A DNA stretch of 49,070 bases from Phycicoccus flavus (GTDB taxonomy: Bacteria; Actinomycetota; Actinomycetes; Actinomycetales; Dermatophilaceae): positions 1 to 49,070 of the forward strand of contig NZ_SAYU02000027.1 of assembly GCF_004025965.2 (NCBI RefSeq), read 5' to 3'. The position numbers and the translations under genes are program-made. The notes under the pieces were generated by a model that saw nothing but the letters and a program-made list of their open reading frames with translations, was not told the origin of the DNA and ran no database searches. This document shows, piece by piece, positions 1 through 49,070 of the stretch; position 1 is the stretch's first letter, and each line of letters opens with the position of its first letter.

Positions 1-15
1 TGACAGGATGGGCCC

Positions 16-558
16 GTGCCCCGGTACGTCGCCTTCCTCCGGGCCGTCAACGTCGGCGGCCGGTTCGTGCGGATGGCCGACCTGCGCGCGGCCCTGGCCG
101 AGGCCGGGTTCGGCGACGTCGAGACCCACATCCAGTCCGGCAACGTCCACGTGACGAGCCGGCGCCGCTCGACCACGGCCGTCGCCGCCGACCTGCACGA
201 CGTCCTGTCCGCGTGGGCCGGCTTCGACGTCCCCGCGATCGTCCGCACGCCCGCGGGGCTCACCGCCCTCGTCGACGAGGTCGACGCCGTACCCCCGCTG
301 CTGGACGGCTCGCCCAGGCGCTACCTCGCCCTGCTCGACGGCGACGTCCCCGCCGAGGCCGCGAGCACCCTGGAGGCGTGGGACCGCGACGGCGAGCGCG
401 CGGCCGTCGTCACCGGCGGCGTCCTCGCCGAGCTCGGCAAAGGCTTCCACACCACCACCCTGACCAACGCCCGGATCGAGAGGATCACCGGACGGACCAG
501 CACCTGGCGCGACGCCGAGGTCGTCCGGACGGTGGCCCGGAAGTGGAGCGAGAGATGA
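16..558 (+). CDS. DUF1697 family protein
   Basis: The 180-residue protein opens with YVAFLRAVNVGG, the typical N-terminal signature of DUF1697, and keeps the family's IQSGNVHV block near residue 40. The biochemical role of the family is not established and I assign none. Translation begins at a GTG. A CAGGAT box at 4-9 lies six bases before it, so the mRNA is probably leaderless. The stop codon overlaps the ATG of the OsmC gene as ATGA, indicating co-translation. The length is normal for the family and the frame is intact. Confidence 0.85.
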   Translation: MPRYVAFLRAVNVGGRFVRMADLRAALAEAGFGDVETHIQSGNVHVTSRRRSTTAVAADLHDVLSAWAGFDVPAIVRTPAGLTALVDEVDAVPPLLDGSPRRYLALLDGDVPAEAASTLEAWDRDGERAAVVTGGVLAELGKGFHTTTLTNARIERITGRTSTWRDAEVVRTVARKWSER

Positions 559-1016
559 CCGAGCACCCGAACACCCCGCCCGAGACCGGCGGCACCGGCA
601 CCGGGCACCGCAGCGTGTCGATGACCCGGCTCGGGACCGGGGTCTACGAGGTGACCAACGCCCGTGGCGGCACGATGCGGGTCGGCGGGGGCGGGGACAC
701 CGAGGACTTCACGCCCGTCGAGCTGTTCCTCGTCTCCATGGCCGCGTGCAGCGCGACGGACGTCGACTTCATCACGAGCCGGATCGCCGAGCCGGACAGC
801 TTCGAGGTGCTCGCCGCGGGGGAGAAGCGCAAGGACGACGGCGGCAACTTCATGGACGGCATCGAGATCACGATGACCGTCCGCTTCCCGGAGGGCCCCG
901 ACGGGGACCGGGCCCGGGCGCGCCTGCCGCGGGCGGTCGCGCAGAGCCACGACCGCCTCTGCACCGTCTCGCGGACGGTCCAGCGGGGGGCCGAGGTGAC
1001 GATGCGCGAGGGCTGA
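555..1016 (+). CDS. OsmC family protein
   Basis: A 153-residue OsmC/Ohr-fold protein. The family includes thiol peroxidases that reduce organic hydroperoxides. The two cysteines expected for the redox pair are present: C65 in MAACSATD, on the central helix, and C136 in LCTVSRT near the C-terminus. The helix is preceded by the family motif PVELFLVSMAAC. The first ~20 residues are Pro/Gly/Thr-rich and probably disordered. The ATG overlaps the stop of the DUF1697 gene. It belongs to the general OsmC group rather than clearly to Ohr, so the substrate is unknown. Confidence 0.85.
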   Translation: MTEHPNTPPETGGTGTGHRSVSMTRLGTGVYEVTNARGGTMRVGGGGDTEDFTPVELFLVSMAACSATDVDFITSRIAEPDSFEVLAAGEKRKDDGGNFMDGIEITMTVRFPEGPDGDRARARLPRAVAQSHDRLCTVSRTVQRGAEVTMREG

Positions 1017-1048
1017 CGGGGCGTCGGCCGCGCGGTCTACCCTGAGCC

Positions 1049-1669
1049 ATGGCGCGCTACCTCGACGTCCACCCCGTCGACCCCCAGCCCCGCTCCATCG
1101 CCCAGACGGTCGCGATGCTGCGCGACGGCGGCCTCGTCGCCTACCCCACGGACTCCGGCTACGCCCTCGGCGCCCTCATGGGCGACCAGCAGGCCAAGGA
1201 CCGCATCCGCGCCATCCGCCGGCTCGACGACAAGCACCACTACACCCTCGTCTGCCGTGACTTCGCGCAGCTCGGGCAGCTGGTAATCGTCGACAACCAC
1301 GTCTTCCGCGCGGTCAAGGCGGCCACGCCCGGGCCGTACACCTTCATCCTCCCGGCCACACCGGAGGTGCCGCGGCGGCTGCTCCACCCGAAGAAGCGCA
1401 CGGTCGGCGTGCGCATCCCCGAGCACCCGGTGGTCCGCGAGCTGCTCGCCGCGCTCGGGGAGCCGCTGCTGTCCTCGACGCTCATCCTCCCCGACGCCAC
1501 GGAGCCGATGACCGACGGCTGGGCGGTCAAGGAGGAGCTGGACCACGTCGTCGACGTCGTCCTGGACTCGGGGGAGTGCGGCAGCGACCCGACGACGGTC
1601 GTCGACTTCACGGCCGACCCCGCCGGCGAGGTCGCGCGCGAGGGTGCCGCGCCCTGGCCCCCGCGCTGA
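1049..1669 (+). CDS. L-threonylcarbamoyladenylate synthase-like protein, YciO/YrdC/Sua5 family
   Basis: 206 residues with the YrdC-like core: GGLVAYPTDSGYALGALMG (residues ~27-45), an IRAIRRLDDKHH segment matching the family's K-R-P-like loop, and GVRIPEHPVVREL followed by LLSSTLILP. YrdC/Sua5 enzymes make threonylcarbamoyl-AMP for tRNA t6A. The spacing and the missing canonical KRxxSRP loop place this nearer the YciO subgroup, whose cellular role is less certain. A TACCCT box at 1038-1043 lies five bases before the ATG, so the transcript is probably leaderless. The gene ends before a hairpin-rich region shared with a convergent gene. Confidence 0.85.
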   Translation: MARYLDVHPVDPQPRSIAQTVAMLRDGGLVAYPTDSGYALGALMGDQQAKDRIRAIRRLDDKHHYTLVCRDFAQLGQLVIVDNHVFRAVKAATPGPYTFILPATPEVPRRLLHPKKRTVGVRIPEHPVVRELLAALGEPLLSSTLILPDATEPMTDGWAVKEELDHVVDVVLDSGECGSDPTTVVDFTADPAGEVAREGAAPWPPR

Positions 1670-1698
1670 CCCGCCCGCCCCGCCCCCGGACGGCGAGA

Positions 1699-1738
1699 GG
1701 CGCCTCGGTGCCGGTGAGCCGACCGGCACCGAGGCGCC
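1699..1738. terminator. Strong hairpin between convergent genes
   Basis: A perfect 17-bp inverted repeat (left arm 1699-1715, right arm 1722-1738) with a six-base loop (GAGCCG) lies 29 bp after the YciO stop. There is no T-run, which is usual in high-GC actinobacteria. It could serve the YciO gene on + and DUF1028 on -. Confidence 0.7.
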
Positions 1739-1740
1739 GA

Positions 1741-1863
1741 GTGGCACCCGGAGCATCCGCCTGGCGCCGGAGGGGGAGGACCGGACGACACGCTCGAGGG
1801 TGTCGTCCGCGGCCGGCGGGGGTGCCACTTCCTCCACGGTAGGAGCGGATCGCCGCTCCTGCC
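1741..1863. repeat. Nested inverted repeats in convergent intergenic region
   Basis: Three further pairings lie downstream of the 1699-1738 hairpin. GTGGCACCC (1741-1749) pairs with 1820-1828. Inside it, CGGACGACAC (1782-1791) pairs with 1800-1809. An 11-bp stem with one G-U pair (1838-1848 with 1853-1863, loop ATCG) follows. Such dense dyads exceed what one terminator needs, and no coding frame is convincing here. They may fold in RNA or act as a compound bidirectional terminator; function is unknown. Confidence 0.55.
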
Positions 1864-1918
1864 ACCAACGCCGTGTCAGGACTCGGTAAGCATTCGGTAT
1901 CGCCGTGCTGAGGGTCTC

Positions 1919-2755
1919 TCAGCCGGCGGGCGCCGCTCGCAGGACCTCCAGCACGCGCGCGTCGATCCCGTTGGGGGAGTGCCGGTTCTCCAGGTTCTCC
2001 TCGCCCATCCACGCCTCGAGCGCCGTCTCGACGTCGTCCTCGCCCCCGGGGGCGTGCCCCTGCTGCGTCAGGAGCCCGCGCACCTCCTCGCGCAGCGGGC
2101 CGGTGAGCGGCTCGACGTCCTCGGCGGTGCCGAAGAAGAGGGTGGACAGCCGGTGCAGCCGGGCGATCTCGCGGGGCGCGTCCGGGTGGTCGTCGACGCG
2201 CAGGTCGGCGAGGACGCCGCCGCCGTCGTACCCGGCCCCGGGACAGCGCACGAGGAGGGCGGCGGACTGCCGGCCCCGGGCGTCCCCGCCGGCCTCGTCG
2301 CCGGCGAGGAGGACCGCGAGCAGCCGGTCGTCCAGTCGCTGCCCGGCGGCGGCCCGCCAGGCGTCCTCCATGGCCTCGACGACCTCGGGGCCGGTGAGGA
2401 TGTTGCCCTGGATGGCCCAGGAGCCGGTGTCGTCGGACCCCGACCGCCCGCCGGCCCAGTGCAGGCAGGACGGCCCGGTGTACGAGGCGGCCCCGTCCCG
2501 GCCGACGACCCCGACCTGGCGGTGGTCCCCGCCGGGGTCGGCGGCCACGGCGTCGGCGAGGGCGGCGGCGACGGGGTGGCCGTCGGAGAGGGCCCGCTCG
2601 AGCTCGTCGAGGTAGGCGACGCGGGCCATGGCCTGGGAGGCGACCGCCGCCGTGCCGGGGACGACCCGGGGGACGACGGAGCCGACGGCGAGGAACTTGC
2701 TCGCGACCGCGACGCCCCAGGCGTCGCCGTCACGCGCGGCGATGGAGAAGGTCAT
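1919..2755 (-). CDS. DUF1028 family protein (Ntn-hydrolase-like fold)
   Basis: 278 residues beginning MTFSIAARD, followed by WGVAVASKFLAVGSVVP, the hallmark start of DUF1028 proteins, which resemble N-terminal-nucleophile hydrolases. GNILTGPEVVEAM and the acidic DLRVDDH segment are also conserved. The reaction is not known. A TAGGGT box (plus-strand 2762-2767) sits six bases before the ATG, suggesting a leaderless message separate from the upstream rlmC remnant on the same strand. The C-terminal ~70 residues form an additional helical region seen in longer members. Confidence 0.85.
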   Translation of the reverse strand: MTFSIAARDGDAWGVAVASKFLAVGSVVPRVVPGTAAVASQAMARVAYLDELERALSDGHPVAAALADAVAADPGGDHRQVGVVGRDGAASYTGPSCLHWAGGRSGSDDTGSWAIQGNILTGPEVVEAMEDAWRAAAGQRLDDRLLAVLLAGDEAGGDARGRQSAALLVRCPGAGYDGGGVLADLRVDDHPDAPREIARLHRLSTLFFGTAEDVEPLTGPLREEVRGLLTQQGHAPGGEDDVETALEAWMGEENLENRHSPNGIDARVLEVLRAAPAG

Positions 2756-2793
2756 GGGCCGACCCTAGGGTCGCGCCGTGGGCTGCGGGCCCG

Positions 2794-3910
2794 TCAGCGA
2801 CGCGCGAGCAGCAGCAGGACCTCGACGTGCCGGGTCTGCGGGAACATGTCGGCCACCCGCCCGGCGACCGGGCGCAGCGAGGGCATCGCGGCGAGGTCGC
2901 GGGCCAGGCTCGAGGCGTCGCAGCTGGAGTAGACGACGTGCGCCGCCGCGCTCCCCTCCAGCCAGGCCGCGAGGTCCGGGCCCAGGCCTCGCCGCGGGGG
3001 GTTGACGACGACGAGGTCCGGGGCCGGCCCGGGCGGTGGCCCGGCGGTCGCGTCACCGGTGACGAACGTCGCCGCGTGGCCTCCCGCCGCGGCGGCGGCC
3101 CGGGCGGCGTCGACCGCCTCGGGTGAGGTCTCGACCCCGACGACGCGTCGCCCCGGCGCCGAGAGGTGCAGGGCGAACCCGCCGACCCCGCAGTAGAGGT
3201 CCCACACCGTCGCCGGGGCGAGGTCGTCGGCCCAGTCCCGCGCCTGGGCGTACAGGTGCCGGGCGACGCCGGTGTTGGTCTGGAAGAAGGCTCGCGGGCC
3301 GAGGAGCAGGGTCACCGCACCCAGCCGCATCGGCAGCAGCCGTTCGTCGGTGAGGACGACCTCCTCCTCGCCCTCCAGCACCGCCTTGTGCTCCGGCAGC
3401 AGGTTGACCGTGACGACCCCCGCCGACGGCAGGAGGACGCGCAGGCGGGGGAGGGCGGCCCGGATCCGCTGCAGCCCCTCGCGCGAGCGGACGACGAAGC
3501 GCACGAGGTGCTCGTCGTCGGGGGAGTGCGTGACGATGACGTGCTTGAGCTCGCCGCGCCGGGACGTCGTAGGGAGGGAGGCCGGTCTCTGCGAGGAACC
3601 GGTGCAGCGGGTCGAAGGTCGCGGCCAGCCCCGGCACGTAGAGGCCGCAGGTGCGCAGGTCGACGCCCCGGCCCTCCCGGTCGAGGATGCCGAGGGTCGG
3701 GTCCCCGGCCCGACCACCGACGACGAGCTTGGCCTTGGTCCGGAACCCGGACTCCGGCGAGCGCACCGGCGGCAGCCAGCGCAGGTGGTCCGAGTGCGGC
3801 GCGAGGACCTCGGCCACCGCCCGCTCCTTGGCCGCGAGCTGGTCCTCGTACGGGGTGCCCATGAGGGCGCACGAGCGGCAGCGTCCGGCGTCGAAGTGGT
3901 CGCACTGCAT
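2794..3910 (-). pseudogene. rlmC: 23S rRNA (uracil-C5)-methyltransferase RlmC/RumB, reading frame disrupted
   Basis: The N-terminal part starts [18 protein letters not shown] and carries cysteines placed as in the RumB iron-sulfur cluster (C3, C11, C14, and C in LRTCGLY). It reads through to PYDVPARR. The rest continues in another frame from RRGELKHVIVT, through the SAM-binding DLYCGVGGFALHL, to VVNPPRRG and the catalytic-cysteine motif YSSCDA. The two parts together cover a complete enzyme. The break lies at 3552-3561, where CGGCG occurs twice in tandem. A third copy would restore the frame and give the E. coli RumB spacing. It is either a real slippage mutation or an assembly error. A TACGCT box lies nine bases before the ATG. 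Confidence 0.85.
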
Positions 3911-3998
3911 GGCCGGCCCAGCGTACGGCCGGCCGCGGCGGTCGGGGCGGGCACCACGGGCGCAGCACGGTTGTTGCAGACACGAAACATGGATGGAC

Positions 3999-4027
3999 GT
4001 GACCTGCGCGCCCGGCGCCCCTAGGGT
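3999..4027 (+). promoter_or_regulatory. Promoter of the amino-acid ABC transporter operon
   Basis: A -35-like GTGACC (3999-4004), a 17-bp spacer and a -10 TAGGGT (4022-4027) precede the ATG by eight bases. This predicts a leaderless transcript for the importer operon. Confidence 0.6.
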
Positions 4028-4035
4028 GCAGAACC

Positions 4036-4830
4036 ATGAACACGAGCCGAACGACCACCATCATCGCCGCCGGAGCTCTCGCCCTTACCGCCTCCGCCTG
4101 CGCCACCGAGACCACGACGACCGAGAGCGGCGCCAACGTCGTCGCGGACGGCAAGCTGACGGTCTGCACCTCCCTGCCCTACGAGCCGTTCGAGTTCGAG
4201 AAGGGCAACGAGGTCGTCGGCTTCGACATGGACATGATGAAGAAGGTGGCCGAGGCCAACAGCCTGGAGATGGCCATCGTCGTCACCGGCTTCGAGGGCA
4301 TCCAGTCAGGCCAGGCCCTGAACTCCGGCAAGTGCGACATCGCCGCCGCCGGCATGACCATCACCGACGAGCGCGCCAAGGTCATCGACTTCACCGACCC
4401 CTACTTCGACGCCACCCAGGCGCTGCTCACCAAGGACAAGAGCCTGGACTCCCTGGAGTCCCTCGACGGCAAGACCCTCGGCGTGATGACCGGCACCACG
4501 GGCGAGAAGTACGCCAAGGAGAACGCCCCGAAGGGCGTCACCCTCAAGGCGTTCGAGAACCTCGGCCTGCAGACCTCCGCCGTCAAGAGCGGGCAGATCG
4601 ACGCGATCATCCAGGACAACGGCCCGCTGCTCGACTACGCGAAGAAGAACCCCGACACCTCGGTCACCGCCGAGTTCGACACCGGCGAGCAGTACGGCTT
4701 CGCCGTGAAGAAGGGCGGCAACGCCGAGCTGCTGTCCTCGGCGAACAAGGTCATCACCGACGTCAAGTCCGACGGCACCTACGACGAGATCTACAAGACC
4801 TGGTTCGGCCAGGCGCCCGACGCCGGCTGA
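4036..4830 (+). CDS. Polar amino-acid ABC transporter substrate-binding lipoprotein
   Basis: A 264-residue solute-binding protein of family 3. Residues 1-21 form a lipoprotein signal peptide ending ASA before Cys22, the lipid anchor. Family landmarks include [20 protein letters not shown], the clamp motif [25 protein letters not shown] (here split across residues ~95-120) and the hinge [12 protein letters not shown]. Such proteins capture amino acids outside the membrane and pass them to a HisM-type permease. It is the first gene of an SBP-permease-ATPase operon. Substrate cannot be read from sequence; glutamate/glutamine-type or cystine-type ligands are plausible. Confidence 0.92.
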
Positions 4831-4878
4831 CCCGCCCCGTCCGCGTCCGCCCGTCCCGCCTGACCAGGAGGCCCCTTC

Positions 4879-5673
4879 GTGGCCATGTCCCCGCGTCGCC
4901 GTGCCGAAGTGAGCCGGTACGTCCAGTACGGCGTCCTCGCCCTCCTCCTCCTGCTCGTCGCCCTCGGCGCCGACTGGGGGACCCTGCAGACCCAGTTCCT
5001 CAACGGCGAGATCCTCCCGCAGCTGTTCCCGGAGATCTTCTCCATCGCGCTGAAGAACACGGTCCTGTACACGGCGTGCGCGTTCGTCTTCGGTCTGGTG
5101 CTCGGGCTCGTCCTGGCGCTGATGCGGCTGTCGTCGGTCGGTCCCTACCGGTGGCTCTCGACGGTCTTCGTCGAGTTCTTCCGCGGGGTCCCGGCCCTCA
5201 TCGTCTTCATCGGCTTCTACTACGGCCTGCCGGTGGCCTTCCCCGGGCGTGTCCTCCCCGGAGGCACGCTCGGGGTGGTCACGGTGGCGCTCGGCCTCGT
5301 CGGCGCCGCCTACATGGCCGAGACGATCCGGGCCGGCATCCAGGCGGTGCCGAAGGGACAGGTCGAGGCCGCCCGCTCGCTCGGCATGTCGCACACCCGC
5401 TCGATGGTCTCGATCGTCATCCCGCAGGCGTTCCGGATCATCCTGCCGCCCCTGACCAACGAGCTCATCCTCCTCACCAAGGACTCCTCGCTCGTCTACG
5501 TCATCGGCCTCAGCCTGTCCGACAGCGAGCTCACCGACTTCGGCCGGCGCAACCTCTCGCAGTACGTGAACCTCACGCCGCTGTTCGCGACGGCGCTCTG
5601 CTACCTCATCATCACCGTCCCGCTCTCCATCGTCGTGAGGCGCATGGAGGCCCGAGCCGACAGGGCCCGCTGA
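4879..5673 (+). CDS. Polar amino-acid ABC transporter permease
   Basis: 264 residues with about five hydrophobic segments. The cytoplasmic EAA loop contacting the ATPase is visible as [20 protein letters not shown] (~residues 173-192). The sequence [19 protein letters not shown] is typical of the HisM/GlnP permease family. The GTG start is chosen because AGGAG at 4866-4870 is correctly spaced; an ATG two codons later is possible. The stop TGA overlaps the ATPase start as TGATG. Only one permease is present, so it is probably a homodimer. Confidence 0.92.
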
Positions 5674-6428
5674 TGCCCGACATCCAGGTCGACACAAACG
5701 CCCCCGCGATCGACGTCCAGGAGCTGCACAAGTACTTCGGCGACAACCAGGTCCTCACCGGCATCGACTTCGAGGTCGACCGGGGCCAGGTGGTCTGCGT
5801 CATCGGCCCGTCCGGGTCCGGCAAGTCGACGCTGCTGCGCTGCGTCAACCGGCTCGAGGAGCCGACGTCGGGGAAGATCTTCGTCGAGGGCGTCGAGGTC
5901 ACCGACCCCGACGTCGACCTCGACCAGCTGCGCAGCCGCATCGGGATGGTCTTCCAGCAGTTCAACCTCTTCCCGCACCTCACCGTGCTGGACAACCTCA
6001 CCATCGCCCAGACGAAGGTGAAGAAGCGCGGCAAGGACGAGGCCCGGGAGATCGCCCGCGCCACCCTCGAGAAGGTCGGCCTCGCCCACCGCGAGGACGC
6101 CTACCCGGCGCACCTCTCCGGCGGCCAGCAGCAGCGCATCGCCATCGCCCGGGCCCTGTCGATGAGCCCGGACCTCATGCTCTTCGACGAGCCGACGTCG
6201 GCCCTGGACCCCGAGCTCGTCGGCGACGTCCTCGACGTCATGAAGGATCTCGCGGCCGAGGGGATGACGATGATGGTCGTCACCCACGAGATGGGCTTCG
6301 CCCGCGAGGTCGGGCACAAGCTCGTCTTCATGGACGGCGGCGTCATCGTCGAGGAGGGCGACCCCAAGGAGGTCCTGGGCAACCCGCAGCAGGAGCGCAC
6401 CCAGTCCTTCCTCTCCAAGGTGCTCTGA
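5673..6428 (+). CDS. Polar amino-acid ABC transporter ATP-binding protein
   Basis: A 251-residue ABC ATPase of the GlnQ/HisP type. Walker A is GPSGSGKST, the Q-loop is in [11 protein letters not shown], the signature is LSGGQQQR, Walker B is [12 protein letters not shown], and the H-loop is VVTHEMGF. The frame is open far upstream, but the ATG overlapping the permease stop is the credible start because homology begins there. It supplies energy for the preceding importer genes. A strong hairpin follows, so this is the last gene of the operon. Confidence 0.93.
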
Positions 6429-6444
6429 CCCGCGCAGGTTCCCT

Positions 6445-6469
6445 CCGGCCGGGTGTCGCACCCGGCCGG
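6445..6469. terminator. Bidirectional terminator hairpin
   Basis: A perfect 11-bp stem (6445-6455 with 6459-6469) with a TCG loop lies between the convergent ABC ATPase and SGNH hydrolase genes. Confidence 0.7.
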
Positions 6470-6489
6470 CCCCCGCGGGCGGCCCGGGG

Positions 6490-7218
6490 CTACGTGTCGA
6501 GCGCGCGGCGGACGTGCGGCAGCAGGGCCTTCGCGATCTGCGCGTAGCCCGCGTCATTGGGGTGGAAGAAGTCCGGCGCCAGGCGGCCCCGCCAGCTCGT
6601 CGGGCCCTCGGCGGCCATGTCGACGGCGACGACGTCGCCGCGGGCGGCGGCCTCCAGGACGTGCAGGTTGGACCGGCGGGCCGCGGTGCGGGGCTGGGGG
6701 AGCGTCGCGACGACGGCGCCACGCGGCAGGGCCGCGACGAGGCGGGCCGTGGTGTCCGGCAGGCCGCGCCGGAGCCGGCCGCCGGCGAACAGGTCGTTCG
6801 AGCCGACCATGACCGTGACGACGTCCGGGTCGTCGGTGCCCTGCGCGGGTGGCAGGGCCCGCAGGACGGGGAGCTGCTGGTCCAGCACGTCGGCGGTCCG
6901 GGCCCCGGTGGCCGAGAGGTTGACGACGACGAGCGGCAGGCCCTCCGCGGCGAGGTCGGCGGCCACCTGGTCGACCCAGCCGGCGTCCCACGCCGAGGCG
7001 CCGACCCCCTGGGACATCGAGTCGCCGAGGACGACCCAGCGGCGGCCGGGCGTGCGCAGCGCCCGGGCGTTGTGCGCGGCCCAGGCGGCCGCGTAGGGCC
7101 GGGCCTGCCCGTTGACGCCGCGCACGCCGGGGAGGACCGCGCCGAGGGCGCGGGTCAGCAGGCCCCGCGGCCGGCCGGTGCGGTTGTCGTAGCCGAGCGG
7201 CACCCCGGGGGTCGTCAC
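6490..7218 (-). CDS. SGNH/GDSL-family hydrolase
   Basis: 242 residues with the SGNH blocks in order: VVLGDSMSQG with nucleophile Ser67, a Gly in the SATGART segment, MVGSNDLF (block III Asn) and FFHPNDAGY (block V, Asp...His). These enzymes are esterases or lipases. No signal peptide is obvious, so it is probably cytoplasmic. The GTG start overlaps the stop of the upstream GNAT gene as GTGA, so the pair is coupled. Residues ~1-60 before the catalytic block look like a short helical extension. Substrate is unknown. Confidence 0.85.
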   Translation of the reverse strand: MTTPGVPLGYDNRTGRPRGLLTRALGAVLPGVRGVNGQARPYAAAWAAHNARALRTPGRRWVVLGDSMSQGVGASAWDAGWVDQVAADLAAEGLPLVVVNLSATGARTADVLDQQLPVLRALPPAQGTDDPDVVTVMVGSNDLFAGGRLRRGLPDTTARLVAALPRGAVVATLPQPRTAARRSNLHVLEAAARGDVVAVDMAAEGPTSWRGRLAPDFFHPNDAGYAQIAKALLPHVRRALDT

Positions 7219-7913
7219 GGCAGGGCCGCCCGGACCTCGGCGAGCGAGCGGCGCTGGTGGCCGCCGGCGTCGTGGTTGTCGTCGGCCAGCCACGCCCGCA
7301 GCCCGGCCGCGACCCGCGGCCACTCGCCGTCCGTGACCGAGAACCACGTCGTGTCCCGGTTCCGACCCTTGTAGACGACGGCCTGCCGGAAGGTGCCCTC
7401 CTCGGTGAAGCCCAGGCGCAGTGCGGCCCGCCGCGACGGCGCGTTGAGGCTGTCGCACTTCCACTCGTAGCGCCGGTACCCGAGGGTGCCGAACACGTGG
7501 TCGGCCAGCAGGAGCTGGACCTCCGTCGCCGCCCGGGTCCGCTGCAGCGCGGGGGAGTACACGATCGCGCCGACCTCGACCGTGCCCATCGCCGGGTCGG
7601 CCCGCATGAGGTGCACCCGGCCGAGGAGGCGGCCCGCCGGGTCGGTGACCGCCAGGGGCAGCGCCGACGGCGGCGCCGGCAGTGCGGCGAGGAGAGCGCG
7701 GGCGTCCTCCGGCGTGTGGGGCGGCTCGTCGGGGGAGTAGGTCCACAGCTCGTCGTGGGCGCCGAGCACGGCGCGGAACGCGTCGGCGTCGTCGACGCCG
7801 AGGGGGCGCAGGGTGACGAACCGGCCCCGCAGCTCGACCGGGGCAAGGGGCGAGGCGCCCGACCAGCCGACCGGGTCGCCGACCGGCTGGCCGTGGGCGT
7901 TGGTGCGGGGCAC
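7215..7913 (-). CDS. GNAT family N-acetyltransferase (RimJ/RimL-like)
   Basis: 232 residues with the acetyltransferase-3 (RimJ/RimL) layout: RFVTLRPLGVDDADAF at the start of the fold, LAVTDPAGRLLGRVHL, VEVGAIVYSPALQRTRAATEV near the CoA-binding loop, and YEWKCDSLNAPSRRAALRLGF near the C-terminus. The usual acceptor is an N-terminal alpha-amine, but many members act on small molecules. A TACGCT box (plus-strand 7920-7925) is six bases before the GTG, so the message is leaderless and probably includes the SGNH hydrolase gene. Confidence 0.85.
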   Translation of the reverse strand: MPRTNAHGQPVGDPVGWSGASPLAPVELRGRFVTLRPLGVDDADAFRAVLGAHDELWTYSPDEPPHTPEDARALLAALPAPPSALPLAVTDPAGRLLGRVHLMRADPAMGTVEVGAIVYSPALQRTRAATEVQLLLADHVFGTLGYRRYEWKCDSLNAPSRRAALRLGFTEEGTFRQAVVYKGRNRDTTWFSVTDGEWPRVAAGLRAWLADDNHDAGGHQRRSLAEVRAALP

Positions 7914-8116
7914 CGCAGCAGCGTACGAGAACCCAGGTGCCGGGCGGCTCGCGGTGCCGGGGGAGAGGCGTGCCGCGCGAGGGCAGAGGGGAGGGGCGGT
8001 CGCGTACCGGCGACCGGCCGGGGAACGCGGGGCGTGGACCCGGGCACTCCTGGGTAGGACCAGGGAGGCGGCCGGAACGGGCCGCCGGCCCCCACCAGAG
8101 AGGATCGGATCGTCCC

Positions 8117-8698
8117 GTGGACATCACCGAGGTCATCCAGCACCAGCACGACGAGCAGCGCCGCGGGTTCGCCCACCTCGAGGAGTGGCCGCGGGAGGAC
8201 CACGAGGGCCTGGCCGCGATGTGGCGACGGCTCTCGGTGCTGCTCGAGACGCACGCCGAGGCGGAGGAGCGCTACTTCTACCCGCGGCTGCTCGACCTCG
8301 GGACCGGTGCCGCCGACGCCGACGACACGGCGGAGGAGGTCGAGGACGCCGTCCACGACCACAACGCGCTCCGGGCCGCGATCGCGCGGGTCGCCGAGGC
8401 CGAGGTGGGCTCGCAGGACTGGTGGACCGCCGTCGTCGACGCCAACACCGAGAACAGCGACCACATGGGCGAGGAGGAGCGCCAGGACCTCGCCGACTTC
8501 CGCCAGCAGGCCACCGTCGAGCTGCGCCACGAGATCGCCGTCGAGTTCCTGCGGTTCCAGGCCCGGCACTCGGCCGACGGGGTCGAGCCACGGGACAAGG
8601 ACCCGCAGGACTACGCCGCCCACGCCGGCACCGGCTCCCGGGCCGGGGGACGGGAGGGGGCCGCGCCCTCGGTCACGGCCTCCGACGACGCCGGCTGA
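8117..8698 (+). CDS. Hemerythrin-like (HHE) domain protein
   Basis: 193 residues. The helical region carries iron-ligand candidates typical of HHE domains: HQHDEQ near residue 8, LETHAEAEERYFYP (~50-63), VHDHNALR (~80-90) and ENSDHMGEEE (~115-125). Such proteins bind a diiron centre and are linked to oxygen or nitric-oxide handling. The C-terminal ~45 residues are Gly/Ala/Asp-rich and probably disordered. The GTG start is preceded by GAGAGGA. A stretch resembling a SigB-type promoter (GTGG, 14 bases, GGGTA) lies about 60 bp upstream, but the match is weak. Confidence 0.8.
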   Translation: MDITEVIQHQHDEQRRGFAHLEEWPREDHEGLAAMWRRLSVLLETHAEAEERYFYPRLLDLGTGAADADDTAEEVEDAVHDHNALRAAIARVAEAEVGSQDWWTAVVDANTENSDHMGEEERQDLADFRQQATVELRHEIAVEFLRFQARHSADGVEPRDKDPQDYAAHAGTGSRAGGREGAAPSVTASDDAG

Positions 8699-8727
8699 GC
8701 CCGCGCGCCCCGGGATCCGCTCCCCGT

Positions 8728-8755
8728 AACTGACATAATGTCGATTATCGGCGTT
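8728..8755 (-). other. dif: Candidate dif (XerC/XerD recombination) site
   Basis: Read on the minus strand, the site has an XerC-like arm AACGCCGATAA, a six-base centre TCGACA and an XerD-like arm TTATGTCAGTT. E. coli dif has arms GGTGCGCATAA and TTATGTTAAAT around TGTATA. The dyad ATAA-N6-TTAT and the full TTATGT of the XerD arm are identical, and 17 of 28 positions match overall. The segment is conspicuously AT-rich against its surroundings. It contains the TAA stop of the SSB-like gene. Coding-strand bias changes here, which supports a chromosomal dif; an element-borne Xer site is the alternative. Confidence 0.75.
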
Positions 8756-9140
8756 CTGCGGGAGCGGGGCCGGACGACGTCCCGGACCCCGGACGCCGAG
8801 GCGCCCTGCGCAGTCTGGCGGCCTCGACCTCGTAGCGGCTGACCGGCGCGCCGCCGGCGCGGAAGAAGCGGCGACGCAGCGCCCCCTCGACGACGACCCG
8901 GTCGCCCGCGCCGAGCCGGCCCGCGGCCCGGCGGGTGGCGCCGGACCAGCACGCGACGTCGATGGCGTCGACGCCGGCCCGGGCGACGCCCGGGCTGCTC
9001 GGGCGGGTCACCGTCACCCGGATGGTGTGCACGACGTCGCCGCTCGGCAGCGTGACGGCCTGGCCGACGCCGGTCACCCGCCCCACGAGCCGGACGCTGT
9101 TCTCGTCCTCGTCCCGGTCCTGCCGGCTGTCCGTGCCCAT
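8745..9140 (-). CDS. Single-stranded DNA-binding (SSB-like) OB-fold protein
   Basis: 131 residues with one OB-fold: NSVRLVGRVTGVGQAVTLPSG (~15-35), HTIRVTVTRPS, DAIDVACWSG, GDRVVVEGALRRRFF, ending in an Arg/Pro-rich tail. The acidic DDDIPF-type C-terminus of housekeeping SSB is missing, so this is an accessory paralogue with no obvious partner-docking tail. The start is supported by GGAGGGG just upstream (plus-strand 9145-9151). The last codons and the TAA lie inside the dif-like site. A role in terminus processing would be speculation. Confidence 0.75.
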   Translation of the reverse strand: MGTDSRQDRDEDENSVRLVGRVTGVGQAVTLPSGDVVHTIRVTVTRPSSPGVARAGVDAIDVACWSGATRRAAGRLGAGDRVVVEGALRRRFFRAGGAPVSRYEVEAARLRRAPRRPGSGTSSGPAPAERR

Positions 9141-9440
9141 GTCGTCCCCTCCGTCGTCCTGTTCCGGAGGCCAGCGTCGGCGCCGGGCCGGGGCCCGGAC
9201 CAGGGGGCGCCGGGGATCTGTGGACGACCGCGGCACGGAACAGCGGCTGTGGACGGACGCGTCCGGCCTCCTGTGACGCATGTGACGGAAGGGACGACAC
9301 GGGCCGTCCGAACGGGCCATTTTCGCCCTCGCCGCCCTGAAATCCGACGGATGTGCGCCTATCGTGGGGGCGGAACGCGATGCAGGGCGCGATCCGGGCT
9401 GCCTGCAGCCACAGACGATGTCGGGAAACGAGTCATTCGA
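9141..9440. other. Divergent intergenic region, SSB-like gene to M15 peptidase
   Basis: Contains the SSB gene's Shine-Dalgarno at the left edge and the M15 peptidase promoter at 9337-9365. The predicted 5' leader of about 70 bases carries no riboswitch signature I recognise. No convincing gene was found. Confidence 0.5.
9337..9365 (+). promoter_or_regulatory. Promoter of the M15 peptidase gene
   Basis: -35-like CTGAAA (9337-9342), a 17-bp spacer and -10 TATCGT (9360-9365). The start codon lies about 75 bases downstream, so unlike most transcripts here this one has a leader. Confidence 0.5.
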
Positions 9441-10925
9441 GTGCTGTCCTTCCTCCGGTCCACGCCGACCCGTTCGATCGGTGTGGGTCTCACGACCCTC
9501 GTCCTCGCGGCGGTGGTCATCCCCGCCGACGCGGCCGCGGGCAGCACCGCCACTCCCCTGCCGAGCGCCCTCGGCCAGTACACCGAGCCCGCCTCCGCCT
9601 CGCCGTCCCCCACCCCGACGACGAGCTCGCCGACGCCCACGACGAGCCCCAGCCCGAGCCGGAGCGCCGGCGCGACGCCGACCCCGAGCCCCTCCCCCTC
9701 GACGTCCTCGTCGTCGCCCGCCGCCCCGACGGCCACGCCGACCCCGTTCGAGCCGCCGCCGCCCCCCGGACCCGACGGCGGGCACGCCGAGCCCGACCAC
9801 CCGGCGCCGCTGTCCGGTGTCGTGCTGCAGGCCCAGATCGCCGAGGCCGCACGCATCTCCGCCATCCTGGAGTCCTCCTCCTCCGAGGTCGCGGCCGCGA
9901 TGAAGCGCATGGACGTCCTGTCCGACCGCTCGAACGCGACCCTGGAGTCGCTGGCCGCCGCCACCGACACCGAGAAGGCCGCCCGCCAGGAGGCGCGGGA
10001 CGCCCGCGCCGACCTCGTCACCCTCGAGGCACGCCTGACCCGGGCCCGCGCCGTCGTCAAGGACTGGGTCTTCGACGTCTACTCCGGAGGCGGCGACGGC
10101 GCCGACATCTCCGGGATGCTCGACGCCATGCAGTCCGGGGACGCCGACGCCGGCAACCCGCTCGGCGATCTCGCCTACATCACCGACCAGCGCACCCGGG
10201 CGCTGGCCGAGGTCCGCACCCTGACCGCCGAGCAGAAGCGCCTCACGGCCGCGGCCGTCCAGGCCGAGGACACGGCGGCCAAGGCCCGCGCGCGGATCGA
10301 GCGCGACAAGGACCGCCTCGACGCCCTCATGAAGGTGCAGCAGGCCCGCATCGGCGAGCTGCGCAAGCTGCAGATGGCCGAGGTCGACCAGGCCGGCCCC
10401 ATCGCCAACGCCCTCGTCGGCGCCCGGACCCCCGAGGCCCAGGCCGCCGCCACCCGGCTGCGGGCGGCCCTCAGCGGCTCGGTCGTCGAGACCGCCGACG
10501 TCGGCAAGCCGTGCTCGGACGACAGCGGCGAGTACCCCAACGGCCTCTTCCCGGGCTCGGCCCTCTGCCCGGTGTGGGGATCCCCCGGCGAGCGGCTGGC
10601 CCCCGACGCGGCCGCCTCCTTCAACGCCCTGAGCAAGGCCTACGCCGCCCAGACCGGCACACCGCTGTGCGTCACCGACTCCTACCGCTCGCTGTCCGAG
10701 CAGGTGTCGGTGAAGTCCACCCGCGGCGCGTTCGCCGCGACCCCCGGCACGAGCCGGCACGGCCTGGGCCGCGCGGTCGACATGTGCGGCGGGGTCGAGA
10801 GCTTCGGCTCGCCCGCCCACGAGTGGATGCGCGTCAACGCCCCGCTGTACGGCTGGTTCCACCCCGCCTGGGCCGACGCCGGGGGCCCGCTCCCCGAGCC
10901 CTGGCACTTCGAGTACGCCGGCTGA
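9441..10925 (+). CDS. Secreted coiled-coil M15-family (VanY-like) peptidase
   Basis: 494 residues. A signal peptide (~1-33, hydrophobic VGLTTLVLAAVV, cleavage near ADAAA) is followed by a Ser/Thr/Pro-rich linker (~45-110), a long alpha-helical coiled coil (~125-340, rich in A/E/R/K) and a C-terminal D-Ala-D-Ala carboxypeptidase domain. The zinc motif SRHGLGRAVD and the second site EPWHFEY are intact, so the peptidase should be active on peptidoglycan. The coiled coil resembles those of RipA/EnvC-type wall hydrolases, where it controls activity. The GTG start is inferred from the signal peptide; the frame is open upstream. Confidence 0.8.
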   Translation: MLSFLRSTPTRSIGVGLTTLVLAAVVIPADAAAGSTATPLPSALGQYTEPASASPSPTPTTSSPTPTTSPSPSRSAGATPTPSPSPSTSSSSPAAPTATPTPFEPPPPPGPDGGHAEPDHPAPLSGVVLQAQIAEAARISAILESSSSEVAAAMKRMDVLSDRSNATLESLAAATDTEKAARQEARDARADLVTLEARLTRARAVVKDWVFDVYSGGGDGADISGMLDAMQSGDADAGNPLGDLAYITDQRTRALAEVRTLTAEQKRLTAAAVQAEDTAAKARARIERDKDRLDALMKVQQARIGELRKLQMAEVDQAGPIANALVGARTPEAQAAATRLRAALSGSVVETADVGKPCSDDSGEYPNGLFPGSALCPVWGSPGERLAPDAAASFNALSKAYAAQTGTPLCVTDSYRSLSEQVSVKSTRGAFAATPGTSRHGLGRAVDMCGGVESFGSPAHEWMRVNAPLYGWFHPAWADAGGPLPEPWHFEYAG

Positions 10926-10935
10926 CGCTCCCGGC

Positions 10936-10981
10936 GGGACCGCGGCTGCGGCCCCCCCTCTCCCGGGGTGCGGCCGGTCCC
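10936..10981. terminator. Possible imperfect terminator stem
   Basis: GGGACCG (10936-10942) pairs with CGGTCCC (10975-10981), with a GC-rich interior that can form further pairs. It lies between the convergent M15 peptidase and MFS genes. Confidence 0.4.
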
Positions 10982-11012
10982 ACCGCCACGCCGCGAGGCC
11001 GGCGCCCCCGGG

Positions 11013-12368
11013 TCAGGCCACCCGGTGCTCGCGGTGCTCGCGCACCCCGAGCATGGCGGCGAACCCGGCGGCGAGGATGAGGACGATGCCGAGGATGCCC
11101 CAGTACTGGGTGTTCTCCTCCCCCGTCACCGCCGCGCCCAGGGCGATGAAGAGCGCGAACGCCGCCGGGCTGAGGAAGGACACGACCCGCCCGGTCGTCG
11201 CGTAGAGCCCGAAGAGCTCGCCGCCCTTGCCCTCGGGGACGAGCCGGGCCAGGAAGCTGCGCGAGGCCGCCTGCGCGGGCCCGACGAACACGGTCATGAG
11301 CAGCCCCAGCGGCCAGAAGACGGCCGCCCCGCCGTCGTGGAGGACGAAGATGCCGATGCCGATGGCGACGAGCGCCCCGAGCGAGACGAGGATGACGCGC
11401 TTGGGGCCCAGCCGGTCGTCGAGCAGCCCGAAGGCCATCGTCGCCAGCCCCGCGACGATGTTCGCGGCGGCGCCGAAGATGATGACGTCGCCCGCCGACA
11501 GCCCGAAGGTGCCCTTGGCCAGCACCGCGCCGAAGGCGAAGACGCCGGCCAGACCGTCGCGGAAGAGCGCCGAGGCCAGGAGGAAGGCCACCGTCGACGG
11601 GGAGACCCGCCGCAGGCCGACGATCGAGCGCCACACGAGCCGGTAGGACTGCACGACCCCGACCCGCGGCGCCCGCTCGCGCGGCCGGTCGTGCAGGACG
11701 AGGAACGCCGGGACGGTGAAGAGCAGCGTCCACAGCCCACAGACGAGCATCGACACCCGGATGTCCAGGCCGTCGGCGCTCGTCACCCCGAACAGGCCCA
11801 CGTCGGGTTGGATGAAGGCGAAGTAGATGAGCAGCAGCACGATGATGCCGCCGAGGTAGCCCATCCCCCACCCGAACCCGGACACCCGCCCCACGGTGCG
11901 CTCGGTCGCGACCTGGTCGATGGTCGAGTTGTAGTTCACCCCGGCGATCTCGGAGACCACGGAGCCGACGGCGAGGATGCCGAGGCCGACCCAGAGGAAC
12001 GCGGGCTCGGGCCGGACGACGAACAGCGCCGCCGACAGCCCGGCGAGCACCCAGGTCTGCACCCGCAGGTGGCTCACCGTGCGCCCGGACCGGTCCGAGT
12101 TCTGCCCGAGCACCGGGGCGAGCAGGGCGACGAAGAGCCCGGCCAGCGCCGTCGAGACCGCGAGGGCGGTCGTCGTCGAGTTCGTGTCGCCGAACGCGTC
12201 GTCGACGATGTACACCGAGAACACGAACGTCGTGATGACGGTGTTGAAGGGCTGGGTCCCCCAGTCCCACATCCCCCAGGCCAGGACCTTGCGGCGCGAG
12301 GTCGGGGGTGCGGTGTCCAGCGCCGCGGGACCGGTGAGGTCCGACGGGACGGCGGGCGGTGTGCTCAC
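11013..12368 (-). CDS. MFS transporter, UMF1-like family
   Basis: 451 residues with about 12 hydrophobic segments. The N-terminal WGMWDWGTQPFNTVITTFVFSVYI is diagnostic for the UMF1 (Atg22-like) MFS group, and NYNSTIDQVATERTVGRVSGFGWGMGYLGG follows TM4-5 (residues ~140-170). Substrates of bacterial members are unknown; export is usual. The GTG start has a TACCGT box six bases upstream (plus-strand 12375-12380), so the message is leaderless. It is divergent from rbpA, and the Crp-like box between them could affect either gene. Confidence 0.85.
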   Translation of the reverse strand: MSTPPAVPSDLTGPAALDTAPPTSRRKVLAWGMWDWGTQPFNTVITTFVFSVYIVDDAFGDTNSTTTALAVSTALAGLFVALLAPVLGQNSDRSGRTVSHLRVQTWVLAGLSAALFVVRPEPAFLWVGLGILAVGSVVSEIAGVNYNSTIDQVATERTVGRVSGFGWGMGYLGGIIVLLLIYFAFIQPDVGLFGVTSADGLDIRVSMLVCGLWTLLFTVPAFLVLHDRPRERAPRVGVVQSYRLVWRSIVGLRRVSPSTVAFLLASALFRDGLAGVFAFGAVLAKGTFGLSAGDVIIFGAAANIVAGLATMAFGLLDDRLGPKRVILVSLGALVAIGIGIFVLHDGGAAVFWPLGLLMTVFVGPAQAASRSFLARLVPEGKGGELFGLYATTGRVVSFLSPAAFALFIALGAAVTGEENTQYWGILGIVLILAAGFAAMLGVREHREHRVA

Positions 12369-12477
12369 AGGGTGACGGTAGCGACGCGTGGGGCCGAGCC
12401 GCGGTCGGAACGCGCCGAAGGACGTGCGATGATGTGCAGCCGGGCACCGCCGCCCCCGCACGACCGACGCCGGGCGT

Positions 12478-12495
12478 GTGTGATCCACGTCACAC
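12478..12495. promoter_or_regulatory. Crp/GlxR-type operator
   Basis: GTGTGA and TCACAC form perfect six-base arms around six bases, matching the TGTGA-N6-TCACA consensus of cAMP-receptor-like regulators. Its centre is about 66 bp upstream of the predicted rbpA transcription start, a class-I activator position. Confidence 0.65.
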
Positions 12496-12520
12496 CCCGC
12501 CGGTCCAATCCACCGGACCC

Positions 12521-12546
12521 GGAACAACGAACCCCGGGCGCACGTT
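12521..12546 (+). promoter_or_regulatory. SigR/SigH-type (ECF) promoter of rbpA
   Basis: GGAAC (12521-12525), exactly 18 bases, then GTT (12544-12546). This matches the SigR consensus GGAAT-N18-GTT, and rbpA is a known SigR target in Streptomyces coelicolor. The predicted leader is about 55 bases. Confidence 0.65.
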
Positions 12547-12608
12547 CTCTCACCATTGACCCGGCTGGCGGGAACCGGTCGGGACATCGACACTTTCGGG
12601 AGACTTCC

Positions 12609-12968
12609 ATGGCAGAACGCAGCCTGCGCGGCAGCCGGCTCGGTGCCCTCAGCATGGAGACGGACGAGAACGTCGTTCCGTCGGAACGCCGGATCACCAC
12701 CTACCAGTGCCCCAACGGGCACACCATCGAACTGCCCTTCTCGGTCGAGGCCGACGTGCCTCCCGTGTGGGAGTGCCGGTGCGGCGCCGAGGCCAAGCTC
12801 GTCGGCGGTGGCCCCGAGCCGGAGACCAAGCCGGTCAAGCCCCAGCGCACCCACTGGGACATGCTGCTGGAGCGCCGGTCCATCCCCGAGCTCGAGGAGC
12901 TGCTCGAGGAGCGTTTGACCCTGCTGCGCGAGTCGCGCGGGGAGAAGACGAAGAAGAAGAGCGCCTGA
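12609..12968 (+). CDS. rbpA: RNA polymerase-binding protein RbpA
   Basis: 119 residues. RbpA binds the RNA polymerase beta/beta-prime subunits and principal sigma factors and stabilises the open complex. The zinc-site residues C34, H38, C56 and C58 lie in YQCPNGH and WECRCG. The C-terminal sigma-interaction domain is RTHWDMLLERRSIPELEELL, and the N-terminal tail MAERSLRGSRLGA is also conserved. GGGAGA upstream of the ATG serves as ribosome site. Transcription seems stress-controlled: an 18-spaced GGAAC/GTT promoter and a Crp-like box lie upstream. A long hairpin ends the transcript. Confidence 0.95.
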   Translation: MAERSLRGSRLGALSMETDENVVPSERRITTYQCPNGHTIELPFSVEADVPPVWECRCGAEAKLVGGGPEPETKPVKPQRTHWDMLLERRSIPELEELLEERLTLLRESRGEKTKKKSA

Positions 12969-12982
12969 GACGACATCCTGTC

Positions 12983-13031
12983 GAGCATCGACGTGCCGGT
13001 CACCCCACGGGTGGCCGGCACGTCGATGCTC
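12983..13031. terminator. Long bidirectional terminator hairpin
   Basis: A 17-bp perfect stem (12983-12999 with 13015-13031) extends inward by a T-G wobble and five more pairs (13001-13005 with 13009-13013) to a three-base CAC loop, giving a 23-bp hairpin. It separates convergent rbpA and fxsA. Confidence 0.8.
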
Positions 13032-13056
13032 CGGGCCGTCCGTGGGACCGCTCGCC

Positions 13057-13593
13057 TCAGTCGACGACCTCGCCCTGCACGACGTCCGGCGGGTCCCCCG
13101 GGCCACGACCGCCGGGTGAGCGGTGGACCGGCCCGCCGCCTGCCGCTCCCCCGCCGGGCCAGCCACCGCCGAGCGGACCGAGCAGCCGCCGCGCCACGAC
13201 CGCCTCGAGCCAGCGCCGGGTGACCGGGCGGGTCACCGGCAGGACCATGAAGAAGCCCGCCGCGTCCGTGACGAAGCCCGGGGTGAGCAGCAGCGTGCCG
13301 CCGACGAGGACGAGCGCGGCGTCCGCGAGCTGACGGCTCGGCATCCGGCCGCTGCGCAGGGCCTCGCGCAGCGCCGTCCAGGCCCGGCCGCCCTCGCGGC
13401 GGACGATGACGGCGCCGATGAGCGACTCCACGAGCAGCAGCCCGAACGTCGGCCACCCGCCGATGGTCCGGCCGACGGCGATGATCACCGCGATCTCGAC
13501 CATCGGGACCAGGAGGATGGCCAAAAAGATCCAGCGGAGGACCCCGCCGCGGCGCCAGCGGGCCGTGGTCGACGTCGCGCCGGCGGGGCTCAC
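13057..13593 (-). CDS. fxsA: FxsA family membrane protein
   Basis: 178 residues. FxsA proteins are small membrane proteins; E. coli FxsA relieves F exclusion of phage T7. The sequence IFLAILLVPMVEIAVIIAVG forms TM1, GGWPTFGLLLVESLIGAVIV TM2, and ALVLVGGTLLLTPGFVTDAAG is the family's conserved third segment. The C-terminal ~40 residues are Gly/Pro-rich and cytoplasmic. I chose the GTG that overlaps the ppm1 stop as GTGA; another GTG lies 12 bases upstream. It is the last gene of the kamD-to-fxsA string. Confidence 0.88.
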   Translation of the reverse strand: MSPAGATSTTARWRRGGVLRWIFLAILLVPMVEIAVIIAVGRTIGGWPTFGLLLVESLIGAVIVRREGGRAWTALREALRSGRMPSRQLADAALVLVGGTLLLTPGFVTDAAGFFMVLPVTRPVTRRWLEAVVARRLLGPLGGGWPGGGAAGGGPVHRSPGGRGPGDPPDVVQGEVVD

Positions 13594-14384
13594 AGGTCGT
13601 GCCACCGCTCCGGCCGGGCGGCGGCGTCGCGCAGCTGGGCCGCACGGTGACGCACCCCCCAGCCGGTGATCCGGCGCAACGACTCGGTGGCGACGTCCGG
13701 GCTCATCTTCGACTGCCCGACCTCGCGCTCGACGAAGGTGATCGGGACCTCGACGACGGTGAGCCCGCCGCGCACCGCGCGCCAGGTGAGGTCGGCCTGG
13801 AAGCAGTAGCCCTGCGAGGCGACGTCGTCCAGACCCATCGCGCGCAGCGCGTCGGCCCGGTAGACGCGGTAGCCGGCCGTCGCGTCGTTGACCGGCATGC
13901 CGAGCAGCACCTTGACGTAGAGGTTGCCGCCCACCGACAGCGCCTTGCGGTGCAGCGGCCAGTTGACGACCCGCCCGCCGCGCACCCAGCGCGACCCGAT
14001 GACCAGGTCGGCGTGCTCGGCGGCGTTGAGCAGGGCCGGCAGGTGCTCGGGCCGGTGCGAGCCGTCGGCGTCCATCTCGACGAGCGTGTCGTAGCCCGCC
14101 TCCAGGGCCCAGCGGAAGCCGGCGAGGTACGCGGCGCCCAGGCCCTCCTTGCGGGTCCGGTGCAGGACGTGCACCTGCGGGTCCGCGGCGGCGAGCTCGT
14201 CGGCGACGTCGCCGGTGCCGTCCGGGGAGGCGTCGTCCAGGACGACGACGTCGGCCTCGGGCAGGGCGGCGCGGACACCGCGGACCGCGACCGGGAGGGT
14301 CTCCCGCTCGTTGTACGTGGGGATGAGCACCGCCACCCGCTGGATGGGCGCTCGGTCAGGCTCGGGCAAGATCGCGGTCCTCAC
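13590..14384 (-). CDS. ppm1: Polyprenol-phosphate mannosyltransferase (Ppm1/DPM1-type GT2)
   Basis: 264 residues of the GT2 fold: VAVLIPTYNERETLP, VVVLDDASPDGTGD (nucleotide-binding Asp pair), VEMDADGSHRPEHLP (DxD-like metal site), SRWVRGGRVVNWP, and FVEREVGQSKMS near the C-terminus, all characteristic of dolichol/polyprenol-phosphate mannose synthases. It would charge polyprenol phosphate with mannose for glycolipid or protein mannosylation. In mycobacteria Ppm1 is partnered or fused with Lnt, and here it directly follows lnt. The GTG start overlaps lnt by 29 bases; a TTG at 14369 is an alternative. Confidence 0.88.
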   Translation of the reverse strand: MRTAILPEPDRAPIQRVAVLIPTYNERETLPVAVRGVRAALPEADVVVLDDASPDGTGDVADELAAADPQVHVLHRTRKEGLGAAYLAGFRWALEAGYDTLVEMDADGSHRPEHLPALLNAAEHADLVIGSRWVRGGRVVNWPLHRKALSVGGNLYVKVLLGMPVNDATAGYRVYRADALRAMGLDDVASQGYCFQADLTWRAVRGGLTVVEVPITFVEREVGQSKMSPDVATESLRRITGWGVRHRAAQLRDAAARPERWHDL

Positions 14385-15948
14385 TCGCGGGATCGGTCCG
14401 CGCCACCCTAGCGCGGCGGCCGTCACGCACCGCGCCCAGCACCAGCAGCGCGAGGAGCGCCGTGGCGAGGGTCTGCGGCACCGGTCCGAGCCGGTCCGAG
14501 GGCGTCGTCTCGCTGCGCACCGTGAGGTCGGCGGTGCGCTGCGCCGGGGTGAAGAGGCCGGTCTTCTCGGTGACGGTGCCGTCGGGGGCGACGAACCCGG
14601 AGACCCCCACGGTCGAGACGTGGACGACGCTCCGACCGTGCTCGATGGCCCGGATACGGGAGATGGCGAACTGCTGCTCGGACTCGGCGGTGAAGCCGAA
14701 GGTGGCGTTGTTGGTCTGGACGAGGATCAGCGAGTCCCGGCCGCCCGCGGCCGCCACGCTGTCGCGCATGAGCCCGTCGTAGGCGACCTCGAAGCAGATC
14801 GTCGGCAGGGCGGCGTACGCCCCGCCGGGGGCCGGGACCGTGAAGACCCCGATCCTGTCGCCGGCGACGAAGTTGCCCGCGAGGTCGGCGGCCGAGGTGA
14901 ACATCCGGAAGAACTCGCGGTGCGGGATGTACTCGGCGAACGGCACGGGGTGGAGCTTGACGTACTCCTGCGGCGGCCCGCCCGACCCGTCGTAGAACAG
15001 CGAGACGTTCGAGCTGCGGCCCGGCGGCTCGGCGAGGACGGCCCCGACGACGAGCGGGACGCCGACGGCCTCCTGCGCCTGCTGGATCTCCAGCGCGGCG
15101 TCGGCGTTGCGCAGCGGGTCGATGTCCGAGGCGTTCTCCGGCCACACGACGAGGGTGAGGTCCTGCGGCTCCTGCTCGGCCAGCGCCAGCGTGCCCCGGA
15201 CGTGGTTGTCGAGGACGGCGCGGCGCTGGGCGTTGAACTCGAGGCCGGCGGTCGGCACGTCGCCCTGGACGAACCCGACCCGCTCGGTGCGCCCGGCGGT
15301 GGGCAGGGAGATCGCGAGCGGGGCGAGGAGGACCGCCGCCGCGAGGAGCAGCGGGACCGGGGCCGCGAGCCGCGGCCCGCGGACGAGGCACGCGGCCCCG
15401 AGCAGCAGCAGGGTCCCGACGAGCGCCACCCCGAACGTCACGCCGGGCGCGCCGAGCCACCGGGCCAGGTGCGCCAGCGGGCTGTCGGCCTGGCTGAAGG
15501 CGAGCCGCGCCCACGGGAAGCCGCCGTACGGCGTCGTCGAGCGCGCCCACTCCTGGGCCACCCACCCCAGCGGGACGAGCGCGTACGCCGCCCGGAGGTG
15601 ACCGGCGGCGACGAGGCGACGGCCGGCGAACCCGGTGAGCGCCCCCTGGAGGGCGATGTAGAGGGCCTGGAGGACCGCGAGGGCGAACCAGGGCAGCAGG
15701 CCGACGTAGACGCCGGACCAGGACAGCGTCGGGACGAAGAACCCGAGGCCGGCCAGGAGGCCGAGGAGGAAGCCGCGGGGACCACCGGCGCGCAGGGTGA
15801 GCCCCCCGAGGAGGGCCACGCCCACGGGCGCGAGCCACCACAGGTCGTGGTCGGGGAAGGACAGCCAGAGCAGGAGGCCCGCGACGACGGCCGCGAGGCC
15901 CTGCGCGGGCAGGCGGAGCGCGGGGGGCACGCGCTCACGGTAGGTCAC
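14356..15948 (-). CDS. lnt: Apolipoprotein N-acyltransferase
   Basis: 530 residues. About eight hydrophobic segments (to ~residue 215) precede a periplasmic-side nitrilase domain. The catalytic triad candidates are E271 in VVWPENASD, K331 in YVKLHPVPFAEY and C385 in ICFEVAYDG. Lnt adds the third acyl chain to the N-terminal cysteine of lipoproteins. The GTG is chosen because it overlaps the kal stop as GTGA. It sits in the usual actinobacterial lnt-ppm1-fxsA order but is preceded, with overlap, by lysine-degradation genes. Confidence 0.92.
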   Translation of the reverse strand: MTYRERVPPALRLPAQGLAAVVAGLLLWLSFPDHDLWWLAPVGVALLGGLTLRAGGPRGFLLGLLAGLGFFVPTLSWSGVYVGLLPWFALAVLQALYIALQGALTGFAGRRLVAAGHLRAAYALVPLGWVAQEWARSTTPYGGFPWARLAFSQADSPLAHLARWLGAPGVTFGVALVGTLLLLGAACLVRGPRLAAPVPLLLAAAVLLAPLAISLPTAGRTERVGFVQGDVPTAGLEFNAQRRAVLDNHVRGTLALAEQEPQDLTLVVWPENASDIDPLRNADAALEIQQAQEAVGVPLVVGAVLAEPPGRSSNVSLFYDGSGGPPQEYVKLHPVPFAEYIPHREFFRMFTSAADLAGNFVAGDRIGVFTVPAPGGAYAALPTICFEVAYDGLMRDSVAAAGGRDSLILVQTNNATFGFTAESEQQFAISRIRAIEHGRSVVHVSTVGVSGFVAPDGTVTEKTGLFTPAQRTADLTVRSETTPSDRLGPVPQTLATALLALLVLGAVRDGRRARVARTDPASEDRDLARA

Positions 15949-16337
15949 CCGGCTGGAGGGACCACGACCACCCCGCGGGCGGTCGTCGCGAGCAGCGGAG
16001 GGTCCAGCACGTCGGCGGCCGACGCCCCGCGCTCCGGCGCGCCGCGGCCCACGACCCGCACGGCGAACTCCATCTCCCGCGAGCGGGTGCCCACCCGGAC
16101 GATGCGCGCCTCGACCTCGATGACGTCGCCGGCCCGGACGGGGGCGAGGAACTGGACGTCGGAGTAGGAGGCGAACAGCCCCTCGTCCACGTCGGTGACG
16201 ATGCACATCTCGGTGGCGACGTCCCCGAAGGCGGCGAGGCTGTAGGCCCCGTCGACGAGGTTGCCGGCGTAGTGGGCGTGGCTGTAGGGCACGTACCGGC
16301 GGTGGGTGACGGTGCGGCCGACCTCGGCGCGGGTCAT
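15945..16337 (-). CDS. kal: 3-aminobutyryl-CoA ammonia-lyase (hot-dog fold)
   Basis: 130 residues of hot-dog fold. RYVPYSHAHYAGNLVDGAYSL and FGDVATEMCIVTDVDEGLFASYSDVQF match the Kal family rather than general thioesterases. Kal removes ammonia from L-3-aminobutyryl-CoA to give crotonyl-CoA, the last specific step of the beta-lysine route. The ATG overlaps the kamE stop as ATGA and the stop overlaps the lnt start, so it is translationally tied on both sides. The assignment rests on family features and on the kamDE context together. Confidence 0.87.
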   Translation of the reverse strand: MTRAEVGRTVTHRRYVPYSHAHYAGNLVDGAYSLAAFGDVATEMCIVTDVDEGLFASYSDVQFLAPVRAGDVIEVEARIVRVGTRSREMEFAVRVVGRGAPERGASAADVLDPPLLATTARGVVVVPPAG

Positions 16338-17137
16338 CGGCGGGCTCCTTCGGGGTCGGGGGCGGTCCGCGGGGCGACGAGCTCGTGGACGAGGTAGGAG
16401 GCGACCTCGCCGGGGGTGGTGCCGCGGCCGAAGACCCGGTCGACGCCGAGCGCCGCGGCCGACCCCTCCTCGAAGCGGGGGCCGCCGACGACGAGCAGCG
16501 GCACCTCACCGGCCGGGAACGCCTCGCGGAACGCGGCCGACATCGTCGTCGTGTTGTGGATGTGGGCGTCGCGCTGGGTGACGACCTGCGAGACGAGCAC
16601 GGCGTCGGCCCCGACCTCGCGGGCCGCGGCGACGAGGTCGGGGACGAGCACCTGGGCGCCGAGGTTCACGACGGTGAGCTCGCGGTAGTACTCCAGGCCC
16701 TTCTCCCCCGCGAAGCCCTTGATGTTGAGGATGGCGTCGATGCCGACGGTGTGCGCGTCGGTGCCGATGCAGGCGCCGACGACGACGAGCTTGCGCTGGA
16801 GGTGGGTGCGGACGGCCTGGTTGACCTCGGCCGGGGTGAGCAGCGGGAACTCGCGCTCGTGGACGGTGACCTCGCGCAGGTCGACGAGGTGCGTCACCGA
16901 TCCGTAGACGACGAAGAAGGTGAAGTCCGGGCCCATGGCCTTGGCGTGGACGAGGAGGGCGGGGCTCATCCCCATCTTCGCCGCGAGCTGGAGGGCGGCG
17001 CCCTCGGCCCGCTTGTCGTGCGGCAGCGGGAGGGTGAAGGAGACCTGGACCATGCCGTCGCCGGTCGTGTCGCCGTAGGGGCGCACGAGCGGCCCGGGCT
17101 CGGTGCGCGGGGCGGGTCCGGCGGGCGTCGCGCTCAT
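16334..17137 (-). CDS. kamE: Lysine/beta-lysine 5,6-aminomutase beta subunit (B12-binding)
   Basis: 267 residues. The cobalamin-binding motif DxHxxG is present as D127-A-H129-T-V-G132, followed by NIKG, whose K140 corresponds to the lysine reported to hold pyridoxal phosphate in this family. The Rossmann half then contains VLVSQVVTQRDAHIHNT and LLVVGGPRF. With KamD it shifts the terminal amino group of beta-lysine from C6 to C5, using adenosylcobalamin. The ATG overlaps the kamD stop as ATGA. Confidence 0.93.
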   Translation of the reverse strand: MSATPAGPAPRTEPGPLVRPYGDTTGDGMVQVSFTLPLPHDKRAEGAALQLAAKMGMSPALLVHAKAMGPDFTFFVVYGSVTHLVDLREVTVHEREFPLLTPAEVNQAVRTHLQRKLVVVGACIGTDAHTVGIDAILNIKGFAGEKGLEYYRELTVVNLGAQVLVPDLVAAAREVGADAVLVSQVVTQRDAHIHNTTTMSAAFREAFPAGEVPLLVVGGPRFEEGSAAALGVDRVFGRGTTPGEVASYLVHELVAPRTAPDPEGARR

Positions 17138-18741
17138 CGGGTCGCTCCCTCCTCGAGCAGCGTCGTCGCCGGGTTGTCGTACCCGTCGGCCTTGACGACG
17201 ACGCCGTCGAGGCCCTTGCCCTTGGCCGCCGGGCGCTTCATCGCCCCGAACGTCCCGTCGGCGATGGCGGCCAGCAGCGGCTGCGGGTACCGGGCGTCGG
17301 GGACGGCGGTGTCGGAGACGATGCGGTCCAGCAGGTCGACGGCCTCGGACAGCACCTGCCGGGCGCGGGTCTGCACGAGCCCGTCCCGGGGCGGGTGGAA
17401 GTCCTCGGTGAGCCCACCCGCGGCGTCCATGACGTAGCGGACGTTCTGGAGGGCGAGGTCGCGGTCGGACAACCACGGCGTGACCACGGCCTCGGTCATC
17501 ATCCCGACAAGGAGGATGCCCTGGCCGGTCATCGCCCCGACGAGGTTGAAGAAGCCGTCGAGCAGGTAGCCGCGGAAGACGTCACCGGTCATGTGTTTCG
17601 TCGGCGGCATCCACTTCAGCGGCGCGTCCGGGAACAGCTGGCGGGCGAGGAGGGCGTGGGCGAGCTCGAGGCGGAAGCTCTCCGGCACGCTCGGGTCGAT
17701 CTCGAAGGCGTGCCCGAGCCCGAGCTGCCAGTCCTCCAGGCCCGCCTCCTTGGCGAAGTACTCGTTGAGCAGCTGGCTCACGGTGACGGTGTGGGCGGCC
17801 TCGACGGCGTCGGCGGTCGTGAGGTAGTTGTCCTCGCCGGTATTGATGATGATCCCGGCGCGGGCGTGCACCTGCCGGCTGAAGCGCTGGTCGACGAAGG
17901 TGCGGATGGGGTTGATGTCGCGGAAGAGGATCCCGTACATCGAGTCGTTGAGCATCATGTCGAGCCGCTCCAGGCCCGCGAGGACGGCGATCTCGGGCAT
18001 GCACAGGCCGCTGGCGTAGTTCGTGAGGCGCACGTAGCGACCGAGCTCGCGGCCGGTGGTGTCCAGCGCGGCCCGCATGAGCCGGAAGTTCTCCTGGGTG
18101 GCGTACGTGCCGGCGTACCCCTCGCGGGTCGGGCCCTCGGGCACGAAGTCGAGCAGGCTCTGGCCGGTGGAGCGGATGACGGCGATGACGTCGGCCCCGG
18201 CCTGCGCGGCGGCCTGGGCCTGCGGGATGTCCTCGTGGATGTCGCCGGTGGCGACGATGAGGTAGATCCACGGGGTGCGTGGGGCGTCGCCGACCGTGCG
18301 CACCATCCGCTCGCGGGCGACCCGCTGACGGTCCATCGTCCGCACGCCCCGGGCGACCGCGGTCCGTGCGGCCCGGCGGGCCCGGGTCAGCTCGCCGCGT
18401 TCGGGCAGGCGGAAGGACACTCCCCCGCTGCTCGCCTTCCGGGCCAGGGTCAGCAGGTCGGGGGCGGCGTCCCGGCGCAGGGCGTCCCAGACCGGGGTCG
18501 TGACACCGTGCTCCAGGCCGACCTCGGCGCGGACGGCATCGACGAGGTGGTTGACCCACGGGGTGCCCTCGTGGTCGGCTCCGGTGAGCCCCGCGAGCCG
18601 CAGCGTCGCGCGCTCGACCGAGACGGTCGTGTGGGCCCGCGCGAGGTCCACGACCGGCTTGCCGGCCGTGCGCGCCAGGCTGCGGGCCCGTCGCACGACG
18701 GCCGGGTCGAGCTCGAGCAGGGCGGGTCGACGTGGAGACAC
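17134..18741 (-). CDS. kamD: Lysine/beta-lysine 5,6-aminomutase alpha subunit
   Basis: 535 residues, the TIM-barrel partner of KamE. Family blocks include WIYLIVATGDIHEDIPQAQA, IRSTGQSLLDFVPEGPTREG, RLTNYASGLCMPEIAVLAGL, MLNDSMYGILFRDINPIRTF and INTGEDNYLTTADAVEAAHT. The length is normal and the frame intact. The GTG start is supported by a TAGATT box six bases upstream, predicting a leaderless transcript that begins at kamD itself. kamE follows with a four-base overlap. The enzyme needs adenosylcobalamin and pyridoxal phosphate. Confidence 0.94.
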   Translation of the reverse strand: MSPRRPALLELDPAVVRRARSLARTAGKPVVDLARAHTTVSVERATLRLAGLTGADHEGTPWVNHLVDAVRAEVGLEHGVTTPVWDALRRDAAPDLLTLARKASSGGVSFRLPERGELTRARRAARTAVARGVRTMDRQRVARERMVRTVGDAPRTPWIYLIVATGDIHEDIPQAQAAAQAGADVIAVIRSTGQSLLDFVPEGPTREGYAGTYATQENFRLMRAALDTTGRELGRYVRLTNYASGLCMPEIAVLAGLERLDMMLNDSMYGILFRDINPIRTFVDQRFSRQVHARAGIIINTGEDNYLTTADAVEAAHTVTVSQLLNEYFAKEAGLEDWQLGLGHAFEIDPSVPESFRLELAHALLARQLFPDAPLKWMPPTKHMTGDVFRGYLLDGFFNLVGAMTGQGILLVGMMTEAVVTPWLSDRDLALQNVRYVMDAAGGLTEDFHPPRDGLVQTRARQVLSEAVDLLDRIVSDTAVPDARYPQPLLAAIADGTFGAMKRPAAKGKGLDGVVVKADGYDNPATTLLEEGATR

Positions 18742-18747
18742 GACGCC

Positions 18748-18773
18748 AATCTAGCAACGAGACCGCAGGACTT
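18748..18773 (-). promoter_or_regulatory. kamD -10 box and shared upstream motif
   Basis: On the minus strand TAGATT (18748-18753) precedes the GTG by six bases. An 11-base AAGTCCTGCGG (18763-18773) just upstream recurs in the same orientation before kdd (22077-22087), suggesting common regulation. Confidence 0.45.
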
Positions 18774-18834
18774 ACAGTCACACGCGGCCTCGGCCGCAGG
18801 ATATCGCGTCGGCCGCGGTCCGCCGGGACCCGGC

Positions 18835-19362
18835 CTAGCCCGCTGGACCCCGGACGTCGCGTCCGGCGGTGCGGGTCAGCTCGACCTCGGTGGGGTACGG
18901 CGGCCACTCGGCGGCGCGCGACCGGCCGGTCGCCCGCCAGCCCAGGTGCTCGTAGAGACCCCGGGCCCGGGTGTTGCCCTCCAGCACCCAGAGGCGCGGG
19001 CGGTCCGTCCGCGTGTTCGCCGCCTCGAGCATCCGCCGGGCGTGCCCGTGGCCCCAGGACCGCGGACGGACCCCGAGATGACGGACGCAGCCGGTGTCGT
19101 CGACCGCGACGAAGGCGACGAGGGCGCCCGGCCGCAGCTCGTCGTCGAGGACGAGGACGGTGACGGCCGCGTCGGCGAGCGTGCGCACCCAGCGGGCCCG
19201 GACGTCGTCGGTCGGGTACGGGTACTCGTCCGGCGGGAACACGTGGCCGAGGGCGGCCAGCGACGCGGCCCGCTCGACGGTGGTGAGGCGGTCGGCGTCC
19301 TCGGGGGTCGCGGGACGGATCTCGGCGGGGGCCGGCCGCGCGGAGGGGTCAGGACGCCGCAT
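18835..19362 (-). CDS. GNAT family N-acetyltransferase
   Basis: 175 residues with a single GNAT domain: IRPATPEDADRLTTVERAA at the fold start, LGVRPRSWGHGHARRML as the acetyl-CoA pyrophosphate loop (residues ~100-120), and LWVLEGNTRARGLYEHLGW near the end. The ATG chosen overlaps the upstream amidohydrolase by 14 bases; the open frame extends further but without family similarity. It lies between the amidohydrolase and kamD. A role in lysine breakdown is unproven, though acetylation of a diamino intermediate is conceivable. Confidence 0.82.
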   Translation of the reverse strand: MRRPDPSARPAPAEIRPATPEDADRLTTVERAASLAALGHVFPPDEYPYPTDDVRARWVRTLADAAVTVLVLDDELRPGALVAFVAVDDTGCVRHLGVRPRSWGHGHARRMLEAANTRTDRPRLWVLEGNTRARGLYEHLGWRATGRSRAAEWPPYPTEVELTRTAGRDVRGPAG

Positions 19363-20899
19363 GCAGCACCACCCCGTCGCGCACCGTGAGCCGGCAGTCC
19401 GGCAGCGGCGCGCCGCCACCGAGCACGGGCAGCCCGTCCGGTCCGGTCTCGGCGACGGCCCACACCGCGAAGGTCGCCGGCCCGCTGGTGCGCACGTCGC
19501 CCCCGGCCTCGCCCGCGAGGTCGCGTCCGCCGCGGGTGTGGGCGGCCAGCGCGGTGGCGGCGTCGATCCGCTGGCCGGCGTCGCGGTGCTCGACCGCCGC
19601 CCGCACCGCAGCCCAGGGCGCGAAGGGGGTCACCGGCGAGTCCGAGCCGAACGCGACGCGCACGCCCTGCGCGAGGAAGGACGCCAGCGGGTTGGTCGCC
19701 ACCCCGCGGTCGGTGCCGAGCCGCTCGGCGTACATCCCGTCGCGGCCGCCCCAGTAGGCGTCGAACACCGGCTGCACGCTCGCGCCGATGCCGAGCCGGG
19801 CCATCGTCGCGATCCCGGCGGCGTCGACCATCTCGGCGTGCTCCAGCCGGGGGCGCGAGGCCCGGACGACGTCCTCGCCCACGAGCTCCGCGGCCCGCAC
19901 GTAGCCCTCGAGGACGAGGTCCATCCCGGCGTCCCCGATGACGTGGAAGCCGCTCGGGATGCCGGCCGGCGCGCAGGCGGCGACGTGGTCCCGGACGTCG
20001 GCGGCGCTGCGGTAGGCCGTGCCCCGCTGCCCCGGCGCGTCGGCGTAGTCGGCGCGCAGCAGGCAGGTGTGCGAGCCGATCGACCCGTCGACGTTGAGGT
20101 CGCCCCCGAGCCCGCGGGCCCCGTGCGCCGCCGCCAGGGCCCGGGCCTGGTCGGGGTCGGTGACGGACTCCGCCCAGTAGCCGACGGTCGCGGGCAGGTC
20201 CGGGCGGCGGCCGAGGTCCAGGACGTCGGCGAAGTCCTCGGGCGAGGTCAGCAGCGGGCCGCCGCACTCGTGCACGGACACGACGCCCTGGGCGGCCGCG
20301 GCGCGCAGGGCGAGCTCGACGTCCGCCCGGCGGGCGTCCGCGGTCCGGGCCGCGTCGAAGGCGGCCCGGGCGGCGTTCTTCGCCGCCCGGACGACGAAGC
20401 CGGAGGGCGACCAGCCGTCGAGGCCGTCCGCCCCGGACATGGCCACGAGCGCGCTGGAGGCGACCGCCGAGTGCCCGTCGATCCGGGAGGCGTAGACGAC
20501 GCCGCCGCCACTGGCGCGGTCGAGCTCGGCGGCGGTCATCGCCCGCTCCCGGGTCCAGTCCTGCTCCTGCCACCCGTGCGCGAACACGGGAGCACCCGGC
20601 GTCGCCCGTGCGGCGGCGGCGACGAGGTCAAGCGCCTCGGTCACCGTCCGCGTGCCCGCGAGGTCGACCCCGCGCATCCCGAGCCCGGTGTGCGAGACGT
20701 GGGCGTGCGCGTCGACGAAGCCGGCGAGCACGAGCCCGCCGTCGAGGTCGACGACGGCGTCCACCGCCCCGGCGTGCCCGTCCGCCCCGGCCTCGTCCCC
20801 CAGCCAGGCGACGCGTCCGTCGTCGCCGACGACGACCGCGGTGGCCGTGGGGTGCTCCGGGGTCCGCAGCCGCCCGCGGCGGTAGAGGGTCGTCGGCAC
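19349..20899 (-). CDS. YtcJ-like metal-dependent amidohydrolase
   Basis: 516 residues of amidohydrolase-3 type. The metal site HAHVSHTG follows GGLVLAGFVD near residue 65, with SVHECGG, GFHVIGDAGMD, LEHAEMV and FGSDSPVTPFAPW later. Such enzymes hydrolyse amides, formamides or aryl carbamates, and substrates are rarely known. A TAGAGT box lies nine bases before this GTG; another GTG nine bases upstream lies immediately after that box and is less likely. It stands between kdd and kamD on the same strand, overlapping the GNAT gene downstream. Confidence 0.85.
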   Translation of the reverse strand: MPTTLYRRGRLRTPEHPTATAVVVGDDGRVAWLGDEAGADGHAGAVDAVVDLDGGLVLAGFVDAHAHVSHTGLGMRGVDLAGTRTVTEALDLVAAAARATPGAPVFAHGWQEQDWTRERAMTAAELDRASGGGVVYASRIDGHSAVASSALVAMSGADGLDGWSPSGFVVRAAKNAARAAFDAARTADARRADVELALRAAAAQGVVSVHECGGPLLTSPEDFADVLDLGRRPDLPATVGYWAESVTDPDQARALAAAHGARGLGGDLNVDGSIGSHTCLLRADYADAPGQRGTAYRSAADVRDHVAACAPAGIPSGFHVIGDAGMDLVLEGYVRAAELVGEDVVRASRPRLEHAEMVDAAGIATMARLGIGASVQPVFDAYWGGRDGMYAERLGTDRGVATNPLASFLAQGVRVAFGSDSPVTPFAPWAAVRAAVEHRDAGQRIDAATALAAHTRGGRDLAGEAGGDVRTSGPATFAVWAVAETGPDGLPVLGGGAPLPDCRLTVRDGVVLHAAS

Positions 20900-20995
20900 G
20901 CGCGACACTCTAGGTCGCCGGCCGTCCCCGGTCCCCGCCGCCCGCCGGGCCCGCCGCCTTCCCCGCACGGCCCGGCCGTCCCGGACCGGAGCCGC

Positions 20996-22048
20996 TCAGC
21001 CCTCGGCCAGGCGCGCCTCGAACAGGGCCCGCACGGCGGGCGTGCGGCGCAGGAGGGAGAGCGCGAGGTCGGCGTGGCCGGGGACGTACCCGTTGCCGAC
21101 GAGCATGCGGACGTCGGCCGCGAGACCCTCGGCCCCGAGGGCGGCCGCGGAGAAGCTCGTGGCCATCGAGAAGTACACGACCGTGCCGCCCTGCGCCGTG
21201 GCGAGGACGGCGGGCTGCTCGCACCCGGGCACGTCGACGCAGACGACGGTGACGTCGGCCGGACCCCCGGCGGCGCGCACGGCGTCCGACAGGCCCAGTG
21301 GCGAGCGGGCGTCGGCGACGACGACCTCCTCGGCGAGCCCGGTGCCGCGCAGCAGCCCGGCCTCGGCCTCGGTGGGGACGACGGCGATGCGGGTGCCGGC
21401 CCCGGCCTCGGCGGCCGCCGCCAGGGACAGGGACCCCGACTTCCCGGCCCCGCCGAGCACGGCGACGACCGGCGGCCGTCCTGCCGCCGCGTGCTCGCGG
21501 ACGACCCGCGAGACCAGCGCCGGCGCGCCGCACACGTCCATGACCATGAGCGACAGCTCGGCGGGCAGGTCCTCCGGCAGCCGTGCGGCGATCGAGCGGC
21601 CGAACAGCACGGCGGTGCCGGCGGCAGGGACCCGCTCGGACCGCCCGTCCCAGCGCTCGAGGCCGTCGGTGAGGACGAGGGGCGTCAGGGACAGCGAGAC
21701 CAGCGTCGCCACCCGGTCCCCGACGGCGAGCCCGAGCGGCGACTCCGGCCCGACCTCCGCGACCGTCCCGACGAGCATCCCGCCGGACCCGGTCACCGGG
21801 TTCTGCATCTTGCCGCGCTCGGCGACGATGCCCAGCACCTCGGCGCGTACGGCGGCGCCGTCACCGCCGTGCTTCTCGGTGAGCTGGCGGAAGGAGGCGG
21901 CGTCGAGGTTGAGGACCTCCACGTCGACGCGCACCTCGTCGGGCCACAGCTCCGGGGAGGGGTCGACCACCCGCGCGGCCTGCGGCAGCGTCCCCGCCGG
22001 CTCGAGGACGCGGTGCACCCCGATGGGCGAGCTGACGGTGGTGCGCAC
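20996..22048 (-). CDS. kdd: L-erythro-3,5-diaminohexanoate dehydrogenase
   Basis: 350 residues. Kdd oxidises 3,5-diaminohexanoate, the product of KamDE, to 3-keto-5-aminohexanoate with NAD+. The N-terminal VHRVLEPAGTLPQAARV and LNLDAASFRQL, the segment GKMQNPVTGSGGMLVG, and the Rossmann motif VLGGAGKSGSLSL are characteristic. The start is the GTG preceded by AAGGAGGA at ideal spacing; an in-frame ATG 24 bases upstream lies on the far side of that ribosome site and is rejected. It is divergent from kamA across 88 bp. Confidence 0.92.
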   Translation of the reverse strand: MRTTVSSPIGVHRVLEPAGTLPQAARVVDPSPELWPDEVRVDVEVLNLDAASFRQLTEKHGGDGAAVRAEVLGIVAERGKMQNPVTGSGGMLVGTVAEVGPESPLGLAVGDRVATLVSLSLTPLVLTDGLERWDGRSERVPAAGTAVLFGRSIAARLPEDLPAELSLMVMDVCGAPALVSRVVREHAAAGRPPVVAVLGGAGKSGSLSLAAAAEAGAGTRIAVVPTEAEAGLLRGTGLAEEVVVADARSPLGLSDAVRAAGGPADVTVVCVDVPGCEQPAVLATAQGGTVVYFSMATSFSAAALGAEGLAADVRMLVGNGYVPGHADLALSLLRRTPAVRALFEARLAEG

Positions 22049-22076
22049 GAAATCCTCCTTGTCGAGCGGCATCCGG

Positions 22077-22087
22077 CCGCAGGACTT
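22077..22087 (-). promoter_or_regulatory. Motif shared with the kamD upstream region
   Basis: Minus-strand AAGTCCTGCGG lies 28 bases upstream of the kdd start and is identical to that 21 bases before kamD (18763-18773). Confidence 0.4.
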
Positions 22088-22098
22088 GCGGTGTCGTG

Positions 22099-22129
22099 GG
22101 TGTCGGACACCAGATCCATCCCGTATCGT
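22099..22129 (+). promoter_or_regulatory. kamA promoter with overlapping palindrome
   Basis: A perfect 13-bp palindrome, GGTGTC-G-GACACC (22099-22111), covers the presumed -35 TGTCGG (22101-22106). After 17 bases comes -10 TATCGT (22124-22129), seven bases before the kamA ATG. This layout suits a repressor site, and the transcript should be leaderless. Confidence 0.55.
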
Positions 22130-22136
22130 GCCACGC

Positions 22137-23582
22137 ATGGCGACGAACATCGAGCAGCCCTACGTCTACTCCCGCCGGGAGCTCGTCGAGCCCGACTGGC
22201 GCCGCCTGCCGGGCTGGCGCGAGGTGACCACGGCCGAGTGGGAGAGCGCCCAGTGGCAGCGGGCGCACTGCGTGAAGTCCGTCGCCCAGCTGCGCGCGGT
22301 CATGGGCGACCTCCTCGAGGACCACGTCTACGACGACCTCGAGCGCGACCAGGCCGAGCGCGCGACGATGTCGATGCTGCTGCCGCCGCAGATGCTCAAC
22401 ACCGTCGTCCCGAGCACCGACGGCGACGCCCCGTCCGCCGGCGCCGCCTACACCGAGGCGTTCCTCGCCGACCCCGTCCGTCGCTACATGCTCCCGGTCT
22501 TCTCCGACCGCCGCACCGACTGGGCCAGCCACCCCTTCGCCACCCGGGACAGCCTCCACGAGCACGACATGTGGGCCGTCGAGGGCCTGACCCACCGCTA
22601 CCCGACCAAGGTGCTCGCCGAGATGCTGCCGACGTGCCCCCAGTACTGCGGGCACTGCACCCGGATGGACCTCGTCGGCAACTCCACCCCTCAGGTCACC
22701 AAGCTCAAGCTGTCCGGCAAGCCGGTCGACCGCTACGCGGCCATGCTCGACTACCTGCGGCGCACGCCGGGTGTCCGCGACGTCGTCGTCTCCGGCGGGG
22801 ACGTCGCGAACATGCCGTGGAAGAACCTCGAGGGCTTCCTCGACAAGCTCCTCGACGTCGAGTCCGTCCGCGACGTCCGGCTCGCCACGAAGGCCCTCAT
22901 GGGGCTGCCGCAGCACTGGCTGCAGCCCGACGTCGTCGAGGGCGTGGCCCGGGTCAGCGCCAAGGCCCGCGCGCGCGGGGTCGCGCTGGCCGTCCACACC
23001 CACGTCAACAGTGCCGCCTCCGTGACGCCCCTCGTGGCGCGGGCCGCGGCGGCGATGCTCGAGGCCGGCGTGCGCGACGTGCGCAACCAGGGCGTCCTCA
23101 TGCGGGGCGTCAACGACACCTCGGCGAGCCTGCTCGACCTCTGCTTCGCGCTGCAGGACGAGGCCGGCGTCACGCCCTACTACTTCTACATGTGCGACAT
23201 GATCCCGTTCTCCGAACACTGGCGCCTCTCGCTGGCCGAGGCCCAGGAGCTGCAGCACGACATCATGGGCTACCTGCCGGGGTTCGCGACGCCGCGCATC
23301 GTCTGCGACGTGCCGTTCGTCGGCAAGCGGTGGGTGCACCAGGTGCACTCCTACGACACCGAGCGTGGGATGTCGTTCTGGCGCAAGAACTACCGCACCT
23401 CGATCGAGGGCGACGACGCCGAGGCGCTGTCGCGCGAGTACGTCTACTACGACCCGATCTACACCCTGCCGGAGGCCGGCCAGGACTGGTGGCGCCGCAA
23501 CACCGACGTCGAGGGCGCGCACGAGGCCGCGCTGGCGGGGGCCGGCGCCAGCCGCGCGGCCTCGGTCGCCGACCTGGGGTGA
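22137..23582 (+). CDS. kamA: Lysine 2,3-aminomutase (radical SAM, PLP)
   Basis: 481 residues. The radical-SAM cluster motif is C167-x3-C171-x2-C174 in CPQYCGHC, and VVSGGDVANMPWKNL, VHTHVNSAASVTPLV and NQGVLMRGVND are family blocks. The enzyme converts L-lysine to beta-lysine. The usual PLP-lysine loop PGGGGK of clostridial enzymes is replaced by DVPFVGKRW with K397, so this is a divergent branch, and the substrate range may differ. Divergent from kdd, with a leaderless-type -10. Confidence 0.92.
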   Translation: MATNIEQPYVYSRRELVEPDWRRLPGWREVTTAEWESAQWQRAHCVKSVAQLRAVMGDLLEDHVYDDLERDQAERATMSMLLPPQMLNTVVPSTDGDAPSAGAAYTEAFLADPVRRYMLPVFSDRRTDWASHPFATRDSLHEHDMWAVEGLTHRYPTKVLAEMLPTCPQYCGHCTRMDLVGNSTPQVTKLKLSGKPVDRYAAMLDYLRRTPGVRDVVVSGGDVANMPWKNLEGFLDKLLDVESVRDVRLATKALMGLPQHWLQPDVVEGVARVSAKARARGVALAVHTHVNSAASVTPLVARAAAAMLEAGVRDVRNQGVLMRGVNDTSASLLDLCFALQDEAGVTPYYFYMCDMIPFSEHWRLSLAEAQELQHDIMGYLPGFATPRIVCDVPFVGKRWVHQVHSYDTERGMSFWRKNYRTSIEGDDAEALSREYVYYDPIYTLPEAGQDWWRRNTDVEGAHEAALAGAGASRAASVADLG

Positions 23583-23606
23583 CCGGCCGGTCGTAGGCTC
23601 GGCCGC

Positions 23607-24092
23607 ATGGCCCGCCGAGCCCCCTCCGGGACGCCCGCCACCGCCGCGCTCACCGCGGCGGGCGTCGCCTTCACCCAGCACCCGTACGCGCACGACCCCG
23701 CCGCTCCGTCGTACGGCCTGGAGGCGGCGCAGGTGCTGGGGCAGCCGCCGGAGCAGGTGTTCAAGACCCTGCTCGTCGACACCGGCGACGGGCTCGCCGT
23801 CGGCGTCGTCCCCGTCGCGGGGTCGCTGGACCTCAAGGCGATGGCCGGGGCCCTGTCCGTGAAGCGGGTGACGATGGCCGACCCCGCCGCTGCCGAGCGC
23901 TCCACCGGCTACGTCGTCGGCGGCATCTCCCCCGTCGGGCAGAAGCGCCGGCTGCCCACCGTGCTCGACTCCAGCGCCGGGCTGTTCGACGTCGTCTACG
24001 TCTCCGGCGGCCGGCGCGGCCTCGACCTCGGCCTCTCCCCCGCCGACCTCGTGGCCGTCACCGGAGCCGTCGTCGCCGACATCGCCCGGTAG
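23607..24092 (+). CDS. ybaK: YbaK/EbsC family Cys-tRNA(Pro) deacylase
   Basis: 161 residues of the YbaK editing-domain fold: VAFTQHPYAHDP, QVFKTLLVDTGDGLAVGVVPV with the conserved active-site Lys in FKTL, VKRVTMADPAAAERSTGYVVGGISPVGQKRRLPTVLD, and FVVYVSGG-like end. YbaK hydrolyses Cys-tRNA(Pro) misacylated by ProRS. A TAGGCT box sits seven bases before the ATG (leaderless). It follows kamA by 24 bp but has its own -10, so it may be separately expressed. It ends eight bases from a convergent regulator gene. Confidence 0.9.
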   Translation: MARRAPSGTPATAALTAAGVAFTQHPYAHDPAAPSYGLEAAQVLGQPPEQVFKTLLVDTGDGLAVGVVPVAGSLDLKAMAGALSVKRVTMADPAAAERSTGYVVGGISPVGQKRRLPTVLDSSAGLFDVVYVSGGRRGLDLGLSPADLVAVTGAVVADIAR

Positions 24093-24100
24093 GGGCGGCG

Positions 24101-24673
24101 TCAGGACCGGCGGGCAGGCCGGGCGCGCACGTGCATGCGCTCCCCCTGCGGCCCCATGATGCTCAGCAGCTCGACCGGGGTCGCGCCCGCGGCGCTGAAC
24201 CAGTGCGGGGTGCGGGTGTCGAACTCGGCGACCTCGCCGACGCCGAGGACGACGTCGTGCTCGCCGAGGACCAGGCGCAGCCGGCCGTCGAGGACGTAGA
24301 TCCAGTCGTAGCCCTCGTGGCTGCGCGGGTCCGGCTCGCGGCCGTCCGGACGCAGCACCATCTTGAAGGCGCGGGGTCCGCCGACCCGGGCCGTGAGCGG
24401 GATGACGGTGCCGTGCGGGTGCTCGGTGGGCCTCAGGGTGACCCGCGGGTCGCCGGTGGTGGGCGCGTCGACGAGCTCGTCGAGGCTCACCCGGTAGGTG
24501 CGGGCCAGGCTCACCAGCAGCTCGAGGGTGGCGCGGCGCGCTCCGGACTCCAGGCGCGAGAGCGTGCTGACCGAGATGCCGGTGTCGCCGGACACCTCGG
24601 CCAGGGTGAGGCGCCGCCTCGTGCGGACGGTCCGGAGCCGGGCGCCGACGGCGACCGGGTCGAGGTTTGCCAT
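24101..24673 (-). CDS. XRE-family regulator with C-terminal cupin domain
   Basis: 190 residues. A helix-turn-helix (residues ~9-63, RRRLTLAEVSGDTGISVSTLSRLE) is followed by a cupin sensor domain (~100-185, with SHEGYDWIYVLDGRLRLVLGEH and FDTRTPHWF). Such proteins repress neighbouring genes until a ligand binds the cupin. It is divergent from a flavin oxidoreductase, its likely target. The -10 TAGTTT sits six bases before the ATG inside GTTTGCC/GGCAAAC repeats, which suggests autoregulation. Confidence 0.88.
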   Translation of the reverse strand: MANLDPVAVGARLRTVRTRRRLTLAEVSGDTGISVSTLSRLESGARRATLELLVSLARTYRVSLDELVDAPTTGDPRVTLRPTEHPHGTVIPLTARVGGPRAFKMVLRPDGREPDPRSHEGYDWIYVLDGRLRLVLGEHDVVLGVGEVAEFDTRTPHWFSAAGATPVELLSIMGPQGERMHVRARPARRS

Positions 24674-24693
24674 CCCGGCAAACTACCTTGCCG
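24665..24693. promoter_or_regulatory. Operator between XRE regulator and flavin oxidoreductase
   Basis: GTTTGCC (24665-24671) pairs with GGCAAAC (24677-24683), and CGGCAA (24676-24681) pairs with TTGCCG (24688-24693). The repeats cover the regulator's -10 (minus TAGTTT, 24680-24685) and the oxidoreductase -35 (TTGCCG), whose -10 CAGGCT follows at 24712-24717 after 18 bases. Confidence 0.6.
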
Positions 24694-24723
24694 TCCGTGC
24701 CGGGCACGGCGCAGGCTCCCGGC

Positions 24724-25716
24724 ATGAGCACCGACCACCCCGCCGCCCCGCCCGTCCCCGCTCCCCCCGTCCGCGAGGGCCGCGAGCCCGTCGACGTCCT
24801 CGTCGTCGGCGGCGGCGCCGCCGGGCTGTCCGCCGCCACCGTCCTGGCCCGCTCCCGCCGCGACGTCGTCGTCCTCGACACCGGGGCGCCGCGCAACGCC
24901 CCGGCCGACGGCGTCCACGCCTTCCTCGGCCACGACGGCCTCGCCCCGCACGACCTGCTCGAGCGGGGCCGGGCCGAGCTTCGCTCCTACGACGGGCGGG
25001 TCGTGGCCGCGGAGGCGGTCGCCGCGTCGCGGGGCGCCGACCGGGTCCTCGTCCGGGCGGCCGACGGCCGGACGTGGGCCGCGCGCCACCTCGTCGTCGC
25101 CACCGGCGCCGTCGACGTCCTGCCCGACGTCCCCGGCCTGCGCGAGCACTGGGGCCGCGGCGTCGTGCACTGTCCGTACTGCCACGGCTGGGAGGTGCGC
25201 GACACCCGCGTCGTCGTCCTCGCCACCGGTCCGGCGGCCCTGCACCAGGCGGGCCTCTTCGGGCAGCTGACCGACCGGCTCACCGTCCTGGCCCACGACC
25301 CCTCCGCCGTCGACGAGGCGGCCCGGCGCCGCCTGCGGGCGCTGGGTGTCCGGACCGTCGACGGCCCGGCGCTGCGGGTGCTCGGCGAGGACGGCGTCCT
25401 CACCGGTGTGGAGACCGCGACCGGGACCGTCCCGGCCGAGGCCGTCGTCGTCGCCTCCTTCGTCGAGCCCCGCTCCGCCCTGCTCGCCGACCTCGGGGTC
25501 CGGACCGCCGACCTCGAGACGGGCGGCACGGTCATCGCCCGGCACGTCGAGGCCGACCCGACGGGCCGGACGAGCGTCCCCCGGGTCTGGGTGGCGGGCA
25601 ACGTCGCCGGGCCGATGTCCCAGGTCGTCACGGCCGCGGCCGCGGGGACGCGCGTGGGCGCGGTCGTCAACGCCGAGCTCGTCCTCGAGGACCAGGAGGC
25701 GCGGCTGGCCGGCTGA
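24724..25716 (+). CDS. NAD(P)/FAD-dependent oxidoreductase, thioredoxin-reductase-like
   Basis: 330 residues. The FAD site is DVLVVGGGAAGLSAATVLARS (residues ~24-44). A redox-type C150-P-Y-C153 in VHCPYCHGWEVRD matches thioredoxin-reductase relatives, though the NADPH-domain glycine motif (LATGPAALHQAG) is degenerate and the final FAD motif reads VAGNVAGP rather than the usual GD. This subgroup is common in actinobacteria and the electron acceptor is unknown. A -10-like CAGGCT lies six bases before the ATG. Divergent from, and probably controlled by, the XRE-cupin regulator. Confidence 0.85.
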   Translation: MSTDHPAAPPVPAPPVREGREPVDVLVVGGGAAGLSAATVLARSRRDVVVLDTGAPRNAPADGVHAFLGHDGLAPHDLLERGRAELRSYDGRVVAAEAVAASRGADRVLVRAADGRTWAARHLVVATGAVDVLPDVPGLREHWGRGVVHCPYCHGWEVRDTRVVVLATGPAALHQAGLFGQLTDRLTVLAHDPSAVDEAARRRLRALGVRTVDGPALRVLGEDGVLTGVETATGTVPAEAVVVASFVEPRSALLADLGVRTADLETGGTVIARHVEADPTGRTSVPRVWVAGNVAGPMSQVVTAAAAGTRVGAVVNAELVLEDQEARLAG

Positions 25717-25763
25717 GCGTGTGCCCACCCGGAGGGGGCCCCGGCAGTCCGTACGCTGTGCCG

Positions 25764-26861
25764 GTGACCGAGCCGCCGACGATGACCTCCGGGTCCGTGC
25801 GTCCCTTCGCGGCCTGGCTGGTCCGGGCCGACGCCGCGGCCGACGAGGTCGCCGCGATGGCCGAGACCGCGGTGGCCGCGCGGTCCGGGCCGCGCCCGGT
25901 CCACCCCGAGGCGTTCGACCCCATGCCGGAGGCCGTCTACGTCTACCGGCAGCGGACGGCGAACGCCGACCACGTCGGGATCGTGTGCGACCTCGCGCCC
26001 GAGGTATTCGTCGCCGGCCGGGTCCTGCGCCACGAGGAGGTGCAGCCCGACCGGGTCGACGCGCTGGCGCGCTACCTGGAGTCGGTGCCGCAGCGCGTCG
26101 AGCTCGTGAGCACGATGCACCACGCCGGACCGGTGGCCGAGCAGGTGGTGGCCGAGGCCCTGGCGTCGCCGCCGCTGCTCGACGTCCCCGGCGCGGACGG
26201 GACCCGGCAGACGGTGTGGCGGGTGCCCCCGGGCGCGAGGACCGACGCGCTGTGCCGCGAGCTGGAGACGGGACTGCACTACATCGCCGACGGGCACCAC
26301 CGGGTGGCGGCCGCGCTCGAGGTGTGGGAGCACTCCGGGCGCGCCCCGGGCCACGGCGTCCTCTGCGCGGTGTACTCGCTCGGCGGGCTGCGGCTGGACT
26401 CCTTCGACCGCTGGGTCCACGGTCCGGTGGACGCGGAGCTCCTGCTCGACCTGCTGCGCCGCGCGTTCGCGGTGCGACCGGCCACCGACGCCGACGACGC
26501 CGCCCGCGACGGCAGCGCGGTCTACGTGGGAGGGCGCTGGTACGGAGCACGGTTCACCGGCGAGCGCCCGCCCGGCTCGGCGGGGCTCGACGTGTCGCTG
26601 CTCCACGCGCTCGTCCTGGACCACCTGCCGCCGCAGACCCGGGTCGAGCCGGTGCGGGAGCTCACCGAGGTGCTCGTCACGGCCTGCGACGCCAACGGCG
26701 GCGCCCTCCTCGTCCCGCCCGCTCCGGCGCTGGAGGTCGTCACGGCGATCGCCGACGCCGGTGAGGTCGTGCCCGCCAAGAGCACGTTCTTCGCGCCCAA
26801 GCCGGCGTCCGGGGTGTTCCTCCGGGCCCCGCGGGACGTCGCGACCGTCGGGACGGCCTAG
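25764..26861 (+). CDS. DUF1015 family protein
   Basis: 365 residues. VRPFAAWLVRADAADE-like start, YVYRQ, HEEVQPDR and especially YIADGHHRVAAALEVWE identify DUF1015 (related to the SerC/HTH-type Rv-conserved proteins of unknown function). AKSTFFAPKPASGVFLR closes the conserved region. TACGCT at 25752-25757 is six bases before the GTG, so a leaderless message is likely. An ATG six codons later is possible. The stop codon interlocks with that of the convergent DinB gene in a shared CTAG. Confidence 0.8.
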   Translation: MTEPPTMTSGSVRPFAAWLVRADAAADEVAAMAETAVAARSGPRPVHPEAFDPMPEAVYVYRQRTANADHVGIVCDLAPEVFVAGRVLRHEEVQPDRVDALARYLESVPQRVELVSTMHHAGPVAEQVVAEALASPPLLDVPGADGTRQTVWRVPPGARTDALCRELETGLHYIADGHHRVAAALEVWEHSGRAPGHGVLCAVYSLGGLRLDSFDRWVHGPVDAELLLDLLRRAFAVRPATDADDAARDGSAVYVGGRWYGARFTGERPPGSAGLDVSLLHALVLDHLPPQTRVEPVRELTEVLVTACDANGGALLVPPAPALEVVTAIADAGEVVPAKSTFFAPKPASGVFLRAPRDVATVGTA

Positions 26862-27448
26862 ACCCCGCGGTGGGCGTCGGCGGCGGCCTGGATCGTCGCC
26901 AGGAACCGGTCCCAGCCGGCGTCGTCGACCATGTCGTGGTCGTGGCCGGCCTGCCCGTCCAGCTGCTCCCGGAGGATCTCCAGGTGCCCGGCGTGCTGGG
27001 CGGTCTCGGCCGTGACGCGCACGACGAGGTGCCCGAAGGTCGTCCGTCGTGTAGCCTCCGGCCACCACGACGGCTCGGCCGGGTGGTCCAGCGGCAGGGC
27101 GGCGAGGCTCGCGTCGGACAGCGCCCACGCCTCGCGGTAGAGCCCGAGCACCCAGTCGCGGGTCTCGTCGGCGCGCAGCCACATGTCGCCCCCTTCCCGG
27201 ACCGACCCGTCCGCGTCCCACGGCAGGGTCGGCGCCGGGCGCCCGACGGCCTCCGACAGGTAGCCGATCTCGACGCCGGCCAGGTGCTTGACCAGGCCGA
27301 GCAGGTTCGTCCCCGTCGGCGTCAGCGGGCGCCGGGCGTCGTACTCGGGAACCCCGTCGACGGCGCGCAGCACGGCGTCGCGGGCGTCCTGGAGGTAGCG
27401 GTGCAGGTCGCTCGCGAGACCGGCCGGGACCGACGGCACCCGGGTCAC
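26858..27448 (-). CDS. DinB/DUF664 family protein
   Basis: 196 residues of four-helix DinB type: TGTNLLGLVKHLAGVEIGYL carries the first His, and VRVTAETAQHAGHLEILREQLDG the second pair, as in DUF664 metal sites. Some relatives are thiol-dependent transferases (mycothiol, bacillithiol), but function here is unknown. The GTG overlaps the upstream Lrp-type regulator's stop as GTGA, so the two are coupled. Confidence 0.82.
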   Translation of the reverse strand: MTRVPSVPAGLASDLHRYLQDARDAVLRAVDGVPEYDARRPLTPTGTNLLGLVKHLAGVEIGYLSEAVGRPAPTLPWDADGSVREGGDMWLRADETRDWVLGLYREAWALSDASLAALPLDHPAEPSWWPEATRRTTFGHLVVRVTAETAQHAGHLEILREQLDGQAGHDHDMVDDAGWDRFLATIQAAADAHRGV

Positions 27449-27867
27449 TCCCAGGGGGTCGAGAGGACCACGGTCGTGCGCGTCGAGACGTGTGCGGCGC
27501 CCCGGATCCGGCCGATGAGCTCCTCGAGGTCGGTCGGCGTCGCCACGCGGATCTTGAGGATGTAGCTCTCGTCCCCGGCCACCGAGTGGCACTCCTCGAT
27601 CTGGGGGATGTCCTGGAGCCGCTGCGGGATGTCGTCCGGCGCACCGGGGTCCAGCGGCGTGACGGACATGAACGCGGTCAGCTGTCGCCCCAGCGCCCGG
27701 TGGTCGACCTTGGCGGTGTAGCCGCGCACGACCCCGCGCTCCTCCAGCCGGCGCACCCGCTGGTGCACCGCGGACGTCGACATGCCCAGCGCCTTGCCGA
27801 GATCCGTGTAGCTCATCCGCCCGTCCTCGGTGAGGAGGTCGACGATCCGCCGGTCGAGGTCTTCCAC
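27445..27867 (-). CDS. Lrp/AsnC family transcriptional regulator
   Basis: 140 residues. An N-terminal HTH (LDRRIVDLLTEDGRMSYTDL and STSAVHQRVRRLEERGVV) is joined to an AsnC ligand-binding (RAM) domain, with the effector-contact stretch ECHSVAGDESYILKIRVAT. It would respond to an amino acid or similar ligand. A TACGCT box seven bases upstream of the GTG predicts a leaderless message, which continues into the DinB gene. It is not adjacent to the kam genes, but a role in their control cannot be excluded. Confidence 0.9.
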   Translation of the reverse strand: MEDLDRRIVDLLTEDGRMSYTDLGKALGMSTSAVHQRVRRLEERGVVRGYTAKVDHRALGRQLTAFMSVTPLDPGAPDDIPQRLQDIPQIEECHSVAGDESYILKIRVATPTDLEELIGRIRGAAHVSTRTTVVLSTPWE

Positions 27868-27941
27868 GCGCGTCAGCGTAGTGCGCGGTGGGAGCGGCGC
27901 ACAGGAGCACGCCACGAGCGGGACCGGCCTCGCGCACCGAC

Positions 27942-27972
27942 TTGACCTCAGGTGCGCTGGAGGTGTTCGACT
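27942..27972 (+). promoter_or_regulatory. MerR/SoxR-type promoter with 19-bp spacer
   Basis: -35 TTGACC (27942-27947), a 19-bp spacer and -10-like TCGACT (27967-27972). The spacer holds a dyad ACCTC-N10-GAGGT (27945-27964). The long spacer and the central dyad are the hallmark of MerR-family activation. Confidence 0.55.
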
Positions 27973-27978
27973 CGGCTC

Positions 27979-28353
27979 ATGGACGTCACCGACCTGCGCC
28001 CCACCGGGTCCTGCGAGCTGACGACGACCGGCCGCCGCTCGGGAGCCGGGCGCCGCATCGAGATCTGGTACGTCGTCGTGGACGGCGAGGTCGTCGTCAC
28101 CGGCACCCCGGGCCGCCGCGACTGGCTCGCGAACCTGCGCGCCGACCCCCGGGCCCGCCTGCACCTGACCGGGCCCGAGCGCGACGTCGACGTCGTCGCC
28201 ACCGAGGTCACCGACCCGGCCGCGCGTCGGGCCCTGGTCCGCGAGATCTGGCGGGTCCAGCCGTGGTACTCCCGGCAGGGGCACTCCCTGGACTCCTGGG
28301 TCGCCCGGGCACCGATCGTGACCCTGCGCCGGGCGGAGTCCCGCGCCGCCTGA
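27979..28353 (+). CDS. Deazaflavin-dependent nitroreductase-like protein (DDN/DUF385 family)
   Basis: 124 residues of split-barrel fold: ELTTTGRRSGAGRRIEIWYVV, VVVTGTPGRRDWLANLRADPRARLHL and a C-terminal ARAPIVTLRR match the F420H2-dependent DDN group. Activity on quinones or nitro compounds is known in mycobacterial members; here it is inference. The ATG lies six bases after a TCGACT box within a MerR-type promoter, suggesting induction by a redox or toxic signal. A perfect hairpin (28362-28378) follows. Confidence 0.8.
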   Translation: MDVTDLRPTGSCELTTTGRRSGAGRRIEIWYVVVDGEVVVTGTPGRRDWLANLRADPRARLHLTGPERDVDVVATEVTDPAARRALVREIWRVQPWYSRQGHSLDSWVARAPIVTLRRAESRAA

Positions 28354-28361
28354 CCGCCGGT

Positions 28362-28378
28362 CGGCCCCGCCGGGGCCG
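28362..28378. terminator. Terminator hairpin after the DDN-like gene
   Basis: CGGCCCC pairs perfectly with GGGGCCG around a GCC loop, nine bases after the stop. Confidence 0.55.
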
Positions 28379-28411
28379 CGAACGCGCAGGTGAGGGCGCA
28401 CAATGGTCCCG

Positions 28412-29086
28412 GTGAGCGACGAGGGCCTGCGCCAGGCGGTGGCGGCGAGCCGTGCCTGGTACGACGACGTCTTCGGGCTCCACGGGACCGACACCGGTTG
28501 CGACGGGGCCCTGTGGTGGGCGGAGGGCCCGCCGCCGCGGTGGCACTCGGCCGTGAAGACCCTGGTGCCGACCACGGACCCCGCCGGCGTCCTGGCGCGG
28601 ATGGAGCCGCACCCCTCCGGCTCGGTCGCCGACGGCTTCGCTCTCCTCGACCTCGCTCCGCACGGCTTCGACGTCCTCTTCACCGCCACCTGGCTGCGCC
28701 ACGACCCGGTGCCGGCGGCGGACCCGCCGCCGGGATGGAGCCGGGTGGCCGACGACGCGCTCATGCGCCGGTGGAACGTGCAGCACGACACGGTGGGCGT
28801 GCTGCCCGACGACCTGTGGGCGCACCCCCGCTTCCGGGTGCTGGTCCGCAGCGAGGGTGAGGACCTGCTGGCCGGCACCGTGCTGCACGACGCGGCGCCG
28901 GTGCTCGGCCTGTCGAACTCCTGGACCGCCGACGGGGCACCGCCGGACCCCGGCGAGCTGTTGGCCCTCGCCGCCGCCGCGGCTCCCAGCCGGGCCGTCG
29001 TCGACCACGCCGTCGGCGCCGACCTGGACGCCATGCTCGCCGGGGGCTTCGAGCCCCTCGGACCCCTGCGCGTCTGGGTCCGCTGA
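28412..29086 (+). CDS. Hypothetical protein, weak GNAT-like character
   Basis: 224 residues with no family that I recognise confidently. The C-terminal half (EGEDLLAGTVLHDAAPVLGLSNSW, then AVDHAVGADLDAMLAGGFEPLGPLRVWV) resembles a degenerate acetyltransferase fold. I prefer the GTG because a CACAAT box (28399-28404) lies seven bases upstream; an ATG nine bases earlier overlaps that box. It stands alone between two terminators. Confidence 0.65.
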   Translation: MSDEGLRQAVAASRAWYDDVFGLHGTDTGCDGALWWAEGPPPRWHSAVKTLVPTTDPAGVLARMEPHPSGSVADGFALLDLAPHGFDVLFTATWLRHDPVPAADPPPGWSRVADDALMRRWNVQHDTVGVLPDDLWAHPRFRVLVRSEGEDLLAGTVLHDAAPVLGLSNSWTADGAPPDPGELLALAAAAAPSRAVVDHAVGADLDAMLAGGFEPLGPLRVWVR

Positions 29087-29115
29087 CCGTCCCGTTCCGC
29101 GCGGCCCGGTGGTCC

Positions 29116-29138
29116 CCGGCGCCGTCGACCAGCGCCGG
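29116..29138 (+). terminator. Probable terminator after the hypothetical gene
   Basis: CCGGCGC (29116-29122) pairs with GCGCCGG (29132-29138), followed by TCTTCCT. Confidence 0.45.
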
Positions 29139-29225
29139 TCTTCCTGCCCGGTGACCCGGCAGTTGCACCGCCCGTCCGCATCATCCGCGGTGGGTGACGG
29201 TGACGGTCCGCGTACGCTCGCGCCC

Positions 29226-30170
29226 ATGGCGCCCGACCCCAGCCGTCCGCACAAGCTGCTCTTGCTCGACTCCGCGTCGCTGTACTTCCGGGCGTTCTAC
29301 GGGGTGCCGGACCAGCGCACGAACGACTCCGAGCCGCCGGTCAACGCGCTGCGCGGGTTCCTCGACATGATCTCGACGCTCGTCACCGCGCACTCCCCCA
29401 CCCACCTCGTCGCCTGCTGGGACGACGACTGGCGCCCGCAGTGGCGCGTCGACCTCGTCCCCACGTACAAGACGCACCGGCTCACCGAGGGCTCGGACAC
29501 CGCCGAGGAGAGCCCCGACGACCTCACCCCGCAGGTGCCGGTGATCCGCGAGGCGCTGGCCGCGGTCGGCATCGCCCGCATCGGGGTGCCGGAGTGCGAG
29601 GCCGACGACGTCATCGGCACGCTGGCCACCCGTCACCACGGCGTCATGCCGGTCGACGTCGTCACCGGCGACCGCGACCTGCTGCAGCTCGTCGACGACG
29701 AGCACGAGGTGCGCGTCCTCTACACCGGCAAGGGTGGGGTCCGCGAGCCCGACGTGTTCACCGCCGCCGCCCTGGCCGAGAAGTACGGGGTCCCCACCGG
29801 CGACGCCTATCTCGACATGTCGGTCCTGCGCGGCGACACCAGCGACGGCCTTCCCGGTGTCAAGGGCATCGGCGACAAGACCGCGGCCGCGCTCATCGCC
29901 GAGTACGGCTCGCTCGCCGGGCTCCGGACGGCCGTGGACGACGGCGACCCGGCCATCAAGGGCGCCCGCCGGGCCAACCTCGAGGCCGCCGCCGACTACC
30001 TGGACGTCGCCCCGCGCGTCGTGCGCGTCGTGCGCGACGCCGACGTGCCCGACGCCGACCTGGCCCTCCCGGCGGAGGTCGCCGACCGCCTGGCCCTCGA
30101 CGAGCTCGCCGCGCGCTACGGCATCGAGAACCCGGTGGGGCGGCTGCTCACGGCACTGGGTCTTGACTGA
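29226..30170 (+). CDS. 5'-3' exonuclease (Pol I N-terminal/FEN-like)
   Basis: 314 residues equal to a stand-alone Pol I 5'-nuclease domain: LLLLDSASLYFRAFYGVP (metal Asp), VACWDDDWRPQWR, CEADDVIGTLA, DVVTGDRDLLQLVDD and the helix-hairpin-helix GLPGVKGIGDKTAAALI (~residues 213-230). Such enzymes remove RNA primers or flaps. A TACGCT box seven bases before the ATG predicts a leaderless mRNA. Its 3' end overlaps the convergent AraC gene by 23 bases. Confidence 0.9.
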   Translation: MAPDPSRPHKLLLLDSASLYFRAFYGVPDQRTNDSEPPVNALRGFLDMISTLVTAHSPTHLVACWDDDWRPQWRVDLVPTYKTHRLTEGSDTAEESPDDLTPQVPVIREALAAVGIARIGVPECEADDVIGTLATRHHGVMPVDVVTGDRDLLQLVDDEHEVRVLYTGKGGVREPDVFTAAALAEKYGVPTGDAYLDMSVLRGDTSDGLPGVKGIGDKTAAALIAEYGSLAGLRTAVDDGDPAIKGARRANLEAAADYLDVAPRVVRVVRDADVPDADLALPAEVADRLALDELAARYGIENPVGRLLTALGLD

Positions 30171-30597
30171 CCGGAGCCGCGTCGGTCGCCCCGCCCCGCT
30201 CCCCCGCCGGCCGGGTCCACCGCATCCGGAAGGCGGTGGGGACGAAGGCCGTCGCCGGGTCCGACCCGGCCCGGAAGACGCTCGGCGAGACCCCGACCAC
30301 CTCCGAGAACGTCCGGCTGAAGGTGCCGAGGCTCGAGAACCCGACGGCCATGCAGACGTCGGTCACCGGGGTGTCGGTCGTCCGCAGCAGCGTCATGGCC
30401 CGCTCGATGCGCCGCCGCTGCAGGTAGCGGTGCGGGGTCTCGCCGAAGGTCCGCGCGAACTCGCGGATGAAGTGCGACCGTCCCATGAGCGCGATCGCGG
30501 CCAGCGCGTCGACGTCCAGGTCCTCGGTGCTGCGCCGGTCGATGGCGTCCCGGGCCCGCAGCAGCCGGCGGTTCCGGTCCTCCTGCGCGGCGCCCAC
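30148..30597 (-). CDS. AraC family transcriptional regulator (DNA-binding domain only)
   Basis: 149 residues containing the two HTH motifs of AraC: LAAIALMGRSHFIREFARTFGETPHRYLQRRRIERAM and VCMAVGFSSLGTFSRTFSEVVGVSPSVFR. There is no N-terminal ligand domain, so it is SoxS-like. It is divergent from a VOC protein gene 122 bp away, a common AraC-VOC pair. The GTG start is supported by TACGGT six bases upstream (leaderless). Confidence 0.88.
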   Translation of the reverse strand: MGAAQEDRNRRLLRARDAIDRRSTEDLDVDALAAIALMGRSHFIREFARTFGETPHRYLQRRRIERAMTLLRTTDTPVTDVCMAVGFSSLGTFSRTFSEVVGVSPSVFRAGSDPATAFVPTAFRMRWTRPAGERGGATDAAPVSQDPVP

Positions 30598-30719
30598 GCG
30601 TCCACCGTAGGACCCCGGCCGCCGCGGACCGCACTTTCGGAGAAGCGCACGGGACCCGGGTCGCCCTAGCGTCGTTTCCGAACCCGCCGCCGACGGCGGC
30701 CCGACCGGAAGGACCCCCC

Positions 30720-31130
30720 GTGCTGACCCGCAACAACATCTCCTCGATCTTCGTCCTCGACCAGGACGAGGCCCTGCGCTTCTACACCGAGGTCCTCGGC
30801 CTCGAGGTCGAGCAGGACATGGACTTCGGCCCGATGCGCTGGCTCACCGTCCGCGTGCCCGGCGACCCGAAGTCGATCCTCCTCGAGAAGCCGGGCGTGC
30901 CGGCGCACGACGAGGACACCGCCGAGCAGATCCGGGCCCTGGTGACCAAGGGCGCCGGAGGTGGCTGGCTCGCGTTCACCACCGACGACGTCGAGGGCAT
31001 GTTCGCGCAGGTGACCGCGGCCGGAGCCGACGTCACCCAGGAGATCGTCGAGCAGCCCTACGGCCGCGACTTCGCGATCCGCGACCCCTTCGGCAACCAC
31101 ATCCGGATCGGCGAGGTCCACGGCGGCTGA
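30720..31130 (+). CDS. Glyoxalase/VOC superfamily protein
   Basis: 136 residues with two VOC beta-alpha-beta modules: SIFVLDQDEALRFYTEVLGLEVE and a second half ending RDFAIRDPFGNHIRIGEVHGG. Metal ligands in the expected strands suggest a dioxygenase, glyoxalase or antibiotic-binding role; the substrate is unknown. GGAAGGA lies upstream of the GTG. The divergent AraC regulator probably controls it. Confidence 0.85.
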   Translation: MLTRNNISSIFVLDQDEALRFYTEVLGLEVEQDMDFGPMRWLTVRVPGDPKSILLEKPGVPAHDEDTAEQIRALVTKGAGGGWLAFTTDDVEGMFAQVTAAGADVTQEIVEQPYGRDFAIRDPFGNHIRIGEVHGG

Positions 31131-31131
31131 C

Positions 31132-31148
31132 GCCGGGGACGCCCCGGC
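31132..31148. terminator. Bidirectional terminator hairpin
   Basis: GCCGGGG pairs perfectly with CCCCGGC around ACG, between the convergent VOC and helY genes. Confidence 0.6.
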
Positions 31149-31157
31149 CGGCGCCGC

Positions 31158-33971
31158 TCAGTCCAGGCGGTCGGCGGCGACGACGCCGCGCAGCACCGCG
31201 TCGACCGCCTGCCGGGCGGTCCGCCGCAGCTCGGGGTCGGTCGCGGCGTCGCCGACCTGGTCGACGAGGTCCACGAGCTGCTTGCACCGCCGCACGAAGT
31301 CCCCGGCCGCCATGTCCTGGCCGCGCAGCACGTCCTCCAGCCGGCCGCCGGACGCCCACCGGTGCACCATCCAGGCCATGCCGCCGTCCGGCATGGAGGT
31401 CGACGGCAGGTCGTGCTCGGTCTCCAGCTCCTCGATGCGCGACCACAGCCGCTCGGTGGCCCGCACGGCCTCGGCGACCTCGTCGTTCGGCATCCGGGGC
31501 GAGACCTCCGCCTCCTCGTGCCGCGGCTCGTGGACCAGCACCGACACCGCGGCGGCCAGGCCGGGCGCGTCGAGCCGCTTCCACACGTCCTCGCGGAGGC
31601 ACTCGGCCGCGAGCAGGTCCCGCTCGCTGTAGAGACGGCGGAGCCGCTGACCCCGCTCGGTGACGAGCGTGCCGCCGTCGGAGAGGTAGCCCAGCCGTTC
31701 CAGGACGTCGCAGATCCGGTCGAAGGTCCGCGCGACGGTGTTCGTGCGGCCCTCGACCCGGCGCTGCAGCCCGGTCGTCTCGCGGCGCAGCCGCCACCAG
31801 CGCTCGGCCCACCGGGCGTGCTCCTCGCGGCGGGGGCACTGGTGGCACGGGTGGTCGCGCAGCTGCCGGCGCAGGTGGTCGACGAGCTCGGTGTCCCCGG
31901 AGGCGGACTCGCCGCGGCCCCGACGCGACGGCGAGTCCTCGATGCCGTGCGGGGTCGCGATCCGCAGGGACGTCGCGAGGTCGCGGCGGGCCTTGGGCGA
32001 CTTGGGGTTGAAGTGCGAGGGCACCTTGACCGTGGCCATGGCCTCGACGGGCTCCGGCACGTCGACGAGGGTGAGCCGGCGGAACTGCTTGTCCTCGGTG
32101 ACGACGCCCGGCCCGGTCGGGGCGCCCTTGGCCGTCCGGGCCGGCTGCACGACGACCGCCCACCCGGCCCGGCGGCCGGACGGGATGCGGATGACGTCGC
32201 CGACCCGCAGCCGCTCCATCGAGACGGCGGCCTCGGCCCGGCGCGAGGCCGCACGCGCCTTGCGGCCGTCCTTCTCGGCGTCGGCGAGCTCGCGGCGGAT
32301 CCGGGCGTACTCGCGGAAGTCGCCGAAGTCGCAGTGCATCGCGTCCGCGTAGCCGTCGAGGCCTTCTTCGTTCCGACGTAGCTGGGTCGCGATGCCGACG
32401 ACGGCGCGGTCGGCCTGGAACTGCGCGAAGGAGGTCTCGAGGAGCTCGCGGGTCGTCTCGCGGCCGACCTGCGCCACGAGGTTGACCGCCATGTTGTAGG
32501 TCGGGCGGAAGCTGGAGCGCAGCGGGTAGGTGCGCGTCGTCGCGAGGCCGCCGACCGCCATCGGGTCCATGCCGCGGGTCCACTGCACGACGGCGTGCCC
32601 CTCGACGTCGATGCCGCGCCGCCCGGCCCGCCCGGTGAGCTGGGTGTACTCCGCCGGGGTGATGTCGACGTGCGCCTCGCCGTTGTACTTGACCAGCTTC
32701 TCGAGGACGACGGTGCGGGCCGGCATGTTGATGCCGAGGGCGAGGGTCTCGGTCGCGAAGACCGCCCGGATCCGGCCGGCGGTGAACAGCTCCTCGACGA
32801 TCTCCCGGAACAGCGGGAGCATCCCGGCGTGGTGCGCGGCGAAGCCCCGGGTCAGGCCCTCGACGAAGTCCCAGTAGCCGAGGACCCCGAGGTCCTCGTC
32901 GGCGAGGGACTCGACCCGGTCCTCGACGTGTCTCCGGATCCGCTCCCCGTCACGCTCCGGCACGAGGCGGGTCCCGGCGGCGAGCAGCTGCCCGACCGCG
33001 GCCTCGCAGCCGACCCGGCTGAAGATGAAGGTGATGGCCGGCAGCAGCCCCTCGCGGTCGAGGTCCTCGACGACCTCGGCCCGGGTCGCGCCGCCGCCCG
33101 GTCGCCCGCCCCGGGCGAACCCCCGGCCGCCGGGGCCGCCCCCGGGCCCGCGGGGCGGTGTGGGGTCGCGGCGGCCGCGCCCGGCGCGCTTGCCCATCCG
33201 CTCGCGGCCCCCGAGCCGCCGGGCGTCCTCGGTGTACCGCCCGCGCTGCTCGGCGCCCCGGATGGCGTGCAGGAGGTCGGGGTTCACCCGGTTGCCCGCG
33301 AAGAGGTCGAACATCGTCGTTCCGACGAGCATGTGCTGGAACAGCGGCACCGGCCGGTGCTCGGAGACGACGACCTCGTGGTTGCCGCGCACCTCTGCCA
33401 GCCAGTCCCCGAACTCCTCGGCGTTGCTCACCGTCGCCGAGAGGGACACCACCTGCACCGACTCCGGCAGGTGGATGATGACCTCCTCCCAGACGGCGCC
33501 GCGGAACCGGTCGGCGAGGTAGTGGACCTCGTCCATGACGACGAACCCCAGCCCGGTGAGCGTCGAGGAGCCCGCGTACATCATGTTGCGCAGGACCTCC
33601 GTCGTCATGACGACGACGGGGGCGTCGCCGTTGACCGAGGAGTCGCCGGTGAGCAGGCCGACGTTCTGGGCGCCGTGCTGCCGGACGAGGTCGTGGTACT
33701 TCTGGTTCGACAGCGCCTTGATCGGCGTCGTGTAGAACGTCTTGCGGCCGGTGGCCAGGCCGAGGTGGACGGCGAACTCCCCGACGATGGTCTTGCCGGC
33801 GCCGGTGGGCGCGGCGACGAGCACGCCCCTGCCCTCCTCGACGGCCTCGCAGGCGCGGAGCTGAAAGTCGTCGAGGGGGAACTCGAGGCCGGCGGTGAAC
33901 CGGCCGAGCTCGGACCGCTCCCGGCGCCCCCGTGCCTTGGCCGCGGCGTACCGCTCGGCGGGACTGGGCAT
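31158..33971 (-). CDS. helY: Ski2/Mtr4-like DEVH-box RNA helicase HelY
   Basis: 937 residues. Motif I is APTGAGKT (54-61), motif II DEVH (147-150), motif III SAT (178-180). The RecA2 motifs read FATETLALGINMPA and QLTGRAGRRGID. The C-terminal half is helical (DSHCT-like region). HelY helicases accompany the tat-paf-proteasome neighbourhood in many actinobacteria. Residues ~261-297 form an Arg/Gly-rich low-complexity insertion. A TAGCCT box six bases before the ATG (plus-strand 33978-33983) predicts a leaderless mRNA. Confidence 0.93.
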   Translation of the reverse strand: MPSPAERYAAAKARGRRERSELGRFTAGLEFPLDDFQLRACEAVEEGRGVLVAAPTGAGKTIVGEFAVHLGLATGRKTFYTTPIKALSNQKYHDLVRQHGAQNVGLLTGDSSVNGDAPVVVMTTEVLRNMMYAGSSTLTGLGFVVMDEVHYLADRFRGAVWEEVIIHLPESVQVVSLSATVSNAEEFGDWLAEVRGNHEVVVSEHRPVPLFQHMLVGTTMFDLFAGNRVNPDLLHAIRGAEQRGRYTEDARRLGGRERMGKRAGRGRRDPTPPRGPGGGPGGRGFARGGRPGGGATRAEVVEDLDREGLLPAITFIFSRVGCEAAVGQLLAAGTRLVPERDGERIRRHVEDRVESLADEDLGVLGYWDFVEGLTRGFAAHHAGMLPLFREIVEELFTAGRIRAVFATETLALGINMPARTVVLEKLVKYNGEAHVDITPAEYTQLTGRAGRRGIDVEGHAVVQWTRGMDPMAVGGLATTRTYPLRSSFRPTYNMAVNLVAQVGRETTRELLETSFAQFQADRAVVGIATQLRRNEEGLDGYADAMHCDFGDFREYARIRRELADAEKDGRKARAASRRAEAAVSMERLRVGDVIRIPSGRRAGWAVVVQPARTAKGAPTGPGVVTEDKQFRRLTLVDVPEPVEAMATVKVPSHFNPKSPKARRDLATSLRIATPHGIEDSPSRRGRGESASGDTELVDHLRRQLRDHPCHQCPRREEHARWAERWWRLRRETTGLQRRVEGRTNTVARTFDRICDVLERLGYLSDGGTLVTERGQRLRRLYSERDLLAAECLREDVWKRLDAPGLAAAVSVLVHEPRHEEAEVSPRMPNDEVAEAVRATERLWSRIEELETEHDLPSTSMPDGGMAWMVHRWASGGRLEDVLRGQDMAAGDFVRRCKQLVDLVDQVGDAATDPELRRTARQAVDAVLRGVVAADRLD

Positions 33972-33992
33972 GACGCCAGGCTACGTCAGCGC

Positions 33993-34883
33993 TCAGGCCA
34001 GCACGTGCAGGGCACCCGGGACGACCCGCAGGTCCAGCGGCAGCGGCGCGAACCGCTCGCCGTCGGCGTAGGCGACGATGCCGCGGGCCTCCAGGCGCAC
34101 CTCCCGCGCCCGCAGCACCTCGACGGCGGGATGGTGCACGTGCTCGCCGCGGAAGACCGAGGGGAACACGCGGAGGAACTCGGGGACGGGCAGCCGGTGC
34201 AGGACGAGGACGTCCAGCAGCCCGTCGTCGAAGGACGCGTCCGGCGTGACCCGCATCCCGCCGCCGTAGGCCGGACCGTTCCCGACGGCGACGAGCATCG
34301 CGTCGGTCACGTGCCGCACACCGTCGAGGGTGAGGACGTACGGGATCGGCCGGAAGACCGGCAGCTCGCGCAGGACGGCGAGGGTGTAGCGCGTCGCGCC
34401 CGTCGGCCACCGCCAGCGGTTGGCCCGCTCGTTGACGACGGCGTCGAACCCGGCGGCGAGGACCCCGACGAACCAGCGGGGCTCACCGGGGCCGCCCACG
34501 CTGCGAACGGCGTCGACCGCGCGGGTCCGGCCGGCGAGGACCCGCTCGACGGCCGCCGCCGGGTCGCGGACGGGCAGGCCGAGCTCGCGGGCGATGTCGT
34601 TCCCGGTCCCGGCCGCGACGATCCCGAGCGGCACGTCGGTGCCGGCGCACACGCTGGCACCGAGGTGCACCATGCCGTCACCGCCCACCACGACGAGGGC
34701 GTCGACGGAGCGGTCGGCGACGGCCGCCCGTGCCCGGGCCAGCGCGCCCGCGGCGTCGGCGGCGGACAGGTCGTGCACGTCGGCGCCGGCGCTCCGCAGC
34801 AGGTCCAGCACGTCGCGGCCGGTCCGGCGGCCGGCGTTCCTCCCCGCCGTCGGGTTGACGACGATCCCGAGCCGCGGCGCCAT
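33993..34883 (-). CDS. Diacylglycerol/sphingosine kinase-like lipid kinase
   Basis: 296 residues of the DAGK/LCB5 type: LGIVVNPTAGRNAGRR, VVVGGDGMVHLGA (GGDG nucleotide loop), and PLGIVAAGTGNDIARELGLP. A C-terminal beta-sandwich includes VAVGNGPAYGGGMRVTPDASFDDGLLDVLV. It would phosphorylate a lipid, possibly diacylglycerol or an undecaprenol-like compound. The ATG is preferred over an upstream GTG because TAGCGT lies seven bases before it. Confidence 0.9.
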   Translation of the reverse strand: MAPRLGIVVNPTAGRNAGRRTGRDVLDLLRSAGADVHDLSAADAAGALARARAAVADRSVDALVVVGGDGMVHLGASVCAGTDVPLGIVAAGTGNDIARELGLPVRDPAAAVERVLAGRTRAVDAVRSVGGPGEPRWFVGVLAAGFDAVVNERANRWRWPTGATRYTLAVLRELPVFRPIPYVLTLDGVRHVTDAMLVAVGNGPAYGGGMRVTPDASFDDGLLDVLVLHRLPVPEFLRVFPSVFRGEHVHHPAVEVLRAREVRLEARGIVAYADGERFAPLPLDLRVVPGALHVLA

Positions 34884-34910
34884 GCCGCGCACGCTAGCGG
34901 GTCGGTGACC

Positions 34911-35723
34911 TCAGAGCTCGGAGGCCTCGGTGTCGTCGACCTCCAGCCACTCCGGACGGTTGGCCTCGCGGCGTTTGTCCATCCGATGGCAGAGGAACCA
35001 GGCCGCGAAGTACAGGACGACCAGCGGCGCGGCGAAGACGAACATCGTGAACGGGTCGGCGGTGGGCGTGGCGACGGCGGCGAACACGAAGATGAGGACG
35101 ATCGCGACCCGCCAGCCCTGGATGAGCTTGGCGGCCGGCAGGACCCCGATGAGGTTGAGCCCGACGAGGAAGACGGGGAAGAGGAAGCCCAGGCCGAAGA
35201 CGAGGATGAAGCGGGTGACGAACGAGAAGTACATCGACACCTGCTGGATGTTCGACGTCCCGTCCGGTGACAGCCCGTAGAGGATCGAGAGGCTCTGCGG
35301 CAGGATCGTGTAGCCCAGCCAGCACCCGGCGAGGAACAGCGGCACCGTGGCGGCGATGAACGTCAGGGACAGCCGCTTCTCCTTGCGGGTCAGCCCCGGG
35401 ACGATGAACGCCCACAGCTGGTACATCCACACCGGGCTGGACCCGATGACGCCGACGAAGATCGACAGGCTGATGAGGTTGCTGAACGCCGACGTCGCCT
35501 CGGCGAAGTTCAGGCTGATGTCGTTGCGCGGGTGGGCGTCGGCGTAGGCCTGGAACGGCGCCTTGAGGAACTCGAAGATCGGGTCGTAGAAGTACCCCGC
35601 GAGAAGGGCCCCGACGAGCACGGCGGCAGCCGACAGGAACAGACGCCGACGGAACTCCTTGAAGTGTTCCGTCAGCGTCATCCGGCCCTCGGGGTCGCGA
35701 GGGCGTCGGCGCGGGAGGGCCAT
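34911..35723 (-). CDS. tatC: Sec-independent protein translocase subunit TatC
   Basis: 270 residues, six transmembrane segments. RMTLTEHFKEFRRRLF is the conserved TatC N-terminus that recognises twin-arginine signals, and FVPG-like FIVPGLTRKEKR follows TM2. TatC is the receptor core of the Tat export pathway for folded proteins. An ATG 14 codons later is a possible start. It follows tatA on the same strand. A Tat-type substrate is predicted at the right edge of the window. Confidence 0.95.
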   Translation of the reverse strand: MALPRRRPRDPEGRMTLTEHFKEFRRRLFLSAAAVLVGALLAGYFYDPIFEFLKAPFQAYADAHPRNDISLNFAEATSAFSNLISLSIFVGVIGSSPVWMYQLWAFIVPGLTRKEKRLSLTFIAATVPLFLAGCWLGYTILPQSLSILYGLSPDGTSNIQQVSMYFSFVTRFILVFGLGFLFPVFLVGLNLIGVLPAAKLIQGWRVAIVLIFVFAAVATPTADPFTMFVFAAPLVVLYFAAWFLCHRMDKRREANRPEWLEVDDTEASEL

Positions 35724-35744
35724 CGAGCGCGAGAACCCCCGGCG

Positions 35745-36050
35745 TCAGGCGCCGGTGCCGGACTGGTTGTCCGTGCGCGGGGTCCGCTCGTGGACGGCGT
35801 TGCCGTCCGGGTCCGGACGCACGGTGTCGTCGACCGAGCGCTCGCGCGCGAGGTCGCCGCGGACGGTGTCGGAGGAGGCGTCGGTCTTGCCCGCCTGGTG
35901 CTCCTTCTTCATCTCGTCGACCTCGGACTTGAACACCCGGGCCGACCGGCCGAGGCTGCGGGCCGCGTCCGGGAGACGCTTCCACCCGAAGATGAGGATG
36001 ACGAGCACCGCGATGATGATGATCTCTGGTGCTCCGAAGTTCCTGAGCAT
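35745..36050 (-). CDS. tatA: Sec-independent protein translocase subunit TatA
   Basis: 101 residues: a short N-terminal transmembrane helix ([15 protein letters not shown]), the [21 protein letters not shown] hinge and amphipathic helix, then an acidic, disordered tail with many Asp/Glu/Arg. TatA forms the translocation pore with TatC. It is encoded between a small membrane protein gene and tatC in an operon that appears to start at pafB. Confidence 0.94.
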
Positions 36051-36084
36051 GCCTGGTCCCGCCCTTCCGCGGTCGATGTCCCTG

Positions 36085-36399
36085 TCACTGTACGCGGGCC
36101 CAGCGTGGCATCCGCCGCGACCGTCGCGCGAGCCGGGCGGACCGCTGCTGTTCCCGCTGCGTCCGATACTGCTCCCGGACGCTGTGCGGATCCTGCGTGA
36201 CCGCTGTGACGCCCTCCGTCTCGGCCCGCATCCGTTCGCCGTGCGTCTCCAGCGCCTCCAGGGTCCGGGTCGCCCGGCCGACCTCCGCGGCCAGGGCCCT
36301 GGCGCTGCGCCAGGCGTCGCGCACCCGCAGGCCGACGAGCACCCCGCCACCGAGCACGAGGACCGCCCAGAGCAGCACCCAGCCCCACGAGGGCAGCAC
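36085..36399 (-). CDS. Small single-pass membrane protein with coiled coil
   Basis: 104 residues. Residues ~4-25 ([20 protein letters not shown]) form one membrane helix. The following ~45 residues ([25 protein letters not shown]) form a coiled coil, and the tail is strongly basic ([18 protein letters not shown]). No family recognised. It starts three bases after the pafC stop and precedes tatA, so expression with both is likely. Function is unknown. Confidence 0.7.
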
Positions 36400-36401
36400 G
36401 G

Positions 36402-37391
36402 TCAGGACCGCCCGGCCGCGCCGTAGCCGTCCAGGGCGGCCGCGGCGCCCTCACGGACCTCCGCGACGACGTCGGCGGGCTCGAGGACGACGCCGCGGCC
36501 CCCGAGCCGCCACAGCAGGCGCCGCAGCCAGGCGGTGTCGGCGGTCCGCAGCCGCACGCGCCGGCCGCCGCCCTCGTCGGCCGGGACCTCCTCGACGGAG
36601 TCGACGGCGTAGTAGTCCGACACCCAGGTCGCGCCGGGCAGCAGGTGCAGCAGCACCGACACGTCGTCCGCGGCCGGACGGAAGGTGCCCTCGGACAGGT
36701 CCCGCTCGGTGGCCTGGGGCGGCGGGGTGCCGTCGACGTCGAGCACCTCGAGCTCCTCGACCCGGTCCATCCGGAACAGCCGGGTGTCCTCGGCCCGGTG
36801 GCACCAGCCCTCGAGGTACCACTGGCCGTCGATGCCGACGACCCGCATGGGGTCGACGTCGCGCTCGGTGGCCTCGTCGCGGGCCGGGACGACGTAGCGC
36901 AGGTGCACCCGTCGTTGGCCGGCGATGGCCCGTCGGGCCCGGGCGAGCAGCTCGGCCGAGCCGCCCTCGGCGACCTCGGCCCGCACCCGGTCGGCGGGGG
37001 CGGCGGCATCTCCCGCCGCCGACTCCAGCTTGGCCAGGGCGCGGTCCACGGCGTCGCGCTCGTCGAGCCCGGGCACCTCGCGCAGGGCGCGGAGCCCGAC
37101 GATGAGGGTCACGGCCTCGTCGACCCCGAGCCGCAGGGGCCGGGCGATGGAGTCGGCGTTGCCGACGAAGACCCGGCCGCCCTCCCAGTCGGCCTCGATG
37201 AGCTCGTCGGGCATCTGCCCGTAGCCGCAGAGGAAGAGCAGCTGGAGGTCGGCCTCGAGCTGCTCGGTGCTGACGCCGAGGTCGGCGGCGGCGCGGGTGA
37301 CGTCGATGCCCTGGCGGTTGACGAGCCACGGGACCATCGTCAGCAGGCGGGTGAGCCGGGCGGTCGCCGTCTCCTGGGCCGCGGGCGGCAT
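36402..37391 (-). CDS. pafC: WYL-domain transcriptional regulator PafC
   Basis: 329 residues. An N-terminal winged HTH (RLTRLLTMVPWLVNRQGIDV, LGVSTEQLEADLQLLFLCG) is followed by a WYL domain with GQWYLEGWCHRAEDTRLFRMDRV. PafB and PafC form the heterodimeric activator of the mycobacterial DNA-damage response. The start overlaps the pafB stop as TGATG. Confidence 0.92.
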   Translation of the reverse strand: MPPAAQETATARLTRLLTMVPWLVNRQGIDVTRAAADLGVSTEQLEADLQLLFLCGYGQMPDELIEADWEGGRVFVGNADSIARPLRLGVDEAVTLIVGLRALREVPGLDERDAVDRALAKLESAAGDAAAPADRVRAEVAEGGSAELLARARRAIAGQRRVHLRYVVPARDEATERDVDPMRVVGIDGQWYLEGWCHRAEDTRLFRMDRVEELEVLDVDGTPPPQATERDLSEGTFRPAADDVSVLLHLLPGATWVSDYYAVDSVEEVPADEGGGRRVRLRTADTAWLRRLLWRLGGRGVVLEPADVVAEVREGAAAALDGYGAAGRS

Positions 37392-38404
37392 CAGCCCTCC
37401 CCTCCCCCGTGGGCCACGAGGGCGCCGCGCAGGCGGGCCACGACGGCGTCGACGAGCTCGGGCGGCTGCTCGGCGACGACGTCGGCGCCGTAGCCCGCGA
37501 CCTCCTCGGCGAAGGCGTCGAGGTCGCCGTAGTCGAGGTCGACGAGCGACCAGAGCTCGTCGACCTCGCCGACGGTCCGCGCGCGGCGGCGCAGCGCGTG
37601 GCCGGCGCCGCGGCGCACCCGCAGGACCGCCGGGCTGGGCTGGGTCGGCGGCGCGGCGACGGCGCGGGTCATCACCTCGGCCTCGTGGTCCGCGGGGACC
37701 TCGAAGGCGCCGGCGCGCCCGACCGTGCGCACCGGGCCGGTGATCCGGGAGAGCCGGAAGACCCGGGGGGCCTCGCGGTCCTCGTCCCAGGCGTTGAGGT
37801 ACCAGCGGCCGTGCCACGAGACGAGCGACCAGGGCCGGACGTGCCGTTCGGTGACCTCGGCGGCCTCCGGTCGGCGGTAGCCGAAGCGGAGGCGCACCCG
37901 GCGCAGCACGGCGTCCTTGACGACGTCGAACGCGGGCTCGGCGGTCCGCAGCCGGGGCTCGATCCCGATGAGGGCGCCCTCGTCCCGCTCGACCCCGGCG
38001 GCCCGCAGCTTGCGCAGCGCCTGGGCCGCCGGACCGGCCAGCGAGGCCTGGGCCCAGGTCCGGCTGGCGAGACCGAGGACGGCGAGCTCGTCGGGCTCGA
38101 AGGCGATGTCGGGCAGGGCGTAGTCGCGCTGGTGGATCCGGTAGCCGGGTTCGTCCTCCCAGAGCACGTCGATGTCCTCGGTGACCAGCGGGATGCCGAG
38201 CTCGCGCAGCTCGTCCTTGTCGCGCTCGAACATCCGCTCGAAGGCCTCGGCGCTGGCCCCGGTGTCGTACTGCGGCACGAGCCGGCGGATCTGCGCCTTG
38301 GGCAGCGGCCGCCGGGTGTAGAGGAGGACGAGGACGAGGTTGAGCAGCCGCTCGGTCTTGGCCTGCGCCGCGCTCGGCGCACCGCCCCCGGTCTCGCTCG
38401 TCAC
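37391..38404 (-). CDS. pafB: WYL-domain transcriptional regulator PafB
   Basis: 337 residues: an HTH with KTERLLNLVLVLLYTRRPL and ERDKDELRELGIPL, and a WYL domain with GRWYLNAWDEDREAPRVFRLSRI. With PafC it activates DNA-repair genes after damage. The GTG has TACCGT seven bases upstream (plus-strand 38412-38417). It is divergent from a DUF3866 gene with only 35 bp between the starts, so the two promoters overlap the opposite coding ends. Confidence 0.93.
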   Translation of the reverse strand: MTSETGGGAPSAAQAKTERLLNLVLVLLYTRRPLPKAQIRRLVPQYDTGASAEAFERMFERDKDELRELGIPLVTEDIDVLWEDEPGYRIHQRDYALPDIAFEPDELAVLGLASRTWAQASLAGPAAQALRKLRAAGVERDEGALIGIEPRLRTAEPAFDVVKDAVLRRVRLRFGYRRPEAAEVTERHVRPWSLVSWHGRWYLNAWDEDREAPRVFRLSRITGPVRTVGRAGAFEVPADHEAEVMTRAVAAPPTQPSPAVLRVRRGAGHALRRRARTVGEVDELWSLVDLDYGDLDAFAEEVAGYGADVVAEQPPELVDAVVARLRGALVAHGGGEG

Positions 38405-38411
38405 CCGGGAG

Positions 38412-38433
38412 ACGGTACACGGGCGGCTACGCT
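38412..38433. promoter_or_regulatory. Back-to-back leaderless promoters, pafB and DUF3866
   Basis: Minus-strand TACCGT (38412-38417) serves pafB and plus-strand TACGCT (38428-38433) serves the DUF3866 gene. They are ten bases apart and point outward, so each -35 region would fall inside the other gene's first codons. Confidence 0.55.
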
Positions 38434-38439
38434 GCCCGC

Positions 38440-39537
38440 GTGATGCAGTGGCGCGCCGGGACCGTCCGCGAAGAGGTCCGGCGGTGGCCCGGCGCGAGCG
38501 AGCTCACGGTGGTCCTCGACGGCTCCGGCGAGGAGGTCCGCGCCCTCGCCTACACCGCCGTCACCGGGGCCCCTGAGCCCGGCGAGACCGTGCTGCTCAA
38601 CGCCTCGGCGCTTCTGCGCGGTCTCGGCACCGGCGGGCTCGCGTTCGTCGTCGCCCGCCCGGACGCCCTGCTCGCGGACCCGCCGGCCGGTCCCGGGCAC
38701 ATCGTCAAGGCCCGGTACACCCCGCTGCAGCAGATGCTCCTGGCCGTCGACGAGCAGGACAGCCCGCACCACGACCTGCTGGCCGAGGCCGACGACCTCG
38801 ACGGGCTGCCGGTGGTCGTCGCCGACCTGCACAGCGCGCTGCCCGCGGTGGTCGCCGGCGTGCACGCGGTGGCGCCGCAGGCCCGGGTGGCGTACGTGAT
38901 GACCGACGGCGGCGCGCTGCCCGCGGCCTTCTCCCGGGCGGTCGCGGGGCTGCGCGAGGCCGGCCGCCTCGTCGCCTGCCTCACCGTCGGGCAGGCGTTC
39001 GGCGGCGACCACGAGGCCGTCACCGTGCACACCGGGCTGCTCGCCGCCCTCCACGTCGTCGGCGCGGACGTCGTCGTCGTCGCCCAGGGTCCGGGGAACG
39101 TCGGCACGGGCACGCGGTGGGGGTACTCGGGCGTCGCCGCGGCCGAGGCCCTCCACGCCGCCGACGTGCTCGGTGGCCGGGCGGTCGCCTCGCTGCGGGT
39201 GTCCGGGGCCGACGCCCGCGACCGGCACCGCGGCATCAGCCACCACAGCCGCACGGCGTACGGGAGCGCCCTGCTCGTGCCCGCCGACGTGCCGGTGACC
39301 CGGCTGCCGGACCCCGCGCTCGACGCTCTGGTCCGCTCGCAGGCCGACGCGCTCGTCACCGGGGCCCGCGCCCGGCTCACCGTCGTCGACGTGCCGGTCG
39401 ACGGGCTCGACGACGCGCTGCGGAGCTCGTCCGTGCCCCTCTCGACGATGGGGCGCGGCTACGCGCAGGACCCGGCGCCCTTTCTCGTGGCGGCCGCGGC
39501 CGGCGCGCACGCGGCGTCGCTCAGCGCACGTCCATGA
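38440..39537 (+). CDS. DUF3866 family protein
   Basis: 365 residues of an actinobacterial family with unknown function. Typical segments are GHIVKARYTPLQQMLLAVDEQDSPH, VVADLHSALPAVVAGVHAV, VACLTVGQAFGGDHEAVTVHTGL and VVAQGPGNVGTGTRWGYSG. TACGCT lies six bases before the GTG; an ATG follows immediately as codon two. The end overlaps the convergent FKBP gene by 17 bases. No membrane segments or catalytic motif are evident. Confidence 0.85.
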   Translation: MMQWRAGTVREEVRRWPGASELTVVLDGSGEEVRALAYTAVTGAPEPGETVLLNASALLRGLGTGGLAFVVARPDALLADPPAGPGHIVKARYTPLQQMLLAVDEQDSPHHDLLAEADDLDGLPVVVADLHSALPAVVAGVHAVAPQARVAYVMTDGGALPAAFSRAVAGLREAGRLVACLTVGQAFGGDHEAVTVHTGLLAALHVVGADVVVVAQGPGNVGTGTRWGYSGVAAAEALHAADVLGGRAVASLRVSGADARDRHRGISHHSRTAYGSALLVPADVPVTRLPDPALDALVRSQADALVTGARARLTVVDVPVDGLDDALRSSSVPLSTMGRGYAQDPAPFLVAAAAGAHAASLSARP

Positions 39538-39898
39538 GGTCGACGACGAAGACGAGGGACTCTCCGGGCGCGATGACCCCGCCCGCGCCGCGGTCGCCGT
39601 AGGCCTTGTGCGGCGGGATGAGCAGCTTGCGGCGCCCGCCGACCTTCATCCCGACGATGCCCTCGTCCCAGCCGGCGATGACCATGCCGACGCCCAGCCG
39701 GAAGTCCAGCGGCTGGCCGCGGTTCCACGAGGCGTCGAACTCCTCGCCGGTCGAGTACGCCACCCCGACGTAGTGCGCGAGGACGGTGCTGCCCGGCGTG
39801 GCCTCCGCGCCGTCACCGACGGTGATGTCCTCGACGACGAGCTCGGTGGGCGGCTCGTCCCCGGGGAAGTCGATCTCGGGCTTCGTGGGCTCGCTCAT
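39521..39898 (-). CDS. FKBP-type peptidyl-prolyl isomerase
   Basis: 125 residues with one FKBP domain: VLAHYVGVAYSTGEEFDASWNRGQPLDFRLG, VIAGWDEGIVGMKVGGRRKLLIPPHKAYGD and LVFVVDLMDV. Catalytic-pocket aromatic and acidic residues are in place. No signal peptide, so it is a cytoplasmic folding catalyst. AGGAG precedes the ATG. It lies 35 bp downstream of a two-domain FKBP lipoprotein gene and probably shares its operon. Confidence 0.92.
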   Translation of the reverse strand: MSEPTKPEIDFPGDEPPTELVVEDITVGDGAEATPGSTVLAHYVGVAYSTGEEFDASWNRGQPLDFRLGVGMVIAGWDEGIVGMKVGGRRKLLIPPHKAYGDRGAGGVIAPGESLVFVVDLMDVR

Positions 39899-39933
39899 GG
39901 GTGCTCCTGGGGTCGGTGGTCTGCGGCGACGGC

Positions 39934-40884
39934 TCAGTAGGCCGCGAGGATGTCGACGACGAAGACGAGGGTGTCGTTGCCCTTGATCGTGTCACCGCTG
40001 CCGGCCGAGCCGTAGCCGTCCTTCGGCGGGATGACGAGCAGGAGACGGCTGCCGACCTTCTGGCCGACGATGCTGTCGTCCCAGCCCTTGATGACCTGGC
40101 CCTGGCCGACGGGGAACTCGAAGTACGGCTGCTGCGGGCGGTTGGCGCTGGAGTCGAAGACCTTGCCGTTGCGGAACAGCGCGCCGGTGTAGGACACCCG
40201 CACCGTCTGCCCCTCCTTGACCTTGGCGCCCTCGCCCTCGATCAGCGGCTGCACGACGGTGTTCTTCGGGGCCTTCGCGCCCTTGGGGACGGTGATGGTC
40301 GCGGGCTTGCCGTCGTTCATCTTCACCGTCGGCAGGCCCTTCTTCGGCGCGACGTCCGTTCCCTGCGCGGAGTCGAGCACCTTCGTGGCGCCGACGAGGT
40401 CGAGCACGAAGATCACCGGGTCGTCCTTGCCGACCCCGAGCTCCTCGTTGCCGGTATCGCCGTAGGCGTCGGCCGGGGTGGAGGCGATGACGACCCGGCT
40501 GCCGACCGTCTTGCCCGGCAGCTGGCTCTTGAAGGACGCGAAGAGGCCCTCGGAGCCGAGGTCGAGGCCGACCGGGCCCTGCTTCCACGTGCTCGTCAGG
40601 GTCTTGCCGTCGGCGCCGTTGACGAGCACCGCCTGCAGCGAGACGAGGTCGTCCTGCTGGATCTCGGCGCCGTCGCCCTGGTCGATGACCTCGGACTCGG
40701 TGCGCGGCAGGTCGATCGGGGCGTCGACCTTGACGGTCGGCTCCTTGGACTCGGCGCCGGTGACCTGGACCGCCTCGAGCGTCGAGGCCGGCGGCGCGGC
40801 GGGAGCGTCCTCACCGCAGGCCGAGAGCATCGTGGCTCCGGCCAGGGCGAGGGCGGTCAGGGCGGTGGTGAGGCGAGCGGGCAC
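39934..40884 (-). CDS. Two-domain FKBP-type PPIase lipoprotein
   Basis: 316 residues. A signal peptide with lipobox LSAC (Cys23) anchors the protein outside the membrane. Two FKBP modules follow: a divergent one (~70-165, SQLPGKTVGSRVVIASTPADAYGD) and a canonical one (~220-316, VIKGWDDSIVGQKVGSRLLLVIPPKDGYG). The first lacks the usual catalytic aromatic cluster and may be structural. It would help fold exported proteins. GAGGAT lies upstream of the GTG. Downstream of pafA by 156 bp. Confidence 0.9.
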   Translation of the reverse strand: MPARLTTALTALALAGATMLSACGEDAPAAPPASTLEAVQVTGAESKEPTVKVDAPIDLPRTESEVIDQGDGAEIQQDDLVSLQAVLVNGADGKTLTSTWKQGPVGLDLGSEGLFASFKSQLPGKTVGSRVVIASTPADAYGDTGNEELGVGKDDPVIFVLDLVGATKVLDSAQGTDVAPKKGLPTVKMNDGKPATITVPKGAKAPKNTVVQPLIEGEGAKVKEGQTVRVSYTGALFRNGKVFDSSANRPQQPYFEFPVGQGQVIKGWDDSIVGQKVGSRLLLVIPPKDGYGSAGSGDTIKGNDTLVFVVDILAAY

Positions 40885-41040
40885 GGGGGGAGGATCCTCG
40901 GGTCGGGGGCGGCGCCGGGTGCGGCGCCGGGCGAGTCGTCCACGATAACCGCGGGAGGTGTGGATTCCCGCATCGGAGCCTGGGAGAACCGTCGAACCCG
41001 CAGGTCAGGACCGGTGCCGGGGGTCAGGTCAGGGGGTCGC

Positions 41041-42423
41041 TCAGGGCGTGGCCATGCCCTCGACGAGCCGATCGACGCGCGCGTCCTGCGCGAGGAAGGG
41101 GTCCTTGCACAGCACGGTGCGCTGGGCCTGGTCGTTGAGCTTGAGGTGCACCCAGTCGACGGTGAAATCGCGGCGGTGCTCCTGCGCGGCGCGGATGAAG
41201 TCGCCGCGCAGCTTGGCCCGTGTCGTCTGCGGCGGGCGGACCTTGGCCTCGAAGATCTCGGGGTCGGACACGACGCGCGAGACCCGCCCGCGTCGCTGGA
41301 GCAGGTAGAACAGCCCGCGGCTGCGGTCGATGTCGTGGTAGGCCAGGTCGATCTGCGCCAGCCGCGGGTGGTCCAGGTCCAGGCCGTGGCGGGTCGCGTA
41401 GTCCTCGAGCAGCCGGTGCTTGATGACCCAGTCGATCTCGGTGCCGACGAGCGAGAGGTTGCCGGTCTCGACGGCGGTCAGGGTGCGGTCCCAGAGGTCC
41501 AGGACCCGCGCGTGCAGCGGGTCGGCGGTCCCCTCCCGGGCGACGAACTCGCTGGCCTTCGCGTGGTACTCGCGCTGGAGGTCCAGCGCCGAGAGCTCGC
41601 GGCCGTTGGCGAGCCGCACGGTCCGCCGGCCGCTCATGTCGTGCGAGATCTCACGGATGGCGCGGATGGGGTTCTCCAGGGTGAGGTCGCGCATGACGAC
41701 CCCGGCCTCGACCATCCGCAGCACGAGGTCGGCCGAGCCGATCTTGAGCATCGTCGTCGGCTCGGCCATGTTCGAGTCGCCGACGATGACGTGCAGCCGG
41801 CGGTAGTGCTCGGCGTCGGCGTGCGGCTCGTCCCGGGTGTTGATGATCGGGCGGCTCCGCGTCGTGGCCGAGGAGACGCCCTCCCAGATGTGGTCCGCGC
41901 GCTGGCTCAGGGCATATGAGGCGCCCTTGCTCGTCGTGACGACCTTGCCCGCCCCGCAGGTCAGCTGGCGGCTGATGAGGAACGGCAGCAGCGTCTCGGA
42001 CAGCGCCTGGAACTCCCCCGCCCGGGTCACGAGGTAGTTCTCGTGGCAGCCGTAGGAGTTGCCCGCGGAGTCGGTGTTGTTCTTGAAGACGTAGATGTCG
42101 CCCTGGACGCCGTCCTCGCGCAGGCGGGTCTGGGCGTCGGCGACGAGCCCCTCGACGATGCGCTCCCCCGCCCGGTCGTGGGTGACGACCTGCCGCACGG
42201 AGTCGCACTCGGCCGTCGCGTACTCGGGGTGCGAGCCGACGTCGAGGTAGAGGCGCGAGCCGTTGGTGAGGAAGACGTTGCTCGAGCGGCCCCAGGCGAC
42301 GACCTTGCGGAAGAGGTACCGCGCCACCTCGTCCGGGGTCAGCGTGCGCTGGCCCGCGGTGGAGCAGGTGATGCCGTACTCGTTCTCGATCCCGAAGATC
42401 CGGCGGGTGCCGCGGGTGCTCAC
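41041..42423 (-). CDS. pafA: Pup-protein ligase PafA
   Basis: 460 residues. PafA attaches Pup to lysines of target proteins. [13 protein letters not shown] carries the conserved metal-binding Glu, and D61 in [13 protein letters not shown] corresponds to the catalytic Asp. [18 protein letters not shown] and [10 protein letters not shown] complete the glutamine-synthetase-like active site. The GTG overlaps the prcA stop as GTGA, so the ligase and protease genes are coupled. Confidence 0.96.
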
Positions 42424-43250
42424 GCGTCCGCGCCGCCGTCCACGTCGCGGTCCTGGTCACGCTCGGAGTCGCGCTGGGTCTGCGGGTTCGTCGAGCTCGC
42501 CCGGGGGCTGTCGTCCTCGTCGGGCACGGGCACGTCGGCCGTCGGGTCCTCGCTGCTGAGCAGCCGGGTGAGCAGCTCGCCCTGGACGCGGCGGAAGCGG
42601 CGGCGCGGCCGGTTCCGGTCGAGCACCGCGACCTCCAGCTGGTCGCCGGTCAGCGTCCGCGGCTCGCCGCCGGCGGGGTCGGCCCCGAGCTGGCGGACGG
42701 CCAGCGCGAGGGCGTCCGCGAGGTGCATGCCGGGGCGCCAGTCCTGCTGCAGGCCGGCGTCGATCTGCTCGGCGCCGCCGCCCATCGCGACGTAGCCGTG
42801 CTCGTCGCCGACCGAGCCGTCGTAGGTGAGCCGGTAGATCTGGTCGCCGTCGGCGGTGTCACCGACCTCCGCGACGACGAGCTCGACCTCGTAGGGCTTG
42901 GACTCCTGGGTGAAGACGGTGCCGAGGGTCTGCGCGTAGGCGTTGGCCAGGCCGCGGGCGGTGACGTCGGACCGGTCGTAGGAGTAGCCGCGCAGGTCGG
43001 CGTACCGGACGCCGGCGACCCGGAGGTTCTCGAACTCCGGGTACTTGCCGACCGCGGCGAAGGCGATCCGGTCGTAGATCTCGGAGACCTTGTGCAGCGC
43101 CCGGCTCGGGTTCTCGGCGACGAACGCGACGCCGCCGTCGTACTGGAGGACGACGACCGCCCGGCCGCGCGCGATGCCCTTGCGCGCGAAGTCCGCCCGG
43201 TCCTTCATCAGCTGCTCGGGCGAGACGTAGAACGGCATGCCGGCGCTCAT
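42420..43250 (-). CDS. prcA: Proteasome subunit alpha PrcA
   Basis: 276 residues. [25 protein letters not shown] is the actinobacterial alpha-subunit N-terminus that forms the gate of the 20S core, and VYDGGVAF-like [14 protein letters not shown] follows. There is no catalytic threonine, as expected. The last ~45 residues are a charged Asp/Arg/Ser tail. The ATG overlaps the prcB stop as ATGA; an ATG four codons later is possible. Confidence 0.95.
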
Positions 43251-44074
43251 CGCGCACCTCCCGGGTTGTCGCGGCGGTCGGCGATGACGGCCTCGACCAC
43301 CCCGGCCACCTCGTCGTCCGTGACGAACCGGGCACCCTCGGCGTCGACGACCCCGACGGTGGGCCAGATCCGGCGGCCGACGTCCGGGCCGCCGGTGGCG
43401 GAGTCGTCGTCGGCGGCGTCGTAGAGGGCCTCGACGGCCACCCGGACGGCGTCGCCCGCGGCCTGGTCGCGGCGGTACAGCTTCTTCATCGCTCCCCGGG
43501 CGAAGAGCGAGCCCGAACCGACGCTGTGGTGGTCGTGCTCCTCGTAGCAGCCGCCCGTGACGTCGTAGGAGAAGATCCGGCCGCGGTCCTCGATGAGGTC
43601 GTACCCGGCGAACATCGGCACGACCGCGAGCCCCTGCATGGCCATGCCGAGGTTGCCGCGGATCATCGAGGCCAGCCGGTTGGCCTTGCCCTCGAGGGAC
43701 ATGAGCGTGCCCTCGATCTTCTCGTAGTGCTCGAGCTCGACCTGGAAGAGGCGGACGAGCTCGATGGCCAGGCCCGCCGTGCCCGCGATGCCGACGAGGC
43801 TGTACTCGTCGGTGGCGAAGACCTTCTCCATGTCGCGATTGGCGATGATGTTGCCCATCGTCGCCCGGCGGTCCCCGGCCATGACGACCCCGCCGCGGAA
43901 GGTCACGGTGACGATGGTCGTGCCGTGCGGGGCGTCGAGGGTCGCCTGCGGCGGCAGCGGGCGGCGCGAGGGCAGCAGCGCCGGCGCGTGGGCCGAGAGG
44001 AACTCGGTGAACGAGGAGGACCCCGGCACGAGGTAGGCCGACGGCAGGCGCCCGGACTCCGGACCCGCGGTCAC
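43247..44074 (-). CDS. prcB: Proteasome subunit beta PrcB
   Basis: 275 residues. A 51-residue propeptide ends in HG before Thr52, the N-terminal nucleophile, in [22 protein letters not shown]. Asp and Lys of the active site are in the expected places. PrcB forms the catalytic beta rings. The GTG overlaps the pup stop as GTGA, so pup, prcB, prcA and pafA form one coupled series. Confidence 0.96.
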
Positions 44075-44265
44075 TGGCCGCCCTTCTGGACGAACCCGCG
44101 GACGAACTCCTCGGCGTTGGACTCCAGCACGCCGTCGATCTCGTCGAGGATGTCGTCGATCTCGCTCGTCTGCGCGGCGGGTGCGGCCGCCGCGACCTCG
44201 GGGGCGTCGCCGTCGTCGGGACCGTCGTCGCGCCGCTGCGGCTTGATCTGCTCCTGGCCGGCCAT
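44071..44265 (-). CDS. pup: Prokaryotic ubiquitin-like protein Pup
   Basis: 64 residues, largely disordered, with a central acidic coiled-coil segment ([26 protein letters not shown]) that binds the proteasomal ATPase. It ends Gly-Gly-Gln, so Dop must deamidate the Gln to Glu before ligation. A strong AGGAGGTG (plus-strand 44271-44278) just upstream of the ATG suggests high translation. Confidence 0.96.
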
Positions 44266-44349
44266 GCTGACACCTCCTGGTGCGTCGGGACTCCCCCGAG
44301 CCTAGTCGGCGAGGTCCGGCGCGGGTCGGGCGACCGCGCGACGGACGGC

Positions 44350-45900
44350 TCAGACGTCGACGTCCGGGGGCGGCGGCGGGCCGGGGCGGTCGTCGGTGGC
44401 GGCGAGCGCGCGCAGCAGCGTCGCGGCGTCCGGGGCGGACCGCACGATGTCGCCGACCCCCGCCTCGGTGCCCCGCAGCGGCTCGAGCATGGGCACCCGC
44501 TGGAGCATCCGCTGGCCGACGTCGAAGATCACCGAGTCCCAGGAGGCGGCGACGACGTCGTCCGGGAAGCGCGCGAGGCAGGTGCCGCGGAACCAGGCCC
44601 GGGTGTCGGCCGGCGGCTCGGTGACGGCGCGGGCGACGTCGTCGTCGGACACGAGCACCTCGAGGCGGCCGGCGGCCTGCAGCCGGTGCGCCAGCCCCCG
44701 GTCGGCGCGCACGTCGGACCACTGGAGGTCGACGGCCTTGAGCCGCGGGTCGCCCCAGCCGAGGCCGTCGCGCTCGCGGTAGCCCTCGAGCACGGCGAGC
44801 TTCGCCACCCAGTCGACCTCGCGGCGGGCCTCCATGGGGTCGCGGCCCAGCCGGTCCAGGACGGTGGACCACCAGTGCAGGACCTCGGCGGTGTCGTCGT
44901 CGGGCTCGCCGCCGGAGCGCTCGTCGGCGAAGCGGGCGGTCCGGTCGTGGAACTCCCACAGCAGCTCGACGGCGGTCATCCGGCGGCCGTCGACGAGCTC
45001 GAGCTTCGTCTGCAGGGTGGGGTCGTGCGAGACCTCGTGCAGCGTCGTCACCGGGCGTCGCACCGAGAGGTCGACGTCGAAGGCGCCGGCCTCGACCATC
45101 GCGAGCACGAGCGAGGTCGTGCCCATCTTCAGCAGGTTCGCGACGTCGGCGTGGTTGCAGTCGCCGATGATGACGTGGAGGCGGCGGTAGCGGTCGGCGA
45201 CGGCGTGCGGCTCGTCGCGGGTGTTGATGATGGGGCGCTTGAGCGTCGTCTCCAGGCCGACCTCGACCTCGAAGAAGTCGCTGCGCTGGGCGATCTGGTA
45301 GCCGGGGGTGCGGGAGTCGACACCGATGCCGACCCGGCCGCTGCCGCACATGACCTGGCGGGCCACGAAGAACGGCGTGAGGTGGCGCACGACCTCGGCG
45401 AACGGTGTCGCCCGCGACATGAGGTAGTTCTCGTGGGTGCCGTAGCTGGCGCCCTTGCCGTCGGTGTTGTTCTTGTAGAGGTTGACGCCGGGCGGCAGCG
45501 TGGCCAGGCGGGCGACGGCCTCGCGCATGACGAGCTCCCCCGCGCGGTCCCACGTCACGGCGGCCCGGGGCGTCGTCACCTCGGGCGAGCTGTACTCCGG
45601 GTGGGCGTGGTCGACGTAGAGGCGGGCGCCGTTGGTGAGGACGACGTTGGCCAGCGTCGGGTCCTCGGTGTCGGTGAGCTGGCTCGGGTGGGCCTGGCCC
45701 CGGCCCATGTCGAAGCCGCGGGCGTCCCGCAGCGGCGCCTCGTCGGCGTAGTCCCAGCTGGCGCGCGCCGGGCGGATCCCCCGCGAGGTCGCGTAGGCGG
45801 TGACGACGTCGCCGGAGGCGACCATCGGGTTCGCCTGCGGGTCGCCGGGGACGACGATCCCGTACTCGGTCTCGATCCCCATCACGCGCCGCACCGTCAT
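44350..45900 (-). CDS. dop: Pup deamidase/depupylase Dop
   Basis: 516 residues, paralogous to Paf[15 protein letters not shown]97 in [13 protein letters not shown] (the catalytic Asp position), [21 protein letters not shown] and [10 protein letters not shown]. The Dop-specific loop (~residues 40-70, [23 protein letters not shown]) distinguishes it from PafA. It deamidates Pup-Gln and removes Pup from substrates. First gene of the pup-proteasome series, divergent from an alpha/beta hydrolase gene 20 bp away. Confidence 0.95.
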
Positions 45901-45920
45901 CCCCCGACGATACTGAGCCG

Positions 45921-46892
45921 ATGCGCAGCTACCGCGGCATGTCCCCGCTCACGACCCTCGTCTCCCTCGTCGCCGACCTCGGCCGCCCGGGCATCACCGG
46001 CGCCGACATCGAGCACATCCAGCGACAGCGGGCGGCCGTCCAGCCGCGGACGCGGCTGCACCGCGCGATCCTGGGCCCGGTCGACCCGTCGGTCGGCATC
46101 ACCTACGGGACCGCGCCCGCCCGCGACGACCACGAGATCCCGTTGCGCATCTACCGACCCCGGGCCCTGCGCGACGGCACCCCGGACGTCCCCGTCGTCA
46201 TGTGGTTCCACGGCGGCGGCTGGGTGTGGGGCAACGTCGTCGACTACGACCCGATCTGCACCCACATCGCCGCCGGGGTCGGCGCGGTCGTCGTCTCCGT
46301 CGACTACCGGATGGCGCCCGAGCACCGCGCCCCGCGGGCGGCGCTGGACTGCGTCGACGCGACGACGTGGGTCGCGGCCGCCGGCGACGCGCTGCGGGCC
46401 GACACCCACCGGATGGCGGTCGCCGGCGACTCGGCCGGCGGCAACCTCGCCGCGGTCGTCGCCCAGGTGATGCGCGACCACGGCATGGACCACCTGCGCC
46501 ACCAGGCCCTCGTCTACCCCGCCACCGACCTCACGATGGCCTCGCCGTCGCTCGACGAGCACCGCCACGCCCCGGTCCTGGACCGGGCCGCGGTCGACGC
46601 CTTCCGCGACCACTACCTCCCGCCGGGCGCCGACCCGCGCGACCCGCTCGTCTCGCCGCTCTGGGGCGACCTCGCGGGGCTGCCTCCGGCGCTGGTCCAG
46701 ACCGCCGACCTCGACCCCATCCGCGACGACGGCATCCGCTACGCCGAGGCGCTGGAGGCGGCGGGGGTGCGGACGCGGCTGACGAACTACCTGCGGGTGC
46801 CGCACGGCTTCTCGTTCTTCCCCGGCGCCACGCCGGTCGGGCGCCAGCAGTGGTCCGAGCTCGTCACCGAGCTCCGTCGCGCGCTGGCCTGA
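45921..46892 (+). CDS. Alpha/beta hydrolase, HSL-type esterase
   Basis: 323 residues. The oxyanion-hole motif HGGGW, nucleophile motif GDSAGGN, and acid and His blocks ([20 protein letters not shown]) place it in the hormone-sensitive lipase family of esterases. Substrate unknown. A GATACT box lies six bases before the ATG. It occupies the position, next to dop, where the proteasomal ATPase gene usually lies, but on the opposite strand. Confidence 0.88.
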
Positions 46893-46938
46893 CCGGGATC
46901 GGCCGGGCCCGCCGGACCGAACGGGCCACCGGCGCGTC

Positions 46939-46944
46939 TACGCT
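46939..46944 (+). promoter_or_regulatory. -10 box of the leaderless PRPP synthetase gene
   Basis: TACGCT, six bases before the ATG. It is the commonest form of the -10 element in this window. Confidence 0.5.
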
Positions 46945-46950
46945 GGCGGC

Positions 46951-47943
46951 ATGCGGGAGATCGTCGTCTTCTCCGGATCCGCGCACCGCGACCTCGCGCA
47001 CCGGATCTGCGACGCGCTCGGGGTGCCGCTCTCGGAGTCCTTCACCAGCCGGTTCAGCAACGACTGCCTCCAGGCCCAGCTGCTGGCCAACTGCCGCCAG
47101 CGCGACGTCTACATCGTCCAGCCGCTCGTGCCGCCGACCCAGGACTCGCTCATGGAGCTGCTCCTCATGGTCGACGCCGCGCGGGGCGCGTCCGCCGCGA
47201 TGGTCACGGCGGTCATCCCGCACTACGCCTACGCCCGCTCGGACAAGAAGGACGCCTCGCGCATCTCGCTCGGCGGCCGGCTCGTCGCCGACCTCATCTC
47301 CACGGCCGGCGTCGACCGGGTCATCACGATGAACCTGCACGCCCCGCAGGTGCACGGCTTCTTCTCCGTGCCGGTCGACCACCTCACCTCGCTCGGCGAG
47401 CTCGCGGCCCACTTCCGCGACCAGGACCTCACCGACACCGTCGTCGTCTCCCCCGACCTCGGCAACGCCAAGGACGCGACCCAGTTCGCCCGGCTGCTCG
47501 GGCTGCCGGTGGCCGCGGGGTCCAAGAAGCGGCTCGGCGACGACCGGGTCGTCATCGACTCGATCGTCGGCGACGTGCTCGGCAAGCGGGCCATCGTCCT
47601 CGACGACGAGATCGCCACCGGCGGCAGCATCGTCGAGCTGCTCGACCGGCTCCGCGACCAGGACGTCACCGAGGCCGCCGTCGCCTGCACCCACGGGCTG
47701 TTCGCCGGCAAGGCGGTGCAGCGGCTGCGCGACCACCCGATGATCTCCGAGGTCGTCACCACCGACACCGTCCCTGCGCCGCCGGACTGGCCGGCCCTGC
47801 GGGTGCGCTCGGTCGCCGGGCTCTTCGCCGAGGCCATCAAGCGCATCCACGACGGCGAGTCGGTCTCCAGTCTGTTCGACGGCGTCGACCCGATGCACGC
47901 GCCCCCGCGGCAGCGCTCGCTGTTCGACGGGGTCCCGGGGTGA
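46951..47943 (+). CDS. prs: Ribose-phosphate pyrophosphokinase family protein
   Basis: 330 residues with paired phosphoribosyltransferase folds. IVVFSGSAHRDLAHRIC, FSNDCLQAQLLANCRQRDVYIVQP and HYAYARSDKKDASRISLGGRLVADLI match Prs. The PRPP loop reads IVLDDEIATGGSI instead of the usual DDMIDTGGT, and the hydrophobic VVSPDLGNAKDATQFAR differs from the standard VSPDVGGV. It is therefore a divergent branch and may not be the main PRPP source. The stop overlaps the DUF3054 start as GTGA. Confidence 0.85.
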   Translation: MREIVVFSGSAHRDLAHRICDALGVPLSESFTSRFSNDCLQAQLLANCRQRDVYIVQPLVPPTQDSLMELLLMVDAARGASAAMVTAVIPHYAYARSDKKDASRISLGGRLVADLISTAGVDRVITMNLHAPQVHGFFSVPVDHLTSLGELAAHFRDQDLTDTVVVSPDLGNAKDATQFARLLGLPVAAGSKKRLGDDRVVIDSIVGDVLGKRAIVLDDEIATGGSIVELLDRLRDQDVTEAAVACTHGLFAGKAVQRLRDHPMISEVVTTDTVPAPPDWPALRVRSVAGLFAEAIKRIHDGESVSSLFDGVDPMHAPPRQRSLFDGVPG

Positions 47944-48286
47944 CGCGGCTGCTCCCCGCGGTGCTGGACGCCGTGCTTGTCCTCGTCTTCGCCGCGGTCG
48001 GGCGCCGGTCGCACGCCGAGGGGCTGGACCTCCCCGGCCTGCTGCGCACGGCGTGGCCGTTCCTCGCCGGGGCGGCGGTGGGCTGGGTCGCCGCGGCGCT
48101 CGTCGTCGACGGGGGCCCGCGCACCCTCGCCTTCGGTGCGGTCGTCGTCGTCGGGGCCGTGGCGGTGGGGATGCTGCTGCGGGCGGCCACGGGCCAGGGG
48201 TCGCGGTGTCGTTCGTCGTCGTCGCCACCGTCGTGCTCACGGTCCTCCTGCTCGGCTGGCGCCTCCTGGCCCGCGTCGTCTCCTGA
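47940..48286 (+). pseudogene. DUF3054 family membrane protein, frameshifted
   Basis: The first ~87 codons (LPAVLDAVLVLVFAAVGRRSH, WPFLAGAAVGWVAAALVV) fit the start of DUF3054, a four-helix membrane protein of unknown function. At a GGGG run (48197-48200) the frame shifts by one. The rest, GVAVSFVVVATVVLTVLLLGWRLL, is in another frame and ends at 48286. One more G restores a typical full-length protein. It is either a real one-base loss or a homopolymer sequencing error. Translation couples to the PRPP synthetase gene. Confidence 0.75.
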
Positions 48287-48646
48287 CCCCACCGCGTCGT
48301 TCCTCGCCGGCCGTCGGGACGGTCGTCGTCGTCGGGGTGCCGCTCCCGGGTGGCCTGCGGGTCGGGCGACGCCGGCGTCGTCGTCGTGGCCCTCGCGGCC
48401 GGTGCTGCACCGCCGGGGGCTCGTGGCCCGCGGAGTCTCGACGGTCCGACGGAGGGGGCCGTCGCTGACCAGGTCTTTGCCGAACTTTTACGCGACCGGC
48501 CTGACCTGCGACGACGCGCGCCTCCCCCTGCGTCGGGCGACCCCGGGGACGCCGGGGGCGCGCGCTCCGGCTGGCGGGTGCCGCCGACGGTTCGTAGCGT
48601 CGGGCCGGTTCGTGACCGTTCCGTGACCTTCCCGAGGAGCCGCGCC
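48287..48646. other. Non-coding stretch before the terminal peptidase gene
   Basis: 360 bases without a convincing gene on either strand. It holds a possible terminator (CCCCGG 48541-48546 with CCGGGG 48552-48557, loop GGACG) and a TAGCGT box (48595-48600). A tandem GTGACC direct repeat and a GAGGAG ribosome site (48634-48639) lie before the terminal gene. An AT-richer patch near 48476-48492 stands out against its surroundings. Confidence 0.45.
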
Positions 48647-49070
48647 ATGTGCGACGAGCACACCACCCACGATCCCACCCCCGAGCCGCAGCGTCGCCTC
48701 GCTCGCCGCCACCTCCTCCGGGGGGCGGGCGGACTGCTCGTCGCCGGAGGAGTGGGCGCCGCCACCGCCGAGGGCGCCCTCGCCGCCACCTCGCAGAACG
48801 GCTGGCCCGCGGGCACCTCCAGCCAGGTGCCCCTGGCCACGCTGTCCGTCGGGGCGGCCACCTTCCCGGCCGGCGTCCGGACCGGCGACGTCTACACCGT
48901 GCTGAGGTACGTCGCGGTGCAGTTTAACGCGACGGTGGAGGCGCTCTACTCCCCCGGCTGCTGGGGTCACAGCTACCGCGAGATCTCCGGGAGCACCACC
49001 CTGTCCAACCACTCCAGCGGCACCGCCATCGACTGCAACGCCCCGGACCACCCGCTCGGCGCGGTCGGCA
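48647..49070 (+). CDS. Tat-exported M15-like peptidase, truncated by the window edge
   Basis: Only the first 141 codons are present. The N-terminus has a twin-arginine motif (ARRHLLRGAGGLLVAGG) and a cleavage region EGALAATS, so it is probably a Tat substrate. The mature part has SNHSSGTAIDCNAPDHPLG, whose S-x-H-x-x-G-x-A-x-D pattern is the zinc site of M15 D-Ala-D-Ala carboxypeptidases. GAGGAG precedes the ATG at good spacing. It may crop or remodel peptidoglycan; the second half of the domain cannot be seen. Confidence 0.8.
   Translation, partial: MCDEHTTHDPTPEPQRRLARRHLLRGAGGLLVAGGVGAATAEGALAATSQNGWPAGTSSQVPLATLSVGAATFPAGVRTGDVYTVLRYVAVQFNATVEALYSPGCWGHSYREISGSTTLSNHSSGTAIDCNAPDHPLGAVG

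Follow-up and report, generated by a model that had tools for sequence, protein, structure and literature searches.

The 28-bp sequence in which a short SSB-like gene ends, within a 49,070-nucleotide stretch of Phycicoccus flavus DNA (the window), is almost certainly the chromosomal dif site, and the SSB paralogue belongs to a block of genes conserved at the terminus. The dif reading, held with high confidence, adds a further example to a well-known type of site, at which recombination would be expected by analogy with established systems. It is supported by the uniqueness of the 28-mer, by its conservation and by its place opposite dnaA in relatives.

Sequence and conservation of the dif site

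On the minus strand the site reads AACGCCGATAA-TCGACA-TTATGTCAGTT, with the two 11-bp arms and the six-base centre described in an earlier note on this DNA (Table 1). The arms are named XerC and XerD by analogy with E. coli dif. The earlier note had counted 17 of 28 positions identical to E. coli dif. We reproduced this count, and the ATAA-N6-TTAT core and TTATGT are common to the two sites. By itself this match is weak or moderately unusual, because 2 of 200 first-order Markov windows also reach 17. A comparison with an actinobacterial dif had also been proposed: 23 of 28 positions agree with the dif of Frankia alni (PMC3025954), a site that is itself predicted. The same scan gave a top value of 20 (once) among 200 Markov windows, and 18 at the second-best place in the real window. 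The site is a sharp AT-rich island, as had been noted, with a GC content of 39% compared with 82.5% across 200 flanking bases. A G/C count of 11 or fewer is reached by only three 28-mers in the window, every one of which overlaps the site.

Table 1 Features of the dif site and its surroundings in the window
Feature	Positions	Strand	Basis or remark
Whole 28-bp dif site, from XerC arm to XerD arm	8728..8755	minus	23/28 vs F. alni dif, single copy, conserved in genus
XerC-side arm AACGCCGATAA	8745..8755	minus	carries the SSB-like gene's stop codon as its final three bases
Six-base central region TCGACA	8739..8744	minus	sequence
XerD-side arm TTATGTCAGTT	8728..8738	minus	sequence
Short SSB paralogue, 131 aa, ends ...PAERR-stop	8745..9140	minus	PF00436
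Hemerythrin HHE-domain protein, other side of dif from SSB gene	8117..8698	plus	PF01814, 44.8 bits
VanY-like D-alanyl-D-alanine carboxypeptidase, conserved block	9438..10925	plus	PF02557
RbpA, RNA polymerase-binding protein, second dif-neighbourhood marker	12612..12968	plus	PF13397, 140.6 bits
FxsA-like gene and glycosyltransferase family 2 gene, conserved block	13057..14426	minus	PF04186, PF00535

Allowing up to three mismatches, the 28-mer has one match in the 4,259,791-base, 153-contig draft, the gaps of which may hide a second copy. Each of the 12 genomes of the genus (P. flavus included) has exactly one match, so the conservation in close relatives that the earlier note looked for is found in all of them. 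An alignment of the 12 sites with their flanks contains 23 invariant columns, all inside the 28 bp, and one nearly invariant flanking column outside it. Within the genus, conservation ends at the edges of the site. Variation inside the site includes one of the six central positions (G or C) and the outer end of the XerD-side arm.

Beyond the genus, we searched for a dif core of 19 fixed letters with at most two mismatches, using the reversed pattern as a control. Of the 149 family genomes, 140 contain the core, as do 100 of the 118 class genomes, the latter a sample drawn at 95% completeness or above; among good-quality genomes alone, the counts are 128 of 130 and 99 of 116. The reversed pattern gave no match in any family or class sample. 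For three genomes with a core match (G020, G068 and G096), positions are not among the matches listed. The absence of the core from 9 family and 18 class genomes counts against the dif reading. Ten of these 18 make up the whole sample of a single genus, g71, whose genomes measure 7–10 Mb; the other eight lie elsewhere. This genus may be Streptomyces. Streptomyces chromosomes are linear, and that identity would explain the missing core. No XerD match at E 1e-60 was found in the two g71 genomes examined, which counts in favour of the dif reading.

It is vanishingly improbable that the 28-mer is a chance AT-rich near-palindrome at a gene end. The ease with which random windows equal the E. coli match would allow it, but the agreement with the F. 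alni site and a conservation that extends through genus, family and class, with an empty reversed control, refute it. It is very unlikely that the site, instead of being the chromosomal dif, serves a mobile element as a dif-like attachment site for recombination by the host XerCD. More than one dif-like core does occur in 9 of the 149 family genomes (four each in G110 and G013), as such elements might leave behind; against this, the site is single in the P. flavus draft and in every genome of the genus, and similar genes surround it in the 11 relatives whose loci were fetched. The earlier note had reasoned that several copies flanking islands would indicate a mobile Xer element. We found no extra dif-like copy flanking an island in the draft (gaps remain), and a mobile Xer element was rejected because the site is single-copy there.

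The additional cores are found in G013, G016, G035, G047, G059, G073, G086, G108 and G110, and several have altered centres. They are possibly footprints of XerCD-using mobile elements, or they may have arisen by chance.

Chromosomal position and Xer recombinases

The window had been proposed to contain the chromosome terminus, and measurements in relatives bear this out. Twenty of 22 family genomes assembled as a single contig have dif nearly opposite dnaA, the arc between the two amounting to no less than 0.43 of the chromosome. An arc of this length is expected for 14% of random places, and the 22 genomes are related, hence not independent. Chromosome lengths were mostly rounded to 0.1 Mb, and the 22 genomes come from 24 on a single contig (G036 has no core match, and the place in G096 is not among the matches listed). 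The position applies to the relatives, the P. flavus genome being a draft in 153 contigs. Two exceptions count against the dif reading: an arc of 0.34 in G069 and of 0.19 in G002, a member of the same genus. In G002, dif is on C1, and its closeness to dnaA suggests a rearrangement or an assembly error.

GC skew shows no clear pattern or switch in the window profile, which also counts against the dif reading. In one relative (G008), no replichore contrast in GC skew was seen in 20 of about 204 possible 20-kb stretches. As an indicator of the terminus, skew was set aside as uninformative. The dif site places the replication terminus in a group of genomes where GC skew gave no signal, and RbpA, the SSB paralogue and xerD are suggested as marker genes by which the terminus could be located in draft assemblies from this family.

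The P. flavus genome encodes XerC- and XerD-like proteins that are the predicted cognate recombinases. The XerD-like protein (contig C78) scores 323 bits against an NCBIfam cut-off of 329.6, and the XerC-like protein (contig C99) 317 bits against 335.15. Both scores fall slightly short of the equivalog cut-offs but exceed that of the general Xer model, NF001399 (279). Replication and recombination would at times produce a dimer of the two sister chromosomes. With XerC and XerD bound to the 11-bp arms of dif, strand exchange across the central six bases would then split the dimer, and this exchange would most likely be activated by FtsK at the septum. Binding, strand exchange and FtsK activation are proposed here on the strength of established Xer biology. 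In mycobacteria, dif sites are resolved by the cell's own XerC and XerD, according to a review (PMC12719403).

By eye, the xerD-like gene of P. flavus has parA-like and scpA-like frames next to it. In 20 of the 22 single-contig family genomes, no more than 119 kb separates the best xerD match from dif, and of 17 genomes in which both xerD and the SSB gene could be placed, 12 have them on opposite sides of dif. Outside the family, 32 of 40 genomes of the class have xerD and dif on one contig. The distance is 120 kb or less in 15 of these 32 (ten of them at 13–15 kb, in one family) and 0.13–1.6 Mb in the remaining 17. Proximity of xerD to dif was not found as a topic among the titles of a limited literature survey.

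The SSB paralogue and its neighbourhood

The SSB domain of the gene beside the site, named in the earlier note, is confirmed by Pfam (PF00436, 36.2 bits, cut-off 26). The protein scores 32.2 bits with the ssb model TIGR00621, under its cut-off of 53.95, and its PAERR end has no acidic C-terminal tip. As judged from these features, it is a short SSB-domain paralogue and not a canonical SSB. A second, more diverged copy, 54% identical to it, is found elsewhere in the P. flavus genome (C121:1031-1534); the other 11 genomes of the genus have one match each.

The gene was said to end inside the XerC arm, and this is correct: its last codons, CGC CGA TAA, sit in the arm, the TAA (8747-8745) forming the final three bases. 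No gene lies between the two in P. flavus, and the SSB reading frame therefore enters dif and ends there, an example of a dif site that provides the stop codon of a gene. As a conserved device, the overlap was rejected. Contact between the SSB stop and dif is limited to 2 of the 12 members of the genus, P. flavus (G000) and G003, where the overlap is two bases; in the other ten the paralogue ends 1.4–3.9 kb away. The overlap looks incidental.

Among six relatives in which the gap between dif and the SSB paralogue was inspected by eye, the gap holds differing genes, and this slot appears as a small variable spot beside dif. A UvrA-like ATPase frame is seen in L033, L034 and L036, DUF3105-type frames in L026 and L031, and oxygenase-like and esterase-like frames in L035. 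Pfam assigned an ABC-type ATPase domain to the L036 frame and DUF3105 to that of L031.

The surrounding genes are much the same in the 11 fetched relatives, a comparison that the earlier note had proposed. The SSB gene was matched in all 11, the VanY-like, RbpA, FxsA and glycosyltransferase genes in ten each, a GDSL lipase gene in ten and an acetyltransferase gene in four. The glycosyltransferase is presumably Ppm1-like. For the VanY-like gene, the miss is in a relative whose contig starts just beyond the SSB gene. The best reading of this gene content is that dif probably sits inside a conserved terminus gene order.

A closer relationship can be imagined, a functional pairing of the SSB paralogue with dif. 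The SSB protein would act on single-stranded DNA, either at the site itself or at the terminus, and the gene would be kept adjacent to dif by selection. We consider this quite unlikely. Consistent with such a pair, all 12 genomes of the genus have a relative of the SSB paralogue at most 4 kb from dif, always on the same side and oriented toward the site, and in two other genera (G042 and G083) the paralogue ends about 4 and about 33 bases from dif. SSB matches were obtained in 112 genomes (110 of the family sample of 149, plus G009 and G010). In 93 of these, the gene and dif are on one contig; the other 19 are not so arranged, or their dif place is not among the matches listed. The distance in the 93 is at most 5 kb in 47, 10 kb in 59 and 100 kb in 78. 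Where it is within 60 kb (74 genomes), the side is the same in 71 and the orientation in 64. One core was used per genome, which left out the extra cores of nine genomes, and in G013 the core was chosen between cores of equal mismatch. Among 80 fetched loci with the SSB gene, the fetched stretch includes the dif core in 42 and not in 38, a number of these being short.

The functional pairing is, however, weakened by RbpA, which is about equally linked to dif. RbpA lies within 20 kb of dif in at least 57 of 84 genomes, and in the 72 genomes with both distances among the matches listed, RbpA is within 20 kb in 50 and the SSB paralogue in 47. Four genera in which the SSB gene is 41–73 kb from dif keep RbpA at 3–7 kb, and in other genera RbpA is more than 100 kb away while the SSB gene is close (both among the matches listed). 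The SSB gene lies 190–499 kb from dif in 15 genomes, one of which (G132) is a weak match, and with at most 30 first-look candidates scored per genome the paralogue went undetected in 39 of the 149 genomes of the family; dif is present in many of these 39. The remark in the earlier note that an SSB paralogue is encoded right at the site stands as to location. A conserved terminus gene order accounts better for this proximity, and for the shared stop codon, than a special SSB–dif pairing would. An SSB gene beside dif was not found as a topic among the literature titles and abstract openings listed.

Similarly improbable is a broader version, in which the terminus of the family is a conserved chromosome-segregation neighbourhood, where dif is bordered on one side, as a rule, by xerD and on the other by a dedicated short SSB paralogue, which acts there and is held in position by selection. 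If this were true, the SSB paralogue might act, for example, on single-stranded DNA where replication forks meet or during Xer strand exchange, and in P. flavus the parA- and scpA-like genes found together with xerD would belong to the same neighbourhood.

Comparison with known systems

The closest likeness of the P. flavus dif site is to actinobacterial dif, which Kono et al. (2011; PMC3025954) predicted in 66 of 66 single-chromosome genomes. The two agree in the length of 28 bp, the two 11-bp arms, the six-base centre and the CGCCGATAAT...ATTATGTCA core, as well as in single copy, terminus position (in relatives) and the presence of XerC and XerD. The five differences from the predicted F. 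alni dif lie in the centre (two) and at the outer ends of the arms (three).

With the E. coli dif/XerCD/FtsK system, the site shares the architecture, the ATAA-N6-TTAT core and TTATGT. It differs at the 11 non-identical positions, in overlapping a gene end and in a terminus for which GC skew gave no signal.

A mycobacterial dif has served in marker excision (Cascioferro 2010, cited from the review PMC12719403). That site belongs to a different genus, in which resolution by XerCD is reported, whereas the P. flavus site is known from sequence.

Single-recombinase systems differ more. XerS/difSL (PMC2731167) has one recombinase, whose gene is genetically linked to the site, and XerH (PMC3325230) also acts as a single recombinase, whereas P. 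flavus has two predicted recombinases. In contrast to an adjoining recombinase gene, xerD is separated from dif by tens of kilobases in the majority of family genomes measured.
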